Of a stretch of 50,817 bases of DNA, positions 1-50,817 are shown one piece after another. The notes below the pieces were generated by a model. That model made no database searches and was not told where the DNA came from. It saw only the letters and a program-made list of their open reading frames with translations. Each line of letters starts with the position of its first letter. Within the stretch, counting starts at the first letter, position 1. The position numbers and the translations under genes are program-made. Source of the DNA: Desulfobulbaceae bacterium (GTDB taxonomy: Bacteria > Desulfobacterota > Desulfobulbia > Desulfobulbales > Desulfobulbaceae); the NCBI GenBank assembly GCA_011389815.1, contig JAABTP010000010.1, positions 1 through 50,817 on the forward strand, in the 5' to 3' direction.

Positions 1-524
1 TGCCCTTTGACATCATATTCAGTCAGCTTGCCAATACCAAAAAAGGCCGCATAAAAAAGGGCCTTGAAACGATTTGTAATCGTTTGTTTTTTATGAAACA
101 ATAGAGGAAAGGTTTCATGAGGATGCTCCTCTTTGTAACGAGCTATCTTTGTTTGAATTGCAGTAACAACTTGCTCAATGATTCCAAGCTGCTCCACAAA
201 AGCGTCCAGAATACACACCCCAACGAAAGGAAGGTTTGGCGTCAGTTTGACAAGCTCCCCGCCTGGTGTATTCAAGAGTCGCCGATTACTTGGGCGTCCT
301 TTCTTTCGATTCAGCCCCCATTCCTGTCGAAGTCGGTTGACATGACGGATGGTGATGTTAAAATTTTCGTGTTCAGCCTTGATAATTTGCAAAATGGCTG
401 AACTTGTACATCCCGGGTGCCTTGACGCATATTCCCAGAGAATATATTGCTGTTCCTTGCTTATTTTCCGACCGTTTTTAAAAACCGGAACCGTGGACCA
501 TGCACTTTCCGCAGTACTCAACAT
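1..524 (-). CDS. Transposase-like protein, N-terminal part, cut by the window edge
   Basis: An open frame of 174 codons runs from an ATG at 524 off the left end without a stop. A GGGAG-type ribosome binding site lies just upstream of the ATG. The N-terminus has a helix-rich, helix-turn-helix-like segment (residues about 15-90, ending in an Arg/Lys-rich stretch RKKGRPSNRR), then a second region ending at GIGKLTEYDVKG. This layout resembles N-terminal DNA-binding domains of large transposases in sulfur-cycle bacteria, but the DDE catalytic core would lie outside the window, so the family is an inference. Plus-strand frames across the same stretch are short and look like shadows. No terminal inverted repeat could be fixed on the right side. 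Confidence 0.5.
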   Translation of the reverse strand, partial: MLSTAESAWSTVPVFKNGRKISKEQQYILWEYASRHPGCTSSAILQIIKAEHENFNITIRHVNRLRQEWGLNRKKGRPSNRRLLNTPGGELVKLTPNLPFVGVCILDAFVEQLGIIEQVVTAIQTKIARYKEEHPHETFPLLFHKKQTITNRFKALFYAAFFGIGKLTEYDVKG

Positions 525-842
525 TTTCCATCTCCCTTGGTTACCAATGACAAATCGTTTTTTATTACATTAATACCAGAAAAATCTCAAATGTCCATTT
601 TTTTCTGGTGTAAAATTAAAAGATTAACCAGCTAGCAGAAAAAGGCTGTCAGGGGCCTGTTTCATATAGTAATATATATGATTATAAGAAGTACACCTTT
701 AGAGTACCATTTCCGCCCGCCAAAATGAACTTTTTTCTCATCTTCCCTGAAAGGGGCTGAAAGAATACGCTGAATAAGGTACAAGTAATTTTATTATTCT
801 GAAAAGACATTACCTATTCTGCACCCCCACCTGTTATTTATT
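525..842. other. AT-rich intergenic region between transposase-like gene and rsmI
   Basis: This 318-bp gap separates two divergent genes. It holds AT-rich tracts (for example around 667-690) and presumably both promoters and the outer end of the putative mobile element. I see no RNA gene, no clear inverted repeat and no convincing small gene in it. Confidence 0.4.
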
Positions 843-1697
843 ATGCACACCCCAAAAAATACAGACAATACAGGCTCGCTCTATATAGTGGCAACCCCTA
901 TTGGCAATCTTACTGATATCAGTCAACGCATGCAGGATGTCCTTGCGACTGTAGATCTCATTGCCTGCGAAGATACCCGCCATACAGGCAGGTTACTGGC
1001 CCATCTGGGTATTAAAGCTGACCTTACCAGCTGTCATAAAGAAAATGAACAGCAAAAAACCGTCTATTTGCTCAAAAAACTCTCTGAAGGGCTGGATATT
1101 GCTCTGGTCTCTGATGCAGGTACTCCAGGGATCTCTGACCCTGGAGCGGTTCTGGTTCGTGGGGCGCGTGAACAAGGGCTTTCGGTTATCCCGGTGCCTG
1201 GCCCCTCAGCCCTGGCAACCGCCCTTTCTGCTTCCGGCCACCAAGGTGCAGGCTTTTATTTTGGTGGATTTCCAGCAGCCAAAACAGGAGAACGGGTGAA
1301 ACAGCTCAAAGCACTCAAGGGTCTCAACTGTCCTTTAATTTTTTACGAGGCTCCCCATCGTGTCCAGGCAACCTTGCAGGATTGCCTTGAAGTTTTCGGC
1401 GACCGGCAGGCTCAGCTCTTTCGGGAACTGACCAAACTTCACGAAGAACATCTTTCCGGTCCCCTTTCCATCCTTATTGAACATACTCAAGGCAAGGTAC
1501 GGGGTGAATTGGTTTTGATTATCAGCGGCCAACCAGAGCGCAAGGAAGAACAACCGGATAATCTGGACGAATTGATTCTCTGGTACCGGGATACAGAAAA
1601 AACCTCTCTCAAAGATGCGGCCCGGATCATTGCCAAGGATCTGGATTTGCCTCGATCCCAGGTCTATGGCCACGCCCTGTCTATCTGGAAAAATTAA
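843..1697 (+). CDS. rsmI: 16S rRNA (cytidine-1402 2'-O) methyltransferase RsmI
   Basis: RsmI transfers a methyl group from S-adenosylmethionine to the ribose of C1402 of 16S rRNA in the decoding centre. The 284-residue length is normal. Family signatures are visible in order: LYIVATPIGNLTDIS near residue 13, EDTRHTGRLLAHLGI near 43, the SAM-binding loop VSDAGTPGISDPG near 87, and PVPGPSALATALSASG near 115, together forming the tetrapyrrole-methylase fold. The start at 843 places the first motif at the usual distance; the ribosome binding site is weak. The next gene begins 43 bp downstream on the same strand, so co-transcription is possible. Identification is firm on the motifs. Confidence 0.96.
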   Translation: MHTPKNTDNTGSLYIVATPIGNLTDISQRMQDVLATVDLIACEDTRHTGRLLAHLGIKADLTSCHKENEQQKTVYLLKKLSEGLDIALVSDAGTPGISDPGAVLVRGAREQGLSVIPVPGPSALATALSASGHQGAGFYFGGFPAAKTGERVKQLKALKGLNCPLIFYEAPHRVQATLQDCLEVFGDRQAQLFRELTKLHEEHLSGPLSILIEHTQGKVRGELVLIISGQPERKEEQPDNLDELILWYRDTEKTSLKDAARIIAKDLDLPRSQVYGHALSIWKN

Positions 1698-1740
1698 CAA
1701 GCCATCACTCAAAAAACAAAGCTTACATACAAAAAAAATT

Positions 1741-4700
1741 ATGAAATCTCTTGGTATTTGTGCGGGCGCCTCCAGCATCTCTTTAACAGGAATTGAACAA
1801 CAGTCTTTGGACAGGAAACTTCTCTTTTCTCAATCCCAGGCCCATGACGGCAACCCGAGAAAGGTGTTGCGGGAGATGTTGGAGCAGATCGACGATCTCC
1901 AGGGATACAAGATCGCAGCCACTGGACGTAAATTCAGAAATATGCTCAACTTCTCCGGTATTGCTGAACCCGAAGCTGTGGAGTTGGCGACTTCGTTTCT
2001 TCTGCCGCCGGATCATCCCTACCGGGTGGTGATCAGTGCCGGTGGAGAGACCACCATGGTTTATCATCTGGACGAGGACGGCAAGGTCAATGAAATCCAT
2101 ACCGGCAATAAATGCGCCTCTGGAACCGGTGAATTCTTTCTCCAGCAGCTGGGCAGGATGTCAATGAATTTGGACGAGGCCGGAAAGATGGAGATGCCGG
2201 AAAAACCCTATAAGGTCTCAGGCCGCTGTTCGGTCTTTTGCAAAAGTGACTGCACACATGCCCTGAATAAAGGGATTCCCAAGGAGCAAGTGGTTGCGGG
2301 TCTGTCCCGGATGATGTCCGGCAAGGTCATGGAGTTGCTTAAGAAGCTGCCCAAGGATGCTGTCATGCTGGTGGGCGGCTGTGTGGGCAATCAGGCAATG
2401 GTCCACTACCTGCAAGAGGCCATCCCCGATCTCTATATCCCTAAAGAGGCTGCCGCCTTTGAGGCCGTGGGCGCAGCCCTCTGGGCACTGAGCAATCAAA
2501 CCCAACCATTTACCTCCCTGGACGCCATTTTTACTGACCAACAGGCTGGTCTGGCCACCCTGCCACCACTCTCTGAATGTCAGCATCTGGTGGATTATAA
2601 GCATCAGGAACGCAGTGCAGCTGAAGAAGGCGATAAGGTGATCCTTGGTCTGGATGTCGGCTCCACCACCACCAAGGGCGTACTCATGCGACGCAGTGAT
2701 AAGGCCATTATCGCTGCTGAATACCTGCGTACCAACGGCGATCCCATTGGGGCCTCAAAAAATGTCTACCAAAGTCTGGCAGATCAGGTCAAAGTGCCGA
2801 TCAGCATTGAGGGCCTGGGCGTCACCGGGTCCGGCCGCCAGATCGCTGGTCTCCATGCCCTGACTGACGGCGTGATCAACGAAATCGTGGCCCATGCCAC
2901 TGCGGCAGTGCATTTTGACCCGGAAGTGGATACCATCTTCGAGATCGGGGGCCAGGATGCCAAGTATACCTATATCACCAATGGTGTGCCCAGCGATTAT
3001 GCGATGAACGAGGCCTGTAGTGCTGGCACTGGCTCCTTTCTTGAAGAGGCGGCCAAGGAGAGCCTGGGCCTTGACGTGACCGAAATCGGTGAGACTGCTT
3101 TTCGGGCCACGGCTCCGCCTAACTTCAGCGATCAATGCGCCGCCTTTATTGGCTCAGACATCAAACGTTCGGTCCAGGAAAACGTGCCCTTAGAGGACAT
3201 CGTTGCTGGCCTGGTCTACTCCATTGGTATGAATTATAATAACCGGGTCAAGGGCAACCGACCAGTGGGCAAGAAAGTCTTTGTCCAGGGCGGAGTCTGC
3301 TATAATAAGGCCGTGCCAGCGGCTATGGCCGGGCTGACTGGCAAACAAGTGGTGGTCCCTGCGGAAGCCGGACTCATGGGGGCCTTTGGGGTAGCATTAG
3401 AGGTGGAACGACGTATGGAGCAGGACCTGCTCAAGGTCCAGGAATACGATCTCCAGGAACTGATTGCCCGGCAGGTGGAATACGGCAAACCCTTTATATG
3501 CGGCGGTGGCAAGGACTGCGACCGGGGCTGTGAGATCTCCCGGATCAAGATCAAGGACAAGGTCTACCCCTTTGGCGGCATCTGCAATCGCTACGACAAC
3601 CTGATCCATAACCGCAAGGTCAAGACTGAAGATCTGAATCTGGTCATCAAGAGAGAGCAGCGGGTCTTTCGGGATCTGGCACCCAATGATCCAGAGGATA
3701 CCCGGCCCACTGTGGGCATGAACCGCTCTTTTCTCCTGAACACCTACTTTCCCTTTTTCAATGCCTTTTTTGCAGACCTGGGGTTTCGTCTCACCCTGCC
3801 TTCCAAGGAAGATCCCAAGGGTATGGATCAACAGGGGGCAGCCTTTTGTTACCCTGTAGAGATCGCTCATAATTACGCCGCAACCATGGTGGCAGAAAAA
3901 CCAGATTATATCTTTTTGCCCCATCTTCGGGGGCTGGATATGGGGGAACCAGATATAACCTCCTGCACCTGCGTGCTGGTTCAGGGCGAGCCCTATTATC
4001 TCCGCACCGCCTTTCCTGCCCTGGCTGATGAGCAGCAGGTAATCTCCCAGGTCATTGATTTTTCCAAGGGCAATACAGCAGACACTGCGGCATTCCAGAA
4101 ACTGGCCCAAAAGCTGGGTGTTGATTCAAACAAGGTCGCAGCGGCACTGAAGGCTGCTGATGCGGCCCAGAAATCCTTTACTCAGGACATTCGGGAAATG
4201 GGGAAACAGGCCTTAACAGAGCTTGAAGCAGACCCGGAAAAATTCGGCACCGTGGTTTTTGGCCGCCCCTATAATGCCTTTGCCTCTGTGGCGAATAAAG
4301 GGATTCCTGCCAAGTTTGCCAGTCGTGGCATTGCTGTGATCCCCTTTGACATGCTCCCCTACTGGGAGGAACAACTGGCTGATGACGAAAACATGTACTG
4401 GGCAATGGGCCAGATCATCCTCAAAGGTGCACGCTTTGCTGAGCGCCATCCCCAGCTCTTTAGTACTTATATTACCAATTTTTCCTGTGGGCCAGACTCC
4501 TTTCTGGTCAGCTTTTTCCGGGATGTCATGGGTCGCAAGCCCTCACTGACCCTGGAACTGGACAGCCATACTGCGGATGCCGGCCTGGAGACCCGAATTG
4601 AGGCCTTCCTCGACATTATCCACTATTATCGGGAGATTCAGAAAAAAGATCCCACTCTTCCACAAAACAAAGAGCTCTTTCATTCTGCCCAACTTGAGGA

Positions 4701-6009
4701 ACACAACAGGGTGACTGGAGTGCGGACGTCGGATAATAACTGGGTTCCCCTTACTGATTCCAAAGTATGCCTGCTCATTCCTGCCATGAGTCGTTATGTC
4801 ACCCCCTTGTTGGCAGCGGCCTTTGGCAGGATCGGTATTCGTACTGAAATCCTTCAGCCTGCTGACGAGGAAGTCCTCAAACTCGGACGGGGCAATGCCT
4901 CGTGTAAGGAATGCCTGCCCTTGCAAACCACCTTGGGATCGCTGCTCAACAGGATTAAACAACGCAAGGATGGGGAGATCCTGGTCTATTATATGGCCAG
5001 CTCTGACGGTCCTTGCCGCCTGGGTCAGTACCATGTCTACACCAAGCGGATGCTTGAACGGCAGAAGATTAAGGATGTGGCTATACTCACCCCAACCTCC
5101 ATGAACGGCTATTGTAACCTGGGGGACAACTTCCTGCGGGCTGCCTGGCGGGCTGTGGTAATCGGTGATCTTTTTGATGAAATGTGGTCCACCGTGCTGG
5201 CCGGGGCCAAGGATCGCGAGGCTGGCTTGCAGGTCTTTCATGAGGAATTCGAAAAGATCAGAGCGCTCATGCACCGACGCTGGCCCATCATTGCTCCCCA
5301 GCTCTCCAAATCTGCGGCCCGCTTAGCCCGGATTCCTTTAAAGATGCCCTATGAGCAGATTCCCAAGATCTCTCTGGTGGGGGAAATGTATGTACGTCAT
5401 GACCCTATCTCCTTGCAGAACATGATTGAACGGCTGGCAGACCGGGGCTTCATTGTCCGTACTGCCATGATCAGCGAATACATCAAGTTCATTGACTGGC
5501 TGATCAAACATGATATTGAAGGCGAACGGACCAAGGGTTTTGCAATCCGGGAGCAGGTGAAGCGCTACTTTAATCATGCTATCCGTAAGCGGCTTGGTCC
5601 GTCCGGGTTATTCTTTTATGATGGCAATGCGCCCATTGAGCCGGTCATGGAGGCAGGTGGCAAATATGTTTCACCCTATTTCACCGTGGAAACCATTGTC
5701 ACGGTAGGCTCAGCCATACACGAGATCCTCCATCCCTCCTGCGGGATTATCTCTATCGGGCCTTTTGGCTGCATGCCTTCCCGTGTGGCAGAAGCAGTGC
5801 TGAACGAAAAGTTCACTACCACGGAGAAGCTTGCCCAACTCAAGGGCGGGGAAACCCACTGGGGACCTCTTCTGGAGAAGGATCGTAAACTGCCTTTTAT
5901 CTGTATTGAGACGGATGGGAATCCCTTTCCTCAGCTCATTGAGGCCCGGATGGAGGCCTTTTGTCTTCAGGCGGAACGGCTGAATGAGCAGATGTTGGCG
6001 TGTCGGTAG
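1741..6009 (+). CDS. Giant acyl-CoA dehydratase activase-like protein (two BadF/HgdC ATPase domains plus DUF2229-type region)
   Basis: The protein has 1422 residues. The frame is open from 1615, inside rsmI, but the ATG at 1741 begins the family-like MKSLGICAGASS, so I chose it. Residues 1-290 form a first ASKHA/BadF-type ATPase half with CASGTGEF (Cys125) and GRCSVFC. Residues from about 301 form a canonical second half: LGLDVGSTTTKG, then GGQDAKYTYI, then NEACSAGTGSF with Cys near 426 and SDQCAAF. A long C-terminal part (from about 660) matches the DUF2229-type architecture. Activases of this superfamily use ATP to push an electron from a cysteine-bound 4Fe-4S cluster into 2-hydroxyacyl-CoA dehydratases or benzoyl-CoA reductases. 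No catalytic dehydratase gene is adjacent, so the electron acceptor here is unknown. The two cysteine pairs suggest an internal pseudo-dimer. Confidence 0.85.
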   Translation: MKSLGICAGASSISLTGIEQQSLDRKLLFSQSQAHDGNPRKVLREMLEQIDDLQGYKIAATGRKFRNMLNFSGIAEPEAVELATSFLLPPDHPYRVVISAGGETTMVYHLDEDGKVNEIHTGNKCASGTGEFFLQQLGRMSMNLDEAGKMEMPEKPYKVSGRCSVFCKSDCTHALNKGIPKEQVVAGLSRMMSGKVMELLKKLPKDAVMLVGGCVGNQAMVHYLQEAIPDLYIPKEAAAFEAVGAALWALSNQTQPFTSLDAIFTDQQAGLATLPPLSECQHLVDYKHQERSAAEEGDKVILGLDVGSTTTKGVLMRRSDKAIIAAEYLRTNGDPIGASKNVYQSLADQVKVPISIEGLGVTGSGRQIAGLHALTDGVINEIVAHATAAVHFDPEVDTIFEIGGQDAKYTYITNGVPSDYAMNEACSAGTGSFLEEAAKESLGLDVTEIGETAFRATAPPNFSDQCAAFIGSDIKRSVQENVPLEDIVAGLVYSIGMNYNNRVKGNRPVGKKVFVQGGVCYNKAVPAAMAGLTGKQVVVPAEAGLMGAFGVALEVERRMEQDLLKVQEYDLQELIARQVEYGKPFICGGGKDCDRGCEISRIKIKDKVYPFGGICNRYDNLIHNRKVKTEDLNLVIKREQRVFRDLAPNDPEDTRPTVGMNRSFLLNTYFPFFNAFFADLGFRLTLPSKEDPKGMDQQGAAFCYPVEIAHNYAATMVAEKPDYIFLPHLRGLDMGEPDITSCTCVLVQGEPYYLRTAFPALADEQQVISQVIDFSKGNTADTAAFQKLAQKLGVDSNKVAAALKAADAAQKSFTQDIREMGKQALTELEADPEKFGTVVFGRPYNAFASVANKGIPAKFASRGIAVIPFDMLPYWEEQLADDENMYWAMGQIILKGARFAERHPQLFSTYITNFSCGPDSFLVSFFRDVMGRKPSLTLELDSHTADAGLETRIEAFLDIIHYYREIQKKDPTLPQNKELFHSAQLEEHNRVTGVRTSDNNWVPLTDSKVCLLIPAMSRYVTPLLAAAFGRIGIRTEILQPADEEVLKLGRGNASCKECLPLQTTLGSLLNRIKQRKDGEILVYYMASSDGPCRLGQYHVYTKRMLERQKIKDVAILTPTSMNGYCNLGDNFLRAAWRAVVIGDLFDEMWSTVLAGAKDREAGLQVFHEEFEKIRALMHRRWPIIAPQLSKSAARLARIPLKMPYEQIPKISLVGEMYVRHDPISLQNMIERLADRGFIVRTAMISEYIKFIDWLIKHDIEGERTKGFAIREQVKRYFNHAIRKRLGPSGLFFYDGNAPIEPVMEAGGKYVSPYFTVETIVTVGSAIHEILHPSCGIISIGPFGCMPSRVAEAVLNEKFTTTEKLAQLKGGETHWGPLLEKDRKLPFICIETDGNPFPQLIEARMEAFCLQAERLNEQMLACR

Positions 6010-6019
6010 GCCACTCTTT

Positions 6020-6037
6020 CCGATGTTGAAACATCGG
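6020..6037. other. Perfect 18-bp palindrome downstream of the activase-like gene
   Basis: CCGATGTT and AACATCGG are perfect inverted copies separated by GA, 10 bp after the stop codon at 6009. No T-run follows, so it is at best a weak terminator or an mRNA 3'-end stabilising hairpin. Confidence 0.5.
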
Positions 6038-6164
6038 TATCTGTATGCGCGCCCTCTTTGATGGCTTGCTTCTTGTCCCGGAAGGACAACCGATAATAGC
6101 CCCGTGATTTATTGCGAGGTGTTCAGGGGCAAGGAGCAAGACACAGTTCACACAGGATCACTTT

Positions 6165-6348
6165 CTGATTCCCTCGCCCGATGTTCTTCCTTTCCTTCGA
6201 GCGATGTTTTCTGATTCCCTCGCCCGATGCTTTTCCTTTCCTTCGAGCGATGCTTTCTGATTCCCTCGCCCGATGCTTTTTCTTTCCTTCGAGCGATGCT
6301 TTCCGATTCCCTCGCCCGATGCTTTTTCTTTCCTTCGAGCGATGCTCC
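6165..6348. repeat. Tandem array of eight 23-bp units (alternating pair, 46-bp higher-order period)
   Basis: The sequence falls into eight contiguous 23-bp units starting at 6165, 6188, 6211, 6234, 6257, 6280, 6303 and 6326. Odd units begin CTGATTCCCTCGCCCGATG; even units carry TTTCCTTCGAGCGATG. The pair therefore repeats every 46 bp, and both unit types end in CGATGCTTT or close variants. The period is not a multiple of three, so frames across it give 23-residue peptide repeats in either direction; I read these as by-products and not genes. The array runs directly into the dispersed repeat at 6341. There are no unique spacers, so it is not a CRISPR array. Confidence 0.93.
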
Positions 6349-6464
6349 CTTTCCGTATCGGATGACCGAGGAGACATGGTAAGGGCGAAAGAATTTCGTT
6401 TCTACGGATTGCGGGAATGTGCAGATTAGGGGTATGATGGGGGATTACAGGGCCCAAGGTGCGG
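6341..6464 (+). repeat. Dispersed repeat, copy A
   Basis: This segment aligns nearly gap-free with 9819-9942. Shared blocks include GATGCTCC near the start, TCGGATGA, CGAGGAGA, GGGAATGT and a TATNAT box near the end. By eye, identity is roughly 75-80 percent. Both copies lie on the plus strand just upstream of a plus-strand gene. The left end of copy A merges with the 23-bp tandem array. Confidence 0.8.
6409..6438 (+). promoter_or_regulatory. Candidate sigma70-type promoter inside dispersed repeat copy A
   Basis: TTGCGG (6409-6414) and TATGAT (6433-6438) are separated by 18 bp. The same arrangement is kept in copy B. It would transcribe the glycosyltransferase gene whose ATG at 6555 lies 117 bp after the -10 box. 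Prediction by inspection only. Confidence 0.45.
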
Positions 6465-6554
6465 CTGGAGGCACTGAACGATCCCTGCATGAGCTATGAA
6501 GACTGTGAGGTTCTGTGCCGTGACACTATTGAAAAGCAACCCAAGAGAAAAACC

Positions 6555-7751
6555 ATGTCATTATTTACCCTGTTCCTGTTCTGTATCCTTGTTATTGCCC
6601 TGTTTACACTGCGGGACTACTTTCATGCCCATCACCACATAGAGCAACTGGATCATGTCCCACCTCTGGAAACAGCTGCATTGCCTTTAGTCTCTGTTAT
6701 TATCCCGGCCTGTAATGAGGAGCAGGGCATTGAGGCTGCCTTAACTTCTCTCTTGTCCCTTAATTACCCCAATCTGGAAATCATTGTTCTCAACGACCGG
6801 TCCATTGATGCCACACCGCAGATCCTTGACCGCATGGCAGGCAAGCATCCCCGCCTGCGGGTGGTTCATATTACGGAGCTACCTGCAGGCTGGCTGGGCA
6901 AGAACCATGCCTTGCACCAGGGGGCTGCCCAGGCCAGGGGCGAGTTCCTGCTCTTTACAGATGCTGATGTCCACTTTGCTCCAGAAACCATCCACCGTGC
7001 CGTGGCAAAGATGGAGACCCATAAGTTGGATCATCTCTGTCTTCTTTTCCGTATGACTGCTCCGAGCCGTTTGCTCTCTCTGTTGATTGCAGACAGCCTT
7101 TCCGGTGGTTTCACCATGCTTAAACCTTGGCTGGTCAGCAAGCCAGACTCCCGCTCCTTTATCGGGGCAGGCGGTTTTAACATGATACGGAAGAGCTTTT
7201 ATCACAGCTTTGGCGGTCACCGTCCTATTCGGCTCTGCCCGGTGGATGATGTGCTGCTGGGACGTCTGGCCAAAGAAAGCAGAGGCCGATGCGACTGTCT
7301 CAATGGAAGTAGCTTTGTCAGTGTGGAATGGTATGGTTCTGTTGGGGAGATGGTGCGCGGCCTGCGCAAGAACGCCTTTGCCCTGCTGGACTACCGTTTC
7401 TCTTTGCTGCTTGCAGCAACTGCGGCACTTGTCTCTGTGCATATCCTGCCGCTCTGGGGCCTGCTGCTGGCGGACGGCCTTGCTCGCCTCCTCTGCGGTA
7501 CCATTGTTGGTGCAAACCTCCTGGCCCTGGCCTTGGGAGCACGAGCCTTTCAGACAGATCTTCGCTGCCTGCCCTGGTTTCCTGTTACGCCGTATATCAA
7601 GCTCTATATTATCTGGCACGCTGTGCTGTCCACCCTGATTGAGGGCGGTATTGACTGGCGTGGTACCTTTTATTCGCTGGATGAGCTGAAAGCACACAAG
7701 GTCTCGGTGCTGCCGTGGGTGAAGATGGAGAAAGGGGGCGCGGTTGATTGA
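6555..7751 (+). CDS. Membrane-anchored family 2 glycosyltransferase
   Basis: The 398-residue product starts with a hydrophobic signal-anchor (MSLFTLFLFCILVIALF), followed by a GT2 catalytic domain: VSVIIPACNEEQGIEAAL, then EIIVLNDRSID, then the metal-binding FTDADVHF. Two or three hydrophobic helices follow near residues 280-360. The domain resembles HpnB- and carotenoid-glycosyltransferase-like enzymes, which transfer sugars at the cytoplasmic membrane; the actual acceptor is unknown. The open frame extends upstream to 6459, but residues before 6555 are polar, lie next to the dispersed repeat and lack family similarity, so I prefer 6555; its ribosome binding site is weak. The gene ends 22 bp from the convergent RloB-like gene, with no intervening terminator seen. 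Confidence 0.85.
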   Translation: MSLFTLFLFCILVIALFTLRDYFHAHHHIEQLDHVPPLETAALPLVSVIIPACNEEQGIEAALTSLLSLNYPNLEIIVLNDRSIDATPQILDRMAGKHPRLRVVHITELPAGWLGKNHALHQGAAQARGEFLLFTDADVHFAPETIHRAVAKMETHKLDHLCLLFRMTAPSRLLSLLIADSLSGGFTMLKPWLVSKPDSRSFIGAGGFNMIRKSFYHSFGGHRPIRLCPVDDVLLGRLAKESRGRCDCLNGSSFVSVEWYGSVGEMVRGLRKNAFALLDYRFSLLLAATAALVSVHILPLWGLLLADGLARLLCGTIVGANLLALALGARAFQTDLRCLPWFPVTPYIKLYIIWHAVLSTLIEGGIDWRGTFYSLDELKAHKVSVLPWVKMEKGGAVD

Positions 7752-7773
7752 GGAGGCAAGGGAGGCTGGGGCC

Positions 7774-8382
7774 TCAGCGGCAACCGGCTTCCGATAAGAT
7801 GAATTTCTCAACCAATCTGTACACTGTTGTACCGGTATTCTTGGGCCAATCTTTGCATGGTGGAGTATCACGCAGTTTGGCTTGGTGGACAGCCTTGCTG
7901 ATACTGTCCCAGGTAAATTTTCGCAGATCAATCCCTTTGTCGTAGTTCTTGAGATACTGTCTCAACCGCTCTGAACATTTACGCGAGGTATCTATACTTT
8001 TACCGTCTTCAAAATGCAGGAGCAGCCAGTATTCAAACTTGGGATTACTGAGAGCGAAACCGTAATTCTTTTTAGTCTGCGACCAAGTGAGCAGCTCCCT
8101 CAGTTGCGCATCCGTCCACTGATCTTTATCAACAACCAGCCATGCCTCGTCTGAATCCTTTAAGCTGTTCTTTTTCAGCCAGGTGGTCATACGCTTCAGA
8201 ACTTGAGGCGGCGCACTGTCATGGCCGCATTTCAGGCAGTTTACCCGAACCGTTGCATCCCGGCTGTTGAACAGAGAGAAATACTGCGGTTCCGTCTTTG
8301 CTCCTTCCGCAGCAATGAGGAACAGTTTACGATACGACCGCCGCCCGGTCCGCCGGACAAACCTGCGCACTTTGCGGGCCAT
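7774..8382 (-). CDS. RloB-like protein, putative nuclease partner of the adjacent ATPase
   Basis: The 202-residue protein shows the RloB family pattern: a basic N-terminus, FLIAAEGAKTEPQYFSLF with Glu26, VVDKDQW with Asp85 and Asp87, and SNPKFEYWLLLHFE. A Glu followed by a DxD pair recalls the Toprim arrangement, which suggests a metal-dependent nuclease; that function is an inference. Its ATG overlaps the stop codon of the ATPase gene in a TAATG junction at 8382, so the two are translationally coupled. RloA/RloB pairs were named as genes linked to restriction-modification loci and have been proposed as defence or abortive-infection modules. No restriction-modification genes are adjacent here. 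Confidence 0.85.
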   Translation of the reverse strand: MARKVRRFVRRTGRRSYRKLFLIAAEGAKTEPQYFSLFNSRDATVRVNCLKCGHDSAPPQVLKRMTTWLKKNSLKDSDEAWLVVDKDQWTDAQLRELLTWSQTKKNYGFALSNPKFEYWLLLHFEDGKSIDTSRKCSERLRQYLKNYDKGIDLRKFTWDSISKAVHQAKLRDTPPCKDWPKNTGTTVYRLVEKFILSEAGCR

Positions 8383-9707
8383 TACTCCCCCTCCTCAGTC
8401 TCGGAGTGCTGCAAAGGACTGTTCAGCAGAATATGCGGTATACCGCCCAGCCGTCCCTGAAGATAGCTTTTCCGAATATCTTTATCTTGAGCAGCATCCT
8501 TATACTCACTAAAAGAAAAGAGTGTTGACGCACCTGTAGCATCCCGTTCCGTCACCCACATTTCATCATGTCGCAGAAGTTCTTTCTCCATGAGCAGCAG
8601 ATCATGGGTGGTCAGCAAGAGCTGTGAGCGGGTCTTTGCCGAGCAGCCAGCAAGATAGCCTTCAAGCAGTCTTCGGGTCAGCAGGGTATGCAGGCTGCGG
8701 TCAATTTCATCTATCACATATACCCGGTTTGAAGTCTTACCGGAAAGATCAAGAAAGACAGGCAAGAGTTCGATAACCCGCAAAGTACCATCCGACTCCT
8801 GATGCATCTCAAACTTTGCCTCTGTGCCGTCTGTTTTTCGATGAGAGGTCATCAGTTTCTTCGCAATCAGCTTTTCTCCTTTCCGGGTAACGAAAAGTAT
8901 TGTCAAGCCACCCGTCTGGCTCAATGGATCCCGAACAGTAGCAGTTGCACCTTCTTTCAGATTTTTTTGTATCTCGCGCTTCAGTGTCTCCGGTAATGAG
9001 AATGAGATATGTTCGAGTGGGACTTCTTCTCCTGACATATGCACTATACCCGTGTCCAGCTGTTGCAGCAGCTCATTCATAGTTTGGGATAAGGAACCAT
9101 CCTCAACAACGGGAAAGAGGTCGGGAGAAGAATCAGGCGAGACGAGTTTGAGCGTATCCTTAAACCAATCATACACCGGCCTGAAGGCGTTGACCTTCTG
9201 TGAAACAGAGTTGGTGAGAAAGAGCTGGTTATCTCTGGTGCCGTCAAACACGACCTGAAGCGACGGGTCTTCGGGTGGTCTTCCCGGTCTGCTGTAAAGA
9301 ACTTCCTCCTGCTCGCCTGTAATCTTCACAAGCTGCTCTTCCACAACAGCAGTTCTGGTCACAGCAAAGCTGAAATCATAGATGACCTCATCAATCAGCA
9401 ATTCAAAGGCGAATCGGGCAGGTTGCGCTGTTCTGTCCGCATCCAGACAAAAGGTCTCAACCGGAATGGCTTCGTCAAGCTGCGTAATATTGACAACCAA
9501 GGATTTGGCAAAGTTCAGGGCCTTAAATAAGTTGCTCTTGCCGGAGGCATTACCGCCATAGATTGCTGCAATGGGCAGAACCTTTGTCCGGTACGTGTTG
9601 AGTCTGGCAAGACGTCCGCCATGCCGACGCTCCTCTGTTGCAAGCATCGAAAAGGAGACCGGGTCGCGGAAGGACATCCAGTTTTCAAGCGAAAAGCTTA
9701 TGATCAT
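8382..9707 (-). CDS. AAA-type ATP-binding protein (RloA-like, SMC/ABC-ATPase fold)
   Basis: The 441-residue protein starts [20 protein letters not shown], typical of AAA15/AAA_21 ATPases that recognise a trigger and control a partner effector. Walker A is GGNASGKS at residues 51-58. A Walker-B-like [11 protein letters not shown] segment and the switch [11 protein letters not shown] lie in the C-terminal third, with ABC-ATPase spacing. It is the first gene of a two-gene unit with the RloB-like gene. The layout (ATPase then small Toprim-like partner) parallels the PARIS AriA/AriB system, but the partner here is RloB and not DUF4435. Regulation is unknown. The upstream gap contains the dispersed repeat copy B in the opposite orientation and a small inverted repeat at 9731-9751. 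Confidence 0.85.
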
Positions 9708-9730
9708 GGTATGCTCTCTCAGGTGTGCAA

Positions 9731-9751
9731 ATGCTCTTGTATCCAGAGCAT
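9731..9751. other. Small inverted repeat upstream of the RloA-like gene
   Basis: ATGCTCT (9731-9737) and AGAGCAT (9745-9751) form a perfect 7-bp stem with a 7-nt loop, extended outward by AGGTG/CACCT with a bulge. It lies 24 bp upstream of the ATPase start codon at 9707 and could be an operator or RNA hairpin. Confidence 0.35.
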
Positions 9752-9818
9752 CACCTTAGAAAGTCAGGCTGTGAAAATCAAGGGGAAAGATGCTCGTGTA
9801 CTCTTTTATTCCTTTGGC

Positions 9819-9942
9819 GATGCTCCTTTTCCGGGTCGGATGAACGAGGAGATATGGTACGGCCGAAAGATTTTTTGCACCTACAGGTTGAGGGAATGTA
9901 CAGCTTGCAGGTATAATGAGGCATTGCATGGGCACGGTACGG
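9819..9942 (+). repeat. Dispersed repeat, copy B
   Basis: Second copy of the element at 6341-6464 in the same orientation. The copy is preceded by TTCCTTTGGC, which resembles a single 23-bp unit of the tandem array seen next to copy A. The rest of the 326-bp gap (9708-10033) shows no gene. Confidence 0.8.
9888..9917 (+). promoter_or_regulatory. Candidate sigma70-type promoter inside dispersed repeat copy B
   Basis: TTGAGG (9888-9893) and a perfect TATAAT (9912-9917) are separated by 18 bp. The -10 box ends 117 bp before the ATG at 10034, the same distance as in copy A. Confidence 0.5.
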
Positions 9943-10033
9943 TATACGCCGACGGATTATGGCAAAAACAGGTAAGAAGGCGAATTCATCGTGACCACGA
10001 TTGATCACTTGCTCAATGAGGAGGAACCAGTAC

Positions 10034-11660
10034 ATGAAGACAGAACAGACGATTATCCTTACACTGCTCCTGCTGCTCACGGCACCGGTTCAGGTACTCG
10101 GCTTCGGCAGTGGGCTGGAAGTCTGCCCTGCACCTGTCGATCCGGTCAGCCTTTCCAACCCCACCGTTGTCAGCGAATTCACCCAGACAGCCCTGCAGGC
10201 AGCACTCAATACGGGCGGACATATCACCTTTGCTGCTACCAAACCTGTCACCATCCCGATCAGTACAGAGCTTGTCCTCAGCACAGCGCATGATACCGTG
10301 CTGGACGGAAAGGGTCTGGTCACCCTGGACGGCCAGGGACAGACGCGCATCCTGAAAAAAGATTGGCACGATCCTGCTTCCACGATATCGATCACCCTAC
10401 AAAACATCCGTCTGATCAACGGCAAAGCTCCGAGCGGCGGCAGTACCGGGGTGCATTCAGGAGGAGCAGTCAACGTGGGGCATCCGGGAACGAGCCTCTA
10501 CATCATCAATTCCACCTTTGCAAATAACGCCACCACTGACACCGACACCGCAGATAACCAGGGCGGAGCAATCTTTGCCGCCAACTGCTACGAGACGATC
10601 ATAACAGGATCAACCTTTGCAAACAATCAGGCCGGAAACGGCGGGGCTTTCGGCGGCATCGCCACCGGGCTCTTGGTGTTCAATTCCAGCTTTACTGGCA
10701 ACGACGCAGTGGATACATCGACAGGCGGCGTTGTCAGGGGCCATGGAGGTGCCGTTCACCTGGACGGCGTGACCAACACGTACAACCCTGATTCCAATAA
10801 ACGGGTCTCCGTCTGCGGCTCTGTTTTTGAGGGCAACACCGCAGTCCGTGGCGGCGGCGCGCTTAAGGTGACGGTCTCAGACAACAAGGGAATAAAGGCC
10901 AGCTACGAGAAGTCGCAGTTCGTGAAGAACAGTGTATCAGGGGCCAGCGCAACAGAGGGGCATGGCGGGGCCATCTATCATATTGAAGATGACCTGGACG
11001 GGGGCGCGAACGAGCTGAACGCAGAGATCCTGGAATGTACATTCAGCCAGAATACCGCTTGGAGGCAGGGGGGGAGGCGTCTGGGTCTCGGCCCTGGGAC
11101 AGATCAAGGTGACGAACTCCACCTTTTCCGGGAACCGGACGAGCCATAGCTCCCTTGGCATGGGCGGCGGCCTCGTGCTCGCACAGGGGGAAGCGAGCGT
11201 CACCAATTCGACCTTTGTGGAGAATTATGCCTGGTTTCATGGAGCAGGCATTCAAGCAAGCAACAATGCCACGGTGGCCCTGCAGAACAACCTGTTTGAC
11301 CATAACGCATCAGAACGGGACTGGGCCTGCTATCAGATGAACCGGGCAGCTGACCTGGACATGGGCGGCAATCTGCAATATCCACAGGAGCGCTTCAATC
11401 AGAGCAACAGTCCTGATGACTGTAAGGTCACACCCTCAGTGCTCATCGCCGATCCCCTGGTACAGGCTCTGGCAGACAACGGCGGCCCCACCATGACGGT
11501 CGCTCTTGCCCAGGGAAGCCCTGCCATCAATGCGGGATCAAGTGCAGGTGCCCTGACAACGGATCAGCGCGGTTATATACGGGATAAACAGGTCGATATC
11601 GGTGCCTATGAGTACGGTAGGCCGTATATCGTCATGATCCTGAAGATGCTGTTGTTGTAG
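10034..11660 (+). pseudogene. Secreted right-handed beta-helix protein (choice-of-anchor Q type), frameshifted in a G7 tract
   Basis: The start at 10034 has a strong GAGGAGG site about 10 bp upstream. The N-terminus (MKTEQTIILTLLLLLTAPVQVLG) is a signal peptide. The body consists of polymorphic-membrane-protein-like turns such as NSTFANNAT, GSTFANNQAGNGG and NSTFSGNRT, typical of parallel beta-helices on the cell surface. The end (GSPAINAGSS, then VDIGAYEY) is the hallmark of choice-of-anchor Q proteins. The first frame stops at 11149. The second frame, readable from before 11109 to 11660, continues the same protein. Removing one G from the run of seven at 11068-11074 joins them into about 541 residues. 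This could be phase variation, a recent mutation or a sequencing error. Confidence 0.8.
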
Positions 11661-11764
11661 CCCGGTAGATTGGGCTGAGGCACGAACCCCAACAATCAAG
11701 AGGCGAGTCGGACATGTCGGGGTTCGTTCTGCACGCCCGCAACCTGTGAACTAACAAACAGCAG

Positions 11765-11971
11765 AGGTTTTGCCTTCCAAAAGGCGTAGGTTTTGCCTAT
11801 CAAAAGGCATAGGCTTTGCCATTCAAAAGGCCTGGGTTTTGTCTATCAAAAGGCATAGGTTTTCCCTATCAAAAACCCTCCCTTTTGATATATAGAAGGG
11901 AGGGTTTTACATCTCAAAAGGGAGACCTTTTAGTATATAGAAGGGTACCCTTTTGATTCTCCAAAAACTCG
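11765..11971. repeat. Tandem array of nine 23-bp units, most of them small hairpins
   Basis: Units start every 23 bp from 11765 to 11949. The first five carry AGGTTTTGCC then CAAAAGGC; the last four are more diverged (CCTTTTGATATATAGAAGGG type). Many units contain TTTTG-N5-CAAAA or CCTTTT/AAGGG inverted pairs. The array fills most of the 391-bp gap between the beta-helix gene and the convergent radical SAM gene. No coding function is supported, and the absence of unique spacers excludes CRISPR. Confidence 0.9.
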
Positions 11972-12051
11972 AATTGATCAATGTCTATATTCATCTCTTT
12001 CCATAAAGAATAATCATTCCTTATCAGGAGGTTCCCCATGCCGGTTGGATA

Positions 12052-13098
12052 CTATGTCAGAGAAAACAAACTCACTGTACCACGCTCTAAACCAGATTCC
12101 GTACTCAGCTGAATACGCTGCCAAAGCCCAAGCTCTTGCAGTCGTTTGACATTGGCAGACTTCATTCCACGAAAGACCGATTGGTCCCGTTGGTTGATAC
12201 AGACCTGAATCAATCCTTCAGAAGGGGCTTGAGCAAGGAGATGTCTTGTTTTACGCAGCATCAGGCGGGAGGCCACCAATTCACCAAAGGCAGGATGCCA
12301 GGGACCAGCCAGCAACGAAGATTCAAGTTCAGGCCCGGCCTGTAAGCCCATGCGCACCACCCGGATACCAGCCCTGTCAAAACGTGCCTTCATCCAGGCC
12401 GCTAAAACCACAGCCTTATCTAAACTGAGTGGCGTATATTCTCCCCGGCTGTATTGATCAGCCAGCTCACTGTTCCGCACCACCAGGAGAGGATAGATAC
12501 GGACAAAATCAGGTTGTAGCACAATGACGCGTTCAACGGTCCTGCGCAAAGATGTGCGAGTATCAGCTGGCAAGCCCAGCAGCAACTGGACACCGATTTC
12601 CATACTTGCCTGTCTGAGCAGAGGAATTGCCCGCTCTACATCAGCAGCTGTATGTCCACGCCGGGCCAGATCCAACACTTGATCATTCATGGACTGCACA
12701 CCCAGCTCTACCGTAGAGACCTGGTATTGGCGGAGCAAGGCCACTCGTTGCTGATCAATATAGTCAGGCCGGGTGGATAAACGAAGACTGTGTACCCTGC
12801 CCTGCTCAAGAAAAGGCGCAACCGCACCCAGCAGTTCCTGCTGGCGGGTCTGGGGTAAACCGGTAAAACTGCCACCATAGAAAGCAACCTGGACCTTGCG
12901 TTTCTTTGGCCCCTTTCTTTCAAGCCATGTCTGGACAGTATCCTGAACATCTGCACCGCTTACCTGCTTTTCAGTAACCCCACTAATCCTGCGTTGATTA
13001 CAAAAGACACAACAATGCGGGCAACCCTCATGGGGAATAAAAATCGGAATGACCAGAAGAGATCCCATCTCAGCCAAGCTGTTCAGAATCGGATTCAT
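12052..13098 (-). CDS. Radical SAM protein (Elp3/MiaB/NifB-type fold)
   Basis: The 348-residue protein carries the radical SAM cluster motif CPHCCVFC (CxxxCxxC) near residue 26, preceded by VIPIFIPHEG, and followed by QVAFYGGSFTGL and SLRLSTRPDYID, which are conserved in the Elp3-like uncharacterised radical SAM family. These enzymes cleave S-adenosylmethionine reductively with a 4Fe-4S cluster; the substrate of this subgroup is not established. A second in-frame ATG at 13068 is an alternative start. It is the last gene of the minus-strand series rnc, protease, protease, radical SAM. The pairing of rnc with this radical SAM gene is, to my recollection, common in related bacteria. Confidence 0.85.
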   Translation of the reverse strand: MNPILNSLAEMGSLLVIPIFIPHEGCPHCCVFCNQRRISGVTEKQVSGADVQDTVQTWLERKGPKKRKVQVAFYGGSFTGLPQTRQQELLGAVAPFLEQGRVHSLRLSTRPDYIDQQRVALLRQYQVSTVELGVQSMNDQVLDLARRGHTAADVERAIPLLRQASMEIGVQLLLGLPADTRTSLRRTVERVIVLQPDFVRIYPLLVVRNSELADQYSRGEYTPLSLDKAVVLAAWMKARFDRAGIRVVRMGLQAGPELESSLLAGPWHPAFGELVASRLMLRKTRHLLAQAPSEGLIQVCINQRDQSVFRGMKSANVKRLQELGLWQRIQLSTESGLERGTVSLFSLT

Positions 13099-13169
13099 TG
13101 CGTTCCAGGATCCTGATCAGCACGGCAAGAATTTCATTCACATCCGGGAGCAAGGAATAGGCGTTCATA

Positions 13170-15212
13170 TCAGGATCCCTGCTCAGTGAATTCCACACTC
13201 TGAAAAAACCGTGTACAATCCTGTTCCACATCTTTTTCTTCAGCTGTGGAAGCTTTATAAGTGCAGCCCACTGTGAAGATATTTTGTATATTTTCACCCC
13301 CAGGAGCTGTAATTGTTTTTTTCGTTTGCAACGCTGGCCGCTGCACAACGAATCGGTTTCCTTGGGCAATCTTCTTCCCGGAAAACTCACCCGTACCAGT
13401 GATACTCTCTTTCCATGTTCTGATATAGTGCTCAGAATCAAAGGGGCCAGGTTCAAAAAACGATTCAATACTATAATACGATGAACTTCCTTTTTCAGGA
13501 AACAAGGAAAACATAATCAGATCCTCGGCAAGGAGCTGATCATTGGCATATCCAAGATGCAGACGCATATTAGATTCGCCGGTAATATCAGGCTGCTTTA
13601 AATCAATCTGAAAATCTTGCAGGTGAATTTTTGTTCGCCCTTGTTTATGGCTGATCTCAGCCCCCTGAAAATAAGCTGGCAGATACTTTTCTCCAAGGGC
13701 GAGATACTCTTCCCAATCATCAATGCTCCCTTCATAACCAACAACTAATTCGTTACATGATTCATGGGAAGCAGCAATATAATCGCGTGTAAGAAGACTC
13801 GCGCGCCTGCTCGTAATAATACAGACAGCCCCTTTGGGTGAAGGAAGACAGCTGCTATACAGCAAGTCATCATTATAAGGAATATACCAGAGCGAAGAAG
13901 TCCATTGCCTGCCCAGTCCATCACGCCAATGCTCTGTTTTTTCCGGCTCACCCAAGCCGTTAACCTGTACCCTCTCTCTGCCGACATAGCGAAAATAGGG
14001 AACCGCACTGAACACGGTCTCAAGAAGCATGGTCGGAGAATCCAGAAAGGTCTTGAGATCGCTTTCTGGAGGTTTCTCTGCGACCACCAGCATATCAAAA
14101 TAATCAGCGCGACGAAAACGATCCATTGAAGGATCTAAGGGACCATGATACACATTCTGCCCTTCCTTAAGCGGTTCTTTTTCCAGGTTCACTTGCTCTG
14201 CTGTCCATTTTCGAAAATTAATATCAGGGCGTACTTGAGCAAGGCCGTCAATAATGGGTTGCCTTCTCAGGTAATAGCGAAACCGTTCTCCGGCAGGAAA
14301 ATTCTTCTCTTTGACCTGCTCTTTCAGATCCTTGCGCAGCGTCCTGTAAAAAGATCGCAAAGCATCATGGGCCTGCCCGGCAAGCTCGGGAATTGTTGCA
14401 GGCAAAGAGGCTGTATAGGACCAATCTTTGCTGATTGTAGCGGAACTCCCCGAAATCCCCAGCATGACATTGCGTTGGTGAAATTCCCCCTTGTCACCAA
14501 GATTATCCGCTTCACTGATCGGTACCGCGACATTATAATTTTCACTCAGGTTACCTTTAACTATCACTCCAATGACCTCTCCTGTCGTATTCAGCAACGG
14601 TCCGCCGCTGTTTCCCGGAGATGACGGGGATGAAAAACGAATATCTTCCCATTCTCCATAAAACCATTCAGGGGTGAACGAGGCCACCTGACCTGCCCGA
14701 TAGGCTATGCCTTCTCCCAGCGTATTGCCTGCGGAAAAGACAGTATCGCCGACCTCAACCTGACGATTAAAATGGAGTGGAGTGACCTTTTCCGGGTATT
14801 CTTTCAGGTCAAACACCACCATATCCCTTTTGGAGGAGCACTTCAGGATTTTATTGACCGGATAGATTTCACCCTTGTTATCACGGATAAAAAAGTCTTT
14901 GTGCAGAGAGAAATGAGTCAGGTCAAAAACGTGCTCTGCGGTCATCAACTCCTTTTCACTGATGAAAAATGCCGTTCCTATACTATGATACTTTTCAGTC
15001 CTTCTTGCATAAGGCAACTTCTCAAAAGGAAGTTTTCTGGCATAGGTTATCCTGTCATCTTCCAGTTTCGGCGTCACCACCTCATAAATACCGTGATTAA
15101 GTTCCTGAAGAAGATCTTTCTCCAGAAACTCAATATTATTAGCAACAGCCCCTTCCCTGCAGAACAACAGCAGGGAAAGTATTGTACAACAAAATGTTGC
15201 AAAAAACTTCAT
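13170..15212 (-). CDS. Secreted trypsin-like serine protease with long C-terminal domain (paralogue 1)
   Basis: The 680-residue protein begins with a signal peptide (MKFFATFCCTILSLLLF) and has a trypsin-like (S1C/HtrA-type) domain over residues 40-250. The triad is visible: His94 in MTAEHVFD, Asp130 in SKRDMVVF, and Ser202 in SPGNSGGPLL. No PDZ domain is seen. The remaining 430 residues have no family I recognise; they end with a conserved pair of cysteines (VGCTYKAS and EQDC). It should act in the periplasm or outside the cell. The downstream neighbour in the same transcript is the radical SAM gene (71 bp gap); upstream, 18 bp away, is its paralogue. Ribosome binding site GGAGGAGC precedes the ATG. 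Confidence 0.85.
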   Translation of the reverse strand: MKFFATFCCTILSLLLFCREGAVANNIEFLEKDLLQELNHGIYEVVTPKLEDDRITYARKLPFEKLPYARRTEKYHSIGTAFFISEKELMTAEHVFDLTHFSLHKDFFIRDNKGEIYPVNKILKCSSKRDMVVFDLKEYPEKVTPLHFNRQVEVGDTVFSAGNTLGEGIAYRAGQVASFTPEWFYGEWEDIRFSSPSSPGNSGGPLLNTTGEVIGVIVKGNLSENYNVAVPISEADNLGDKGEFHQRNVMLGISGSSATISKDWSYTASLPATIPELAGQAHDALRSFYRTLRKDLKEQVKEKNFPAGERFRYYLRRQPIIDGLAQVRPDINFRKWTAEQVNLEKEPLKEGQNVYHGPLDPSMDRFRRADYFDMLVVAEKPPESDLKTFLDSPTMLLETVFSAVPYFRYVGRERVQVNGLGEPEKTEHWRDGLGRQWTSSLWYIPYNDDLLYSSCLPSPKGAVCIITSRRASLLTRDYIAASHESCNELVVGYEGSIDDWEEYLALGEKYLPAYFQGAEISHKQGRTKIHLQDFQIDLKQPDITGESNMRLHLGYANDQLLAEDLIMFSLFPEKGSSSYYSIESFFEPGPFDSEHYIRTWKESITGTGEFSGKKIAQGNRFVVQRPALQTKKTITAPGGENIQNIFTVGCTYKASTAEEKDVEQDCTRFFQSVEFTEQGS

Positions 15213-15230
15213 AATGCTCCTCCTTCTGAA

Positions 15231-17240
15231 TTATGTATCTGTGAACTGAATACTTTGAAAAAACCGTTCACAATCCTGTTCCACATCTTTTTCTTCAGCT
15301 ATGGAAGCCTTATAGGTACAACCGACCGTGAAAATCTTTTGTATCTTTTCACCATCTGGATCTGTAATTGTTTTCTCCGTCTGTAAAGCTGACCGCTGCA
15401 CAACAAGCCGGTTTCCCTGAGCTGTTTTTTCCCCGGAAAAATCACCTGTTCCAGAAATAACTTCTTCCCATATTCCTCTGTAAGCATCAGAGCTGAATGG
15501 ACTTGGCTCATAATATGGTCGCACAGTATAAGAAAGCGGACGTCCCTTTACCGGAAACAAGGTAAGCATAACCAAATCTTCACTAAGGAGTTGGTTATTG
15601 GCATAGCCAAGATGAAGACGTAAACTTGTATCTTCTGCTATTTCAGGATGGTCAAAATTCATTTGGAAATCTTTCAGACGAATCTCAGCCCGCCTTTTCT
15701 TTCCGATGATTTCAGCCTGATCAAAAAAGGACGGCAGATATTTCTCTCCCAAAGAAAGGAATTCTTCCCAATCCCCAAGACTACCTTCATAGCCAACAAC
15801 CAACTCATCAGCGCCTTCCTGAACACTGGCAAAATGATCCAGCCCAAGAAGGCTTGTGGAGTCGTCCAGAAGATTACAGATCGCTCCGTTGGGGTAAGGA
15901 AGACAATGCATGTAGATAAAATAATCAATATACGGAACATACCAAAGCGAGGACCTCCATTTCCGGCCTAAATTATCCTGCCATGCCTCTGTTTCCACAG
16001 GTTCACCCAGACCGGTCAGGCGTACCTTATCCGTTCCCATCTGGCGAAAATAGGGAGTTGCGGCCAATAAGGTTTCCAGAATCATTCTTGGGGAGTCCAA
16101 AAAGGACTTCAGCTCAACATTCACCGGTTTTTCAATAATAGCCTGCATATCAAAATATTGCGTCTGAGCATGAAAAACGCTCTGCTTTTCAGCCAGAGGC
16201 TCTTTTGTCAGATGCTGAGAACGAGCTGTCCATTTCCGAAAAGTAACATCAGGCTGAATTGAAGCAAACCCCTGAATAACCGGTTGATTCCTCAAATAGA
16301 AACGAAACCGTTGGCTACGAGGAAAGTTTTTCTCCTTTACTTTTTCAGTGAGTTGCTTTCTCAGTTCCCGATAAAATTCACCCAGAGATTTCTGCGCCTT
16401 CTGCGTCAATTCCTCAAGGGTTGCTGGCAAAGGCACCTGATATGCCCAATCCCGGATAAGAGATTCCGACGTGCCTTCAATAACAACACTGACATTGCGG
16501 GCATGAAATTCAGCCTGAGTCCCCAGCTTGTCCAACTCACTGATCGGAACAGCAACATTGTAATTTTCACTTGAGTTTCTTCTTTGGACAACCACACCAA
16601 CAACTTCGCCTTCTGTATTCAGCAAAGGTCCACCACTGTTGCCCGGAGATGCCGGTGAGGTGAACCGGATATCCTGCCATTCTCCGTAAATCCGTTCAGG
16701 TGTGAATGACGCCACCTGTCCGGCCCGATACGATATCCCTTCTCCCAGCGCATTGCCTGCGGAAAACACGGTATCACCAATCTCAACTTTCCGGTTAATG
16801 TTGAGCGGGATGACGTGCTCAGGATATTTCTGCAGATCCAGGACCAGCAGGTCGCGGCGGGTCGAGCATTTATGTACTTTGCCGACCGGATACACCTTTC
16901 CTTCCGCATCACGGATAAAATACTCTTTCTTCAAAGAAAAACTCTTGAGATCAAAAACATGCTCTGCTGTCATCAATTCTTTTTCATTGATGAAAAATGC
17001 CGTTCCTATGCTGTGATATTTTTCCTCTCTTTCTACATAATCAAGCTTTTCAAAGGGAAGCTTTCTGGCATAGGTTATCTTCTCATCTTCCAGCTTTGGC
17101 GTCACAACCTCATAAATACCGTGATTCAGTTTTTGGATCAGCGCTTTATCCAAAAATTCGATATTATTACCGCCAAGGGAGGTTCCGCACCACAGTACTA
17201 TTGAGAACACAAACCAGCAGAACATCACATACAATTTCAT
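15231..17240 (-). CDS. Secreted trypsin-like serine protease with long C-terminal domain (paralogue 2)
   Basis: The 669-residue product is collinear with the protein encoded at 13170-15212. It has a signal peptide (MKLYVMFCWFVFSIVLWCG) and the triad falls at exactly the same residues: His94, Asp130 and Ser202 (SPASPGNSGGPLL). The C-terminal region is conserved too, including the final VGCTYKAS and EQDC cysteines. The two genes are therefore a tandem duplication that has diverged substantially along its whole length; both copies keep intact active sites. The gene follows rnc by 25 bp and precedes paralogue 1 by 18 bp. The substrate is unknown. Confidence 0.85.
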   Translation of the reverse strand: MKLYVMFCWFVFSIVLWCGTSLGGNNIEFLDKALIQKLNHGIYEVVTPKLEDEKITYARKLPFEKLDYVEREEKYHSIGTAFFINEKELMTAEHVFDLKSFSLKKEYFIRDAEGKVYPVGKVHKCSTRRDLLVLDLQKYPEHVIPLNINRKVEIGDTVFSAGNALGEGISYRAGQVASFTPERIYGEWQDIRFTSPASPGNSGGPLLNTEGEVVGVVVQRRNSSENYNVAVPISELDKLGTQAEFHARNVSVVIEGTSESLIRDWAYQVPLPATLEELTQKAQKSLGEFYRELRKQLTEKVKEKNFPRSQRFRFYLRNQPVIQGFASIQPDVTFRKWTARSQHLTKEPLAEKQSVFHAQTQYFDMQAIIEKPVNVELKSFLDSPRMILETLLAATPYFRQMGTDKVRLTGLGEPVETEAWQDNLGRKWRSSLWYVPYIDYFIYMHCLPYPNGAICNLLDDSTSLLGLDHFASVQEGADELVVGYEGSLGDWEEFLSLGEKYLPSFFDQAEIIGKKRRAEIRLKDFQMNFDHPEIAEDTSLRLHLGYANNQLLSEDLVMLTLFPVKGRPLSYTVRPYYEPSPFSSDAYRGIWEEVISGTGDFSGEKTAQGNRLVVQRSALQTEKTITDPDGEKIQKIFTVGCTYKASIAEEKDVEQDCERFFQSIQFTDT

Positions 17241-17265
17241 AAAATTCCCCCGATATAGTAACGAT

Positions 17266-18009
17266 TTATTTTTTTGTAGCTTTCTGTTTTTCCAAGAGGA
17301 ATTTCAAAGCTGCATGGGCTGCGCGCTGTTCTGCCTCTTTTTTGCTGCCTGCCTGGCCAGTGCCAAGAATTTTTTCCTGAAACCGAGCTGATACGGAAAA
17401 AATCCGGGCATGTGCCGGCCCTTTCTCATGATCAAGGAAATATTGCGGCCCCTGATTATGCATTTCCTGAAGATGCTCCTGCAAACGACTCTTTGCATCT
17501 GCATGAATGAGCTTTTCCCCTTGTTGCTCAATCAGGGGGGTAAAAACTTTCTCCACGTGTTGCGACACCACCTCATAACCTGCATCCATAAACATGGCTC
17601 CGATTAATGCCTCATAGGCACAGGAAAGAATCGAACTTTTCTCCCTGCCTCCAGAACTGTCCTCGCCGCGTCCAAGAAGTAGGTATTTTCCCAGCTCAAA
17701 ACTCCGGGCAACCCCAGCCAACCCTGTTTCATTCACCAAAGCAGATCGTATCCGGGTCAGCTGGCCTTCACGTTTTTGTGGAAAACGGGTAAAAAGCATA
17801 TGACCTATGGTCAGGTCCAGCACTGCGTCACCAAGAAACTCTAATGTTTCATTATGTTGACTGTTCTCTAACCGCTCAAAGGCAAATGAGCTATGGGTCA
17901 TGGACAAAAGCAATAATTCTTTTTTACTAAAAGTGTAGCCCAATCTTTCCTGGAGTTCTGCAAGCTGTTCTGCCTGATCCAGAAGCAATACTTCAATTGT
18001 GGTTGCCAT
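17266..18009 (-). CDS. rnc: Ribonuclease III
   Basis: RNase III cleaves double-stranded RNA and matures rRNA and mRNA in the cytoplasm. The 247-residue protein has the signature HNETLEFLGDAVLDL at residues 52-66, containing catalytic acidic residues, and the second acidic cluster YEALIGAMFMDAGY. A double-stranded RNA-binding domain occupies about residues 165-240 (SRLQEHLQEM to AEQRAAHAALKFLL). Length is slightly above the usual 225-230. It is the first gene of the minus-strand series leading into the two proteases. Confidence 0.97.
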   Translation of the reverse strand: MATTIEVLLLDQAEQLAELQERLGYTFSKKELLLLSMTHSSFAFERLENSQHNETLEFLGDAVLDLTIGHMLFTRFPQKREGQLTRIRSALVNETGLAGVARSFELGKYLLLGRGEDSSGGREKSSILSCAYEALIGAMFMDAGYEVVSQHVEKVFTPLIEQQGEKLIHADAKSRLQEHLQEMHNQGPQYFLDHEKGPAHARIFSVSARFQEKILGTGQAGSKKEAEQRAAHAALKFLLEKQKATKK

Positions 18010-18196
18010 TTTTTCTTTGGATTCTTTGAATAATAATTCAGTGCTGACCTTATCGTTATTTCAAATAAAAAAAACATATCCGACCATTACTGTGTGAACA
18101 CGATCTGCCTGATAAGGTCAAAAGAGAACATTTTTCCCTTGTCAAAATCATCCAGTAATAGTATAAAAGTTCGCATTGCACATAAAGTGCAGATGA

Positions 18197-18271
<75 letters not shown>

Positions 18272-18283
18272 ATAAAACAATTC

Positions 18284-18320
18284 AAGGCCGGAAAAGATAT
18301 TTTCTTTTCCGGCCTTTTTT
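18284..18320 (+). terminator. Rho-independent terminator after tRNA-Cys
   Basis: AAGGCCGGAAAAGA pairs with TCTTTTCCGGCCTT around a short loop and is followed by a T-run. The preceding A-rich flank would let it also serve the convergent thpR transcript. Confidence 0.92.
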
Positions 18321-18351
18321 ATGATCAGTCTGCTACGCATCATCATACACA

Positions 18352-18894
18352 TCAAGCAGGGCTCAGCATGTATTCCTGTTCAACATAATGTTTCGCCCCT
18401 TTGGGGCCAAGCACACTCCTGTACAAGGAAAATTGATTTACCTGAACATCTGGGAAATACATCGACATATGCCGGGCAACAAACTCATTTAATCGCTTTT
18501 TCGGTGTATTTTTCAGGCGTGCCAAGGTAATATGAGGGGCATATTTCCGTTGCTCCAATGCACATCCTTGACGAACCAGCGCAGAACCTATCTGACGGTG
18601 AAGGGTCAGCAGCTGCTCTGATTTTTCAACACCGACCCAAAGCGTATGGGGGCTTTTCCCACGCAGCGGAAACAATCCAACGCCCTGCAGGCAAAGCTGC
18701 AAGGCAGGGCAGGATAACTTTCCCAAGGCATCCTGGATATTCCGCATCATTGCCCCATCAACCTCGCCAATAAAATGCAGGGTCAAATGCAGTTGTTCCA
18801 GAGCGACCCAGTGTGCTCCGGGAAGACCACAGGCAATCATCCTCAATCGTTCCTGTATTGATTCCGGCATATCAAGAGCTACAAAAAGACGCAT
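18352..18894 (-). CDS. thpR: RNA 2',3'-cyclic phosphodiesterase ThpR (LigT)
   Basis: A 2H phosphoesterase of 180 residues, normal for the family. Both HxTx motifs are present: HLTL near residue 36 and HITL near residue 122, each followed by a hydrophobic strand. Members open 2',3'-cyclic phosphates on RNA and can ligate tRNA halves in vitro; the physiological role is uncertain. It starts 21 bp after gltA and so is probably co-transcribed with it. Confidence 0.93.
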   Translation of the reverse strand: MRLFVALDMPESIQERLRMIACGLPGAHWVALEQLHLTLHFIGEVDGAMMRNIQDALGKLSCPALQLCLQGVGLFPLRGKSPHTLWVGVEKSEQLLTLHRQIGSALVRQGCALEQRKYAPHITLARLKNTPKKRLNEFVARHMSMYFPDVQVNQFSLYRSVLGPKGAKHYVEQEYMLSPA

Positions 18895-18915
18895 ACTTTT
18901 TCTCGCTCCCCTATC

Positions 18916-20214
18916 TTATCGTTTGGACATAGGGACAAAGGGACGTGAGGGTTCCCCAATATATACCTGTCGCGGACGACCGATTTTGCTATCAGGGTCT
19001 TCCTGCTGTTCTTTCCATTGGGCAATCCAGCCAGGCAAACGCCCCAGAGCAAACATCACCGTAAACATATTCGTAGGAATGCCCAAGGCTCGGTAGATAA
19101 TACCAGAGTAAAAATCAACATTTGGAAAGAGGTTCCGCTCAATAAAATACTCATCATTCAAAGCGATCTCTTCCAAACGCCGGGCAATATCAAGCAGAGG
19201 ATCAGAAACATTAAGGGCCACCAGAAGATCATCACAGGCCTCTTTGATAATCTTTCCGCGTGGATCAAAGGTCTTGTAAACCCGATGACCAAAACCGGAT
19301 AAGCGAAACGGATCAGATTTATCCTTGGCCTTTTCAATATACTTTTTAAAATTATCATTATCTTGATGGATGGTTTCCAGCATGGTAACCACGGCCTCAT
19401 TGGCACCACCGTGCAAGGGCCCCCAGAGAGCGTTAATTCCAGCAGAAATGGAGGAATACAGGTTCACGCCAGCACTTCCCACCAGACGGACAGTTGATGT
19501 CGAACAGTTCTGCTCATGATCAGCATGGAGAATAAGCAGTTTATTCAAAGCCGCAACAGCCTCTGGACGAACCGTATAGGGATAGACAGGCTTATCAAAC
19601 ATCATGTTCAAAAAATTACCGCAATAATTCAAATCTGACCGGGGGTAGACCAGAGGGTGCCCCATACTTTTCTTATAGGTAAAAGCGGCAATAGTGCGTA
19701 TCTTTGAAATCAGACGAGCCGCTGCTGTATCAAGGGTTTTCAGCGGATCAAGGCTCATTTCTGGATAGTAGCTGCTTAAGCTGTTCACCATCACGGAGAG
19801 AATAGCCATAGGGGGTGCATTAGGTGGGAAATGATCAAAAAAATGGATCATATCCTCGTGAATCAGAGCAAAACGTTTCAGTAACTGGCGAAAATTCTCA
19901 TATTCTGCTGGATTTGGCAAATGGCCATGAACCAAGAGATAGGCAACCTCTATAAAAACGCATTTTTCTGCAAGCTCCTCTATGCCATATCCCCGGTAGG
20001 ATAAAATCCCCTCTGATCCATTAAGAAAGGTGATATCGCTGGTACAGGAAGCGGTGTTTTTGTAGCCAGTATCCAGAGTTGTATAACCGGTTTTCTGCAA
20101 CAGCGTTCCAATATCTATAGCTTTATCATTCTCTGTCCCAGTAACCACTGGCAGGGAATATGTTTTTCCCTCTACAGTAAGGATGGCTTCAGAGCCGCTC
20201 TTTTCGTTATTCAT
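18916..20214 (-). CDS. gltA: Citrate synthase (type II, GltA-like)
   Basis: Condenses acetyl-CoA and oxaloacetate to citrate at the entry of the citric acid cycle. Active-site segments are intact: LHGGANEAV with the catalytic His, FGHRVYKTFDPR, and NVDFYSG with the catalytic Asp. The open frame extends to 20256, but the ATG at 20214 has an AGAGGT site about 11 bp upstream and gives 432 residues, close to E. coli GltA (427). The N-terminal beta-domain (ILTVEGKTYSLPVV) is typical of the hexameric Gram-negative type. It lies upstream of thpR in the same direction. Confidence 0.96.
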   Translation of the reverse strand: MNNEKSGSEAILTVEGKTYSLPVVTGTENDKAIDIGTLLQKTGYTTLDTGYKNTASCTSDITFLNGSEGILSYRGYGIEELAEKCVFIEVAYLLVHGHLPNPAEYENFRQLLKRFALIHEDMIHFFDHFPPNAPPMAILSVMVNSLSSYYPEMSLDPLKTLDTAAARLISKIRTIAAFTYKKSMGHPLVYPRSDLNYCGNFLNMMFDKPVYPYTVRPEAVAALNKLLILHADHEQNCSTSTVRLVGSAGVNLYSSISAGINALWGPLHGGANEAVVTMLETIHQDNDNFKKYIEKAKDKSDPFRLSGFGHRVYKTFDPRGKIIKEACDDLLVALNVSDPLLDIARRLEEIALNDEYFIERNLFPNVDFYSGIIYRALGIPTNMFTVMFALGRLPGWIAQWKEQQEDPDSKIGRPRQVYIGEPSRPFVPMSKR

Positions 20215-20240
20215 AATATAAAATACCTCTATGTTGTAGT

Positions 20241-20447
20241 TTACCTTGTTATGCACCGTTTGGTGCGCAACCTCAACAGCAGCGGATGCAATTCACGGTC
20301 GGAGATTGAAAACATAATGCGAGTTTCCCCTTGTTCGGTTACAATCCTGTCTCGCTTGAGACGTGACTGATATGTGACATAATATGGAACAAAATCCCGA
20401 ACAACTCTATCCGGAACAATCAAAGAGGGGGTAATCCGGGCGATCAA
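20241..20447 (-). CDS. Possible small basic protein upstream of gltA
   Basis: A 68-codon frame begins at a TTG and ends 26 bp before the gltA start. The product is rich in Arg and hydrophobic residues (for example SRLKRDRIV and LLLRLRTKRC). I recognise no family. The ribosome binding site is weak and the frame may be chance; alternatively it is a leader gene of the gltA transcript. The remainder of the 20215-20719 gap holds no other candidate. Confidence 0.25.
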   Translation of the reverse strand: MIARITPSLIVPDRVVRDFVPYYVTYQSRLKRDRIVTEQGETRIMFSISDRELHPLLLRLRTKRCITR

Positions 20448-20719
20448 AAAAGAACCTATTACTGTGAGAGCCGAACAGGTAACACGAAAGGGTTTGAGTT
20501 ATCTGGCACAGAGATGTAAAAAAATATTTTCTTTATGTTAGCAGAGAGGACCATCATACGTATATATCCAGATCCTGCTTGCCAGTTACCTGTTTACTCT
20601 GTCGCATAGAACAGATTTTACAGCACTTCCTGAAAAGAATCAAGCTGTATACCGCACCCGGAACACTTTTTCGTATGATATTAAGAAGATAAGCAGGACA
20701 CGCTGACAGGAAAACTATT

Positions 20720-21391
20720 ATGGATGAATTACAAGAGAAACGCAGGCGTATCCGGGAACTGATGCAATATGCTGTACCTGATAGCCAGACAGCAGAGGCT
20801 CAAGACCTTCTCGTTATTTTTCGTGACGATCATTTTGCTCTCACTGTGCTTGATGAATTTTACCAATTTTTACCTGATGCCCAGGAGGACTGGGTAAAGG
20901 AATTACGCCTTGTAAGCAGAAAAGAAGGTGTCCTCCTCCTAGCTGCTGTGGCCTCGGTTGATGCGTACCTCTACCTGATTTCCAGTGAAGGCATTGAATT
21001 CCACGGAAGTTTGCAGGAAGGTTATCTGGATAAAGATCTCCTGAACTTTTTCGGTTTTTCCTCTGCTGAACACTTCAGTGAACAGGCCATTAATATTGCT
21101 CATTTTCCCTTATACGAGCCTGTCCAGACAGACATCAATACCTGTCCGGCCTGCCATGCCATCACTCACGAAGAACATGAGCTGGGTTGCCCGGTAGAAA
21201 TCTGCCCCTGGTGCGGTGGTCAACTGATCCATTGTGAATGTCGCTTCACGCAACTTGACCAGGAGGAACTGACAACAGAACAGGATGTGATCCGTTTTGA
21301 AGAAATCCTCCAGGAAAAAGGTCGGTTGGTCTATAGCCCGGAACAACGCCCCAGTTTTGCCGACGATGGTCCTGGGGTTGAATTCGAATAG
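20720..21391 (+). CDS. Uncharacterised protein with C-terminal zinc-ribbon-like cysteines
   Basis: The 223-residue cytoplasmic protein has an acidic, helical N-terminal half (residues 1-130, no recognised family) and a cysteine cluster at about 141-175: CPAC, then GCPVEICPWCGGQ, then HCEC. The cysteine spacing suggests one or two zinc sites. An AGGAAAA site precedes the ATG. The gene stands alone between divergent gltA and the convergent epimerase gene. No function is proposed. Confidence 0.7.
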   Translation: MDELQEKRRRIRELMQYAVPDSQTAEAQDLLVIFRDDHFALTVLDEFYQFLPDAQEDWVKELRLVSRKEGVLLLAAVASVDAYLYLISSEGIEFHGSLQEGYLDKDLLNFFGFSSAEHFSEQAINIAHFPLYEPVQTDINTCPACHAITHEEHELGCPVEICPWCGGQLIHCECRFTQLDQEELTTEQDVIRFEEILQEKGRLVYSPEQRPSFADDGPGVEFE

Positions 21392-21480
21392 GCCGATATT
21401 ACAGGCAGGAACAGGTCCCCGTGCCTGTCCGATATAAAACGATAGCATAGGGCAAACACAGAGATTTGCCCCGACGGAAT

Positions 21481-22365
21481 TTAGCCCAGCAGCCTTCGCA
21501 GAGCCAGGCAAAGCTCAGGGGCAGCAAAGACATATCCTGACTCCTGGAGCTTGCACGGAAACACCCGAGCACTGGTAAAGAGCAACTCGTGCGCCATTTC
21601 CCCTAAGAACAAGGATAAAAAGAATTTCGGTACAGGGAGAAAAGCTGGTCGATAGAGGGCACGGCCTAAAGCACGGGTGAACTGTCGATTGGTGACAGGA
21701 TGAGGAGTAACAAAATTTACTGCGCCATCCAGCTCCTCCTGCTCCATAATATGAGCAATGGCCTGCACCAGATCATGGATACTGATCCAGCTCATATACT
21801 GCCTGCCATTGCCAAGAGGCCCACCAAGGCCCAGCTTAAAAAGAGGAAGCATCCTGGCCAAGGCACCTCCTTCCGGGCTGAGCACCATGCCAAAACGGGG
21901 ATGCACCACTCGAATACCAGCCTCTCGGGCAGGCTGCGCAGCTTCTTCCCAGGCATTACTCACATCAGCAAGAAAACCAGTTCCTTTCCTGCTCTGCTCA
22001 TCCAGTTTCTCTTCCCCTCGCTCTCCGTAAAACCCTATGGCAGAGGCTGAAATCATGAGGCGAGGTTTATGAGCAGCTGCTGCAAAAAAATCCGCAAGCA
22101 GACGGGTCCCCTCGACCCTGCTCCGTAAAATCCGCTCTTTTTTCTCTGCTGTCCAGCGTCCCTGAGCCACATTTTCACCAGCAAGATGGATAACCACATC
22201 AATCCTGTCGTCTTCACCCAGCTGAACAATTTTTCGCTCAATATCCCAATACGGAACATGCTCGACATTGCGGTTCAAAGCAAGAACTCTATGCCCTTGT
22301 TCGTCCAGCGAACGAGCGACCTCAGTGCCAATTAAACCGGATGCGCCGGAAATAAGAATATTCAT
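21481..22365 (-). CDS. TIGR01777-family NAD(P)-dependent epimerase-like protein
   Basis: The 294-residue protein has the Rossmann nucleotide-binding motif GASGLIG at residues 7-13, the segment VIHLAGENVAQGRW, and SASAIGFYGERGEE, all diagnostic of the TIGR01777 (YfcH/SulA-like) subgroup of extended short-chain dehydrogenases. The C-terminal domain (residues 235-294) matches the DUF1731-type cap. The physiological substrate of the family is unknown. It stands apart from the permease by 106 bp in the same direction. Confidence 0.92.
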   Translation of the reverse strand: MNILISGASGLIGTEVARSLDEQGHRVLALNRNVEHVPYWDIERKIVQLGEDDRIDVVIHLAGENVAQGRWTAEKKERILRSRVEGTRLLADFFAAAAHKPRLMISASAIGFYGERGEEKLDEQSRKGTGFLADVSNAWEEAAQPAREAGIRVVHPRFGMVLSPEGGALARMLPLFKLGLGGPLGNGRQYMSWISIHDLVQAIAHIMEQEELDGAVNFVTPHPVTNRQFTRALGRALYRPAFLPVPKFFLSLFLGEMAHELLFTSARVFPCKLQESGYVFAAPELCLALRRLLG

Positions 22366-22471
22366 ATTTATTTACAAGGTGTTAAGTGAAAATATAGCAT
22401 TCGATTCAGAGAGATAATACTTTAGCCAAAACAGGGACTTTCAGTCCATAGTTCGTTGAATTATTTCTTTG

Positions 22472-23749
22472 TCATTTGCGACGATTCTTTGTTGCTGCGT
22501 AACCAAGTAAAAGCGGCCGTCCAAACAGGGTAATAACCACCAGTAAAATAAGAAAGAGCAGGGCGGGCAGGTCGTTTTGCATCAAGCGAAAAATAAGAGC
22601 AAGTGTGGCAAGTGTTCCGGCTGCGGCACCGAACCCGGTCACGATCCGGCTACCTGTTTTCTGAATAAAGGCGAGTCCGCATACGACTGCAAAGGTAAAG
22701 AGAAAGGTCAGACTGGCAGCCTCGACAAGGCCAGTGAGCGAGCCTATGGCTGCAAGGACAGCTGCGGCTGCTCCTAATCCGATAACAGCATGATCCGGTA
22801 TCCCTGCTTGGTTTTTGTGATTCAGTGTTGCGGGTAACTCACCGGCTTGCGAGACCTTGCAGGCAAGGCGGGCTGTGGCAAACAGAGTTGCGTTAATGGC
22901 TGATCCTGTTGAAAAGGCTGCTGCCACAGTAACAATGATAAGACCAACTGTTCCAAAGGCCTGGCGTCCGGCAATCGCCAGCGCCACTTCCTTGTGTTCT
23001 ACAAGCCGGTCTGCTCCGATCAGCATGGCGGTGCCAAGGGCGACAAGTACATAGACCAGGATCACCACGACAATGGCTGACAGAACCGCACGGGGGAGGG
23101 TCTTTTGCGGTGTATCAATATCCTCATAATCATAGGTTAATAATTGAAATCCTTCATAGGCCATAAAGACTGAAGCCGCACCGAAAAGGGCCGCAGTAAA
23201 GCCCGTGTCCGGCACTCCCCGGGAAAGCATGGCCGGATTCCATTCTGCAAGTCCCCAGCCCGCCAGGCCCACAAGAATAATCAGTTTGAACCAGACAAGA
23301 AACATCTCAACACTGCCAGCTTCACCAACTCCCCGGAGATTCAAACCGATAAACAGGGCCATGATCGCTATACCGGTTGCACGGGGAAACCAGGGGCCGA
23401 ATCCTGTCACATGACCGAGATATTGTCCAAAGGTGAAGGCATAAACGGCATTTGTCAGGACATAGCCGGTGATGAGTACCCATGAGAGGCTGCCTGCAAT
23501 GCCCAGTGCATTGATCTCGCGAAGAAAGGTGAATGCCCCGCCTCCTTCGCCGTAATGCTCGGCAAGCTTGACATAACTGTATCCTGTGGCCAGGGCAATG
23601 AGACCGGCGACAACGAAACTCAGCCATGTCCAGACACCGGCTATTTCCACAACCACGCCCAGGGTTGAAAAAATACCCCCGCCGATCATGCCGCCAACCG
23701 CCATGGACCATGTGCCGTGAAAACCAAGTTGAGATTGCGAACCATGCAT
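22472..23749 (-). CDS. APC-superfamily amino-acid permease
   Basis: The 425-residue integral membrane protein shows about 12 hydrophobic segments. The first contains VGGMIGGGIFSTLG, the unwound-helix substrate-binding motif of amino-acid/polyamine/organocation transporters, and the fifth to sixth region has FMAYEGFQLL. It should import an amino acid or amine by proton symport or exchange; the substrate cannot be read from sequence. The start ATG at 23749 gives a short cytoplasmic N-terminus. No catabolic gene is adjacent. Confidence 0.9.
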   Translation of the reverse strand: MHGSQSQLGFHGTWSMAVGGMIGGGIFSTLGVVVEIAGVWTWLSFVVAGLIALATGYSYVKLAEHYGEGGGAFTFLREINALGIAGSLSWVLITGYVLTNAVYAFTFGQYLGHVTGFGPWFPRATGIAIMALFIGLNLRGVGEAGSVEMFLVWFKLIILVGLAGWGLAEWNPAMLSRGVPDTGFTAALFGAASVFMAYEGFQLLTYDYEDIDTPQKTLPRAVLSAIVVVILVYVLVALGTAMLIGADRLVEHKEVALAIAGRQAFGTVGLIIVTVAAAFSTGSAINATLFATARLACKVSQAGELPATLNHKNQAGIPDHAVIGLGAAAAVLAAIGSLTGLVEAASLTFLFTFAVVCGLAFIQKTGSRIVTGFGAAAGTLATLALIFRLMQNDLPALLFLILLVVITLFGRPLLLGYAATKNRRK

Positions 23750-24101
23750 TAACTACTGTGTTTTCCTCTGAGAAATTCTCCTATATCCCCCACTCGCCCT
23801 TTTTCTTAAACACATTATCGGGCAGGCGGAGAAACCTGTCCCTACAAAAAAAAACTTACTTCATTTCGTCAAACTCAGCAACAACATCATCGTCATCGTC
23901 ATTTCCCGTCCTGTCACACAAGGACAACAGCTCCGTTTTTCCCCTTTTTCATGAGACTCTTCTGCAACAAATCAGCGCAACAGAAAAAAGATTGACAGCC
24001 CTCCCCTACCATGCTTCAATACCTTTCAATAAATATTGATATCTTCATTCAAGCACCATTTGATATTTTCTTTAATTTTACGAATAGATTACTCATCTCA
24101 C
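23750..24101. other. Intergenic region between the divergent permease and resB genes
   Basis: This 352-bp gap holds a half copy of the dispersed palindrome at 23818-23847, a CATCGTCATCGTCAT short-period stretch near 23891-23906, and presumably divergent promoters. The resB reading frame is open from a TTG at 24036. I see no RNA gene. Confidence 0.45.
23818..23847. repeat. Half copy of the dispersed GTAGGGGC palindrome
   Basis: GGGCAGGCGGAGAAACCTGT followed by CCCTACA matches the right arm of the 66-bp palindrome at 42729-42794 (GGGCAGGCACAGGGGCCTG then CCCCTACA) with several substitutions. Confidence 0.6.
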
Positions 24102-25502
24102 ATGGCATCAAAATCGAAGAATCCAATCTGGGCATTTCTGGCCTCAGTCAAACTTGCCCTGCTCCTCATAGCCCTTCTTGCTTCAACTTCAATTATCGGC
24201 ACGGTTATTGAGCAAAATCAAACACCAGAACATTATGTGCAACATAGGGGAGAAGCTGTTGCCAGCGTGATTCAGGCTCTCAACCTTGGTGACATGTATA
24301 ATTCAACCTGGTTCCTCTGCCTGCTTGGGGCCTTTAGCCTGAACCTTATTGTTTGTAGCCTGGATCGCATCCCCACTGTAATTAAAATTGTGCGCAAGGA
24401 TAATCTGGCCACAAATCCAGACCGATTGGCTAAGATGAAACTCAGCAAGGAAGAAAAAATCCCTGGTACCCTTGAAACGGCTAAAAAAGAGGTCATGCAG
24501 TACCTTCATGAGAAGGGCTGGAAAACAGACAGCCGGGATAAGGAATACGGCACCCTGTTTTTTTCCCAAAAAGGGCCATGGACCCGCTATGGTGTCTACG
24601 TGGTTCATCTCTCAATTCTGATTATTCTCCTGGGAGCAGTTATTGGCTCCCCAACTGTTGCCACCAAAATTCTGGACAACCGGGAGTTTGCCTTTAAAGG
24701 AGGGATTTCCCTACCAGAGACTGCACAAAGTGACTTTATTTTTTCGTATGCTGATGAGAAAAAAATACCGCTCGACTTTACTGTTCGCTGTAACTACTTT
24801 GACATACATTACTATCCAGGCACTTCCATGCCCAAGGACTACCTTTCCAGCCTGACCGTTATCGAAGACGGTAAGGAGGTGCTCACCACAACTATTGAGG
24901 TGAATAAACCTCTTATCTATAAAGGCATCACCTTTTACCAATCAAGCTATAATCAAATAGGCGCAGCCATTATCAAACTCCGGGAAACAAATAGTGGCAA
25001 TGTTCACGTCTTTCCTGTTGACCCGCAAAACTATTCAGTCACCAATACCTGGCAGGAAGGCGAAACCGATGCTATGATCCGTATTCAATCTGCTCGCCAG
25101 ACTCAGATGCCTAACGGACAAGCAAGCACTGAGATGAAAATATGGCTGATGGATTCTGACGGACCGCCATCCATGTTTCCTTTGATGTATGGTAGCCCGG
25201 TCATTGTTGAACGACCAAATGCAAAATATGAACTCACCATTGGACCCCATTTTGCTACCGGGCTTCAGGTTGCAAAAGATCCCGGTGTCTGGTGGGTATA
25301 CACAGGGTGCGCTCTGATGCTCATTGGTCTCTATATGGCCTTTTTCATGTCGCATCGCAAAGTATGGGCCCATGTTTATGAAAGAGACGGGCAACCTATG
25401 GTTCTTTTTGCTGGTCATGCCAATAAAAACACCCTGGGATTCAGTAAAACCTTTTCTTCACTGACCCAAGGCTTTAAGAAACCACAAAACAATCGCGCAT
25501 AA
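24102..25502 (+). CDS. resB: Cytochrome c biogenesis protein ResB/Ccs1
   Basis: ResB is the partner of CcsB in system II, which carries haem to the outer face of the membrane and attaches it to apocytochromes. The protein has hydrophobic segments at about residues 10-35, 65-90 and 160-180, then a large periplasmic domain (about 190-400), then a final membrane helix near 420 (WWVYTGCALMLIGLYMAFF). Total length is 466 residues from the ATG at 24102; an upstream TTG at 24036 would add 22 residues with no family match. The gene precedes ccsB by 26 bp and a tetraheme cytochrome gene beyond that, consistent with a maturation operon. Confidence 0.92.
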   Translation: MASKSKNPIWAFLASVKLALLLIALLASTSIIGTVIEQNQTPEHYVQHRGEAVASVIQALNLGDMYNSTWFLCLLGAFSLNLIVCSLDRIPTVIKIVRKDNLATNPDRLAKMKLSKEEKIPGTLETAKKEVMQYLHEKGWKTDSRDKEYGTLFFSQKGPWTRYGVYVVHLSILIILLGAVIGSPTVATKILDNREFAFKGGISLPETAQSDFIFSYADEKKIPLDFTVRCNYFDIHYYPGTSMPKDYLSSLTVIEDGKEVLTTTIEVNKPLIYKGITFYQSSYNQIGAAIIKLRETNSGNVHVFPVDPQNYSVTNTWQEGETDAMIRIQSARQTQMPNGQASTEMKIWLMDSDGPPSMFPLMYGSPVIVERPNAKYELTIGPHFATGLQVAKDPGVWWVYTGCALMLIGLYMAFFMSHRKVWAHVYERDGQPMVLFAGHANKNTLGFSKTFSSLTQGFKKPQNNRA

Positions 25503-25528
25503 CTCACTACCTTTATCGGAAATATTAC

Positions 25529-26389
25529 ATGATGAACAGCTCGCAACTCTTTGGCTATACAACCATACTATACCTCTTGTCAGCAGCTTTTTATATTGGA
25601 CTGCTTGTTTTCCGTAATAAAAAGGTTGGATTGGTTGGCCTGATCCTTGCCAGTATTGGTGTTCTGGTCCATACCGGGGCTCTTGGTTTACGCTGGCATG
25701 AGTCCTACCAAATTGGTATTGGTCATGCTCCGTTAACCAATATGTACGAATCCTTGGTCGTCTTTGCCTGGTGTATCACCCTTTTCTACATTTTGCTGGA
25801 GTTAAAATTCAAAGACAACGCAAGTGTGCTGGGGGCCCTGGTTATGCCTCTGGCTGTCACCACGATGGCCTACGCCTCATTCTCAACAGATATTGATCGA
25901 CAGATCAGCCCGTTGGTTCCGGCATTACAGTCAAACTGGTTGATAGCACATGTGATTACCTGCTTTATCGGCTATGGTGCCTTTTCTGTTGCTGCCGCCA
26001 TTGGCGTTCTCTATCTTCTCAAACATCTTGCCATTAAACGCAACTTTTCCGAGACAAACATGCTCTCCACCCTTCCTGAACTTTCCGTGCTTGATGATCT
26101 GACCCATAAAACCATCATCTTTGGCTTTATGTGGCTGACAGCTGGCATTATCACCGGTGCTGTCTGGGCCAACGAGGCCTGGGGTACTTATTGGAGTTGG
26201 GATCCCAAGGAAACCTGGTCTATTATTACCTGGTTTGTCTATGCGCTGGCTCTCCATGCCCGATTCACCCGGGGCTGGAACGGAACCCGGATAGCATGGC
26301 TTGCTATCATAGGTTTTATCTCTGTCTTCTTTACCTATTTTGGCGTGAATTTTCTCTTAGCAGGACTCCATAGCTACGGTGCCAGCTAA
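25529..26389 (+). CDS. ccsB: Cytochrome c biogenesis protein CcsB/CcsA (haem handling, system II)
   Basis: A polytopic membrane protein of 286 residues. The tryptophan-rich WWD-type haem-handling motif is visible as WGTYWSWDPKETWSI near residue 215. Conserved histidines flank it (for example VLVHTGALGLRWHES near residue 45, IAHVITCFIGYG near 140, and ALHARFTRGW near 248). With ResB it forms the haem-delivery and synthetase complex that makes thioether bonds to CxxCH motifs. It lies between resB and the tetraheme cytochrome gene. Confidence 0.94.
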   Translation: MMNSSQLFGYTTILYLLSAAFYIGLLVFRNKKVGLVGLILASIGVLVHTGALGLRWHESYQIGIGHAPLTNMYESLVVFAWCITLFYILLELKFKDNASVLGALVMPLAVTTMAYASFSTDIDRQISPLVPALQSNWLIAHVITCFIGYGAFSVAAAIGVLYLLKHLAIKRNFSETNMLSTLPELSVLDDLTHKTIIFGFMWLTAGIITGAVWANEAWGTYWSWDPKETWSIITWFVYALALHARFTRGWNGTRIAWLAIIGFISVFFTYFGVNFLLAGLHSYGAS

Positions 26390-26491
26390 GAACAGAAAGG
26401 ACAAGCTCTATAGCGACACAAGGAGTCCATCAGGCAACATTTATCAGACAACATTTTGTTGATCTTTTTATTTTTTACAGGAGGATGTAGC

Positions 26492-27010
26492 ATGAAAAAG
26501 GCGTTAATTTCTGGAGTTGCTCTTGCTTTGGTTTGCAGTGCAGGATGTATATCAATGAGCAGCGCAGAAGACACCGCAGAAGAAGTGGATAACGGGCCTG
26601 AATTTATTAAAATCATCAACGGAACAGAGACCTCGGTCAATCCTGCCTACTTCCCGCATCGCGACCATCAAACACGTCTGATGGATTTTGAGGACGAAAA
26701 GGGACGAAAAAGCTGCGCTATCTGCCATCACGGAAAAGACGCTGACGGCAAACAAGTTGAATATGCTGAGGCCGAGGCGCCAAAGAGCAGAAAATGCCAC
26801 ACCTGTCACAACGACGACGGCATCACTCTTGAAGGAAAAATAACAGGTGTCCCCCTTCCTTTGGCATCACCTATCCAGCGTGCCGGTCACGGTCGCTGTG
26901 CAAACTGTCATAAGGATCAGAAAAGCTCAAAAGGCACCAACCTGATGATGTGTACAACCTGCCATAACATGTACAAAGACAAAGTAAAAGAGAAAGAGAA
27001 AGACAAATAA
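26492..27010 (+). CDS. Periplasmic tetraheme cytochrome (class III, c3-like)
   Basis: The start at 26492 has a perfect AGGAGG site 9 bp upstream. The 172-residue precursor has a signal peptide (MKKALISGVALALVCSAG). Four haem-binding CxxCH motifs lie at residues 75-79 (CAICH), 102-106 (CHTCH), 136-140 (CANCH) and 154-158 (CTTCH). The early FPHRDH segment supplies a distal histidine ligand as in cytochrome c3. Such proteins shuttle electrons in the periplasm between hydrogenases or formate dehydrogenases and membrane complexes. A highly charged Lys/Glu tail ends the protein. It is placed directly after ccsB, whose product should mature it. Confidence 0.93.
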   Translation: MKKALISGVALALVCSAGCISMSSAEDTAEEVDNGPEFIKIINGTETSVNPAYFPHRDHQTRLMDFEDEKGRKSCAICHHGKDADGKQVEYAEAEAPKSRKCHTCHNDDGITLEGKITGVPLPLASPIQRAGHGRCANCHKDQKSSKGTNLMMCTTCHNMYKDKVKEKEKDK

Positions 27011-27018
27011 GTTTTTCA

Positions 27019-27038
27019 CCCACCGTTAACACGGTGGG
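27019..27038. terminator. Hairpin between convergent cytochrome and glyS genes
   Basis: CCCACCGT and ACGGTGGG form a perfect 8-bp stem around TAAC, 8 bp after the cytochrome stop and 25 bp before the glyS stop. A good T-run is lacking on both strands, so termination efficiency is uncertain. Confidence 0.5.
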
Positions 27039-27062
27039 ATCTATTTCGTCAAGGTGACCGCT

Positions 27063-29135
27063 TTATTCAACATGCATCCGGGAGATGTCACCCACCTGAC
27101 GAACCAGGTTTCCTAACCCGGTTAACAGATTTAACCGATTGGCCCGCACAGCCAGATCCTCATCCATCACCATTACATCATCAAAAAAGCGATCCACAGG
27201 CTCTTTCATAGTCAGCATCGCAGCCAAGGCTTCGCTATAGGCCCGATTCTCAATCATTGGCCTGACCTGTTCCTGAACAGCTGTACAGGTTGCAAAAAGC
27301 TCCTTTTCCGCCTCTTCTGCAAAAAGAGCAGGATCAACCACTGTTTCCTGATTTCCTTTGGTTATATTGCGGATTCGCTTAAAAGAACCTGCTAACACAG
27401 CAAACTGTTCCTGATTCCGTATACTGTCCAGGGCCTCCACCCTGGCCAAACAATCGGTTAAGTCATCAAAACCTGCTGAAGTCGCCGCTTCAACCACTTC
27501 CTGTTTTACTCCAGAGGCAATCAAGTCATTCTCAAAACGGAAACGGATAAAGGCGATGAGCTGCTCTAAGGTATCTTCTGCCAGAGCCACCGTATCTGCA
27601 TAGCCCTGCATGGCCTGCTCAGCCAACTCCTGTAAAGAAAGGTGGAGCTTATGATGACGAATGATATGAATCAGGCCTAAGGCAAGCCGCCGCTGACCAA
27701 AGGCATCCTTATTCCCGGTGGGACGCTCATTGATGGCAAAACAGCCAATCATGGTATCCATACGGTCAGCAAGCCCAACCAAAGCACCCAGCAAGGAGGC
27801 GGGAAGCTGTCCTCCTGCCCGCACCGGTTGGTAATGCTCCTGCACAGCATCAGCAACTGCTGTTTTTTCCCCATCCAGCAGGGCATAATCACGCCCGATG
27901 ATTCCCTGTAATGAAGGAAACTCTCCAACCATTTCAGTCAACAGGTCTGCCTTGGCAAGCTGGGCTGCCCTCTTGGCCTCCTCTTGCATGTCCGGGGCCA
28001 GTTGCCCGGCAAGATAGGCAGCAAGCCTGGTCAGGCGTTCACTCTTTTCAGCCATTGTTCCCAGTTTACGCTGAAAAATAATCCCGGAAAGATCATCCAC
28101 CCGCTCTGCCAAAGTCCGCTTTTTATCTTCATGAAAGAAAAACAAGCCATCCTCAAGACGAGCCCGGAGAACCCGCTCATGACCATTGGCTGCCATAGCC
28201 CGATCTTTCACGTCAGTGTTATTCACTGCAACAAAAAAGGGCAGCAAAGCTCCGCCACTGTCTATCACAGGGAAATACTTCTGATGCTCACGCATGGAGG
28301 TAATAAGGGCCTCATCAGGCAGGGCCAAAAACTTTTCATCAAAGCTGCCGCAGACCCCCCAAGGGGTTTCCACCAAATTGGTCACTGTATCAATTAAGCC
28401 TTCATCCAAAACAGGTTGCCCTTTCTCCCCTACCCGATCCTGAACAGCCTTTTTCACGGATGCAATAACAGCCTCACGTCGTGCTCCAGGATCAACCATC
28501 ACATACTTTGCTGCCAAAGCCTGTTGATATTGACCAAAATCCTGCACCGCCACTGGTTCAGGACTCATAAAGCGATGCCCATAGGTGGTTGCTTCAGATT
28601 GCACCCCTTCAACAGTCAAGTTGATCACATTGGCATCATAGAGGGCAAGCAGCCACTGGAGAGGACGGGCAAAGGCCAGCGAGCTGTCTGCCCAGCGCAT
28701 GGATTTTGGAAAGGGAATAGAACGCAGAAGATCCTCCAGCAGATCAGGGAGCAATGCACCGGTCTCCTGCCCCTTAATCTCCTCAACAGCCATCAGGTAT
28801 TCGCCTTTCCTGGTCTCAATAATCTGGAGATCCTCCACAGCAACGCCACGGGAGCGGGCAAAGCCCTGAGCAGCCTTGGTCGGTTGACCATCTCCATCAA
28901 AGGCAGCCATCCTGGCAGGTCCAACATGCTTTTGTCTCCGATCTTCCTGACGCTCCTGAAGTTCATCAATCACCAACGTTAAACGCCGGGGAGTCCCCAC
29001 TGTACGAACTGCGCCAAAACCCAAGCCCAATTCGAGTAGTTTGGCCTGTGACGCCTTTTCCATAAAACTCAGGGCGGGTTGTATATAGCTGGCAGGTATT
29101 TCTTCTGTTCCGATTTCAAAAAGTAGCTGTGTCAT
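27063..29135 (-). CDS. glyS: Glycyl-tRNA synthetase beta subunit
   Basis: The beta subunit of the alpha2beta2 bacterial GlyRS; it binds tRNA-Gly and is essential for aminoacylation by the GlyQ alpha subunit. The 690-residue length fits. The start (LLFEIGTEEIPASY) and the end (RLNLLTGLGNLVRQVGDISR) are the conserved family termini; FPKSMRWAD and ETPWGVCGSFDEKFLALP are further signatures. GlyQ is usually encoded next to glyS, but it is not within the 700 bp upstream or elsewhere in the window, so it must lie elsewhere in the genome. Confidence 0.97.
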   Translation of the reverse strand: MTQLLFEIGTEEIPASYIQPALSFMEKASQAKLLELGLGFGAVRTVGTPRRLTLVIDELQERQEDRRQKHVGPARMAAFDGDGQPTKAAQGFARSRGVAVEDLQIIETRKGEYLMAVEEIKGQETGALLPDLLEDLLRSIPFPKSMRWADSSLAFARPLQWLLALYDANVINLTVEGVQSEATTYGHRFMSPEPVAVQDFGQYQQALAAKYVMVDPGARREAVIASVKKAVQDRVGEKGQPVLDEGLIDTVTNLVETPWGVCGSFDEKFLALPDEALITSMREHQKYFPVIDSGGALLPFFVAVNNTDVKDRAMAANGHERVLRARLEDGLFFFHEDKKRTLAERVDDLSGIIFQRKLGTMAEKSERLTRLAAYLAGQLAPDMQEEAKRAAQLAKADLLTEMVGEFPSLQGIIGRDYALLDGEKTAVADAVQEHYQPVRAGGQLPASLLGALVGLADRMDTMIGCFAINERPTGNKDAFGQRRLALGLIHIIRHHKLHLSLQELAEQAMQGYADTVALAEDTLEQLIAFIRFRFENDLIASGVKQEVVEAATSAGFDDLTDCLARVEALDSIRNQEQFAVLAGSFKRIRNITKGNQETVVDPALFAEEAEKELFATCTAVQEQVRPMIENRAYSEALAAMLTMKEPVDRFFDDVMVMDEDLAVRANRLNLLTGLGNLVRQVGDISRMHVE

Positions 29136-29902
29136 TGCTTCAACTGTCCAAGGGATAAGTATTCAGGAAAACGATATTTCCACGATGGAAGTACAACATA
29201 TATGGTTACTGTCTCACCGTTTGGTCAATAACTTGATAAAACAATTTATTTGCACTTGTTCCTGCTCTTTTTACCTATAATCTCCCCTTCTGGCAATAAG
29301 ATTAATATTTGCCCGGAGAGGAAAGAGGGTATCCGAGGGAGATAGGAAAATCTATATTAGAAAACAGATGTTCAATGAACTCCCCATTTTCAGGTTTTCA
29401 AGGGGGAGCAGGAAAGGGCGAACACAGGGGTTAACTCCTACGGTTTGGGCACCAGTAACCGCTGATGCTTAAAATGATACGCGGGTTCCAAACTTTTTTT
29501 ACGACCGATGAATGGATCGGGCCATACTCGTAGGATAGATCGAAGTACACTCGTAGAAGGGATCAAAGTGCACTCGTAGGTCAGATCGAAGTACACTCGT
29601 AGGTCGGATCGAAATACACCCGTAGGTCGGATCAAAGTACACTCGTAGGTCAAATCGTAAAACGCCCAATAATGATAACATGCCCACATTAACCAGCCTA
29701 CCGGGCTCATCGTCTGACAAAAAAGTTGCTTTTTCTTTCCTGTTCCTGTAATTATCCGTAACCTGTCTCAGCTATCAAAGCCGATGAGGGATAAGGGCCT
29801 CATGGTTCCACCCCTCCTCAGAGAGAGCGATACGCTATGACAGTAATATGGCGGGCTAACCGCATAAAATTGTATAATACCTATCCGCCTGTCTCTTGTA
29901 AT
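29136..29902. other. Long intergenic region upstream of glyS and of the polysaccharide exporter genes
   Basis: This 767-bp divergent region holds a possible minus-strand promoter for glyS (a TTGACC box on the minus strand at 29223-29228 with an AT-rich CATATA-like box about 18 bp further), the 23-bp tandem array at 29526-29663, and AT-rich sequence before the exporter. Open frames across the array are by-products of the repeat. No RNA gene was recognised. Confidence 0.45.
29526..29663. repeat. Tandem array of six 23-bp units
   Basis: Units start at 29526, 29549, 29572, 29595, 29618 and 29641, each beginning ACTCGTAGG or a one-base variant, followed by a GATCGAA/GATCAAA block and ending GTAC or similar. 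Frames read a 23-residue peptide repeat with no sign of being a protein. No unique spacers are present, so it is not a CRISPR array. Confidence 0.93.
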
Positions 29903-30703
29903 ATGAACAGTCTTTTATCTTTTCTTCGCCTACTCTATGAGCGCCGCCGTCTGATCATTGCAATGGCAACCAGAGAAATACGGGCACAGTATGTGGGATC
30001 CTCACTGGGACTCCTCTGGACCCTGATTCACCCCCTTGTGATGATCACCGTGTTCTGGTTTGTGTTCAGTATCGGGTTTAAAGCAAAACCTCTCAGCGAT
30101 GTACCGTTTGTTGTCTGGCTCACCGCTGGCCTGGCCCCCTGGTATATTTTTTCTGATATTATCAGTGGCTCGACAAATATTATTCTTGCCCACAGCCATT
30201 TGGTGAAAAAAACCATTTTTTCCTCCCAGATTCTGCCCCTGGTTAAAATACTGTCCAGTCTGGTTACCCATGCCATTTTTATACTTGTACTGCTTGCCTT
30301 ATTACTCTTTCAGCAGATGCCGTTGAGTATCTATTACTTGCAGGCAGGGTATTACCTCTTTTGCATGCTCATGCTTGCTCTGGGTATTGCCTGGATGCTC
30401 TCTGCGCTGAATGTTTTTATTCGTGATGTGGCCCAGCTGGTTACTGTACTGCTGCAGGTTGGTTTTTGGGTAACTCCTATTTTTTGGGATATTAATATGA
30501 TGCCCCCTAAAGTGCAGTGGTTTCTCAAACTGAATCCTGTGTACTATATTATCCAGGGCTACCGGGATTCATTTATCAACTTCCAGCCCTTTTGGAGCCA
30601 CCCCTCGTACACGGTGTATTACTGGCTGGTCACACTTGGAATGCTGGCCAGTGGTGCGTATATTTTCAAGAAACTCAAGCCCCAATTTCCTGACGTGCTG
30701 TAA
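29903..30703 (+). CDS. ABC-2 type permease of a polysaccharide exporter (Wzm/KpsM-like)
   Basis: The 266-residue protein has six predicted membrane helices. The N-terminal amphipathic segment with LLWTLIHPLVMITVFWFVF is characteristic of O-antigen and capsule export permeases, as is the C-terminal motif LNPVYYIIQGYRDSF. It would form the channel that moves undecaprenyl-linked polysaccharide across the inner membrane, powered by the ATPase encoded 4 bp downstream. The frame is open from an ATG at 29837, giving 22 more residues; I chose 29903 from family length, and neither start has a strong ribosome binding site. Confidence 0.93.
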   Translation: MNSLLSFLRLLYERRRLIIAMATREIRAQYVGSSLGLLWTLIHPLVMITVFWFVFSIGFKAKPLSDVPFVVWLTAGLAPWYIFSDIISGSTNIILAHSHLVKKTIFSSQILPLVKILSSLVTHAIFILVLLALLLFQQMPLSIYYLQAGYYLFCMLMLALGIAWMLSALNVFIRDVAQLVTVLLQVGFWVTPIFWDINMMPPKVQWFLKLNPVYYIIQGYRDSFINFQPFWSHPSYTVYYWLVTLGMLASGAYIFKKLKPQFPDVL

Positions 30704-30707
30704 GCCT

Positions 30708-32048
30708 ATGTCTGATTCAGCCATATCGGTTCATAATGTAACCAAAACATATTCGTTGTACCAAAAACCAATCCATCGGCTTTTGGAAATATTCCATCCC
30801 TTTGGCAAACAGTACAATACACCGTTTTGCGCTCTTGATACTATCAATTTCGATATAAAAAAAGGAGAGTCCCTTGGTGTTATTGGCAGAAACGGCAGCG
30901 GAAAATCCTCTTTGCTCCAGCTCATCACTGGTATTCAGCAACCAAGCGCCGGAACCGTGAAAGTCAACGGTCGCATCTCTGCCCTGCTTGAACTTGGTGC
31001 GGGCTTTAATCCGGAATTTACAGGCAGAGAGAATGTCTACCTTAACACAACCATTCAAGGTATTTCTGACGAAGATACGGATGAGCGTTTTCAAAGGATT
31101 GCTGAATTTGCTGATATTGGAAAATTTATTGACCGCCCTGTGAAAACCTATTCCAGTGGTATGTATATCCGCCTGGCCTTTGCTGCTGCGGTGAACGTAC
31201 ATCCGGAGATCCTGATTATTGACGAGGCCCTCTCGGTTGGTGATATCTTTTTTCAGCAAAAATGCATGACCCATATGAAAAAAATGATGGAAGATTGTAC
31301 TATCGTGCTGGTAAGCCATGATATGCACTCTATTGTCAATCTTTGCGACAGGGTTCTGCTCCTGGAAAATGGGCATCTTTCCTTTGATGGGGATCCCAGA
31401 GAAGGGGTGAGCCAGTACAGCAAAATAATGCATGATGAAAATTTCAAAGTAGATACACCTGAAATTACCGCCGAAACTCCGTCTGATACTCCGTCTGAAA
31501 CTGCGAACATCATCTGCTCTTCAAATGCTGTCAGGGAATGTTCAGAACCGGAAGATGAGGTTACCAAAGAATGGATTGCAGTCCCTGCTGATAAACGCTC
31601 AGGTGCCAGACAGGCTGTTATAGAAAAAGTACACATAACCAATAAAGGGAATCCCCTTGATGTCGTGCAACAAGGGGATCAGATAACTGTCCAGCTCCTT
31701 GTTCATGCTGCCTTGGATATGGATGAAATTATTTTTGGCTATACTGTCAAAGACAGGGTTGGTAATGCTATTTTCGGCGAAAACAGTCTTTGTCTTGATA
31801 ATCCTGCTCAACATCTTGCAGCAGGATATAATCGCATCAAATATACATTGTACTGGCCGGAAATTTTTCCTGATAATTATACAATCACCTTGGGTATTGG
31901 CCAGGGAACTGATCCTTTCCATCACGTTATCCAGTGCTGGGCCCATAATATTATTTCATTGACCGCAATAGCTCCGGGACGCTGTATCCACGGCATGTTT
32001 AATAACAAACTGGAGTCGTTGACTATTACACCAAGCTCTGATTCCTGA
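30708..32048 (+). CDS. ABC exporter ATPase with C-terminal glycan-recognition domain (Wzt-like)
   Basis: Residues 1-245 form an ABC ATPase: Walker A GRNGSGKS near residue 60, signature YSSGM, Walker B ILIIDEAL, and switch VSHD. Residues from about 300 to 446 match the Wzt C-terminal beta-sandwich that binds the non-reducing end of the O-polysaccharide before export (IIFGYTVKDRVGNAIFGEN is typical). A low-complexity Thr/Pro/Ser/Glu linker near residues 245-290 joins the two. The start at 30708 is 4 bp after the permease stop. The domain implies that the exported glycan carries a terminal modification recognised by this protein. Confidence 0.94.
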   Translation: MSDSAISVHNVTKTYSLYQKPIHRLLEIFHPFGKQYNTPFCALDTINFDIKKGESLGVIGRNGSGKSSLLQLITGIQQPSAGTVKVNGRISALLELGAGFNPEFTGRENVYLNTTIQGISDEDTDERFQRIAEFADIGKFIDRPVKTYSSGMYIRLAFAAAVNVHPEILIIDEALSVGDIFFQQKCMTHMKKMMEDCTIVLVSHDMHSIVNLCDRVLLLENGHLSFDGDPREGVSQYSKIMHDENFKVDTPEITAETPSDTPSETANIICSSNAVRECSEPEDEVTKEWIAVPADKRSGARQAVIEKVHITNKGNPLDVVQQGDQITVQLLVHAALDMDEIIFGYTVKDRVGNAIFGENSLCLDNPAQHLAAGYNRIKYTLYWPEIFPDNYTITLGIGQGTDPFHHVIQCWAHNIISLTAIAPGRCIHGMFNNKLESLTITPSSDS

Positions 32049-32072
32049 CATATTTCCCCTGTTCCCGTTCTG

Positions 32073-33776
32073 ATGAAGATAGCTCTATTTCTGGGATCCC
32101 CTGCTATCAGTGGAGGGACCTATGTTATTTACGAACATGCCTCCCGGCTGCAAAAAAAAGGTCATCAGGTTACTCTGGTGACCAGAGAGCAGGTCCAGGC
32201 GGAAGAGTATGCTTGGCATTCATCTGCCCATGGGCTGGAATGGCTGAGGTTGGAACAGGCAAAAAAAAAATCCTTTGACATGGTTCTGGCAACCTGGTGG
32301 CAAAGTCCTTTTCTCCTTCATGAGCTTCAGGCTACCCACTATGCCTATTTTGTTCAGTCCATTGAAACCCGTTTTATCCCCCCTGATCCGCTGGGAAACA
32401 CCATCAAGCAGGATCTCTGCGAAAATACCTACTCCTACGCCCTGCCGATCATTACCGAGGCAACCTGGATTCAGGAGTATATCTATACGAAATATAACAA
32501 TTATCCTCAACTGGTGCGTAATGGTATTCGTAAGGATATCTATACAGAACAGGGCAAGACTGTGGCCCCCAGAAAGCCTGGCCGCTTGCGGGTCTTAGTG
32601 GAAGGTCCGGTTGATGTTACCTATAAAAATGTTCCTGCTTCTATCAGGCTGGCAAAAAAGGCCCGAGCCGATGAAATCTGGCTCCTTACTTCATCGAATA
32701 TTGATCAATACGATCATGTTGACAGGATTTTTTCACAGATCCCTATTCACCAAACCCCGGCAATCTATCGTTCTTGCGACCTGGTTCTTAAACTCAGTTA
32801 TGTGGAAGGGATGTTTGGCCCACCCCTGGAAATGTTTCACTGCGGCGGCACAGCTCTGGTCTATGATGTCACTGGACATGACGAATACATTATTCATAAC
32901 CAGAACAGTTATGTTGTGGAACAGGATAATGAGGAAGAGGTGGTGCGCCTGCTCCGACATCTGAAAGAAAATCCAGATGAGCTGGCACGGCTCAAACAAG
33001 GAGCTGCACAGACAGCCTCTGAGTGGTTGGGCTGGGAGGCTGCTGCTGATTTTTTTGAACAAGCATTACTCAAAATAGCCGCCAAACACCCAACAAGCAG
33101 AGAGTATCTTAAACGATATACAGAAGAGCTGTTTGCGACGAAAAAATCTCTTCAACACGCCAAGGCATATACTCTTTTTGTTGACCGGGAAAAGGCTGTC
33201 TGGAAAGGCAAACAGGCAGATAAAAACAATTTCATGGAGTTTTATTGGGACAGCCAGGGAAACTTTACCCCGGAAAACAGTCAATGTCAATATTACCCCA
33301 GCGAAAAACAGACAGCTGTTACCTTTGAACTTGAGGTCAAAGAGGTCCCACTCTGGCTCAGGATAGACCCCAGCGTACAGATCGGTATTCTTGAGATTGA
33401 ATGTATCACAGTGCATAACAGGACACAGGATATCGAAGTAATGACCTTTCAGGAACCCGATGACTTTCAAACCCTTTTCCTGACTGGTGACGCCAAATGG
33501 CTTTTCCCGGACAAAAAAAATATTATCTTTTCATACGGAGATGACCCCATACTCCTTTTACCTGTTATAACAGAAGATCAAATGGCTCCAGGCGAAACTC
33601 TTGCACTCAGTGTCACAATAAAAGAAACCGGAATACAACAATTTTTGAGGACACATCAGCTTTCTTTCCCTGATACGTCACTTAATAACGAGCTGGCCCA
33701 ATCCAGATGGAAGCGTATTGCAATCGCAAAGGCAACATCCCTGAAAAACAGATTTCTTCATGCGTTGCAACGGTGA
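32073..33776 (+). CDS. Family 4-like glycosyltransferase with extra C-terminal domain
   Basis: The 567-residue protein opens with a Rossmann-type GPAISGGTY-like loop (LFLGSPAISGGTYVIYEHA). Its second half-domain has the retaining-GT signature region SYVEGMFGPPLEMFHCGG and TGHDEYI, matching WsaF/rhamnan-type enzymes that use nucleotide sugars. Residues from about 360 to 567 form an additional beta-rich part that I do not recognise; it could bind glycan or membrane. The gene lies 24 bp after the Wzt-like gene and 5 bp before ispE, so it belongs to the exporter operon and probably extends or caps the exported polysaccharide. Confidence 0.85.
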   Translation: MKIALFLGSPAISGGTYVIYEHASRLQKKGHQVTLVTREQVQAEEYAWHSSAHGLEWLRLEQAKKKSFDMVLATWWQSPFLLHELQATHYAYFVQSIETRFIPPDPLGNTIKQDLCENTYSYALPIITEATWIQEYIYTKYNNYPQLVRNGIRKDIYTEQGKTVAPRKPGRLRVLVEGPVDVTYKNVPASIRLAKKARADEIWLLTSSNIDQYDHVDRIFSQIPIHQTPAIYRSCDLVLKLSYVEGMFGPPLEMFHCGGTALVYDVTGHDEYIIHNQNSYVVEQDNEEEVVRLLRHLKENPDELARLKQGAAQTASEWLGWEAAADFFEQALLKIAAKHPTSREYLKRYTEELFATKKSLQHAKAYTLFVDREKAVWKGKQADKNNFMEFYWDSQGNFTPENSQCQYYPSEKQTAVTFELEVKEVPLWLRIDPSVQIGILEIECITVHNRTQDIEVMTFQEPDDFQTLFLTGDAKWLFPDKKNIIFSYGDDPILLLPVITEDQMAPGETLALSVTIKETGIQQFLRTHQLSFPDTSLNNELAQSRWKRIAIAKATSLKNRFLHALQR

Positions 33777-33781
33777 TTGCC

Positions 33782-34717
33782 ATGGAACAACAAACCACTC
33801 ACATCAAACTCCGGGCTCCTGCCAAGATCAACCTTTCCCTAAAAATCCTTGGGAAACGAAAGGATGGTTATCATGAGCTTGAGACCCTGATGCAAAAGAT
33901 TTCCCTGTACGATGACCTTAAACTGCGCCTTACAGCAGAACCTGGCATCCGCATCCAGTGTCCCAATGCAGACCTTCCTGATGATACAGATAATATTGCT
34001 GTCCGGGCTGCCCAACTTTTTCTCAAGGAAACCGGCAAGGAAGACCAGGGGATCCATATTGTCCTCAAAAAAAATATCCCCATAGCAGCTGGTCTGGGTG
34101 GTGGCTCCAGTGATGCCGCTGCTGTCTTGAACGGGCTTGATCAACTACTCAGCACAACATGTTCAACAGAACAACTGGCAGAACTCGGCGGACGCATAGG
34201 TTCTGATGTCCCCTTATTTATATATAATTTTTCAGCAGCTCATGCCACAGGCAGAGGGGAACATCTTGTCCAGGCACCGCCGTTGGCTGACTACCGTATC
34301 CTACTGGTTAATCCAGGCATTCCTGTCTCGACCAAATGGGCCTATGCAACTTTTTCCGCACCAGAGAGAAAAAATACATTGACAGAAGAGCAAAAAACGT
34401 CTATTTTCTTTTGCTCTGAAAAATGCAGACAGCAAGCTGTTTCAGGGGGTGGGCAGAAGTTTCGTGTCCCAGAGGATCTGCATAATGATCTTGAACGCGT
34501 GACAATACAACGTCACCCTGCTCTTCAGGATCTCAAAAACCAGTTGCTTGCCAATGGAGCAACAGGGGCTATGATGTCTGGCTCAGGCTCAACCGTCTTT
34601 GGCCTTTTTCACCAAGACGATGTGAAAAAGGCTGAACAATGCTATAGCCTGCTCCAACAAAAATATGATCAGGTATATCTTGCTTCTCCTCTTTCAGAAG
34701 ACAGAAAAAAAAGATAA
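33782..34717 (+). CDS. ispE: 4-(cytidine 5'-diphospho)-2-C-methyl-D-erythritol kinase
   Basis: IspE phosphorylates the 2-hydroxyl of CDP-methylerythritol in the non-mevalonate isoprenoid pathway. The 311-residue protein has the GHMP kinase motifs: APAKINLSLKILGKRKDGYH at the N-terminus, PIAAGLGGGSSDAAAVL as the ATP loop near residue 100, and ATGAMMSGSGSTVFGLF near the C-terminus. The frame is open from 33707, but the ATG at 33782 precedes the conserved start and follows the glycosyltransferase stop by 5 bp. A short extra segment near residues 205-225 is unusual. tRNA-Gln and prs follow, an order often seen in Deltaproteobacteria. Confidence 0.96.
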   Translation: MEQQTTHIKLRAPAKINLSLKILGKRKDGYHELETLMQKISLYDDLKLRLTAEPGIRIQCPNADLPDDTDNIAVRAAQLFLKETGKEDQGIHIVLKKNIPIAAGLGGGSSDAAAVLNGLDQLLSTTCSTEQLAELGGRIGSDVPLFIYNFSAAHATGRGEHLVQAPPLADYRILLVNPGIPVSTKWAYATFSAPERKNTLTEEQKTSIFFCSEKCRQQAVSGGGQKFRVPEDLHNDLERVTIQRHPALQDLKNQLLANGATGAMMSGSGSTVFGLFHQDDVKKAEQCYSLLQQKYDQVYLASPLSEDRKKR

Positions 34718-34753
34718 TACAGTAAGGTCAAAAAATACTTTGAAAAAACAGGA

Positions 34754-34828
34754 TGGGGCGTCGTCAAGCGGTAAGACACAAGGTTTTGATCCTTGCATTC
34801 GGGGGTTCGAATCCCTCCGCCCCAGCCA
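34754..34828 (+). tRNA. tRNA-Gln (TTG)
   Basis: A 75-nt cloverleaf: acceptor TGGGGCG/CGCCCCA, anticodon stem CAAGG/CCTTG around TTTTGAT (anticodon TTG), T arm GGGGG-TTCGAAT-CCCTC, discriminator G, and encoded CCA at 34826-34828. It sits between ispE and prs on the same strand. Confidence 0.97.
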
Positions 34829-34864
34829 GCTTTCATAGAGGCATGACATAGAGGTTCTGAATAA

Positions 34865-35803
34865 ATGCCAAATATAATGAAGGTATTCACCGGAAACGCC
34901 AATCCCGAAATTGCTCAGGAAATCTGCAATTATCTCGACATGCCGCTGTCAAAGGCGGAAGTCAAACAGTTCAGTGATGGCGAGGTTTCTGTCGAGATAG
35001 GGGAAAACGTACGGGGTACTGATGTTTTTGTCATCCAGCCGACCTGTACGCCGGTTAATGATCATCTCATGGAATTGCTGATTATGGTGGATGCATTGCG
35101 CAGGGCATCTGCCAGACGTATTACTGCTGTTCTGCCCTATTACGGCTATGCTCGCCAGGATCGGAAAGTTCGCCCTCGTGTGCCCATTACAGCGAAAGCT
35201 GTGGCTGAGATGTTAATGGCAGTGGGAACCAGACGGGTGCTGTGTATGGATCTTCACGCAGGACAGATTCAGGGGTTTTTCAATATCCCGGTGGATCATC
35301 TTTACTCTGCTCCTATTTTACTGAAGCATATCCGGCGGAATTTTGAAGATGTGGTTATGGTTTCTCCAGATGCTGGCGGAGTGGAACGAACCAGAGCCTT
35401 TGCCAAACGCCTTAATGCGCACCTTGCTATTATTGATAAACGCCGCAAACGGGCCAACGAATGCCAGGCCATGAATGTTATCGGTGATGTCAACGGCAAG
35501 ACAGCTATTTTACTTGATGACATGGTCGATACAGCAGGCACCTTATGTAGTGCTGCTGCGAAATTAAAAGAAAACGGAGCCAAGGAAGTTCATGCCTGTT
35601 GCGCCCATGCTGTCCTTTCCGGGCCAGCTATTGAGCGAATTAATGACTCACAGATAAAATCATTGGTTGTAACTAACTCCATACCGCTTGCTGATAAAGG
35701 GGAACGTTGCAATAAAATCAAAGTACTATCTGTCGGTGAATTACTTGGTGAAGCTATCAGTCGCATCCATTCGGAAGACTCGGTCAGTTATCTCTTTGTG
35801 TAA
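34865..35803 (+). CDS. prs: Ribose-phosphate pyrophosphokinase
   Basis: Makes PRPP from ribose 5-phosphate and ATP for nucleotide, His and Trp synthesis. The 312-residue protein carries [10 protein letters not shown] near residue 37, the ATP-binding [10 protein letters not shown], the catalytic flexible-loop region [11 protein letters not shown] (KRR) and the PRPP-binding loop [12 protein letters not shown] near residue 218. An AGAGG site lies about 11 bp upstream of the ATG. A second in-frame ATG four codons in is an alternative start. rplY follows after 85 bp. Confidence 0.97.
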
Positions 35804-35888
35804 CCTGTCTGCTGTTCGGTTGCCGTTCCGGTATAAATTTTCCAAACTCTAATTTTGTTCTATCTCTTATAAAAGGAAGGGGAGTGAT

Positions 35889-36446
35889 ATGATTCAGGTT
35901 GATATTCCGGCTGCTGCTCGGACAGTTTTCGGAAAAGGTGAATCACGGCGTCTTCGTATGGATAAAAAGACACCAGCAGTAGTATACAGCAAGGGAGAGG
36001 AAGCACTTCCCTTGCAATTTGACGAGACAATCCTGTATAAAGATCTGCTGTTTATACATGGGCGTAATGCAGTAGTCACCCTGAAGGTTGAAGGGGACAC
36101 TACTGAACAACGCCATGTTCTGATTCGTGAAATCCAAAAAGATCCAGTTCAGGAAAAGGTACTTCATGTTGACTTTCAGGAGATTGATCTTGAGAGCACC
36201 AGAAAATTCAACGTTCCCCTGCGCTTGACTGGCGTTGCCAAAGGTGTTGATATGGGTGGTGATCTGAATGTTCCCAAACAGAGTATAGTCCTTCAGGGAC
36301 GTCCTTTGGATATTCCAGATGAGATCACCACTGACATTACTTCTTTGGAGCGTGGCGGCGACGGGATCCACTGTGGTGACTTGCCAATTCCTGAAAACGT
36401 AAAGATGCTGGACAATCCATCAGATGTTTGTGCTGTTGTTTATTAA
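35889..36446 (+). CDS. rplY: 50S ribosomal protein L25 (Ctc type)
   Basis: L25 binds 5S rRNA. At 185 residues this is the long, two-domain Ctc type: an N-terminal 5S-binding domain (residues 1-95, with RTVFGKGESRRLR and PAVVYSKGEE) and the C-terminal TL5-like domain (VPLRLTGVAKGVDMGGDLN and GDLPIPENVKML). A GGAAGGGGAG ribosome binding site precedes the ATG. A terminator follows. Confidence 0.95.
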   Translation: MIQVDIPAAARTVFGKGESRRLRMDKKTPAVVYSKGEEALPLQFDETILYKDLLFIHGRNAVVTLKVEGDTTEQRHVLIREIQKDPVQEKVLHVDFQEIDLESTRKFNVPLRLTGVAKGVDMGGDLNVPKQSIVLQGRPLDIPDEITTDITSLERGGDGIHCGDLPIPENVKMLDNPSDVCAVVY

Positions 36447-36495
36447 GAGGACTTCAGGCGTCGAATTGATCAATATTTGATCAATATTAGACCAG

Positions 36496-36530
36496 AACCG
36501 GAAGAAAGCCTCCTTTCTTCCGGTTTTTTT
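36496..36530 (+). terminator. Rho-independent terminator after rplY
   Basis: AACCGGAAGAAAG and CTTTCTTCCGGTT form a perfect 13-bp stem around CCTC, followed by TTTTT. It closes the transcript that includes prs and rplY and lies 122 bp before pth. Confidence 0.95.
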
Positions 36531-36652
36531 ATACAACCTGGCAAAAGGTTATAAAAGGCTGTTCTCCTTCTTTTTTCTTACCGTCATTCTCCCTCTCTTC
36601 CCTCTCATAAAGCAGAGTATCAAACATTTTCGCACCAAAGGACCAGGCTGTT

Positions 36653-37243
36653 ATGGCTGATACCCATTATCTTCTTATCGGGCTCGGTAATCCAGGAATA
36701 AAATATGAGCTGACTCGTCATAATGCAGGCTTTCTAGCTGTAGATGATTATGCTGATCAACAACGCTGCACCCTGAATAATAAAAAATGGAACGGGCTCT
36801 ATACTGCCCAACGCATTAACGGTCAACGGGTCATCCTCCTCAAGCCCCAAACCTTTATGAATAAATCCGGGGAAAGTGCGGCCCGCTTTGCTGATTTTTA
36901 TCAAATCCCCCTGGAAAATATCATGGTTATCTATGATGATCTTGATCTTCCCAAAGGAAAAATAAAAGTGGCAGCAAAAGGAGGCCCTGGTGGACATAAT
37001 GGAATCCGTTCTCTGATCCAGCATTTGGGTTCCTCTGATTTTGCCCGCCTGAAAATAGGCATAGGACGCCCGGAACGTGACGAACAAGGACGCGGGATAC
37101 CTGTGGACCGTTATGTGCTGGGCAATCTGAACGATGAAGAACTTGCTCTGTTTAACGAACGGCTTGCTCTGATTCACGAGGCTCTTGATCTCTTCCTGCA
37201 ACAGGGAGTGGATAAATGCATGAATATGATTAACGGACGTTGA
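36653..37243 (+). CDS. pth: Peptidyl-tRNA hydrolase
   Basis: Releases peptides from peptidyl-tRNAs that drop off the ribosome. The 196-residue protein shows the family signatures LLIGLGNPGIKYELTRHNAG with the catalytic His at the N-terminus, LLKPQTFMNKSGESA, and VIYDDLDLPKGKIKV with the catalytic Asp, followed by KGGPGGHNGIRSLIQHLGS. Length is normal. rplY followed by pth is a widely conserved order. The start at 36653 has a weak ribosome binding site. Confidence 0.97.
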   Translation: MADTHYLLIGLGNPGIKYELTRHNAGFLAVDDYADQQRCTLNNKKWNGLYTAQRINGQRVILLKPQTFMNKSGESAARFADFYQIPLENIMVIYDDLDLPKGKIKVAAKGGPGGHNGIRSLIQHLGSSDFARLKIGIGRPERDEQGRGIPVDRYVLGNLNDEELALFNERLALIHEALDLFLQQGVDKCMNMINGR

Positions 37244-37331
37244 ATACCGTCTCAACATCCTGTTGTTGGAGCACTGACACTATGTTTTCTTAACAAAAAA
37301 TAAACAACATCTGAACAACACCTTCCTTGCT

Positions 37332-37360
37332 TTGCTAAAAAAGAAAAACTATGGTATTAT
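37332..37360 (+). promoter_or_regulatory. Candidate sigma70-type promoter for the CarD-like gene
   Basis: TTGCTA (37332-37337) and TATTAT (37355-37360) have the optimal 17-bp spacing, 45 bp before the ATG at 37406. The region between pth and this gene (162 bp) is AT-rich and lacks another gene. Confidence 0.5.
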
Positions 37361-37405
37361 GGTCATTTTCAATATGTATTCAATTTGCAGTCAGCCGGAG
37401 TTGTT

Positions 37406-37909
37406 ATGAGTAAAGGCAAGGGGAAAACTATGTTTGCAGCAGGTGATATGGCAGTATACCCTTCACATGGCGTGGGCCACATTGAAGATATTGAGGTGCA
37501 AGCTATAGGCGGTATTGATCAATCGTTTTATATTCTCAAGATCCTTGATAATGACATGACGATCATGATCCCCACAGCAACCAGTGAAAATGTTGGACTT
37601 CGACCTATTATTTCCAAAAATGAGGTCAAAAAGGTCATTGATATCCTCAAAGATCGCGATATAAAGGTCAGTGCCCAGACCTGGAACAGGCGATACCGCG
37701 ATTATATGGAAAAAATAAAGACCGGTTCTGTTTTTGAAGTTGCAGTGGTGCTCCGTGATCTGCTCCTGCTCAAAGGAGATAAAGACCTTTCTTACGGTGA
37801 ACGTAAGATGATGGACACGGCAAAGAGTCTTTTAATCAAAGAGATTTCTCTTGCCAAAAAGATTGAAGAAGAAAAAGTGGCAAAACAAATCGATAAAATT
37901 TTTGTCTGA
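37406..37909 (+). CDS. CarD-family transcriptional regulator
   Basis: The 167-residue protein has the RNA-polymerase-interacting domain (CarD_CdnL_TRCF type) at residues 8-70, visible as FAAGDMAVYPSHGVGHIEDIE and MIPTATSENVGLRPI. The C-terminal half is helical and charged, as in CdnL proteins that bind near the -10 region and stabilise open promoter complexes. The start at 37406 has a CGGAG site; the frame opens upstream at 37385. The next gene, rluD, starts 19 bp after the stop. Confidence 0.94.
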   Translation: MSKGKGKTMFAAGDMAVYPSHGVGHIEDIEVQAIGGIDQSFYILKILDNDMTIMIPTATSENVGLRPIISKNEVKKVIDILKDRDIKVSAQTWNRRYRDYMEKIKTGSVFEVAVVLRDLLLLKGDKDLSYGERKMMDTAKSLLIKEISLAKKIEEEKVAKQIDKIFV

Positions 37910-37928
37910 TTTTCTTGCTTGCAGGATC

Positions 37929-38909
37929 ATGTTGCCCTCCTCCCTGGCTCATTCACAGCACCGAATCCAATCCAGAGAAAACGGAATACGCCTTGATCAT
38001 TATCTGGCCCTCCATTATCCTGATCATTCCCGTTCCAGCCTGGGGAAATACATCCGTTCTTCCCATATCCTTGTTAACGATAAAACCGTAAAGCCAGGAT
38101 ACCGTCTGCAGCGTAACGATCTTATTGCAGTAAATTTTCCGCAACTGAGCCAGGAAAACGAACAGCAGGCCCAGCATGTTGATTTTGATGTCCTCTATGA
38201 AGACCAAAACCTCCTGGTCATCAACAAACCACCAGGATTAGTGGTCCACCCGGCTGCTGGCCATGCTGACCAGACCCTGGTTAATGGTTTGCTTCACCGC
38301 TATGCTGATATTGCTGATATGGCTCCCCTTGAAAGCGACCGACCAGGCATTGTCCACCGGCTCGACAAGGACACCTCAGGGATCATGCTGGTGGCCAGGA
38401 CCAAAAAAGTACAGGCCATGCTCTCAGCAGCTTTTAAGGAACGCAGGGTTTATAAAACCTATCATGCCCTGCTGGTGCGTTTTCCCACAGTCCCAAAGGG
38501 ACAGAGCAATGGACAACGTACCGGGCGCATAGTTGCCCCTGTTGGCAGGCATCCGGTTCATCGTAAAAAAATGGCTATTCGCTCTGATGGACGATATGCA
38601 GCAACGGTCTGGAACATCCTGGAAACCTTCCCAAACAGCCTTTGCTTTGCAGAAATAGGCATTGAAACTGGCCGTACCCATCAAATCAGGGTTCACATGT
38701 CTTCGCTGAATGCCCCTGTAGCAGGCGATACCCTCTACGGCGGTAAGCTTGAAAAAAAACTCAACGTAAACGCAGAGCGACAATTGCTCCACGCCTCAAC
38801 GCTTTCCTTCACCCACCCCATAACTGGCAAAGAATGCGAATTCACAGCGCCGTTATGGCCGGATATGCACAAGATACTTACCCGACTCCGAGATGCTTCA
38901 ACAGCATGA
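37929..38909 (+). CDS. rluD: RluA/RluD-family 23S rRNA pseudouridine synthase
   Basis: The 326-residue protein has an N-terminal S4-like RNA-binding domain (RLDHYLALHYPDHSRSSLGK at about residues 22-41, then HILVNDKTVKPGYRLQRND) and the catalytic domain with INKPPGLVVHPA and PGIVHRLDKDTSGIM, which contains the active-site Asp in HRLDKDTSG. The GRTHQIRVHMSSLNAPVAGD segment is typical of the RluD group, which modifies helix 69 of 23S rRNA; the exact target cannot be proven from sequence. The ATG at 37929 follows a GCAGGA site. The 3' end overlaps coaE by 17 bp. Confidence 0.93.
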   Translation: MLPSSLAHSQHRIQSRENGIRLDHYLALHYPDHSRSSLGKYIRSSHILVNDKTVKPGYRLQRNDLIAVNFPQLSQENEQQAQHVDFDVLYEDQNLLVINKPPGLVVHPAAGHADQTLVNGLLHRYADIADMAPLESDRPGIVHRLDKDTSGIMLVARTKKVQAMLSAAFKERRVYKTYHALLVRFPTVPKGQSNGQRTGRIVAPVGRHPVHRKKMAIRSDGRYAATVWNILETFPNSLCFAEIGIETGRTHQIRVHMSSLNAPVAGDTLYGGKLEKKLNVNAERQLLHASTLSFTHPITGKECEFTAPLWPDMHKILTRLRDASTA

Positions 38910-39573
38910 GAAGCCACAGCACGTCATTGGGATTACTGGTGGGATTGGATCAGGTAAAAGCAGTGTCTCTTCTTTTCTTGCCCAGCACTACAAACTGCCG
39001 CTGATCAATCTTGATCAACTCTGCCGTGTTCTTCTCCAACCCCAGCAAGTGGGCTGGCTGGCCCTCCGCACCCTCTTACCAAAGACATATTTTACTGCAA
39101 AAGGAGAACTTGACCGCCAGTATTTTCGTCAACAACTCTTTAGATCCCCTGATCTACGGACCCAGGTTGATGCAACTCTCCATCCTCTTGCACGCCAGGA
39201 AATGAACAAGCAAATAGCCCGTTTTCAGGGGTCGGTCCTGGTCGAGATCCCCTTGCTCTTTGAAGCAGGTTGGCAAGAAGATGTAGACTTGATCCTTGTT
39301 GTCTTTGCAAAAAGCAAAGTACGTATACAACGTATCATAGAGCGAGATCATGTTAGCGCACAAGAAGCACAAGATGCCCTTGCTGCCCAACAATCTCTCA
39401 GGAAGAAAGCAACAGCAGCAGATCATGTGATTGATAATTCCGGGCCTTGGGAACAGACCTGTACTGAAATCGAACAACTTATCAACAGCAATGCCTTTGC
39501 AATAAACTCCCATCCCTCCCTGTGTCAAAGGGCAACAAAACTTGAAAAAAACCACTTTTCATCAAGATATTAA
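38893..39573 (+). CDS. coaE: Dephospho-CoA kinase
   Basis: Catalyses the last step of coenzyme A synthesis. The 226-residue protein shows the P-loop GITGGIGSGKSSV at residues 13-25, the substrate segment NLDQLCRVLL, and VEIPLLFEAGW, all family signatures; DHVIDNSG lies near the C-terminus. Its ATG lies inside the 3' end of rluD (17-bp overlap), which implies coupled translation. The C-terminal 25 residues are an extension beyond the usual length of about 200. An AT-rich gap of 270 bp follows. Confidence 0.95.
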   Translation: MLQQHEKPQHVIGITGGIGSGKSSVSSFLAQHYKLPLINLDQLCRVLLQPQQVGWLALRTLLPKTYFTAKGELDRQYFRQQLFRSPDLRTQVDATLHPLARQEMNKQIARFQGSVLVEIPLLFEAGWQEDVDLILVVFAKSKVRIQRIIERDHVSAQEAQDALAAQQSLRKKATAADHVIDNSGPWEQTCTEIEQLINSNAFAINSHPSLCQRATKLEKNHFSSRY

Positions 39574-39843
39574 AAAAACATCGTATTTATTTTAATACGT
39601 AATGCTCAGAACAATTTTTTTTCTTTTCAAACATTTTTCACTTTTCATTTTAGTACCACAGTGTAATATATGTATAGTCAAATATATATTCAGATCAGAT
39701 TATTATCACTTAACAACTTTATTTAACTTTCGAACAAGAAGAAAGGAGGACAAAAATGCAGCAGCTGAAAGGAGGTGATATTCAGGCTCTATGATCAAGT
39801 TGGATTGAAGTTATTTTTTTTCTTAATACGGAGGAAAACAAGT
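39574..39843 (+). other. AT-rich leader region of the multiheme cytochrome gene, with tiny reading frames
   Basis: The gap contains a weak inverted repeat (CGTATT/AATACG at 39582-39599) and a possible -10 box TAATAT at 39664-39669. Three strong Shine-Dalgarno sequences follow: AGGAGG at 39745-39750, GGAGGTGAT at 39771-39779, and GGAGG at 39832-39836. The first drives a 12-codon frame at 39756-39794 (MQQLKGGDIQAL); its stop overlaps an ATG at 39791 that opens a 5-codon frame (MIKLD); the third belongs to the cytochrome gene. These could be a translated leader that controls the cytochrome gene, or remnants. Confidence 0.45.
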
Positions 39844-41154
39844 ATGAAAGCAGTTACCATGCTGTTTCGGACAAGCTTGATACTTAGCTGTATTATGCTG
39901 TTCGCACACCCCCTTGCGGCCCAAGAAGGCAAAAAGAAAGTCAGCAAGAATCCCCATGCTGTTGTCACAAAAGAGGCAAACACTATTGACGAACTCGTCG
40001 ATATTCTGGACGAGAAGAAATGTGCCGAATGTCACCCTGAAATCTATAAAGAGTGGAAGGAGTCCTGGCATGCCAAGTCTGTCACATCTCCTGGTTCTAT
40101 AAAAGGTATTCATAATTTCCTTGCCATCGGTCTCCCTAAAGAATGGAAGAAACCGATAACCAAGGCCGAGGTGATGAAATGTTACGACTGTCATGCCCCG
40201 GTGATCCAGTACGCTTCTGAAAAACTGGCCGTTGAAATCGCTGAGAAAGTCATTACAGCCCATAAAGAGAAAGACAAACCAGCTGGGAAAAAAGCGGAAA
40301 AAGAGCTGTCCAAGCTGAATGTCGGCTGTGTTTCCTGTCATAATCTGAAGGCCACCTCTGTTGCCCGTGGCCTACGCGGAGCCCCCAAAAAAGGTGCCAT
40401 TTACGGCCCCACCGGTGCAGATAGCGACGGTGCTCATGAGACCATCAAGACCGTTGACATTACTCGCTCGGTCATGTGTATGCAATGTCATGGCAAGTAC
40501 AAAGCACCAGACGGAGAGACCATCCAGTGTAATACCCTATCCGGCAGTTTCCAGAACGCCTACCAAAGTAACGGCGGTACTGAAACCTGTCAGGACTGCC
40601 ACATGGAAAAAAATAGCAAGACTGGCAAAAAGAGCCATCTTATGCCTGGCGGTCATGATCTGGACATGGTGAAAAAAGGGCTCGGACTCAAGGTCAACTT
40701 TGCACAATATCGTCATCTTCCCGGCAAAATAAAGGGCGTAAAAAATGATAAAGCCTGGGTACCCAGTGCTGTGGTTACCGCCTTTGTGGAAAACAAGGCA
40801 GGGCATCGTATCCCGGACGGCTGACTGTGGTCAGGCAAAGTGGTCCTGGAAGTGACCGCACGAGATCTGTATGAAAAAGACCCCAAGAAACAAGTACTCT
40901 ACTCTGCGCAGAAAACCTGGTTTGAAATCGGCCTGGATATGGACCGGGATATGCGCTACGGTGCCTGGCAGATTAAAGAAATCATTGATCTGACCTTGCC
41001 TCCGATGCAGACGCAGAAGGTCGAACACCTGATGCATTTTGATTCTGATACCGAAGAGGTTGAAATCGAAGTGAAGCTGTTGTATTACATAAGCGGTGGA
41101 AAAGGTGATGTAATCTTTACAGAAAAGGAACAGTTTACCTATGAAATCGACTGA
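39844..41154 (+). CDS. Periplasmic pentaheme cytochrome c with an in-frame TGA codon at position 327
   Basis: From the ATG at 39844 (ribosome binding site GGAGG) the frame runs 326 codons to a TGA at 40822-40824 and continues in the same frame for 109 further codons to TGA at 41154. The N-terminus is a signal peptide (MKAVTMLFRTSLILSCIMLF, then AHPLAAQ). Five CxxCH motifs lie at residues 60, 113, 162, 212 and 249 (CAECH, CYDCH, CVSCH, CMQCH, CQDCH). The spacing recalls the cytochrome c554-like multihaem family. After the haem domain comes HRIPDG-TGA-LWSGKVVLEVTARD, whose beta-rich continuation looks like genuine coding sequence. The TGA may be selenocysteine, a recent nonsense mutation or a sequencing error; the annotation spans both parts. 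A terminator follows. Confidence 0.8.
40825..40860 (+). other. Hairpin-forming RNA segment directly after the in-frame TGA
   Basis: TGTGGTCA (40826-40833) can pair with TGACCGCA (40853-40860) as eight base pairs with one G-U, enclosing a 19-nt loop that itself has a GG/CC pair. It begins two bases after the TGA, as bacterial SECIS hairpins do. Competing folds exist (GTGGTC with GACCGC), and no apical loop clearly matches the SelB-binding consensus. Confidence 0.3.
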
Positions 41155-41198
41155 TTCTTTTCTTGAGCAGATGCATTGTTAAACTGCTGAATCCTTGA

Positions 41199-41237
41199 GG
41201 GCAAGACGAACCTTTTGTTGGTCTTGCCCCTTCTTTT
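41199..41237 (+). terminator. Rho-independent terminator after the multiheme cytochrome gene
   Basis: GGGCAAGAC (41199-41207) pairs with GTCTTGCCC (41221-41229) across a 13-nt loop that can extend pairing with AAC/GTT, followed by CTTCTTTTT. It lies 45 bp after the stop at 41154 and supports 41154 being the real end of the transcript that carries the in-frame TGA. Confidence 0.85.
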
Positions 41238-41540
41238 TGCAAAATACTCACGCCTTCCCTCCCCTCAATGTTTACATAAAAGTAACAAACCATACATTAG
41301 TAGACTACAGCAAACCATATTGACCAATTATTAAACAAAATATCTTTCCCACCAAGAAAAGTCATCCCTCTTTGCACTTCTATATTCCTTAGAAATTTCA
41401 ACAAAAACAAGATAATAGTCAAAATTCGTTTACCTCCAAGAAGAATGGCACATTCATTGCTAAACAAAACACATAACGCCAACAGATCTATACAACACCA
41501 TCTCTTTAAATGCACTGTTGACCGGTGAAGGAGCAGCTAA

Positions 41541-41708
41541 ATGAACAGAAAAACTCTGATACTCATCATCCTCATTACTTTAACTCCGACCTTTGTTGCG
41601 GCTGCCAGCCCATCTCTTGAAAATACTCTCCAGGGACATCTCAACTATATTTGGAATTTTCTCGCAGCAGCGTTCATATTCTTTATAAAAAGCCGTGGTA
41701 TCATGTAA
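41541..41708 (+). CDS. Ammonium-transporter-like microprotein (truncated Amt N-terminus)
   Basis: A 55-codon frame with a GGAG site 9 bp upstream of the ATG. Residues 1-23 form a signal-peptide-like hydrophobic segment (TLILIILITLTPTFVAAA). The segment LQGHLNYIWNFLAAAFIFFI resembles the first transmembrane helix of Amt/MEP ammonium transporters, including the LNYIW start. The expected MQAGFALLE continuation is missing: the protein turns to KSRGIM and stops. It may be a decayed amt copy or a small membrane protein. The upstream gap from the terminator (41238-41540) is AT-rich with no other feature. Confidence 0.55.
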   Translation: MNRKTLILIILITLTPTFVAAASPSLENTLQGHLNYIWNFLAAAFIFFIKSRGIM

Positions 41709-42068
41709 AAATCCCCCTTGTGCTATGAAGAGGAAAAGTTCTGGAGCACGACAAATGCAAATATCCTCTCCTCTTGATTGTCCTCTTCATTTTCCTTTTC
41801 GTTCAGACTTATTGCCCCAATAGGGCTTTCTTCCCCTGCTTATCCTGAAATTTCATCATCCCTTGCATATTTTTCCTACCATCAAGGGCAAAGATAGTGT
41901 AAGGTGATCAATTCTTCCTTGAGGAGAGTTAATCCCTCATCTTCAACAGAACTTCAACAGAAAAGCAGCACACCATAACGAGAAGCTCCAGATGATGCTT
42001 TCTCCAGGCCAGCTCTGCTTTATCAGTAATCATAAGAAAACATTACGAATATTTTAAGGAGAATACCC
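41709..42068. other. Intergenic region upstream of adk
   Basis: It contains a perfect 10-bp inverted repeat, ATGAAGAGGA at 41725-41734 and TCCTCTTCAT at 41781-41790, followed by a T-rich stretch, possibly a terminator of the preceding small gene with a long loop. The rest (41800-42050) shows no gene. A TTTTAAGGAG ribosome binding site for adk lies at its end. Confidence 0.4.
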
Positions 42069-42713
42069 ATGAAGCTTATCCTTCTTGGTGCGCCCGGTGC
42101 AGGTAAAGGAACTGTTGCCAAATTATTGACCGCTATTGACGGTTCTGTCCAGATTTCCACTGGCGACATCCTGCGCGGTGCTGTTCAGGCCGGAACCGAC
42201 CTGGGAAAAGAGGCTGAAGGCTATATGAAACGCGGTGACCTGGTACCTGATTCTCTAATCATGGGGATTATGGAAAAACGCCTCCAGGAAGACGACTGCG
42301 CCAAGGGTTTTCTGCTGGATGGCTTTCCCCGTACTATTCCCCAGGCTGAAGCCCTGAAAGAGTTGCTTGCCAAACTGGACATAACTCTGGACAAGGCTGT
42401 CAACATTGACGTACCCAAGGACATCATTCTGGATCGTCTCTGCACCCGCCGCACCTGCGAAAACAGTGATTGCCAGGCTATCTATAATGTTAAATCCAAT
42501 CCGCCCAAACAGGAAGGCATTTGTGACAAATGCGGTTCCAAGGTTATACAGCGCGAAGATGAAACCGAACAGGCCATCAGCCACCGTTTAGCCACCTATA
42601 ATGAGAAAACTGCTCCGCTAATCGGCTTTTATGAGAAAGAAGGATTGCTGCTCTCTGTTGAGGCCACTTCCAGCGATGCTGTTATTGAGGCCGTCAAAAA
42701 ATTGAGTCTGTAA
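42069..42713 (+). CDS. adk: Adenylate kinase
   Basis: Interconverts ATP, ADP and AMP in the cytoplasm. The 214-residue protein has the P-loop GAPGAGKGT at residues 7-15, the AMP-binding STGDILRG, and FLLDGFPRTIPQAE. The LID holds cysteines in the zinc-type arrangement (C..C in TCENSDCQ, and CDKC), as in many Gram-positive and some Deltaproteobacterial Adk. It is followed after a dispersed palindrome by purC on the same strand. Confidence 0.97.
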   Translation: MKLILLGAPGAGKGTVAKLLTAIDGSVQISTGDILRGAVQAGTDLGKEAEGYMKRGDLVPDSLIMGIMEKRLQEDDCAKGFLLDGFPRTIPQAEALKELLAKLDITLDKAVNIDVPKDIILDRLCTRRTCENSDCQAIYNVKSNPPKQEGICDKCGSKVIQREDETEQAISHRLATYNEKTAPLIGFYEKEGLLLSVEATSSDAVIEAVKKLSL

Positions 42714-42728
42714 AGCTGACCCCCATCC

Positions 42729-42794
42729 TGTAGGGGCGAAACCCCTGTGTCCGCCCTTTTTCACACCGGGCAGGCACAGGGGCCTGCCCCTACA
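42729..42794. repeat. 66-bp dispersed palindrome (GTAGGGGC type)
   Basis: TGTAGGGGC (42729-42737) matches GCCCCTACA (42786-42794); CCCCTGTG and CACAGGGG, and GCCC and GGGC, continue the pairing inward, so the DNA and RNA form a long imperfect hairpin. A diverged half copy lies at 23818-23847. It resembles the short palindromic intergenic repeats found in many copies in some environmental genomes. It sits between adk and purC. Confidence 0.85.
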
Positions 42795-42825
42795 ATCACC
42801 AAATCCATCTGAGAGATAACACACC

Positions 42826-43716
42826 ATGAGTAACCCTGTTATCCGGACCGACTTGCCGGAACTGAACCTGCTTCATCGGGGCAAGGTTCGCGACATGTAT
42901 GAAATCCCCGGTTATGAAGATAAATTGCTCATGATCGCAACAGACAGAATCTCTGCCTATGATGTGGTGATGGATGATCCCATTATCGACAAAGGCAAAG
43001 TACTGACCCAGATTTCCCTTTTTTGGTTTGACCTGTTGGCTGATATTGTGCCCAACCACCTGCTTTCCGCTGATGTTGATCAATATCCGGAAGTCTGCCA
43101 CCAATACCGGGATCAGCTGGAAGGCCGATCCATGCTGGTGCGCCGCACCAAGGTTATGCCTATTGAATGCATTGTTCGGGGCTATATCTCTGGCTCCTTT
43201 TGGTCAGCCTATAAAAAAGACACCACAGTCTGTGGTTTTGCCCTGCCCGAGAATATGCAGGAATCTGATCAATTTCCCCAACCACTCTTTACGCCATCCA
43301 CCAAGGCAGAACAGGGTTTGCACGATGAGAATATCTCTGTCGCCCAGATGGAAGAAATCATTGGCAAGGATATTGCGGATAAAATGGCAGACATCAGCGT
43401 CCGTTTGTACGAAAAGGCTTCAGAGTATGCCCGCAGCAAAGGGATCATTATTGCAGACACCAAGTTTGAGCTTGGCATGGTAGATGGCGAGTTACTTCTT
43501 ATTGATGAGGTATTGACTCCTGATTCTTCTCGATTCTGGCCCATGGATGTGTATAAACCAGGCCAGGGACAGCCCAGCTTTGACAAACAATTTCTGCGGG
43601 ATTATCTCTCTTCTCTGGATTGGGATAAACAACCACCTCCCCCGCCGCTGCCAGCGGAGATCACAGAAAAAACTGCTGCCCGCTATAAAGAGGCTCAGGA
43701 ACGACTCACCGCCTAA
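42826..43716 (+). CDS. purC: Phosphoribosylaminoimidazole-succinocarboxamide synthase (SAICAR synthetase)
   Basis: Step of de novo purine synthesis joining CAIR and aspartate with ATP. The 296-residue length fits the long PurC type. Signatures are LLHRGKVRDMYEI near residue 15, ATDRISAYDVVM near 44, VRRTKVMPIECIVRGYISGS near 105, and IIADTKFELGMVDGELLLID with DEVLTPDSSRFWP. A pairing of adk and purC is unremarkable; a hairpin follows. Confidence 0.97.
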   Translation: MSNPVIRTDLPELNLLHRGKVRDMYEIPGYEDKLLMIATDRISAYDVVMDDPIIDKGKVLTQISLFWFDLLADIVPNHLLSADVDQYPEVCHQYRDQLEGRSMLVRRTKVMPIECIVRGYISGSFWSAYKKDTTVCGFALPENMQESDQFPQPLFTPSTKAEQGLHDENISVAQMEEIIGKDIADKMADISVRLYEKASEYARSKGIIIADTKFELGMVDGELLLIDEVLTPDSSRFWPMDVYKPGQGQPSFDKQFLRDYLSSLDWDKQPPPPPLPAEITEKTAARYKEAQERLTA

Positions 43717-43732
43717 GCAATAAAACTTTTAA

Positions 43733-43777
43733 AACCACCGATTTCTTGTACCACACCAGGTAGAGAAGTCGGTGGTT
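43733..43777. terminator. Long-stem hairpin between convergent purC and AIM24-family genes
   Basis: AACCACCGA (43733-43741) pairs with TCGGTGGTT (43769-43777), extended by TTCT/AGAA, around a loop of about 17 nt. It lies between two convergent stops and could end both transcripts, though no long T-run follows on the plus strand. Confidence 0.6.
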
Positions 43778-43789
43778 CCTATGAGGGTA

Positions 43790-44974
43790 TTATTTGATTC
43801 GGGCCCCAGCTCCTTTCACATTGCCTCCCCCCAGCCCACTGAGGGCCAACTGCTGATACACTGACTGGGTAGGAGCAAGCCATACCTCACCTGTGCCGTA
43901 AAAAGTCTGCAACAGCCCTTCACCGCTTGTCATAGAACCAACCAACGAATTGGTGGCTCCTTTGACACTGAATTCTACATTCCCTTTACGAAGAAGTGCA
44001 AAATTACCATCCACCTGCAAGGTCTCATTATCCAGTTTGACCTTAACAATTTCCTTTAAAGGGACTGGTGATTGGAGCACACAAATTCCTTTTCCAGAAA
44101 GCTTAGTCTGAAAAAAGCCTTCTCCTCCGAGCAAACCTGTTGTCAATTTTTTTTGGGTGGCCACCCCAACATTCACTGAGCTTTGACAGGAAAGAAACAT
44201 TCCTTTGTCAGTAACAACTTCTTCATCTTTCAGGGAAAGTAAGATATAATGTCCAAAGCCTGGCTCAAGATAGATCTCACCGCTTCCTCTGTAGATTGGC
44301 TTAAAGGTCGCCTCATCTGTTAACTTATTTGCAGCAAATTTCTTAAAAAAGCCCCCGGCTCCACCAATCTTACTTTCAATACTGATCTCACCCCGTTGAA
44401 AATGCAGTGCCCCTGCTTCCAGGATCACCTCACTCTCTTTGAGAGTAATCCTGACCTGCTTCAGGCGAACACCGCTATGTTGAGCATGATAGAGCATACT
44501 GGCAACAGCAAGATTATCGCTCCCAGCCAGGGATTGATACGTCAGTACCTCAAATTTTATTGATGGGGCCTCAAGAGAATCTGAGACAAACGTATTAGAT
44601 AAGCGAGCATCTGAAGCAGCAGGCTCTTGCTGTTCCTGTTCCTTGCCTTCCGCTGCCCTTCCTGATTGCCCAGCATCATCTTCAGGAGTTGAATCATGAA
44701 CAGGACTGCTGCCAGTAACGGCTACGTTTTGTTCTTCTTCTGTTGGTGGAGGCTCAATGGTACAAACGGCCCCGGCATTGCTGTACACCTGCTGGATTTT
44801 CTGTGCTGCTGCATAATCACTAACAGTTTTCACCACCTTGCGTTTCCCGGAAAAAAGTGCCTCGATTTTGTCCAGAGATACCTGATGCAGTTTGGCTAAA
44901 TTTTTTCGCACTTGCTGCGGATCATAGCCATCCTGAATCTGACCGGCAAACAACACTTTAATTTGAGAGTCCAT
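43790..44974 (-). CDS. AIM24-family (TIGR00266-like) protein with N-terminal extra domain
   Basis: From the ATG at 44974, which has a perfect AAGGAG site, the protein has 394 residues; the upstream start at 44989 is less likely. Residues 1-75 form a small alpha/beta domain (KVLFAGQIQDGYDPQQVRKN to AGAVCTIEP) seen in Deltaproteobacterial proteins. Residues 75-135 are a low-complexity acidic and Gln-rich linker. Residues from about 140 form the AIM24 beta-sandwich (FEVLTYQSLAGSDNLAVASM, then GGAGGFFKKFAANK). AIM24 proteins are of unknown function, linked in mitochondria to membrane organisation. The gene is convergent with purC and downstream of the CydA-like gene on the same strand. Confidence 0.85.
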   Translation of the reverse strand: MDSQIKVLFAGQIQDGYDPQQVRKNLAKLHQVSLDKIEALFSGKRKVVKTVSDYAAAQKIQQVYSNAGAVCTIEPPPTEEEQNVAVTGSSPVHDSTPEDDAGQSGRAAEGKEQEQQEPAASDARLSNTFVSDSLEAPSIKFEVLTYQSLAGSDNLAVASMLYHAQHSGVRLKQVRITLKESEVILEAGALHFQRGEISIESKIGGAGGFFKKFAANKLTDEATFKPIYRGSGEIYLEPGFGHYILLSLKDEEVVTDKGMFLSCQSSVNVGVATQKKLTTGLLGGEGFFQTKLSGKGICVLQSPVPLKEIVKVKLDNETLQVDGNFALLRKGNVEFSVKGATNSLVGSMTSGEGLLQTFYGTGEVWLAPTQSVYQQLALSGLGGGNVKGAGARIK

Positions 44975-44999
44975 GCGATGCTCCTTCACATCAATAAAA

Positions 45000-45027
45000 A
45001 AAGCCGCTCTTTATTAAGAACGGCTTT
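45000..45027 (-). terminator. Rho-independent terminator of the CydA-cytochrome c gene
   Basis: AAAGCCG and CGGCTTT bracket a stem with CTT/AAG. On the minus strand the stem is followed by a run of seven T. It lies between the 45050 stop and the start of the AIM24-family gene, so these two genes are probably separate transcripts. Confidence 0.85.
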
Positions 45028-45049
45028 ATAACTGTAAGCAAAAAATGGA

Positions 45050-46774
45050 TCAGTTTTGCAGCAAATAATCCGTCACTGCCTCAAGTTCAGCTTCTGAGCC
45101 ACTAAAAGGTGCCATAATCTTATTTGCGGGGCTGGGAGGAGTACGGATAAAATCCATGAGTTCTGCCTTGTTACCCGCATATTTTTGGGCCATATTGGTC
45201 AGCTCAGGCCCCATTGATCCGCCCTCCCCTTTATAGGCATGACAGCCCTTACAAGTCAGCTGGAACACATGCTCACCTTCTACAACATCTCCGGCTGCTG
45301 GCTTTGCTTCATCACCAACGTCCTTTTGCACATCGTCTACAGCATCTCCGGCTGCTGGCTTTGCTTCATCACCAACGTCCTTTTGTACATCGTCTACAGC
45401 ATCTCCGGCTGCTGTTTTTGCTTCATCACCAACATCCTTTTGCACATCATCTACAGCATCTCCGGCTGCTGGCTTTGCTTCATCACCAACACCCTTTTGC
45501 AGCAAATAATCCGTCACTGCCTCAAGTTCAGCTTCTGAGCCACTAAAAGGCGTCATAACCATATTTGCAGGGCTGGGAGGAGTACGGATAAAATCCATGA
45601 GCACAGTCTTATTGCCCGCATATTTTTCGGCGATATTGGTCAGATCAGGCCCTATTGATCCGCCCTCTCCTTTATAGACATGACAACCTTTACACCCCTG
45701 AAAAACCTGCTTCCCGTCAATAATAGCTCCGACTGCTGACTTTGGTTCATCACCAACGCCCTTTTCCTTCATTGTTTTGGTAAACGTCTGATCCATACTC
45801 ATAACATTCCAGACCAAGTACGGCTTACGGGCTTTTTCACGGGTATATGCCCCCATAAAAAATGCAAAAAACATACAGAAAGAGGCGAATAAAAGAAAGA
45901 CTCTTCCTTTATCATGTTTACGAACCCAATAAATAATCGTAAGAATAACAGCAACTGTTGCCAGACCGATCATCATCCACAGAAAAGGCTGAGCAGCACC
46001 ACCAGAAAGCTGGGCCCAAGGATTAGGAACTGGCAGTTCTTCAGTTGATGATTTTACTTTGAGTAAAAAGAAAATACCTGAGATCGGCTGCAGAATAAGC
46101 AGGGAAGCACCGATAACCCCTGTAAATTTGTTGACCTTTGCATAATACGCTTGATCCTCACTCGGCTTCCTGGACTTCCAGTAGCTCCAGACAAACAGGA
46201 TCAAAGCAGCATTAATAAAACAGGGGATAATAATATGGGTGGTGGACTCGGTGAGAATGGGGGTAAAAAAAGCATCCCACCGAGACTGTGTCTCCATCCA
46301 CTTACCTGGAACCATCATGAATGCCCAAATACCATTAATCAAGACTCCGGCCATTATGGCGAAAAATCCTGTCAATAACCCGTAAAAAATGTGCATTGCG
46401 CGAGATGTTGTATCCCAGGTATTATGATAGATTACAGAAAAAATCATCAAAAGGAGGAAAACAGCACCCTCAGCTAAAAACGGCCAGAACTGCGTTGAAT
46501 ACAGAAAAGCACCAAATTTACTCCAAAGGCCTATGGTCAAGACCACAATGGCAACACCAAGTACACCATTAATCTTCATCATGTCGGAAAGGAACTTTGA
46601 CAGTCCTCTCGCAAGCCTATGATAATCGTTGTCGTTTTTTCTGCCTCCCCACCACTCAGAAAACACAGCCAGCACTGACCCACCAACTGCAAAAAAAGCA
46701 AAAAAAACGTGGGTCAGAATCACCACCGCCATAATAATAGTGTTACCCAAAAAGGGAAAATCTACCCGATCCAC
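45050..46774 (-). CDS. CydA-like cytochrome bd oxidase subunit fused to two cytochrome c domains
   Basis: The 574-residue membrane protein starts at a GTG (AGGAGG site 8 bp upstream). Residues 1-320 resemble subunit I of bd-type and bd-like quinol oxidases: His22 in VILTHVFFAFFAVGGS, acidic residues near FWPFLAEGAV, HIIIPCFINAAL (His180) and TREKARKPYLVW. Two class I cytochrome c domains follow, each with CKGCH (residues 361-365 and 508-512), GPDLTN/GPELTN and a Met ligand in MTPF/MAPF. A linker of 3.7 near-identical 19-residue repeats joins them. CydB is not adjacent, and the canonical GRQPW motif is not visible. It could move electrons between quinones and periplasmic cytochromes, or reduce oxygen; this is inference. 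Confidence 0.85.
   Translation of the reverse strand: MDRVDFPFLGNTIIMAVVILTHVFFAFFAVGGSVLAVFSEWWGGRKNDNDYHRLARGLSKFLSDMMKINGVLGVAIVVLTIGLWSKFGAFLYSTQFWPFLAEGAVFLLLMIFSVIYHNTWDTTSRAMHIFYGLLTGFFAIMAGVLINGIWAFMMVPGKWMETQSRWDAFFTPILTESTTHIIIPCFINAALILFVWSYWKSRKPSEDQAYYAKVNKFTGVIGASLLILQPISGIFFLLKVKSSTEELPVPNPWAQLSGGAAQPFLWMMIGLATVAVILTIIYWVRKHDKGRVFLLFASFCMFFAFFMGAYTREKARKPYLVWNVMSMDQTFTKTMKEKGVGDEPKSAVGAIIDGKQVFQGCKGCHVYKGEGGSIGPDLTNIAEKYAGNKTVLMDFIRTPPSPANMVMTPFSGSEAELEAVTDYLLQKGVGDEAKPAAGDAVDDVQKDVGDEAKTAAGDAVDDVQKDVGDEAKPAAGDAVDDVQKDVGDEAKPAAGDVVEGEHVFQLTCKGCHAYKGEGGSMGPELTNMAQKYAGNKAELMDFIRTPPSPANKIMAPFSGSEAELEAVTDYLLQN
45281..45490 (-). repeat. 57-bp in-frame tandem repeat in the linker between the two cytochrome c domains
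   Basis: Residues 429-498 of the CydA-like protein are four copies, the last incomplete, of a 19-residue unit reading VGDEAKPAAGDAVDDVQKD (one has T for P). The DNA copies are nearly identical, so amplification is recent. Confidence 0.92.
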
Positions 46775-47103
46775 ATGATCCTCCTTTCAAAAAAATCTGA
46801 AGCCCTCCCACCCTGACATTTTTCTGATGTCTCAGTGCGGTTCAGCATCCCCGTGGACGCTTATCTGCGGAAACTCCGTAGAACGGCTTCGTTTATTAGC
46901 TTTGTTTATTACAGAGTGTACACCCTGAAAATAAAATACTCAAGGAACTGAAGCCATATCTCAAAAAAATAATCACACGCAAAAAAAATCAGTAGGAAAT
47001 CACTTCTCTTCAGAAATATGCTATAATGGCAAGTTGAAATATAACCACAATCTTGTTTAAGCAATACCCGCCCCTTAGGCCGGGATTTTTTCTTGGTACG
47101 CTT
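46775..47103. other. Divergent intergenic region between the CydA-like and lipid-kinase genes
   Basis: The gap is AT-rich on its right half, with several possible but unspecific promoter-like boxes. I see no RNA gene or repeat. The frame of the downstream gene is open from a TTG at 47053. Confidence 0.35.
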
Positions 47104-48708
47104 ATGAAATTTGGTATTATTTATTTTTTGACAGGAATCCTTGCGATTCTCTCAGCCTATTCCTTTTGGCCAGGATTGTGCTCTGTCCTGTGCCTCTGGA
47201 CGGCCTTGTCTCTGCTCTGTGTGAGTATTGCCTATTTCACTAACAATCCAGGAATATTCAGAAAAAAAAGCAATGGCAGGATACCCTTTTGTATTAAATT
47301 TGCATTTATACCTTTTCTTCTCATAATTCATAGCTATAACAAAATAGCTCGTGACCTTGATAAAGTGCCCTCTATTCAGCGCATCAGCGATAACCTGTTT
47401 ATTGGTGACAGGGTCACACCAAGCGATGCCCCGGTTCTGAGAGAAAAAAAGATTCTAGCGATGCTGGATGTTACTGCTGAGTTTGAACCACTGAACTGGG
47501 CTGCCTCATTTGAAAACATCTCCTATCTCAATATCCCTGTTCTTGACCACGCCATCCCCAGTGAAGAAGAGCTTATTCAGTCAATTATCTGGATCAAAAA
47601 TCAACAGACCTATAAGGGACCAGTACTGGTCAACTGCGCACTTGGTCGCGGTCGTTCAGCACTGGTCATTGCGGCTTTTCTTCTCAGCCAAACAAGGAAT
47701 AACGACGTAACAGATGTCCTTGAGCACTTAAAGATTTTGAGGAAAACCATACGGCTTAATAAACGGCAACGAAAATTGCTGATGAAAGTGATTAAGCACG
47801 AGCAGTTCTCTGCATTACCCAAGGCATGGATTATTGCCAATCCTGTCGCAGGAAAAGGTAAATGGCGCGAGTACAAGGAGCAGATTATTGAAGAACTCTC
47901 CTCGCATTATCTGCTGACCATTAAAGAATCGTCCGAGACGGAATCTGCTACAAGTCTTGCTGAGGAAGCAGTGGCTGCTGATCCGGGTACTATCATTGCC
48001 TGTGGCGGAGATGGTACGGTCTCTGAGGTTGCTGCCGCCGTGGTTAATACGGATAACAAACTGGGCATCATTCCTCTGGGGACAACCAATGCGCTCTGCC
48101 ATGTACTTATGGGGATAAAGGTCAAGTTTCTTCCTGTTGAGGTAGCATGTTCCTATATCACTGCCGGGCATACACGGGTGATTGACACGGCAGAATGCAA
48201 TGGCCGTTTGGTACTCTTGCTTGTCGGGTTAGGATTTGAGCAGAAAATGATATCATCAGCTGGACGCCAGGAAAAAAACGAGTATGGACAGCTTGCCTAT
48301 TTGATGGGGCTTTGGCAGGCAGTGCAGCAGAATGAACTCCTGAAAATGACCATTACTGTTGATGGAGGGAAGCCTTTTACCCTGGAGACCACGAGTCTGG
48401 TCGTGGCAAACGCGGCTCCTTTAACCACAATACTTGCACAGGGAAATGGAGAACCTGATTTTCTTGATGGACTCCTTGATATAACATGGATTAATACAGA
48501 GTCAGGAGGCGGGATCATGGGCCTGTTGGAGCTGTCAATTGCCGGGATGCTGAGTGTCAATCCCGGTCCCTCTGTCAATCATGTGCGGGCGCAGCACGTC
48601 CAGATAACAGTCGAGCCTCCAAGGAACTATGTTATAGACGGTGAAGTATATCCATCAGAAGATCTGGATATTTCTATTTCACCTGAATCACTCGCGGTTT
48701 ATTGTTGA
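47104..48708 (+). CDS. Fusion of membrane segment, dual-specificity phosphatase and diacylglycerol/sphingosine kinase-like domain
   Basis: The protein has 534 residues from the ATG at 47104 (an upstream TTG at 47053 adds 17). Hydrophobic segments lie at about residues 1-50 and 60-80. Residues 90-230 match a dual-specificity phosphatase: the P-loop Cys178 in VNCALGRGRS (CX5R) with the general-acid Asp expected in the NIPVLDHAIPSEEE loop. Residues 240-534 match the DAGK/LCB5 lipid kinase family: IIANPVAGKGK, then CGGDGTVSEVAAA at residues 300-312 and GIIPLGTTNALCHVL. The two activities could act on the same lipid at the membrane, for example dephosphorylating and rephosphorylating a lipid headgroup. 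The substrate is not shown by sequence. Confidence 0.88.
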   Translation: MKFGIIYFLTGILAILSAYSFWPGLCSVLCLWTALSLLCVSIAYFTNNPGIFRKKSNGRIPFCIKFAFIPFLLIIHSYNKIARDLDKVPSIQRISDNLFIGDRVTPSDAPVLREKKILAMLDVTAEFEPLNWAASFENISYLNIPVLDHAIPSEEELIQSIIWIKNQQTYKGPVLVNCALGRGRSALVIAAFLLSQTRNNDVTDVLEHLKILRKTIRLNKRQRKLLMKVIKHEQFSALPKAWIIANPVAGKGKWREYKEQIIEELSSHYLLTIKESSETESATSLAEEAVAADPGTIIACGGDGTVSEVAAAVVNTDNKLGIIPLGTTNALCHVLMGIKVKFLPVEVACSYITAGHTRVIDTAECNGRLVLLLVGLGFEQKMISSAGRQEKNEYGQLAYLMGLWQAVQQNELLKMTITVDGGKPFTLETTSLVVANAAPLTTILAQGNGEPDFLDGLLDITWINTESGGGIMGLLELSIAGMLSVNPGPSVNHVRAQHVQITVEPPRNYVIDGEVYPSEDLDISISPESLAVYC

Positions 48709-48864
48709 GATTGATCTATTGAGTAGATCGAATTCTATCAGGGGTTGCTTTTCTCCATGCAAAGGAGGCGCATAGTGGTACTCAAGAAGGGAAATACTCA
48801 AGGCAGTAAAAGAAATATCTTGTTTTTTTCCCTTATTGAGCAGTACCTTGCTCACTTATTACGC

Positions 48865-50760
48865 CTATTTCACAGGATACCCCACTTCCTGTAACGCTGA
48901 AGAAATTTCCTCCAAACAGGTGGGATCATCAATGGTGGACGGCATTCGATATTCCTTGCCATCAGCAATGGCACGCATGGTACCGCGCAGAATCTTGCCG
49001 GAACGGGTCTTGGGCAGACGGCTGACCACCACGGTTTCCCGATAACAGGCAATGGGGCCGATGCCGTTGCGTACCATCTGAGTGAGTTCGTTTTTCAACG
49101 CCTCTTCATCAGAATCCGCCCCTGCTTTTAGCACCACTAAGCCCAGAGGCTTCTGTCCTTTCAGGGAATCATTAAGCCCGATAACAGCGCATTCTGCTAC
49201 CTGGGAATGACTGGCAACAATCTCTTCCATAGCTCCGGTGGACAAACGATGACCGGCAATATTAATGACATCGTCAATCCGGCCCATGACGAACACATAC
49301 CCGTCTTCATCAATATAGCCACCATCACCGGTTTCATAATAGCCAGGATATCTGGACATATACGAAGAAATAAATCGTTCTTCATTGCGCCACAGGTTTG
49401 CCAGGGTACCTGGGGGCAGAGGAAGCTTAACCACGATATTGCCTTCTTCGCCTGGCCCAAGCTCATTGCCCTCAGCGTCAAGGATCTGTACATCATACCC
49501 TGGAACCGCTTTGGTTGCAGAGCCAGGTTTGACCGGGAACTGCTCAATGCCCATGGGATCAGCCACAATGGCCCAGCCTGTTTCAGTCTGCCACCAATGA
49601 TCAATCACAGGTACATTTAACAGATCTTTTGCCCAATGATAGGTATCCGGGTCCAACCGTTCGCCAGCCAGGAATAAGGTCTTGTATGCCGAAAGATCGT
49701 ATTGTTGTAAATATGAGCCCGTTGGATCTTCCTTCTTGATCGCCCGAAAGGCGGTTGGCGCGGTAAACAGAGCCTTGACCTTATGCTCTGAAATGACTCG
49801 CCAAAAAGCCCCGGCATCAGGTGTGCCAATAGGTTTGCCTTCATACACCACAGTGGTGCAACCGTACAAAAGCGGGCCATAGACAATGTACGAATGGCCA
49901 ACAACCCACCCCACATCTGAGGCTGCCCAAAAAACATCACCTGGTTCCATAGCATAAATATTTTTCATAGACCAGTGCAGGGCCACGGCATGACCTCCGT
50001 TATCCCGCATAACGCCCTTGGGCATGCCTGTTGTGCCAGAGGTATAAAGAATATAGAGGGGATCAGTGGCTGCTACGGGAACACAATCAGCAGGCTCGGC
50101 ATCCTTAACAATCTTCTCCCAATCCAGATCACCGGGTTGCCCCAGGTCGGCCTGGAGAAAATCCCGCTGAAAAACAATGGTCTTTTCCGGTTTATGCTCA
50201 GATTGCTCAATAGCTGCTTCAACAAGAGGTTTGTACGCCAGCTGTTTCTTGCCCTCAATGGCCCCGGAAGCACAGATAATCATCTTAGGCTGGGCATGAT
50301 CAATACGAATCGCCAGCTCATTGGCTGCAAAACCGCCAAATACCACTGAATGAATCACACCTAAGCGTGCGCAGGCCAGCATGGCGACCAGGGCCTCTGG
50401 GATCATAGGCATATAAATAATAATGGTGTCGCCTTTTTCTGCACCCTGTGCCTTCAATGCTCCAGCCAGCTTTGCAACCTGCTCCTGCAACTCTGCCCAG
50501 GAAATCTTACGCACCGTATCGGTCACCGGAGAGTCATAAATAATAGCGTTCTGCTCACCTCGTCCTTGTTCCACATGCCGATCCACAGCATTATAACAGG
50601 TGTTCATCTCACCACCCTGAAACCAGCGGTAAAACGGCGGATTCGAGCTATCCAGCACGGCATCCCATTTCTTGTACCAGTCAATGGACTCGGCGGCTTC
50701 CGCCCAAAATTCTTCGGGCGCGGCAAGACTTTTGTCAAAAATTTCCTGGTAATTTTCCAT
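48865..50760 (-). CDS. prpE: Propionyl-CoA synthetase (PrpE-like acyl-CoA ligase)
   Basis: An AMP-forming acyl-CoA synthetase of 631 residues; it converts a short-chain carboxylate, CoA and ATP into acyl-CoA. Motifs include YTSGTTGMPKG (residues 239-249), ETGDGGYIDEDGYVFVMGRIDDVINIAGHR (read as TGDGGY then GRIDDVIN), and the catalytic Lys in PKTRSGKILR near residue 592. The overall pattern and GHSYIVYGPLLYG favour PrpE over acetyl-CoA synthetase, though substrate needs testing. The ATG at 50760 has a GGGAGA site upstream. It is convergent with the lipid-kinase gene; a 156-bp gap between them shows no feature. Confidence 0.93.
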   Translation of the reverse strand: MENYQEIFDKSLAAPEEFWAEAAESIDWYKKWDAVLDSSNPPFYRWFQGGEMNTCYNAVDRHVEQGRGEQNAIIYDSPVTDTVRKISWAELQEQVAKLAGALKAQGAEKGDTIIIYMPMIPEALVAMLACARLGVIHSVVFGGFAANELAIRIDHAQPKMIICASGAIEGKKQLAYKPLVEAAIEQSEHKPEKTIVFQRDFLQADLGQPGDLDWEKIVKDAEPADCVPVAATDPLYILYTSGTTGMPKGVMRDNGGHAVALHWSMKNIYAMEPGDVFWAASDVGWVVGHSYIVYGPLLYGCTTVVYEGKPIGTPDAGAFWRVISEHKVKALFTAPTAFRAIKKEDPTGSYLQQYDLSAYKTLFLAGERLDPDTYHWAKDLLNVPVIDHWWQTETGWAIVADPMGIEQFPVKPGSATKAVPGYDVQILDAEGNELGPGEEGNIVVKLPLPPGTLANLWRNEERFISSYMSRYPGYYETGDGGYIDEDGYVFVMGRIDDVINIAGHRLSTGAMEEIVASHSQVAECAVIGLNDSLKGQKPLGLVVLKAGADSDEEALKNELTQMVRNGIGPIACYRETVVVSRLPKTRSGKILRGTMRAIADGKEYRMPSTIDDPTCLEEISSALQEVGYPVK

Positions 50761-50817
50761 CAATTTTCTCCCGGTTTGGCATTAAACGGAAAGTTTTTGT
50801 AAAAAGGGCTCAGAGGT
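50761..50817. other. Right edge of the window
   Basis: The last 57 bp contain the leader of prpE and no other recognisable feature. Confidence 0.6.

Follow-up and report, generated by a model that had tools for sequence, protein, structure and literature searches.

An in-frame UGA, very probably read as selenocysteine, in an ExtKL-type pentaheme cytochrome gene of a probable cable bacterium

The stretch of DNA analysed here (the window; 50,817 nt from a 4.0 Mb draft genome of a Desulfobulbaceae bacterium in 233 contigs) carries on its forward strand, at 39844..41154, an extKL-type gene which we treat as a single ORF. The frame runs from ATG 39844 to a TGA stop at 41152-41154, and a frame check found the TGA at 40822-40824 to be its sole internal stop, with 326 codons 5′ of it, 109 codons 3′ and the context GAC-GGC-TGA-CTG-TGG. 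The first-pass annotation of this DNA had described the same frame and context and had suggested selenocysteine (Sec) as a possible reading of the TGA in a pentaheme cytochrome. Read through, the gene would encode a c-type cytochrome of 436 residues with five hemes and with Sec at position 327. All five CXXCH motifs (residues 60, 113, 162, 212 and 249; 40021..40602, forward strand) lie 5′ of the TGA, and by eye the N-terminus has a signal-peptide-like stretch.

The start of the gene is preceded by a ribosome binding site, GGAGG (39830..39834, forward strand), kept in loci of the same genus; the block GGAGGAAAACAAGT 5′ of the ATG is identical in four of these (L009, L099, L100 and L101). Past the final stop there is, by eye, a terminator-like stem, GGGCAAGAC/GTCTTGCCC at 41199-41229, followed by the T-rich CTTCTTTTT (whole feature 41199..41238, forward strand), in agreement with the terminator proposed earlier; it is absent from the listing of our consensus scan, which was limited to loops of 3–8. 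About 50 bases 5′ of the cytochrome start, at 39768-39808, same-genus loci also keep a block AAGGAGGTGRT...GGCNCTATGAYCAA. By eye it contains a very short ORF, reading MIKLD in the window, MTKKN in both L009 and L100, MIK in L099 and MTKQD in L101. This may be a leader peptide or another regulator. Elsewhere in the window, Rfam at gathering scores returned two tRNAs and nothing else. On the reverse strand at 45050-46774 Pfam domains indicate a predicted protein whose N-terminal part resembles subunit I of cytochrome bd oxidase and is fused to cytochrome c domains, a combination that to our knowledge is uncommon.

The part of the gene 3′ of the TGA is truly coding. The cytochrome of Candidatus Electrothrix aarhusensis (L009) is 83% identical to the window protein. 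Over the 109 codons after the TGA the two genes differ 12, 2 and 34 times at codon positions 1, 2 and 3; third positions account for 134 of the 203 differences before the TGA and for 34 of the 48 after it.

The single-ORF assignment rests on a family profile, on a protein of deposited structure and on an AlphaFold model of the read-through chain. The predicted protein matches NCBIfam NF040886 with 421.7 bits (curated cut-off 250), a family named there ‘multiheme c-type cytochrome (seleno)protein ExtKL’; ExtKL with NF040886 appears in a table of a 2026 review, and a 2022 review (PMC9312934) lists a Sec-containing ‘cytochrome c family protein’. PDB entries 9wt8, 9wt9, 9wta, 9wtb and 9wtc describe MccSep, a multiheme cytochrome c selenoprotein, and include a U325A mutant. 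MccSep is a whole-length homologue (E ∼1e-162 with the family profile), and its chain position 325 (X; U325A in the mutant) aligns with Sec327 of the window protein. L043, whose Sec region is close to that of MccSep, is 30% identical to the window protein. The first-pass annotation had thought a Sec in a multihaem cytochrome unusual; this view has to be given up, as such cytochromes are a catalogued family with deposited structures, and neither a new family nor a new mechanism is described here. The MccSep entries were not among the 50 fold-search matches listed (copy to April 2026). In an open-access literature collection, searches for MccSep and its PDB codes gave no relevant paper, and a phrase search for a Sec cytochrome and a search for selenoproteins together with cable bacteria gave none; the words sought were also missing from the main text of PMC5029168 and PMC2398784.

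We compared 76 sequences, the window included. Six loci do not reach the Sec column; the 70 sequences spanning it gave 71 rows, with codons TGA (61), TGT (5), TGC (1), GTT (2), ATC (1) and GAG (1); these rows come partly from identical or very near species (e.g. L016 and L086) and are not all independent. Cys thus occupies the column in 6 of 71 rows and Ile or Val in three rows that represent two genes, since the two GTT rows (L081 and L055) are one and the same gene. The GAG (Glu) row, L030, is distant, and its alignment at this column is not credible. Trp or Arg was found in none of the 71 rows. The alignment of homologues that had been proposed as a check therefore came out on the side of Sec, with TGA or Cys dominating the column. 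The TGA rows include Desulfobulbaceae, Thermodesulfatator and Nitrospirae records, and TGA recurs at the identical column in relatives with protein identity as low as ∼25%, which is not to be expected by chance. The five CXXCH motifs are retained in 59 of the 61 TGA rows; the exceptions are L017 and L022, whose frames, as extended, start past the motifs.

Scanning named genomes yielded 25 loci. In a sample of 395 genomes from the phylum, 40 genomes (our own included) had genes over the NF040886 cut-off; of 50 such genes, 43 had one in-frame TGA, six had no internal stop and one had a TAA. The column position was checked in 42 of the 43 TGA genes, the exception being that of G113, whose second piece is an additional over-cut-off row outside the 50. 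Within the same genus, the gene exceeds the cut-off in four of eight genomes and has a single TGA in every one of the four. Three of these are genomes other than our own, two of them assembled into 1 and 5 contigs; in the loci excised from these three, the TGA and its context are identical to those of the window.

Homologues with Cys in place of Sec (L082, L079 and L080b) are uninterrupted single frames. Two genomes of one genus (L080, G027:C12; L081, G203:C132) carry ExtKL paralogues with Ile or Val at the Sec position, indicating that the Sec residue has been lost from some ExtKL copies; in L080 a Cys copy adjoins the Ile copy. Another Cys-type copy (L083, G289:C11:70400-72100) has an in-frame TAA past the first heme motif and may be broken.

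Just 3′ of the TGA we identified a hairpin of the bacterial SECIS type (40840..40859, forward strand): a stem 40840-40845/40854-40859, a bulged U at 40853, inner pairs 40846-40852 and 40847-40851, and an apical loop GGA situated 23 nt from the UGA. Published criteria for such elements (bSECIS; PMC13188914) are an apical loop of 3–9 nt with G in the first two positions, an upper stem of 4–16 pairs, 16–37 nt from UGA to loop and an energy of at most −7.5 kcal/mol. The window hairpin, with its loop GGA, eight pairs and one bulge, spacing of 23 nt and energy of −9.0 kcal/mol for the 30-nt stretch, lies within these limits; the SECIS check suggested in the first-pass annotation thus speaks for Sec. 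That annotation had itself drawn another stem, of eight pairs starting two bases past the TGA (40826-40833/40853-40860). It can be drawn here; however, it is poorly conserved: 46.0% of cells pair among 59 homologues, slid versions giving 26.7–41.9%, and its covariation score of 0.064 is below those of four of six slid versions. The hairpin to be retained is 40840-40847/40851-40859.

Conservation of this hairpin was assessed in a gapless alignment of 59 TGA rows (L011 and L016 were removed as duplicates over the 54 bases), with eight non-TGA rows as the comparison set (L030 and L055 left out). Across the seven pairs that entered the count, 92.5% of cells are paired, against 68.3% in the best slid version. 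Double-sided changes occur at four of the seven pairs, and no more than 2 of 500 shuffles reach any of the observed values; double-changed cells number 8 in the real hairpin and 9 in one slid version. The block GTGGTCCTGGA-GTGACCGC is almost invariant across the 59 TGA rows and is not retained in the eight non-TGA rows. Energies of −7.5 kcal/mol or lower in the 30-nt stretch were obtained for 53 of 59 TGA rows (six are weaker) and for none of the eight non-TGA rows. At fourfold sites whose amino acid is the same in 80% of rows or more, the most common third base within the hairpin (residues 334, 335, 337 and 338) has frequencies of 0.89, 0.96, 0.93 and 0.94; outside it the mean over 23 columns is 0.45, the highest value, 0.78, belonging to the codon immediately 5′ of the TGA. 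Residue 339 (0.40) was left out of both sets, its third base being located just past the stem.

RNAalifold gave no consensus structure for the 54-column alignment, so the case for the hairpin is built on the count of a named structure, the synonymous freeze and single-sequence folds. The fold of 40819-40866 is only mildly better than those of shuffled sequences (z −1.98; 6 of 200 at least as good), and four rows (L022, L038, L043 and L091) fold otherwise than the common hairpin. In L038 and L043 the usual hairpin is missing and an alternative, CCGAC...GTCGG, lies several bases closer to the UGA, which suggests a shifted SECIS. The Rfam model SECIS_1 (RF00031), which we take to be a model of the eukaryotic type, matched neither our genome nor any of 14 control genomes, which makes this search uninformative.

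The genome encodes the complete set of sel genes that had been named as a further check. A tRNA-Sec gene (selC) scores 69.3 bits (cut-off 47), and ARAGORN agrees (SeC); SelA, SelB and SelD score 619.5, 381.5 and 225.4 bits (the last joined). More widely, tRNA-Sec is over the cut-off in 39 of 40 genomes tested with ExtKL-like genes (the other 39 genomes over the NF040886 cut-off, plus G035, which is below it) compared with 5 of 14 control genomes; none was found in the draft G358, although it has a TGA gene. The selD gene (L084, G000:C116:6109-7089, outside the window) has an in-frame TGA of its own, GCG-TGA-VLK. Read as GCG-U-VLK it fits the UxxK motif, listed for Sec-containing SelD in the 2026 review. 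By eye a possible hairpin, TTCGAC-AGTTCT-GTCGAA, follows, its loop starting 20 nt past the TGA. Because selD also carries an in-frame TGA, there seem to be two or more Sec genes in this genome.

Each of the other ways to account for an in-frame TGA meets observations that it does not explain. A lone in-frame stop in a single genome would look alike if a nonsense mutation had struck a decaying gene; however, the TGA stands in 61 of 71 rows across genera, and frame and synonymous pattern are intact 3′ of it, making decay extremely improbable. Still less credence can be given to a sequencing or assembly error: the draft state of our genome would allow for one, but the same TGA is present in the single-contig and five-contig genomes of the genus as well as in the named Candidatus Electrothrix aarhusensis record. 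A frame open under an alternative code would look identical to ours, so UGA might be read as another amino acid (e.g. Trp), or read through without Sec. Yet UGA also terminates this same gene, the substitutes in the column are Cys (six rows) and Ile or Val (three), never Trp or Arg, and both Sec machinery and hairpin are present; we consider this explanation about as implausible as gene decay.

The alternative with the largest share of what probability remains, itself very small, is that of two genes, the first encoding a pentaheme cytochrome of 326 residues that stops at the UGA and the second a small protein of its own downstream. It has a published precedent, as the ExtKL homologue of Electrothrix communis RB was given a two-gene structure (EMBO Reports 2025, PMC11976967), the downstream gene being folded together with it in that work, and a mechanical ORF listing likewise divides L009 into 327 + 104 codons. 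Against it, the GTG at 40840 has, by eye, no clear ribosome binding site and falls at the very start of the conserved hairpin; the Cys homologues are single frames; NF040886 and MccSep both span the junction; and, in the AlphaFold model, one beta domain has strands on either side of the UGA. We are thus nearly certain, judging from sequence comparison, that the window gene is a single selenoprotein gene of the ExtKL / MccSep family, and the selenocysteine reading proposed in the first-pass annotation is borne out.

The model was made for the read-through chain with Sec entered as Cys (mean pLDDT 90.1). Sec327 sits in a loop between strands 306-317 and 332-341, directly past a conserved H-x-x-P-D-G motif, within a C-terminal beta domain (∼280-432, limits set by us); as strands of this domain flank the UGA on both sides, termination there would leave it incomplete. 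The pentaheme cytochrome c552 of Thermochromatium tepidum (PDB 5ze8) shares the overall fold (Z 23.9, rmsd 3.1; 310 residues aligned, model 36-431) and has Ala, neither Sec nor Cys, at the Sec position. For the structural work and the protein alignment, eight of the 70 rows were taken out as short or duplicate (L011, L016, L017, L019, L020, L022, L055 and L083). The remaining 62 sequences share the five CXXCH motifs, His76, His265, His321, Cys229, Pro119, Pro324 and Asp325 without exception. Only three invariant histidines thus lie outside CXXCH motifs for five hemes, which fits, without proving, an open-site heme of the kind that the cable-bacterial sPHC is viewed as having (PMC11976967).

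We propose that UGA 40822 would be read as selenocysteine by SelB and Sec-tRNA(Sec), with the hairpin shortly 3′ of it as the guide. Proteins with an export signal and CXXCH motifs are secreted and receive c-type hemes in the periplasm; the chain would likewise be exported and have five hemes attached there. Sec, perhaps with the invariant non-heme Cys229, may then handle the substrate while the hemes supply or take electrons. The model, the fold likeness and the invariant residues lead us to favour, by some margin of belief, a redox enzyme with Sec at or near its active site over a plain electron carrier. Sec could also be a heme ligand, and a Cys229-Sec327 bond could form.

For Geobacter, Jahan 2018 (PMC5877670) states that the extKL product had been proposed to contain Sec and may act in selenite reduction. 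The selenite role is a preliminary suggestion there, and selenite as substrate here would be a guess by analogy. Geobacter sulfurreducens ExtKL (GSU2937-2936) is a five-heme protein with a proposed Sec, over whose family cut-off the window protein scores. Its gene belongs to the cluster extHIJKLMNOPQS, which also encodes a porin-like protein and other cytochromes, unlike the window gene, whose neighbours are peptidyl-tRNA hydrolase, pseudouridine synthase, CoaE, adenylate kinase, SAICAR synthetase and AIM24-like proteins. The neighbours of L009 are different again, and within flanks of ∼0.2–3 kb tblastn found none of six window neighbours near homologues.

The source organism is probably a cable bacterium related to Candidatus Electrothrix, since L100, which comes from a genome assigned to the same genus, matches L009 letter for letter in the stretches printed. 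PMC11976967 describes sPHC as an ExtKL-like cable-bacterial group, potentially catalytic and with a two-gene structure in strain RB; no word starting ‘seleno’ occurs in the main text. A paralogue from our own genome (L098) has, aligned by eye, HTFPSTN at the Sec place, thus neither Sec nor Cys, and is perhaps an lPHC. The same split in L009, and one TGA in each of four of eight same-genus genomes, lead us to infer that the RB split falls at the same UGA. For the cable-bacterial ExtKL we favour one selenoprotein gene over two; our new point is modest, namely that the published two-gene homologue is probably better read as a single gene.

One could further suppose, tentatively and with rather less than even confidence in the whole, that this genus of cable bacteria has a selenoenzyme in its periplasm, where Sec327, perhaps partnered by Cys229, stands beside an open-site heme and acts on a chalcogen or an oxidant, the two-gene cytochrome of RB being this gene with its UGA mistaken for a stop. 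If so, part of the periplasmic electron handling of cable bacteria would depend on selenium. Taken at face value, the genetic code cuts a selenoprotein gene of a probable cable bacterium in two, and selenocysteine would be part of a kind of cytochrome that has been considered in connection with electron transfer by cable bacteria; this argues for correcting the two-gene reading, and Sec327 offers a concrete residue to test.
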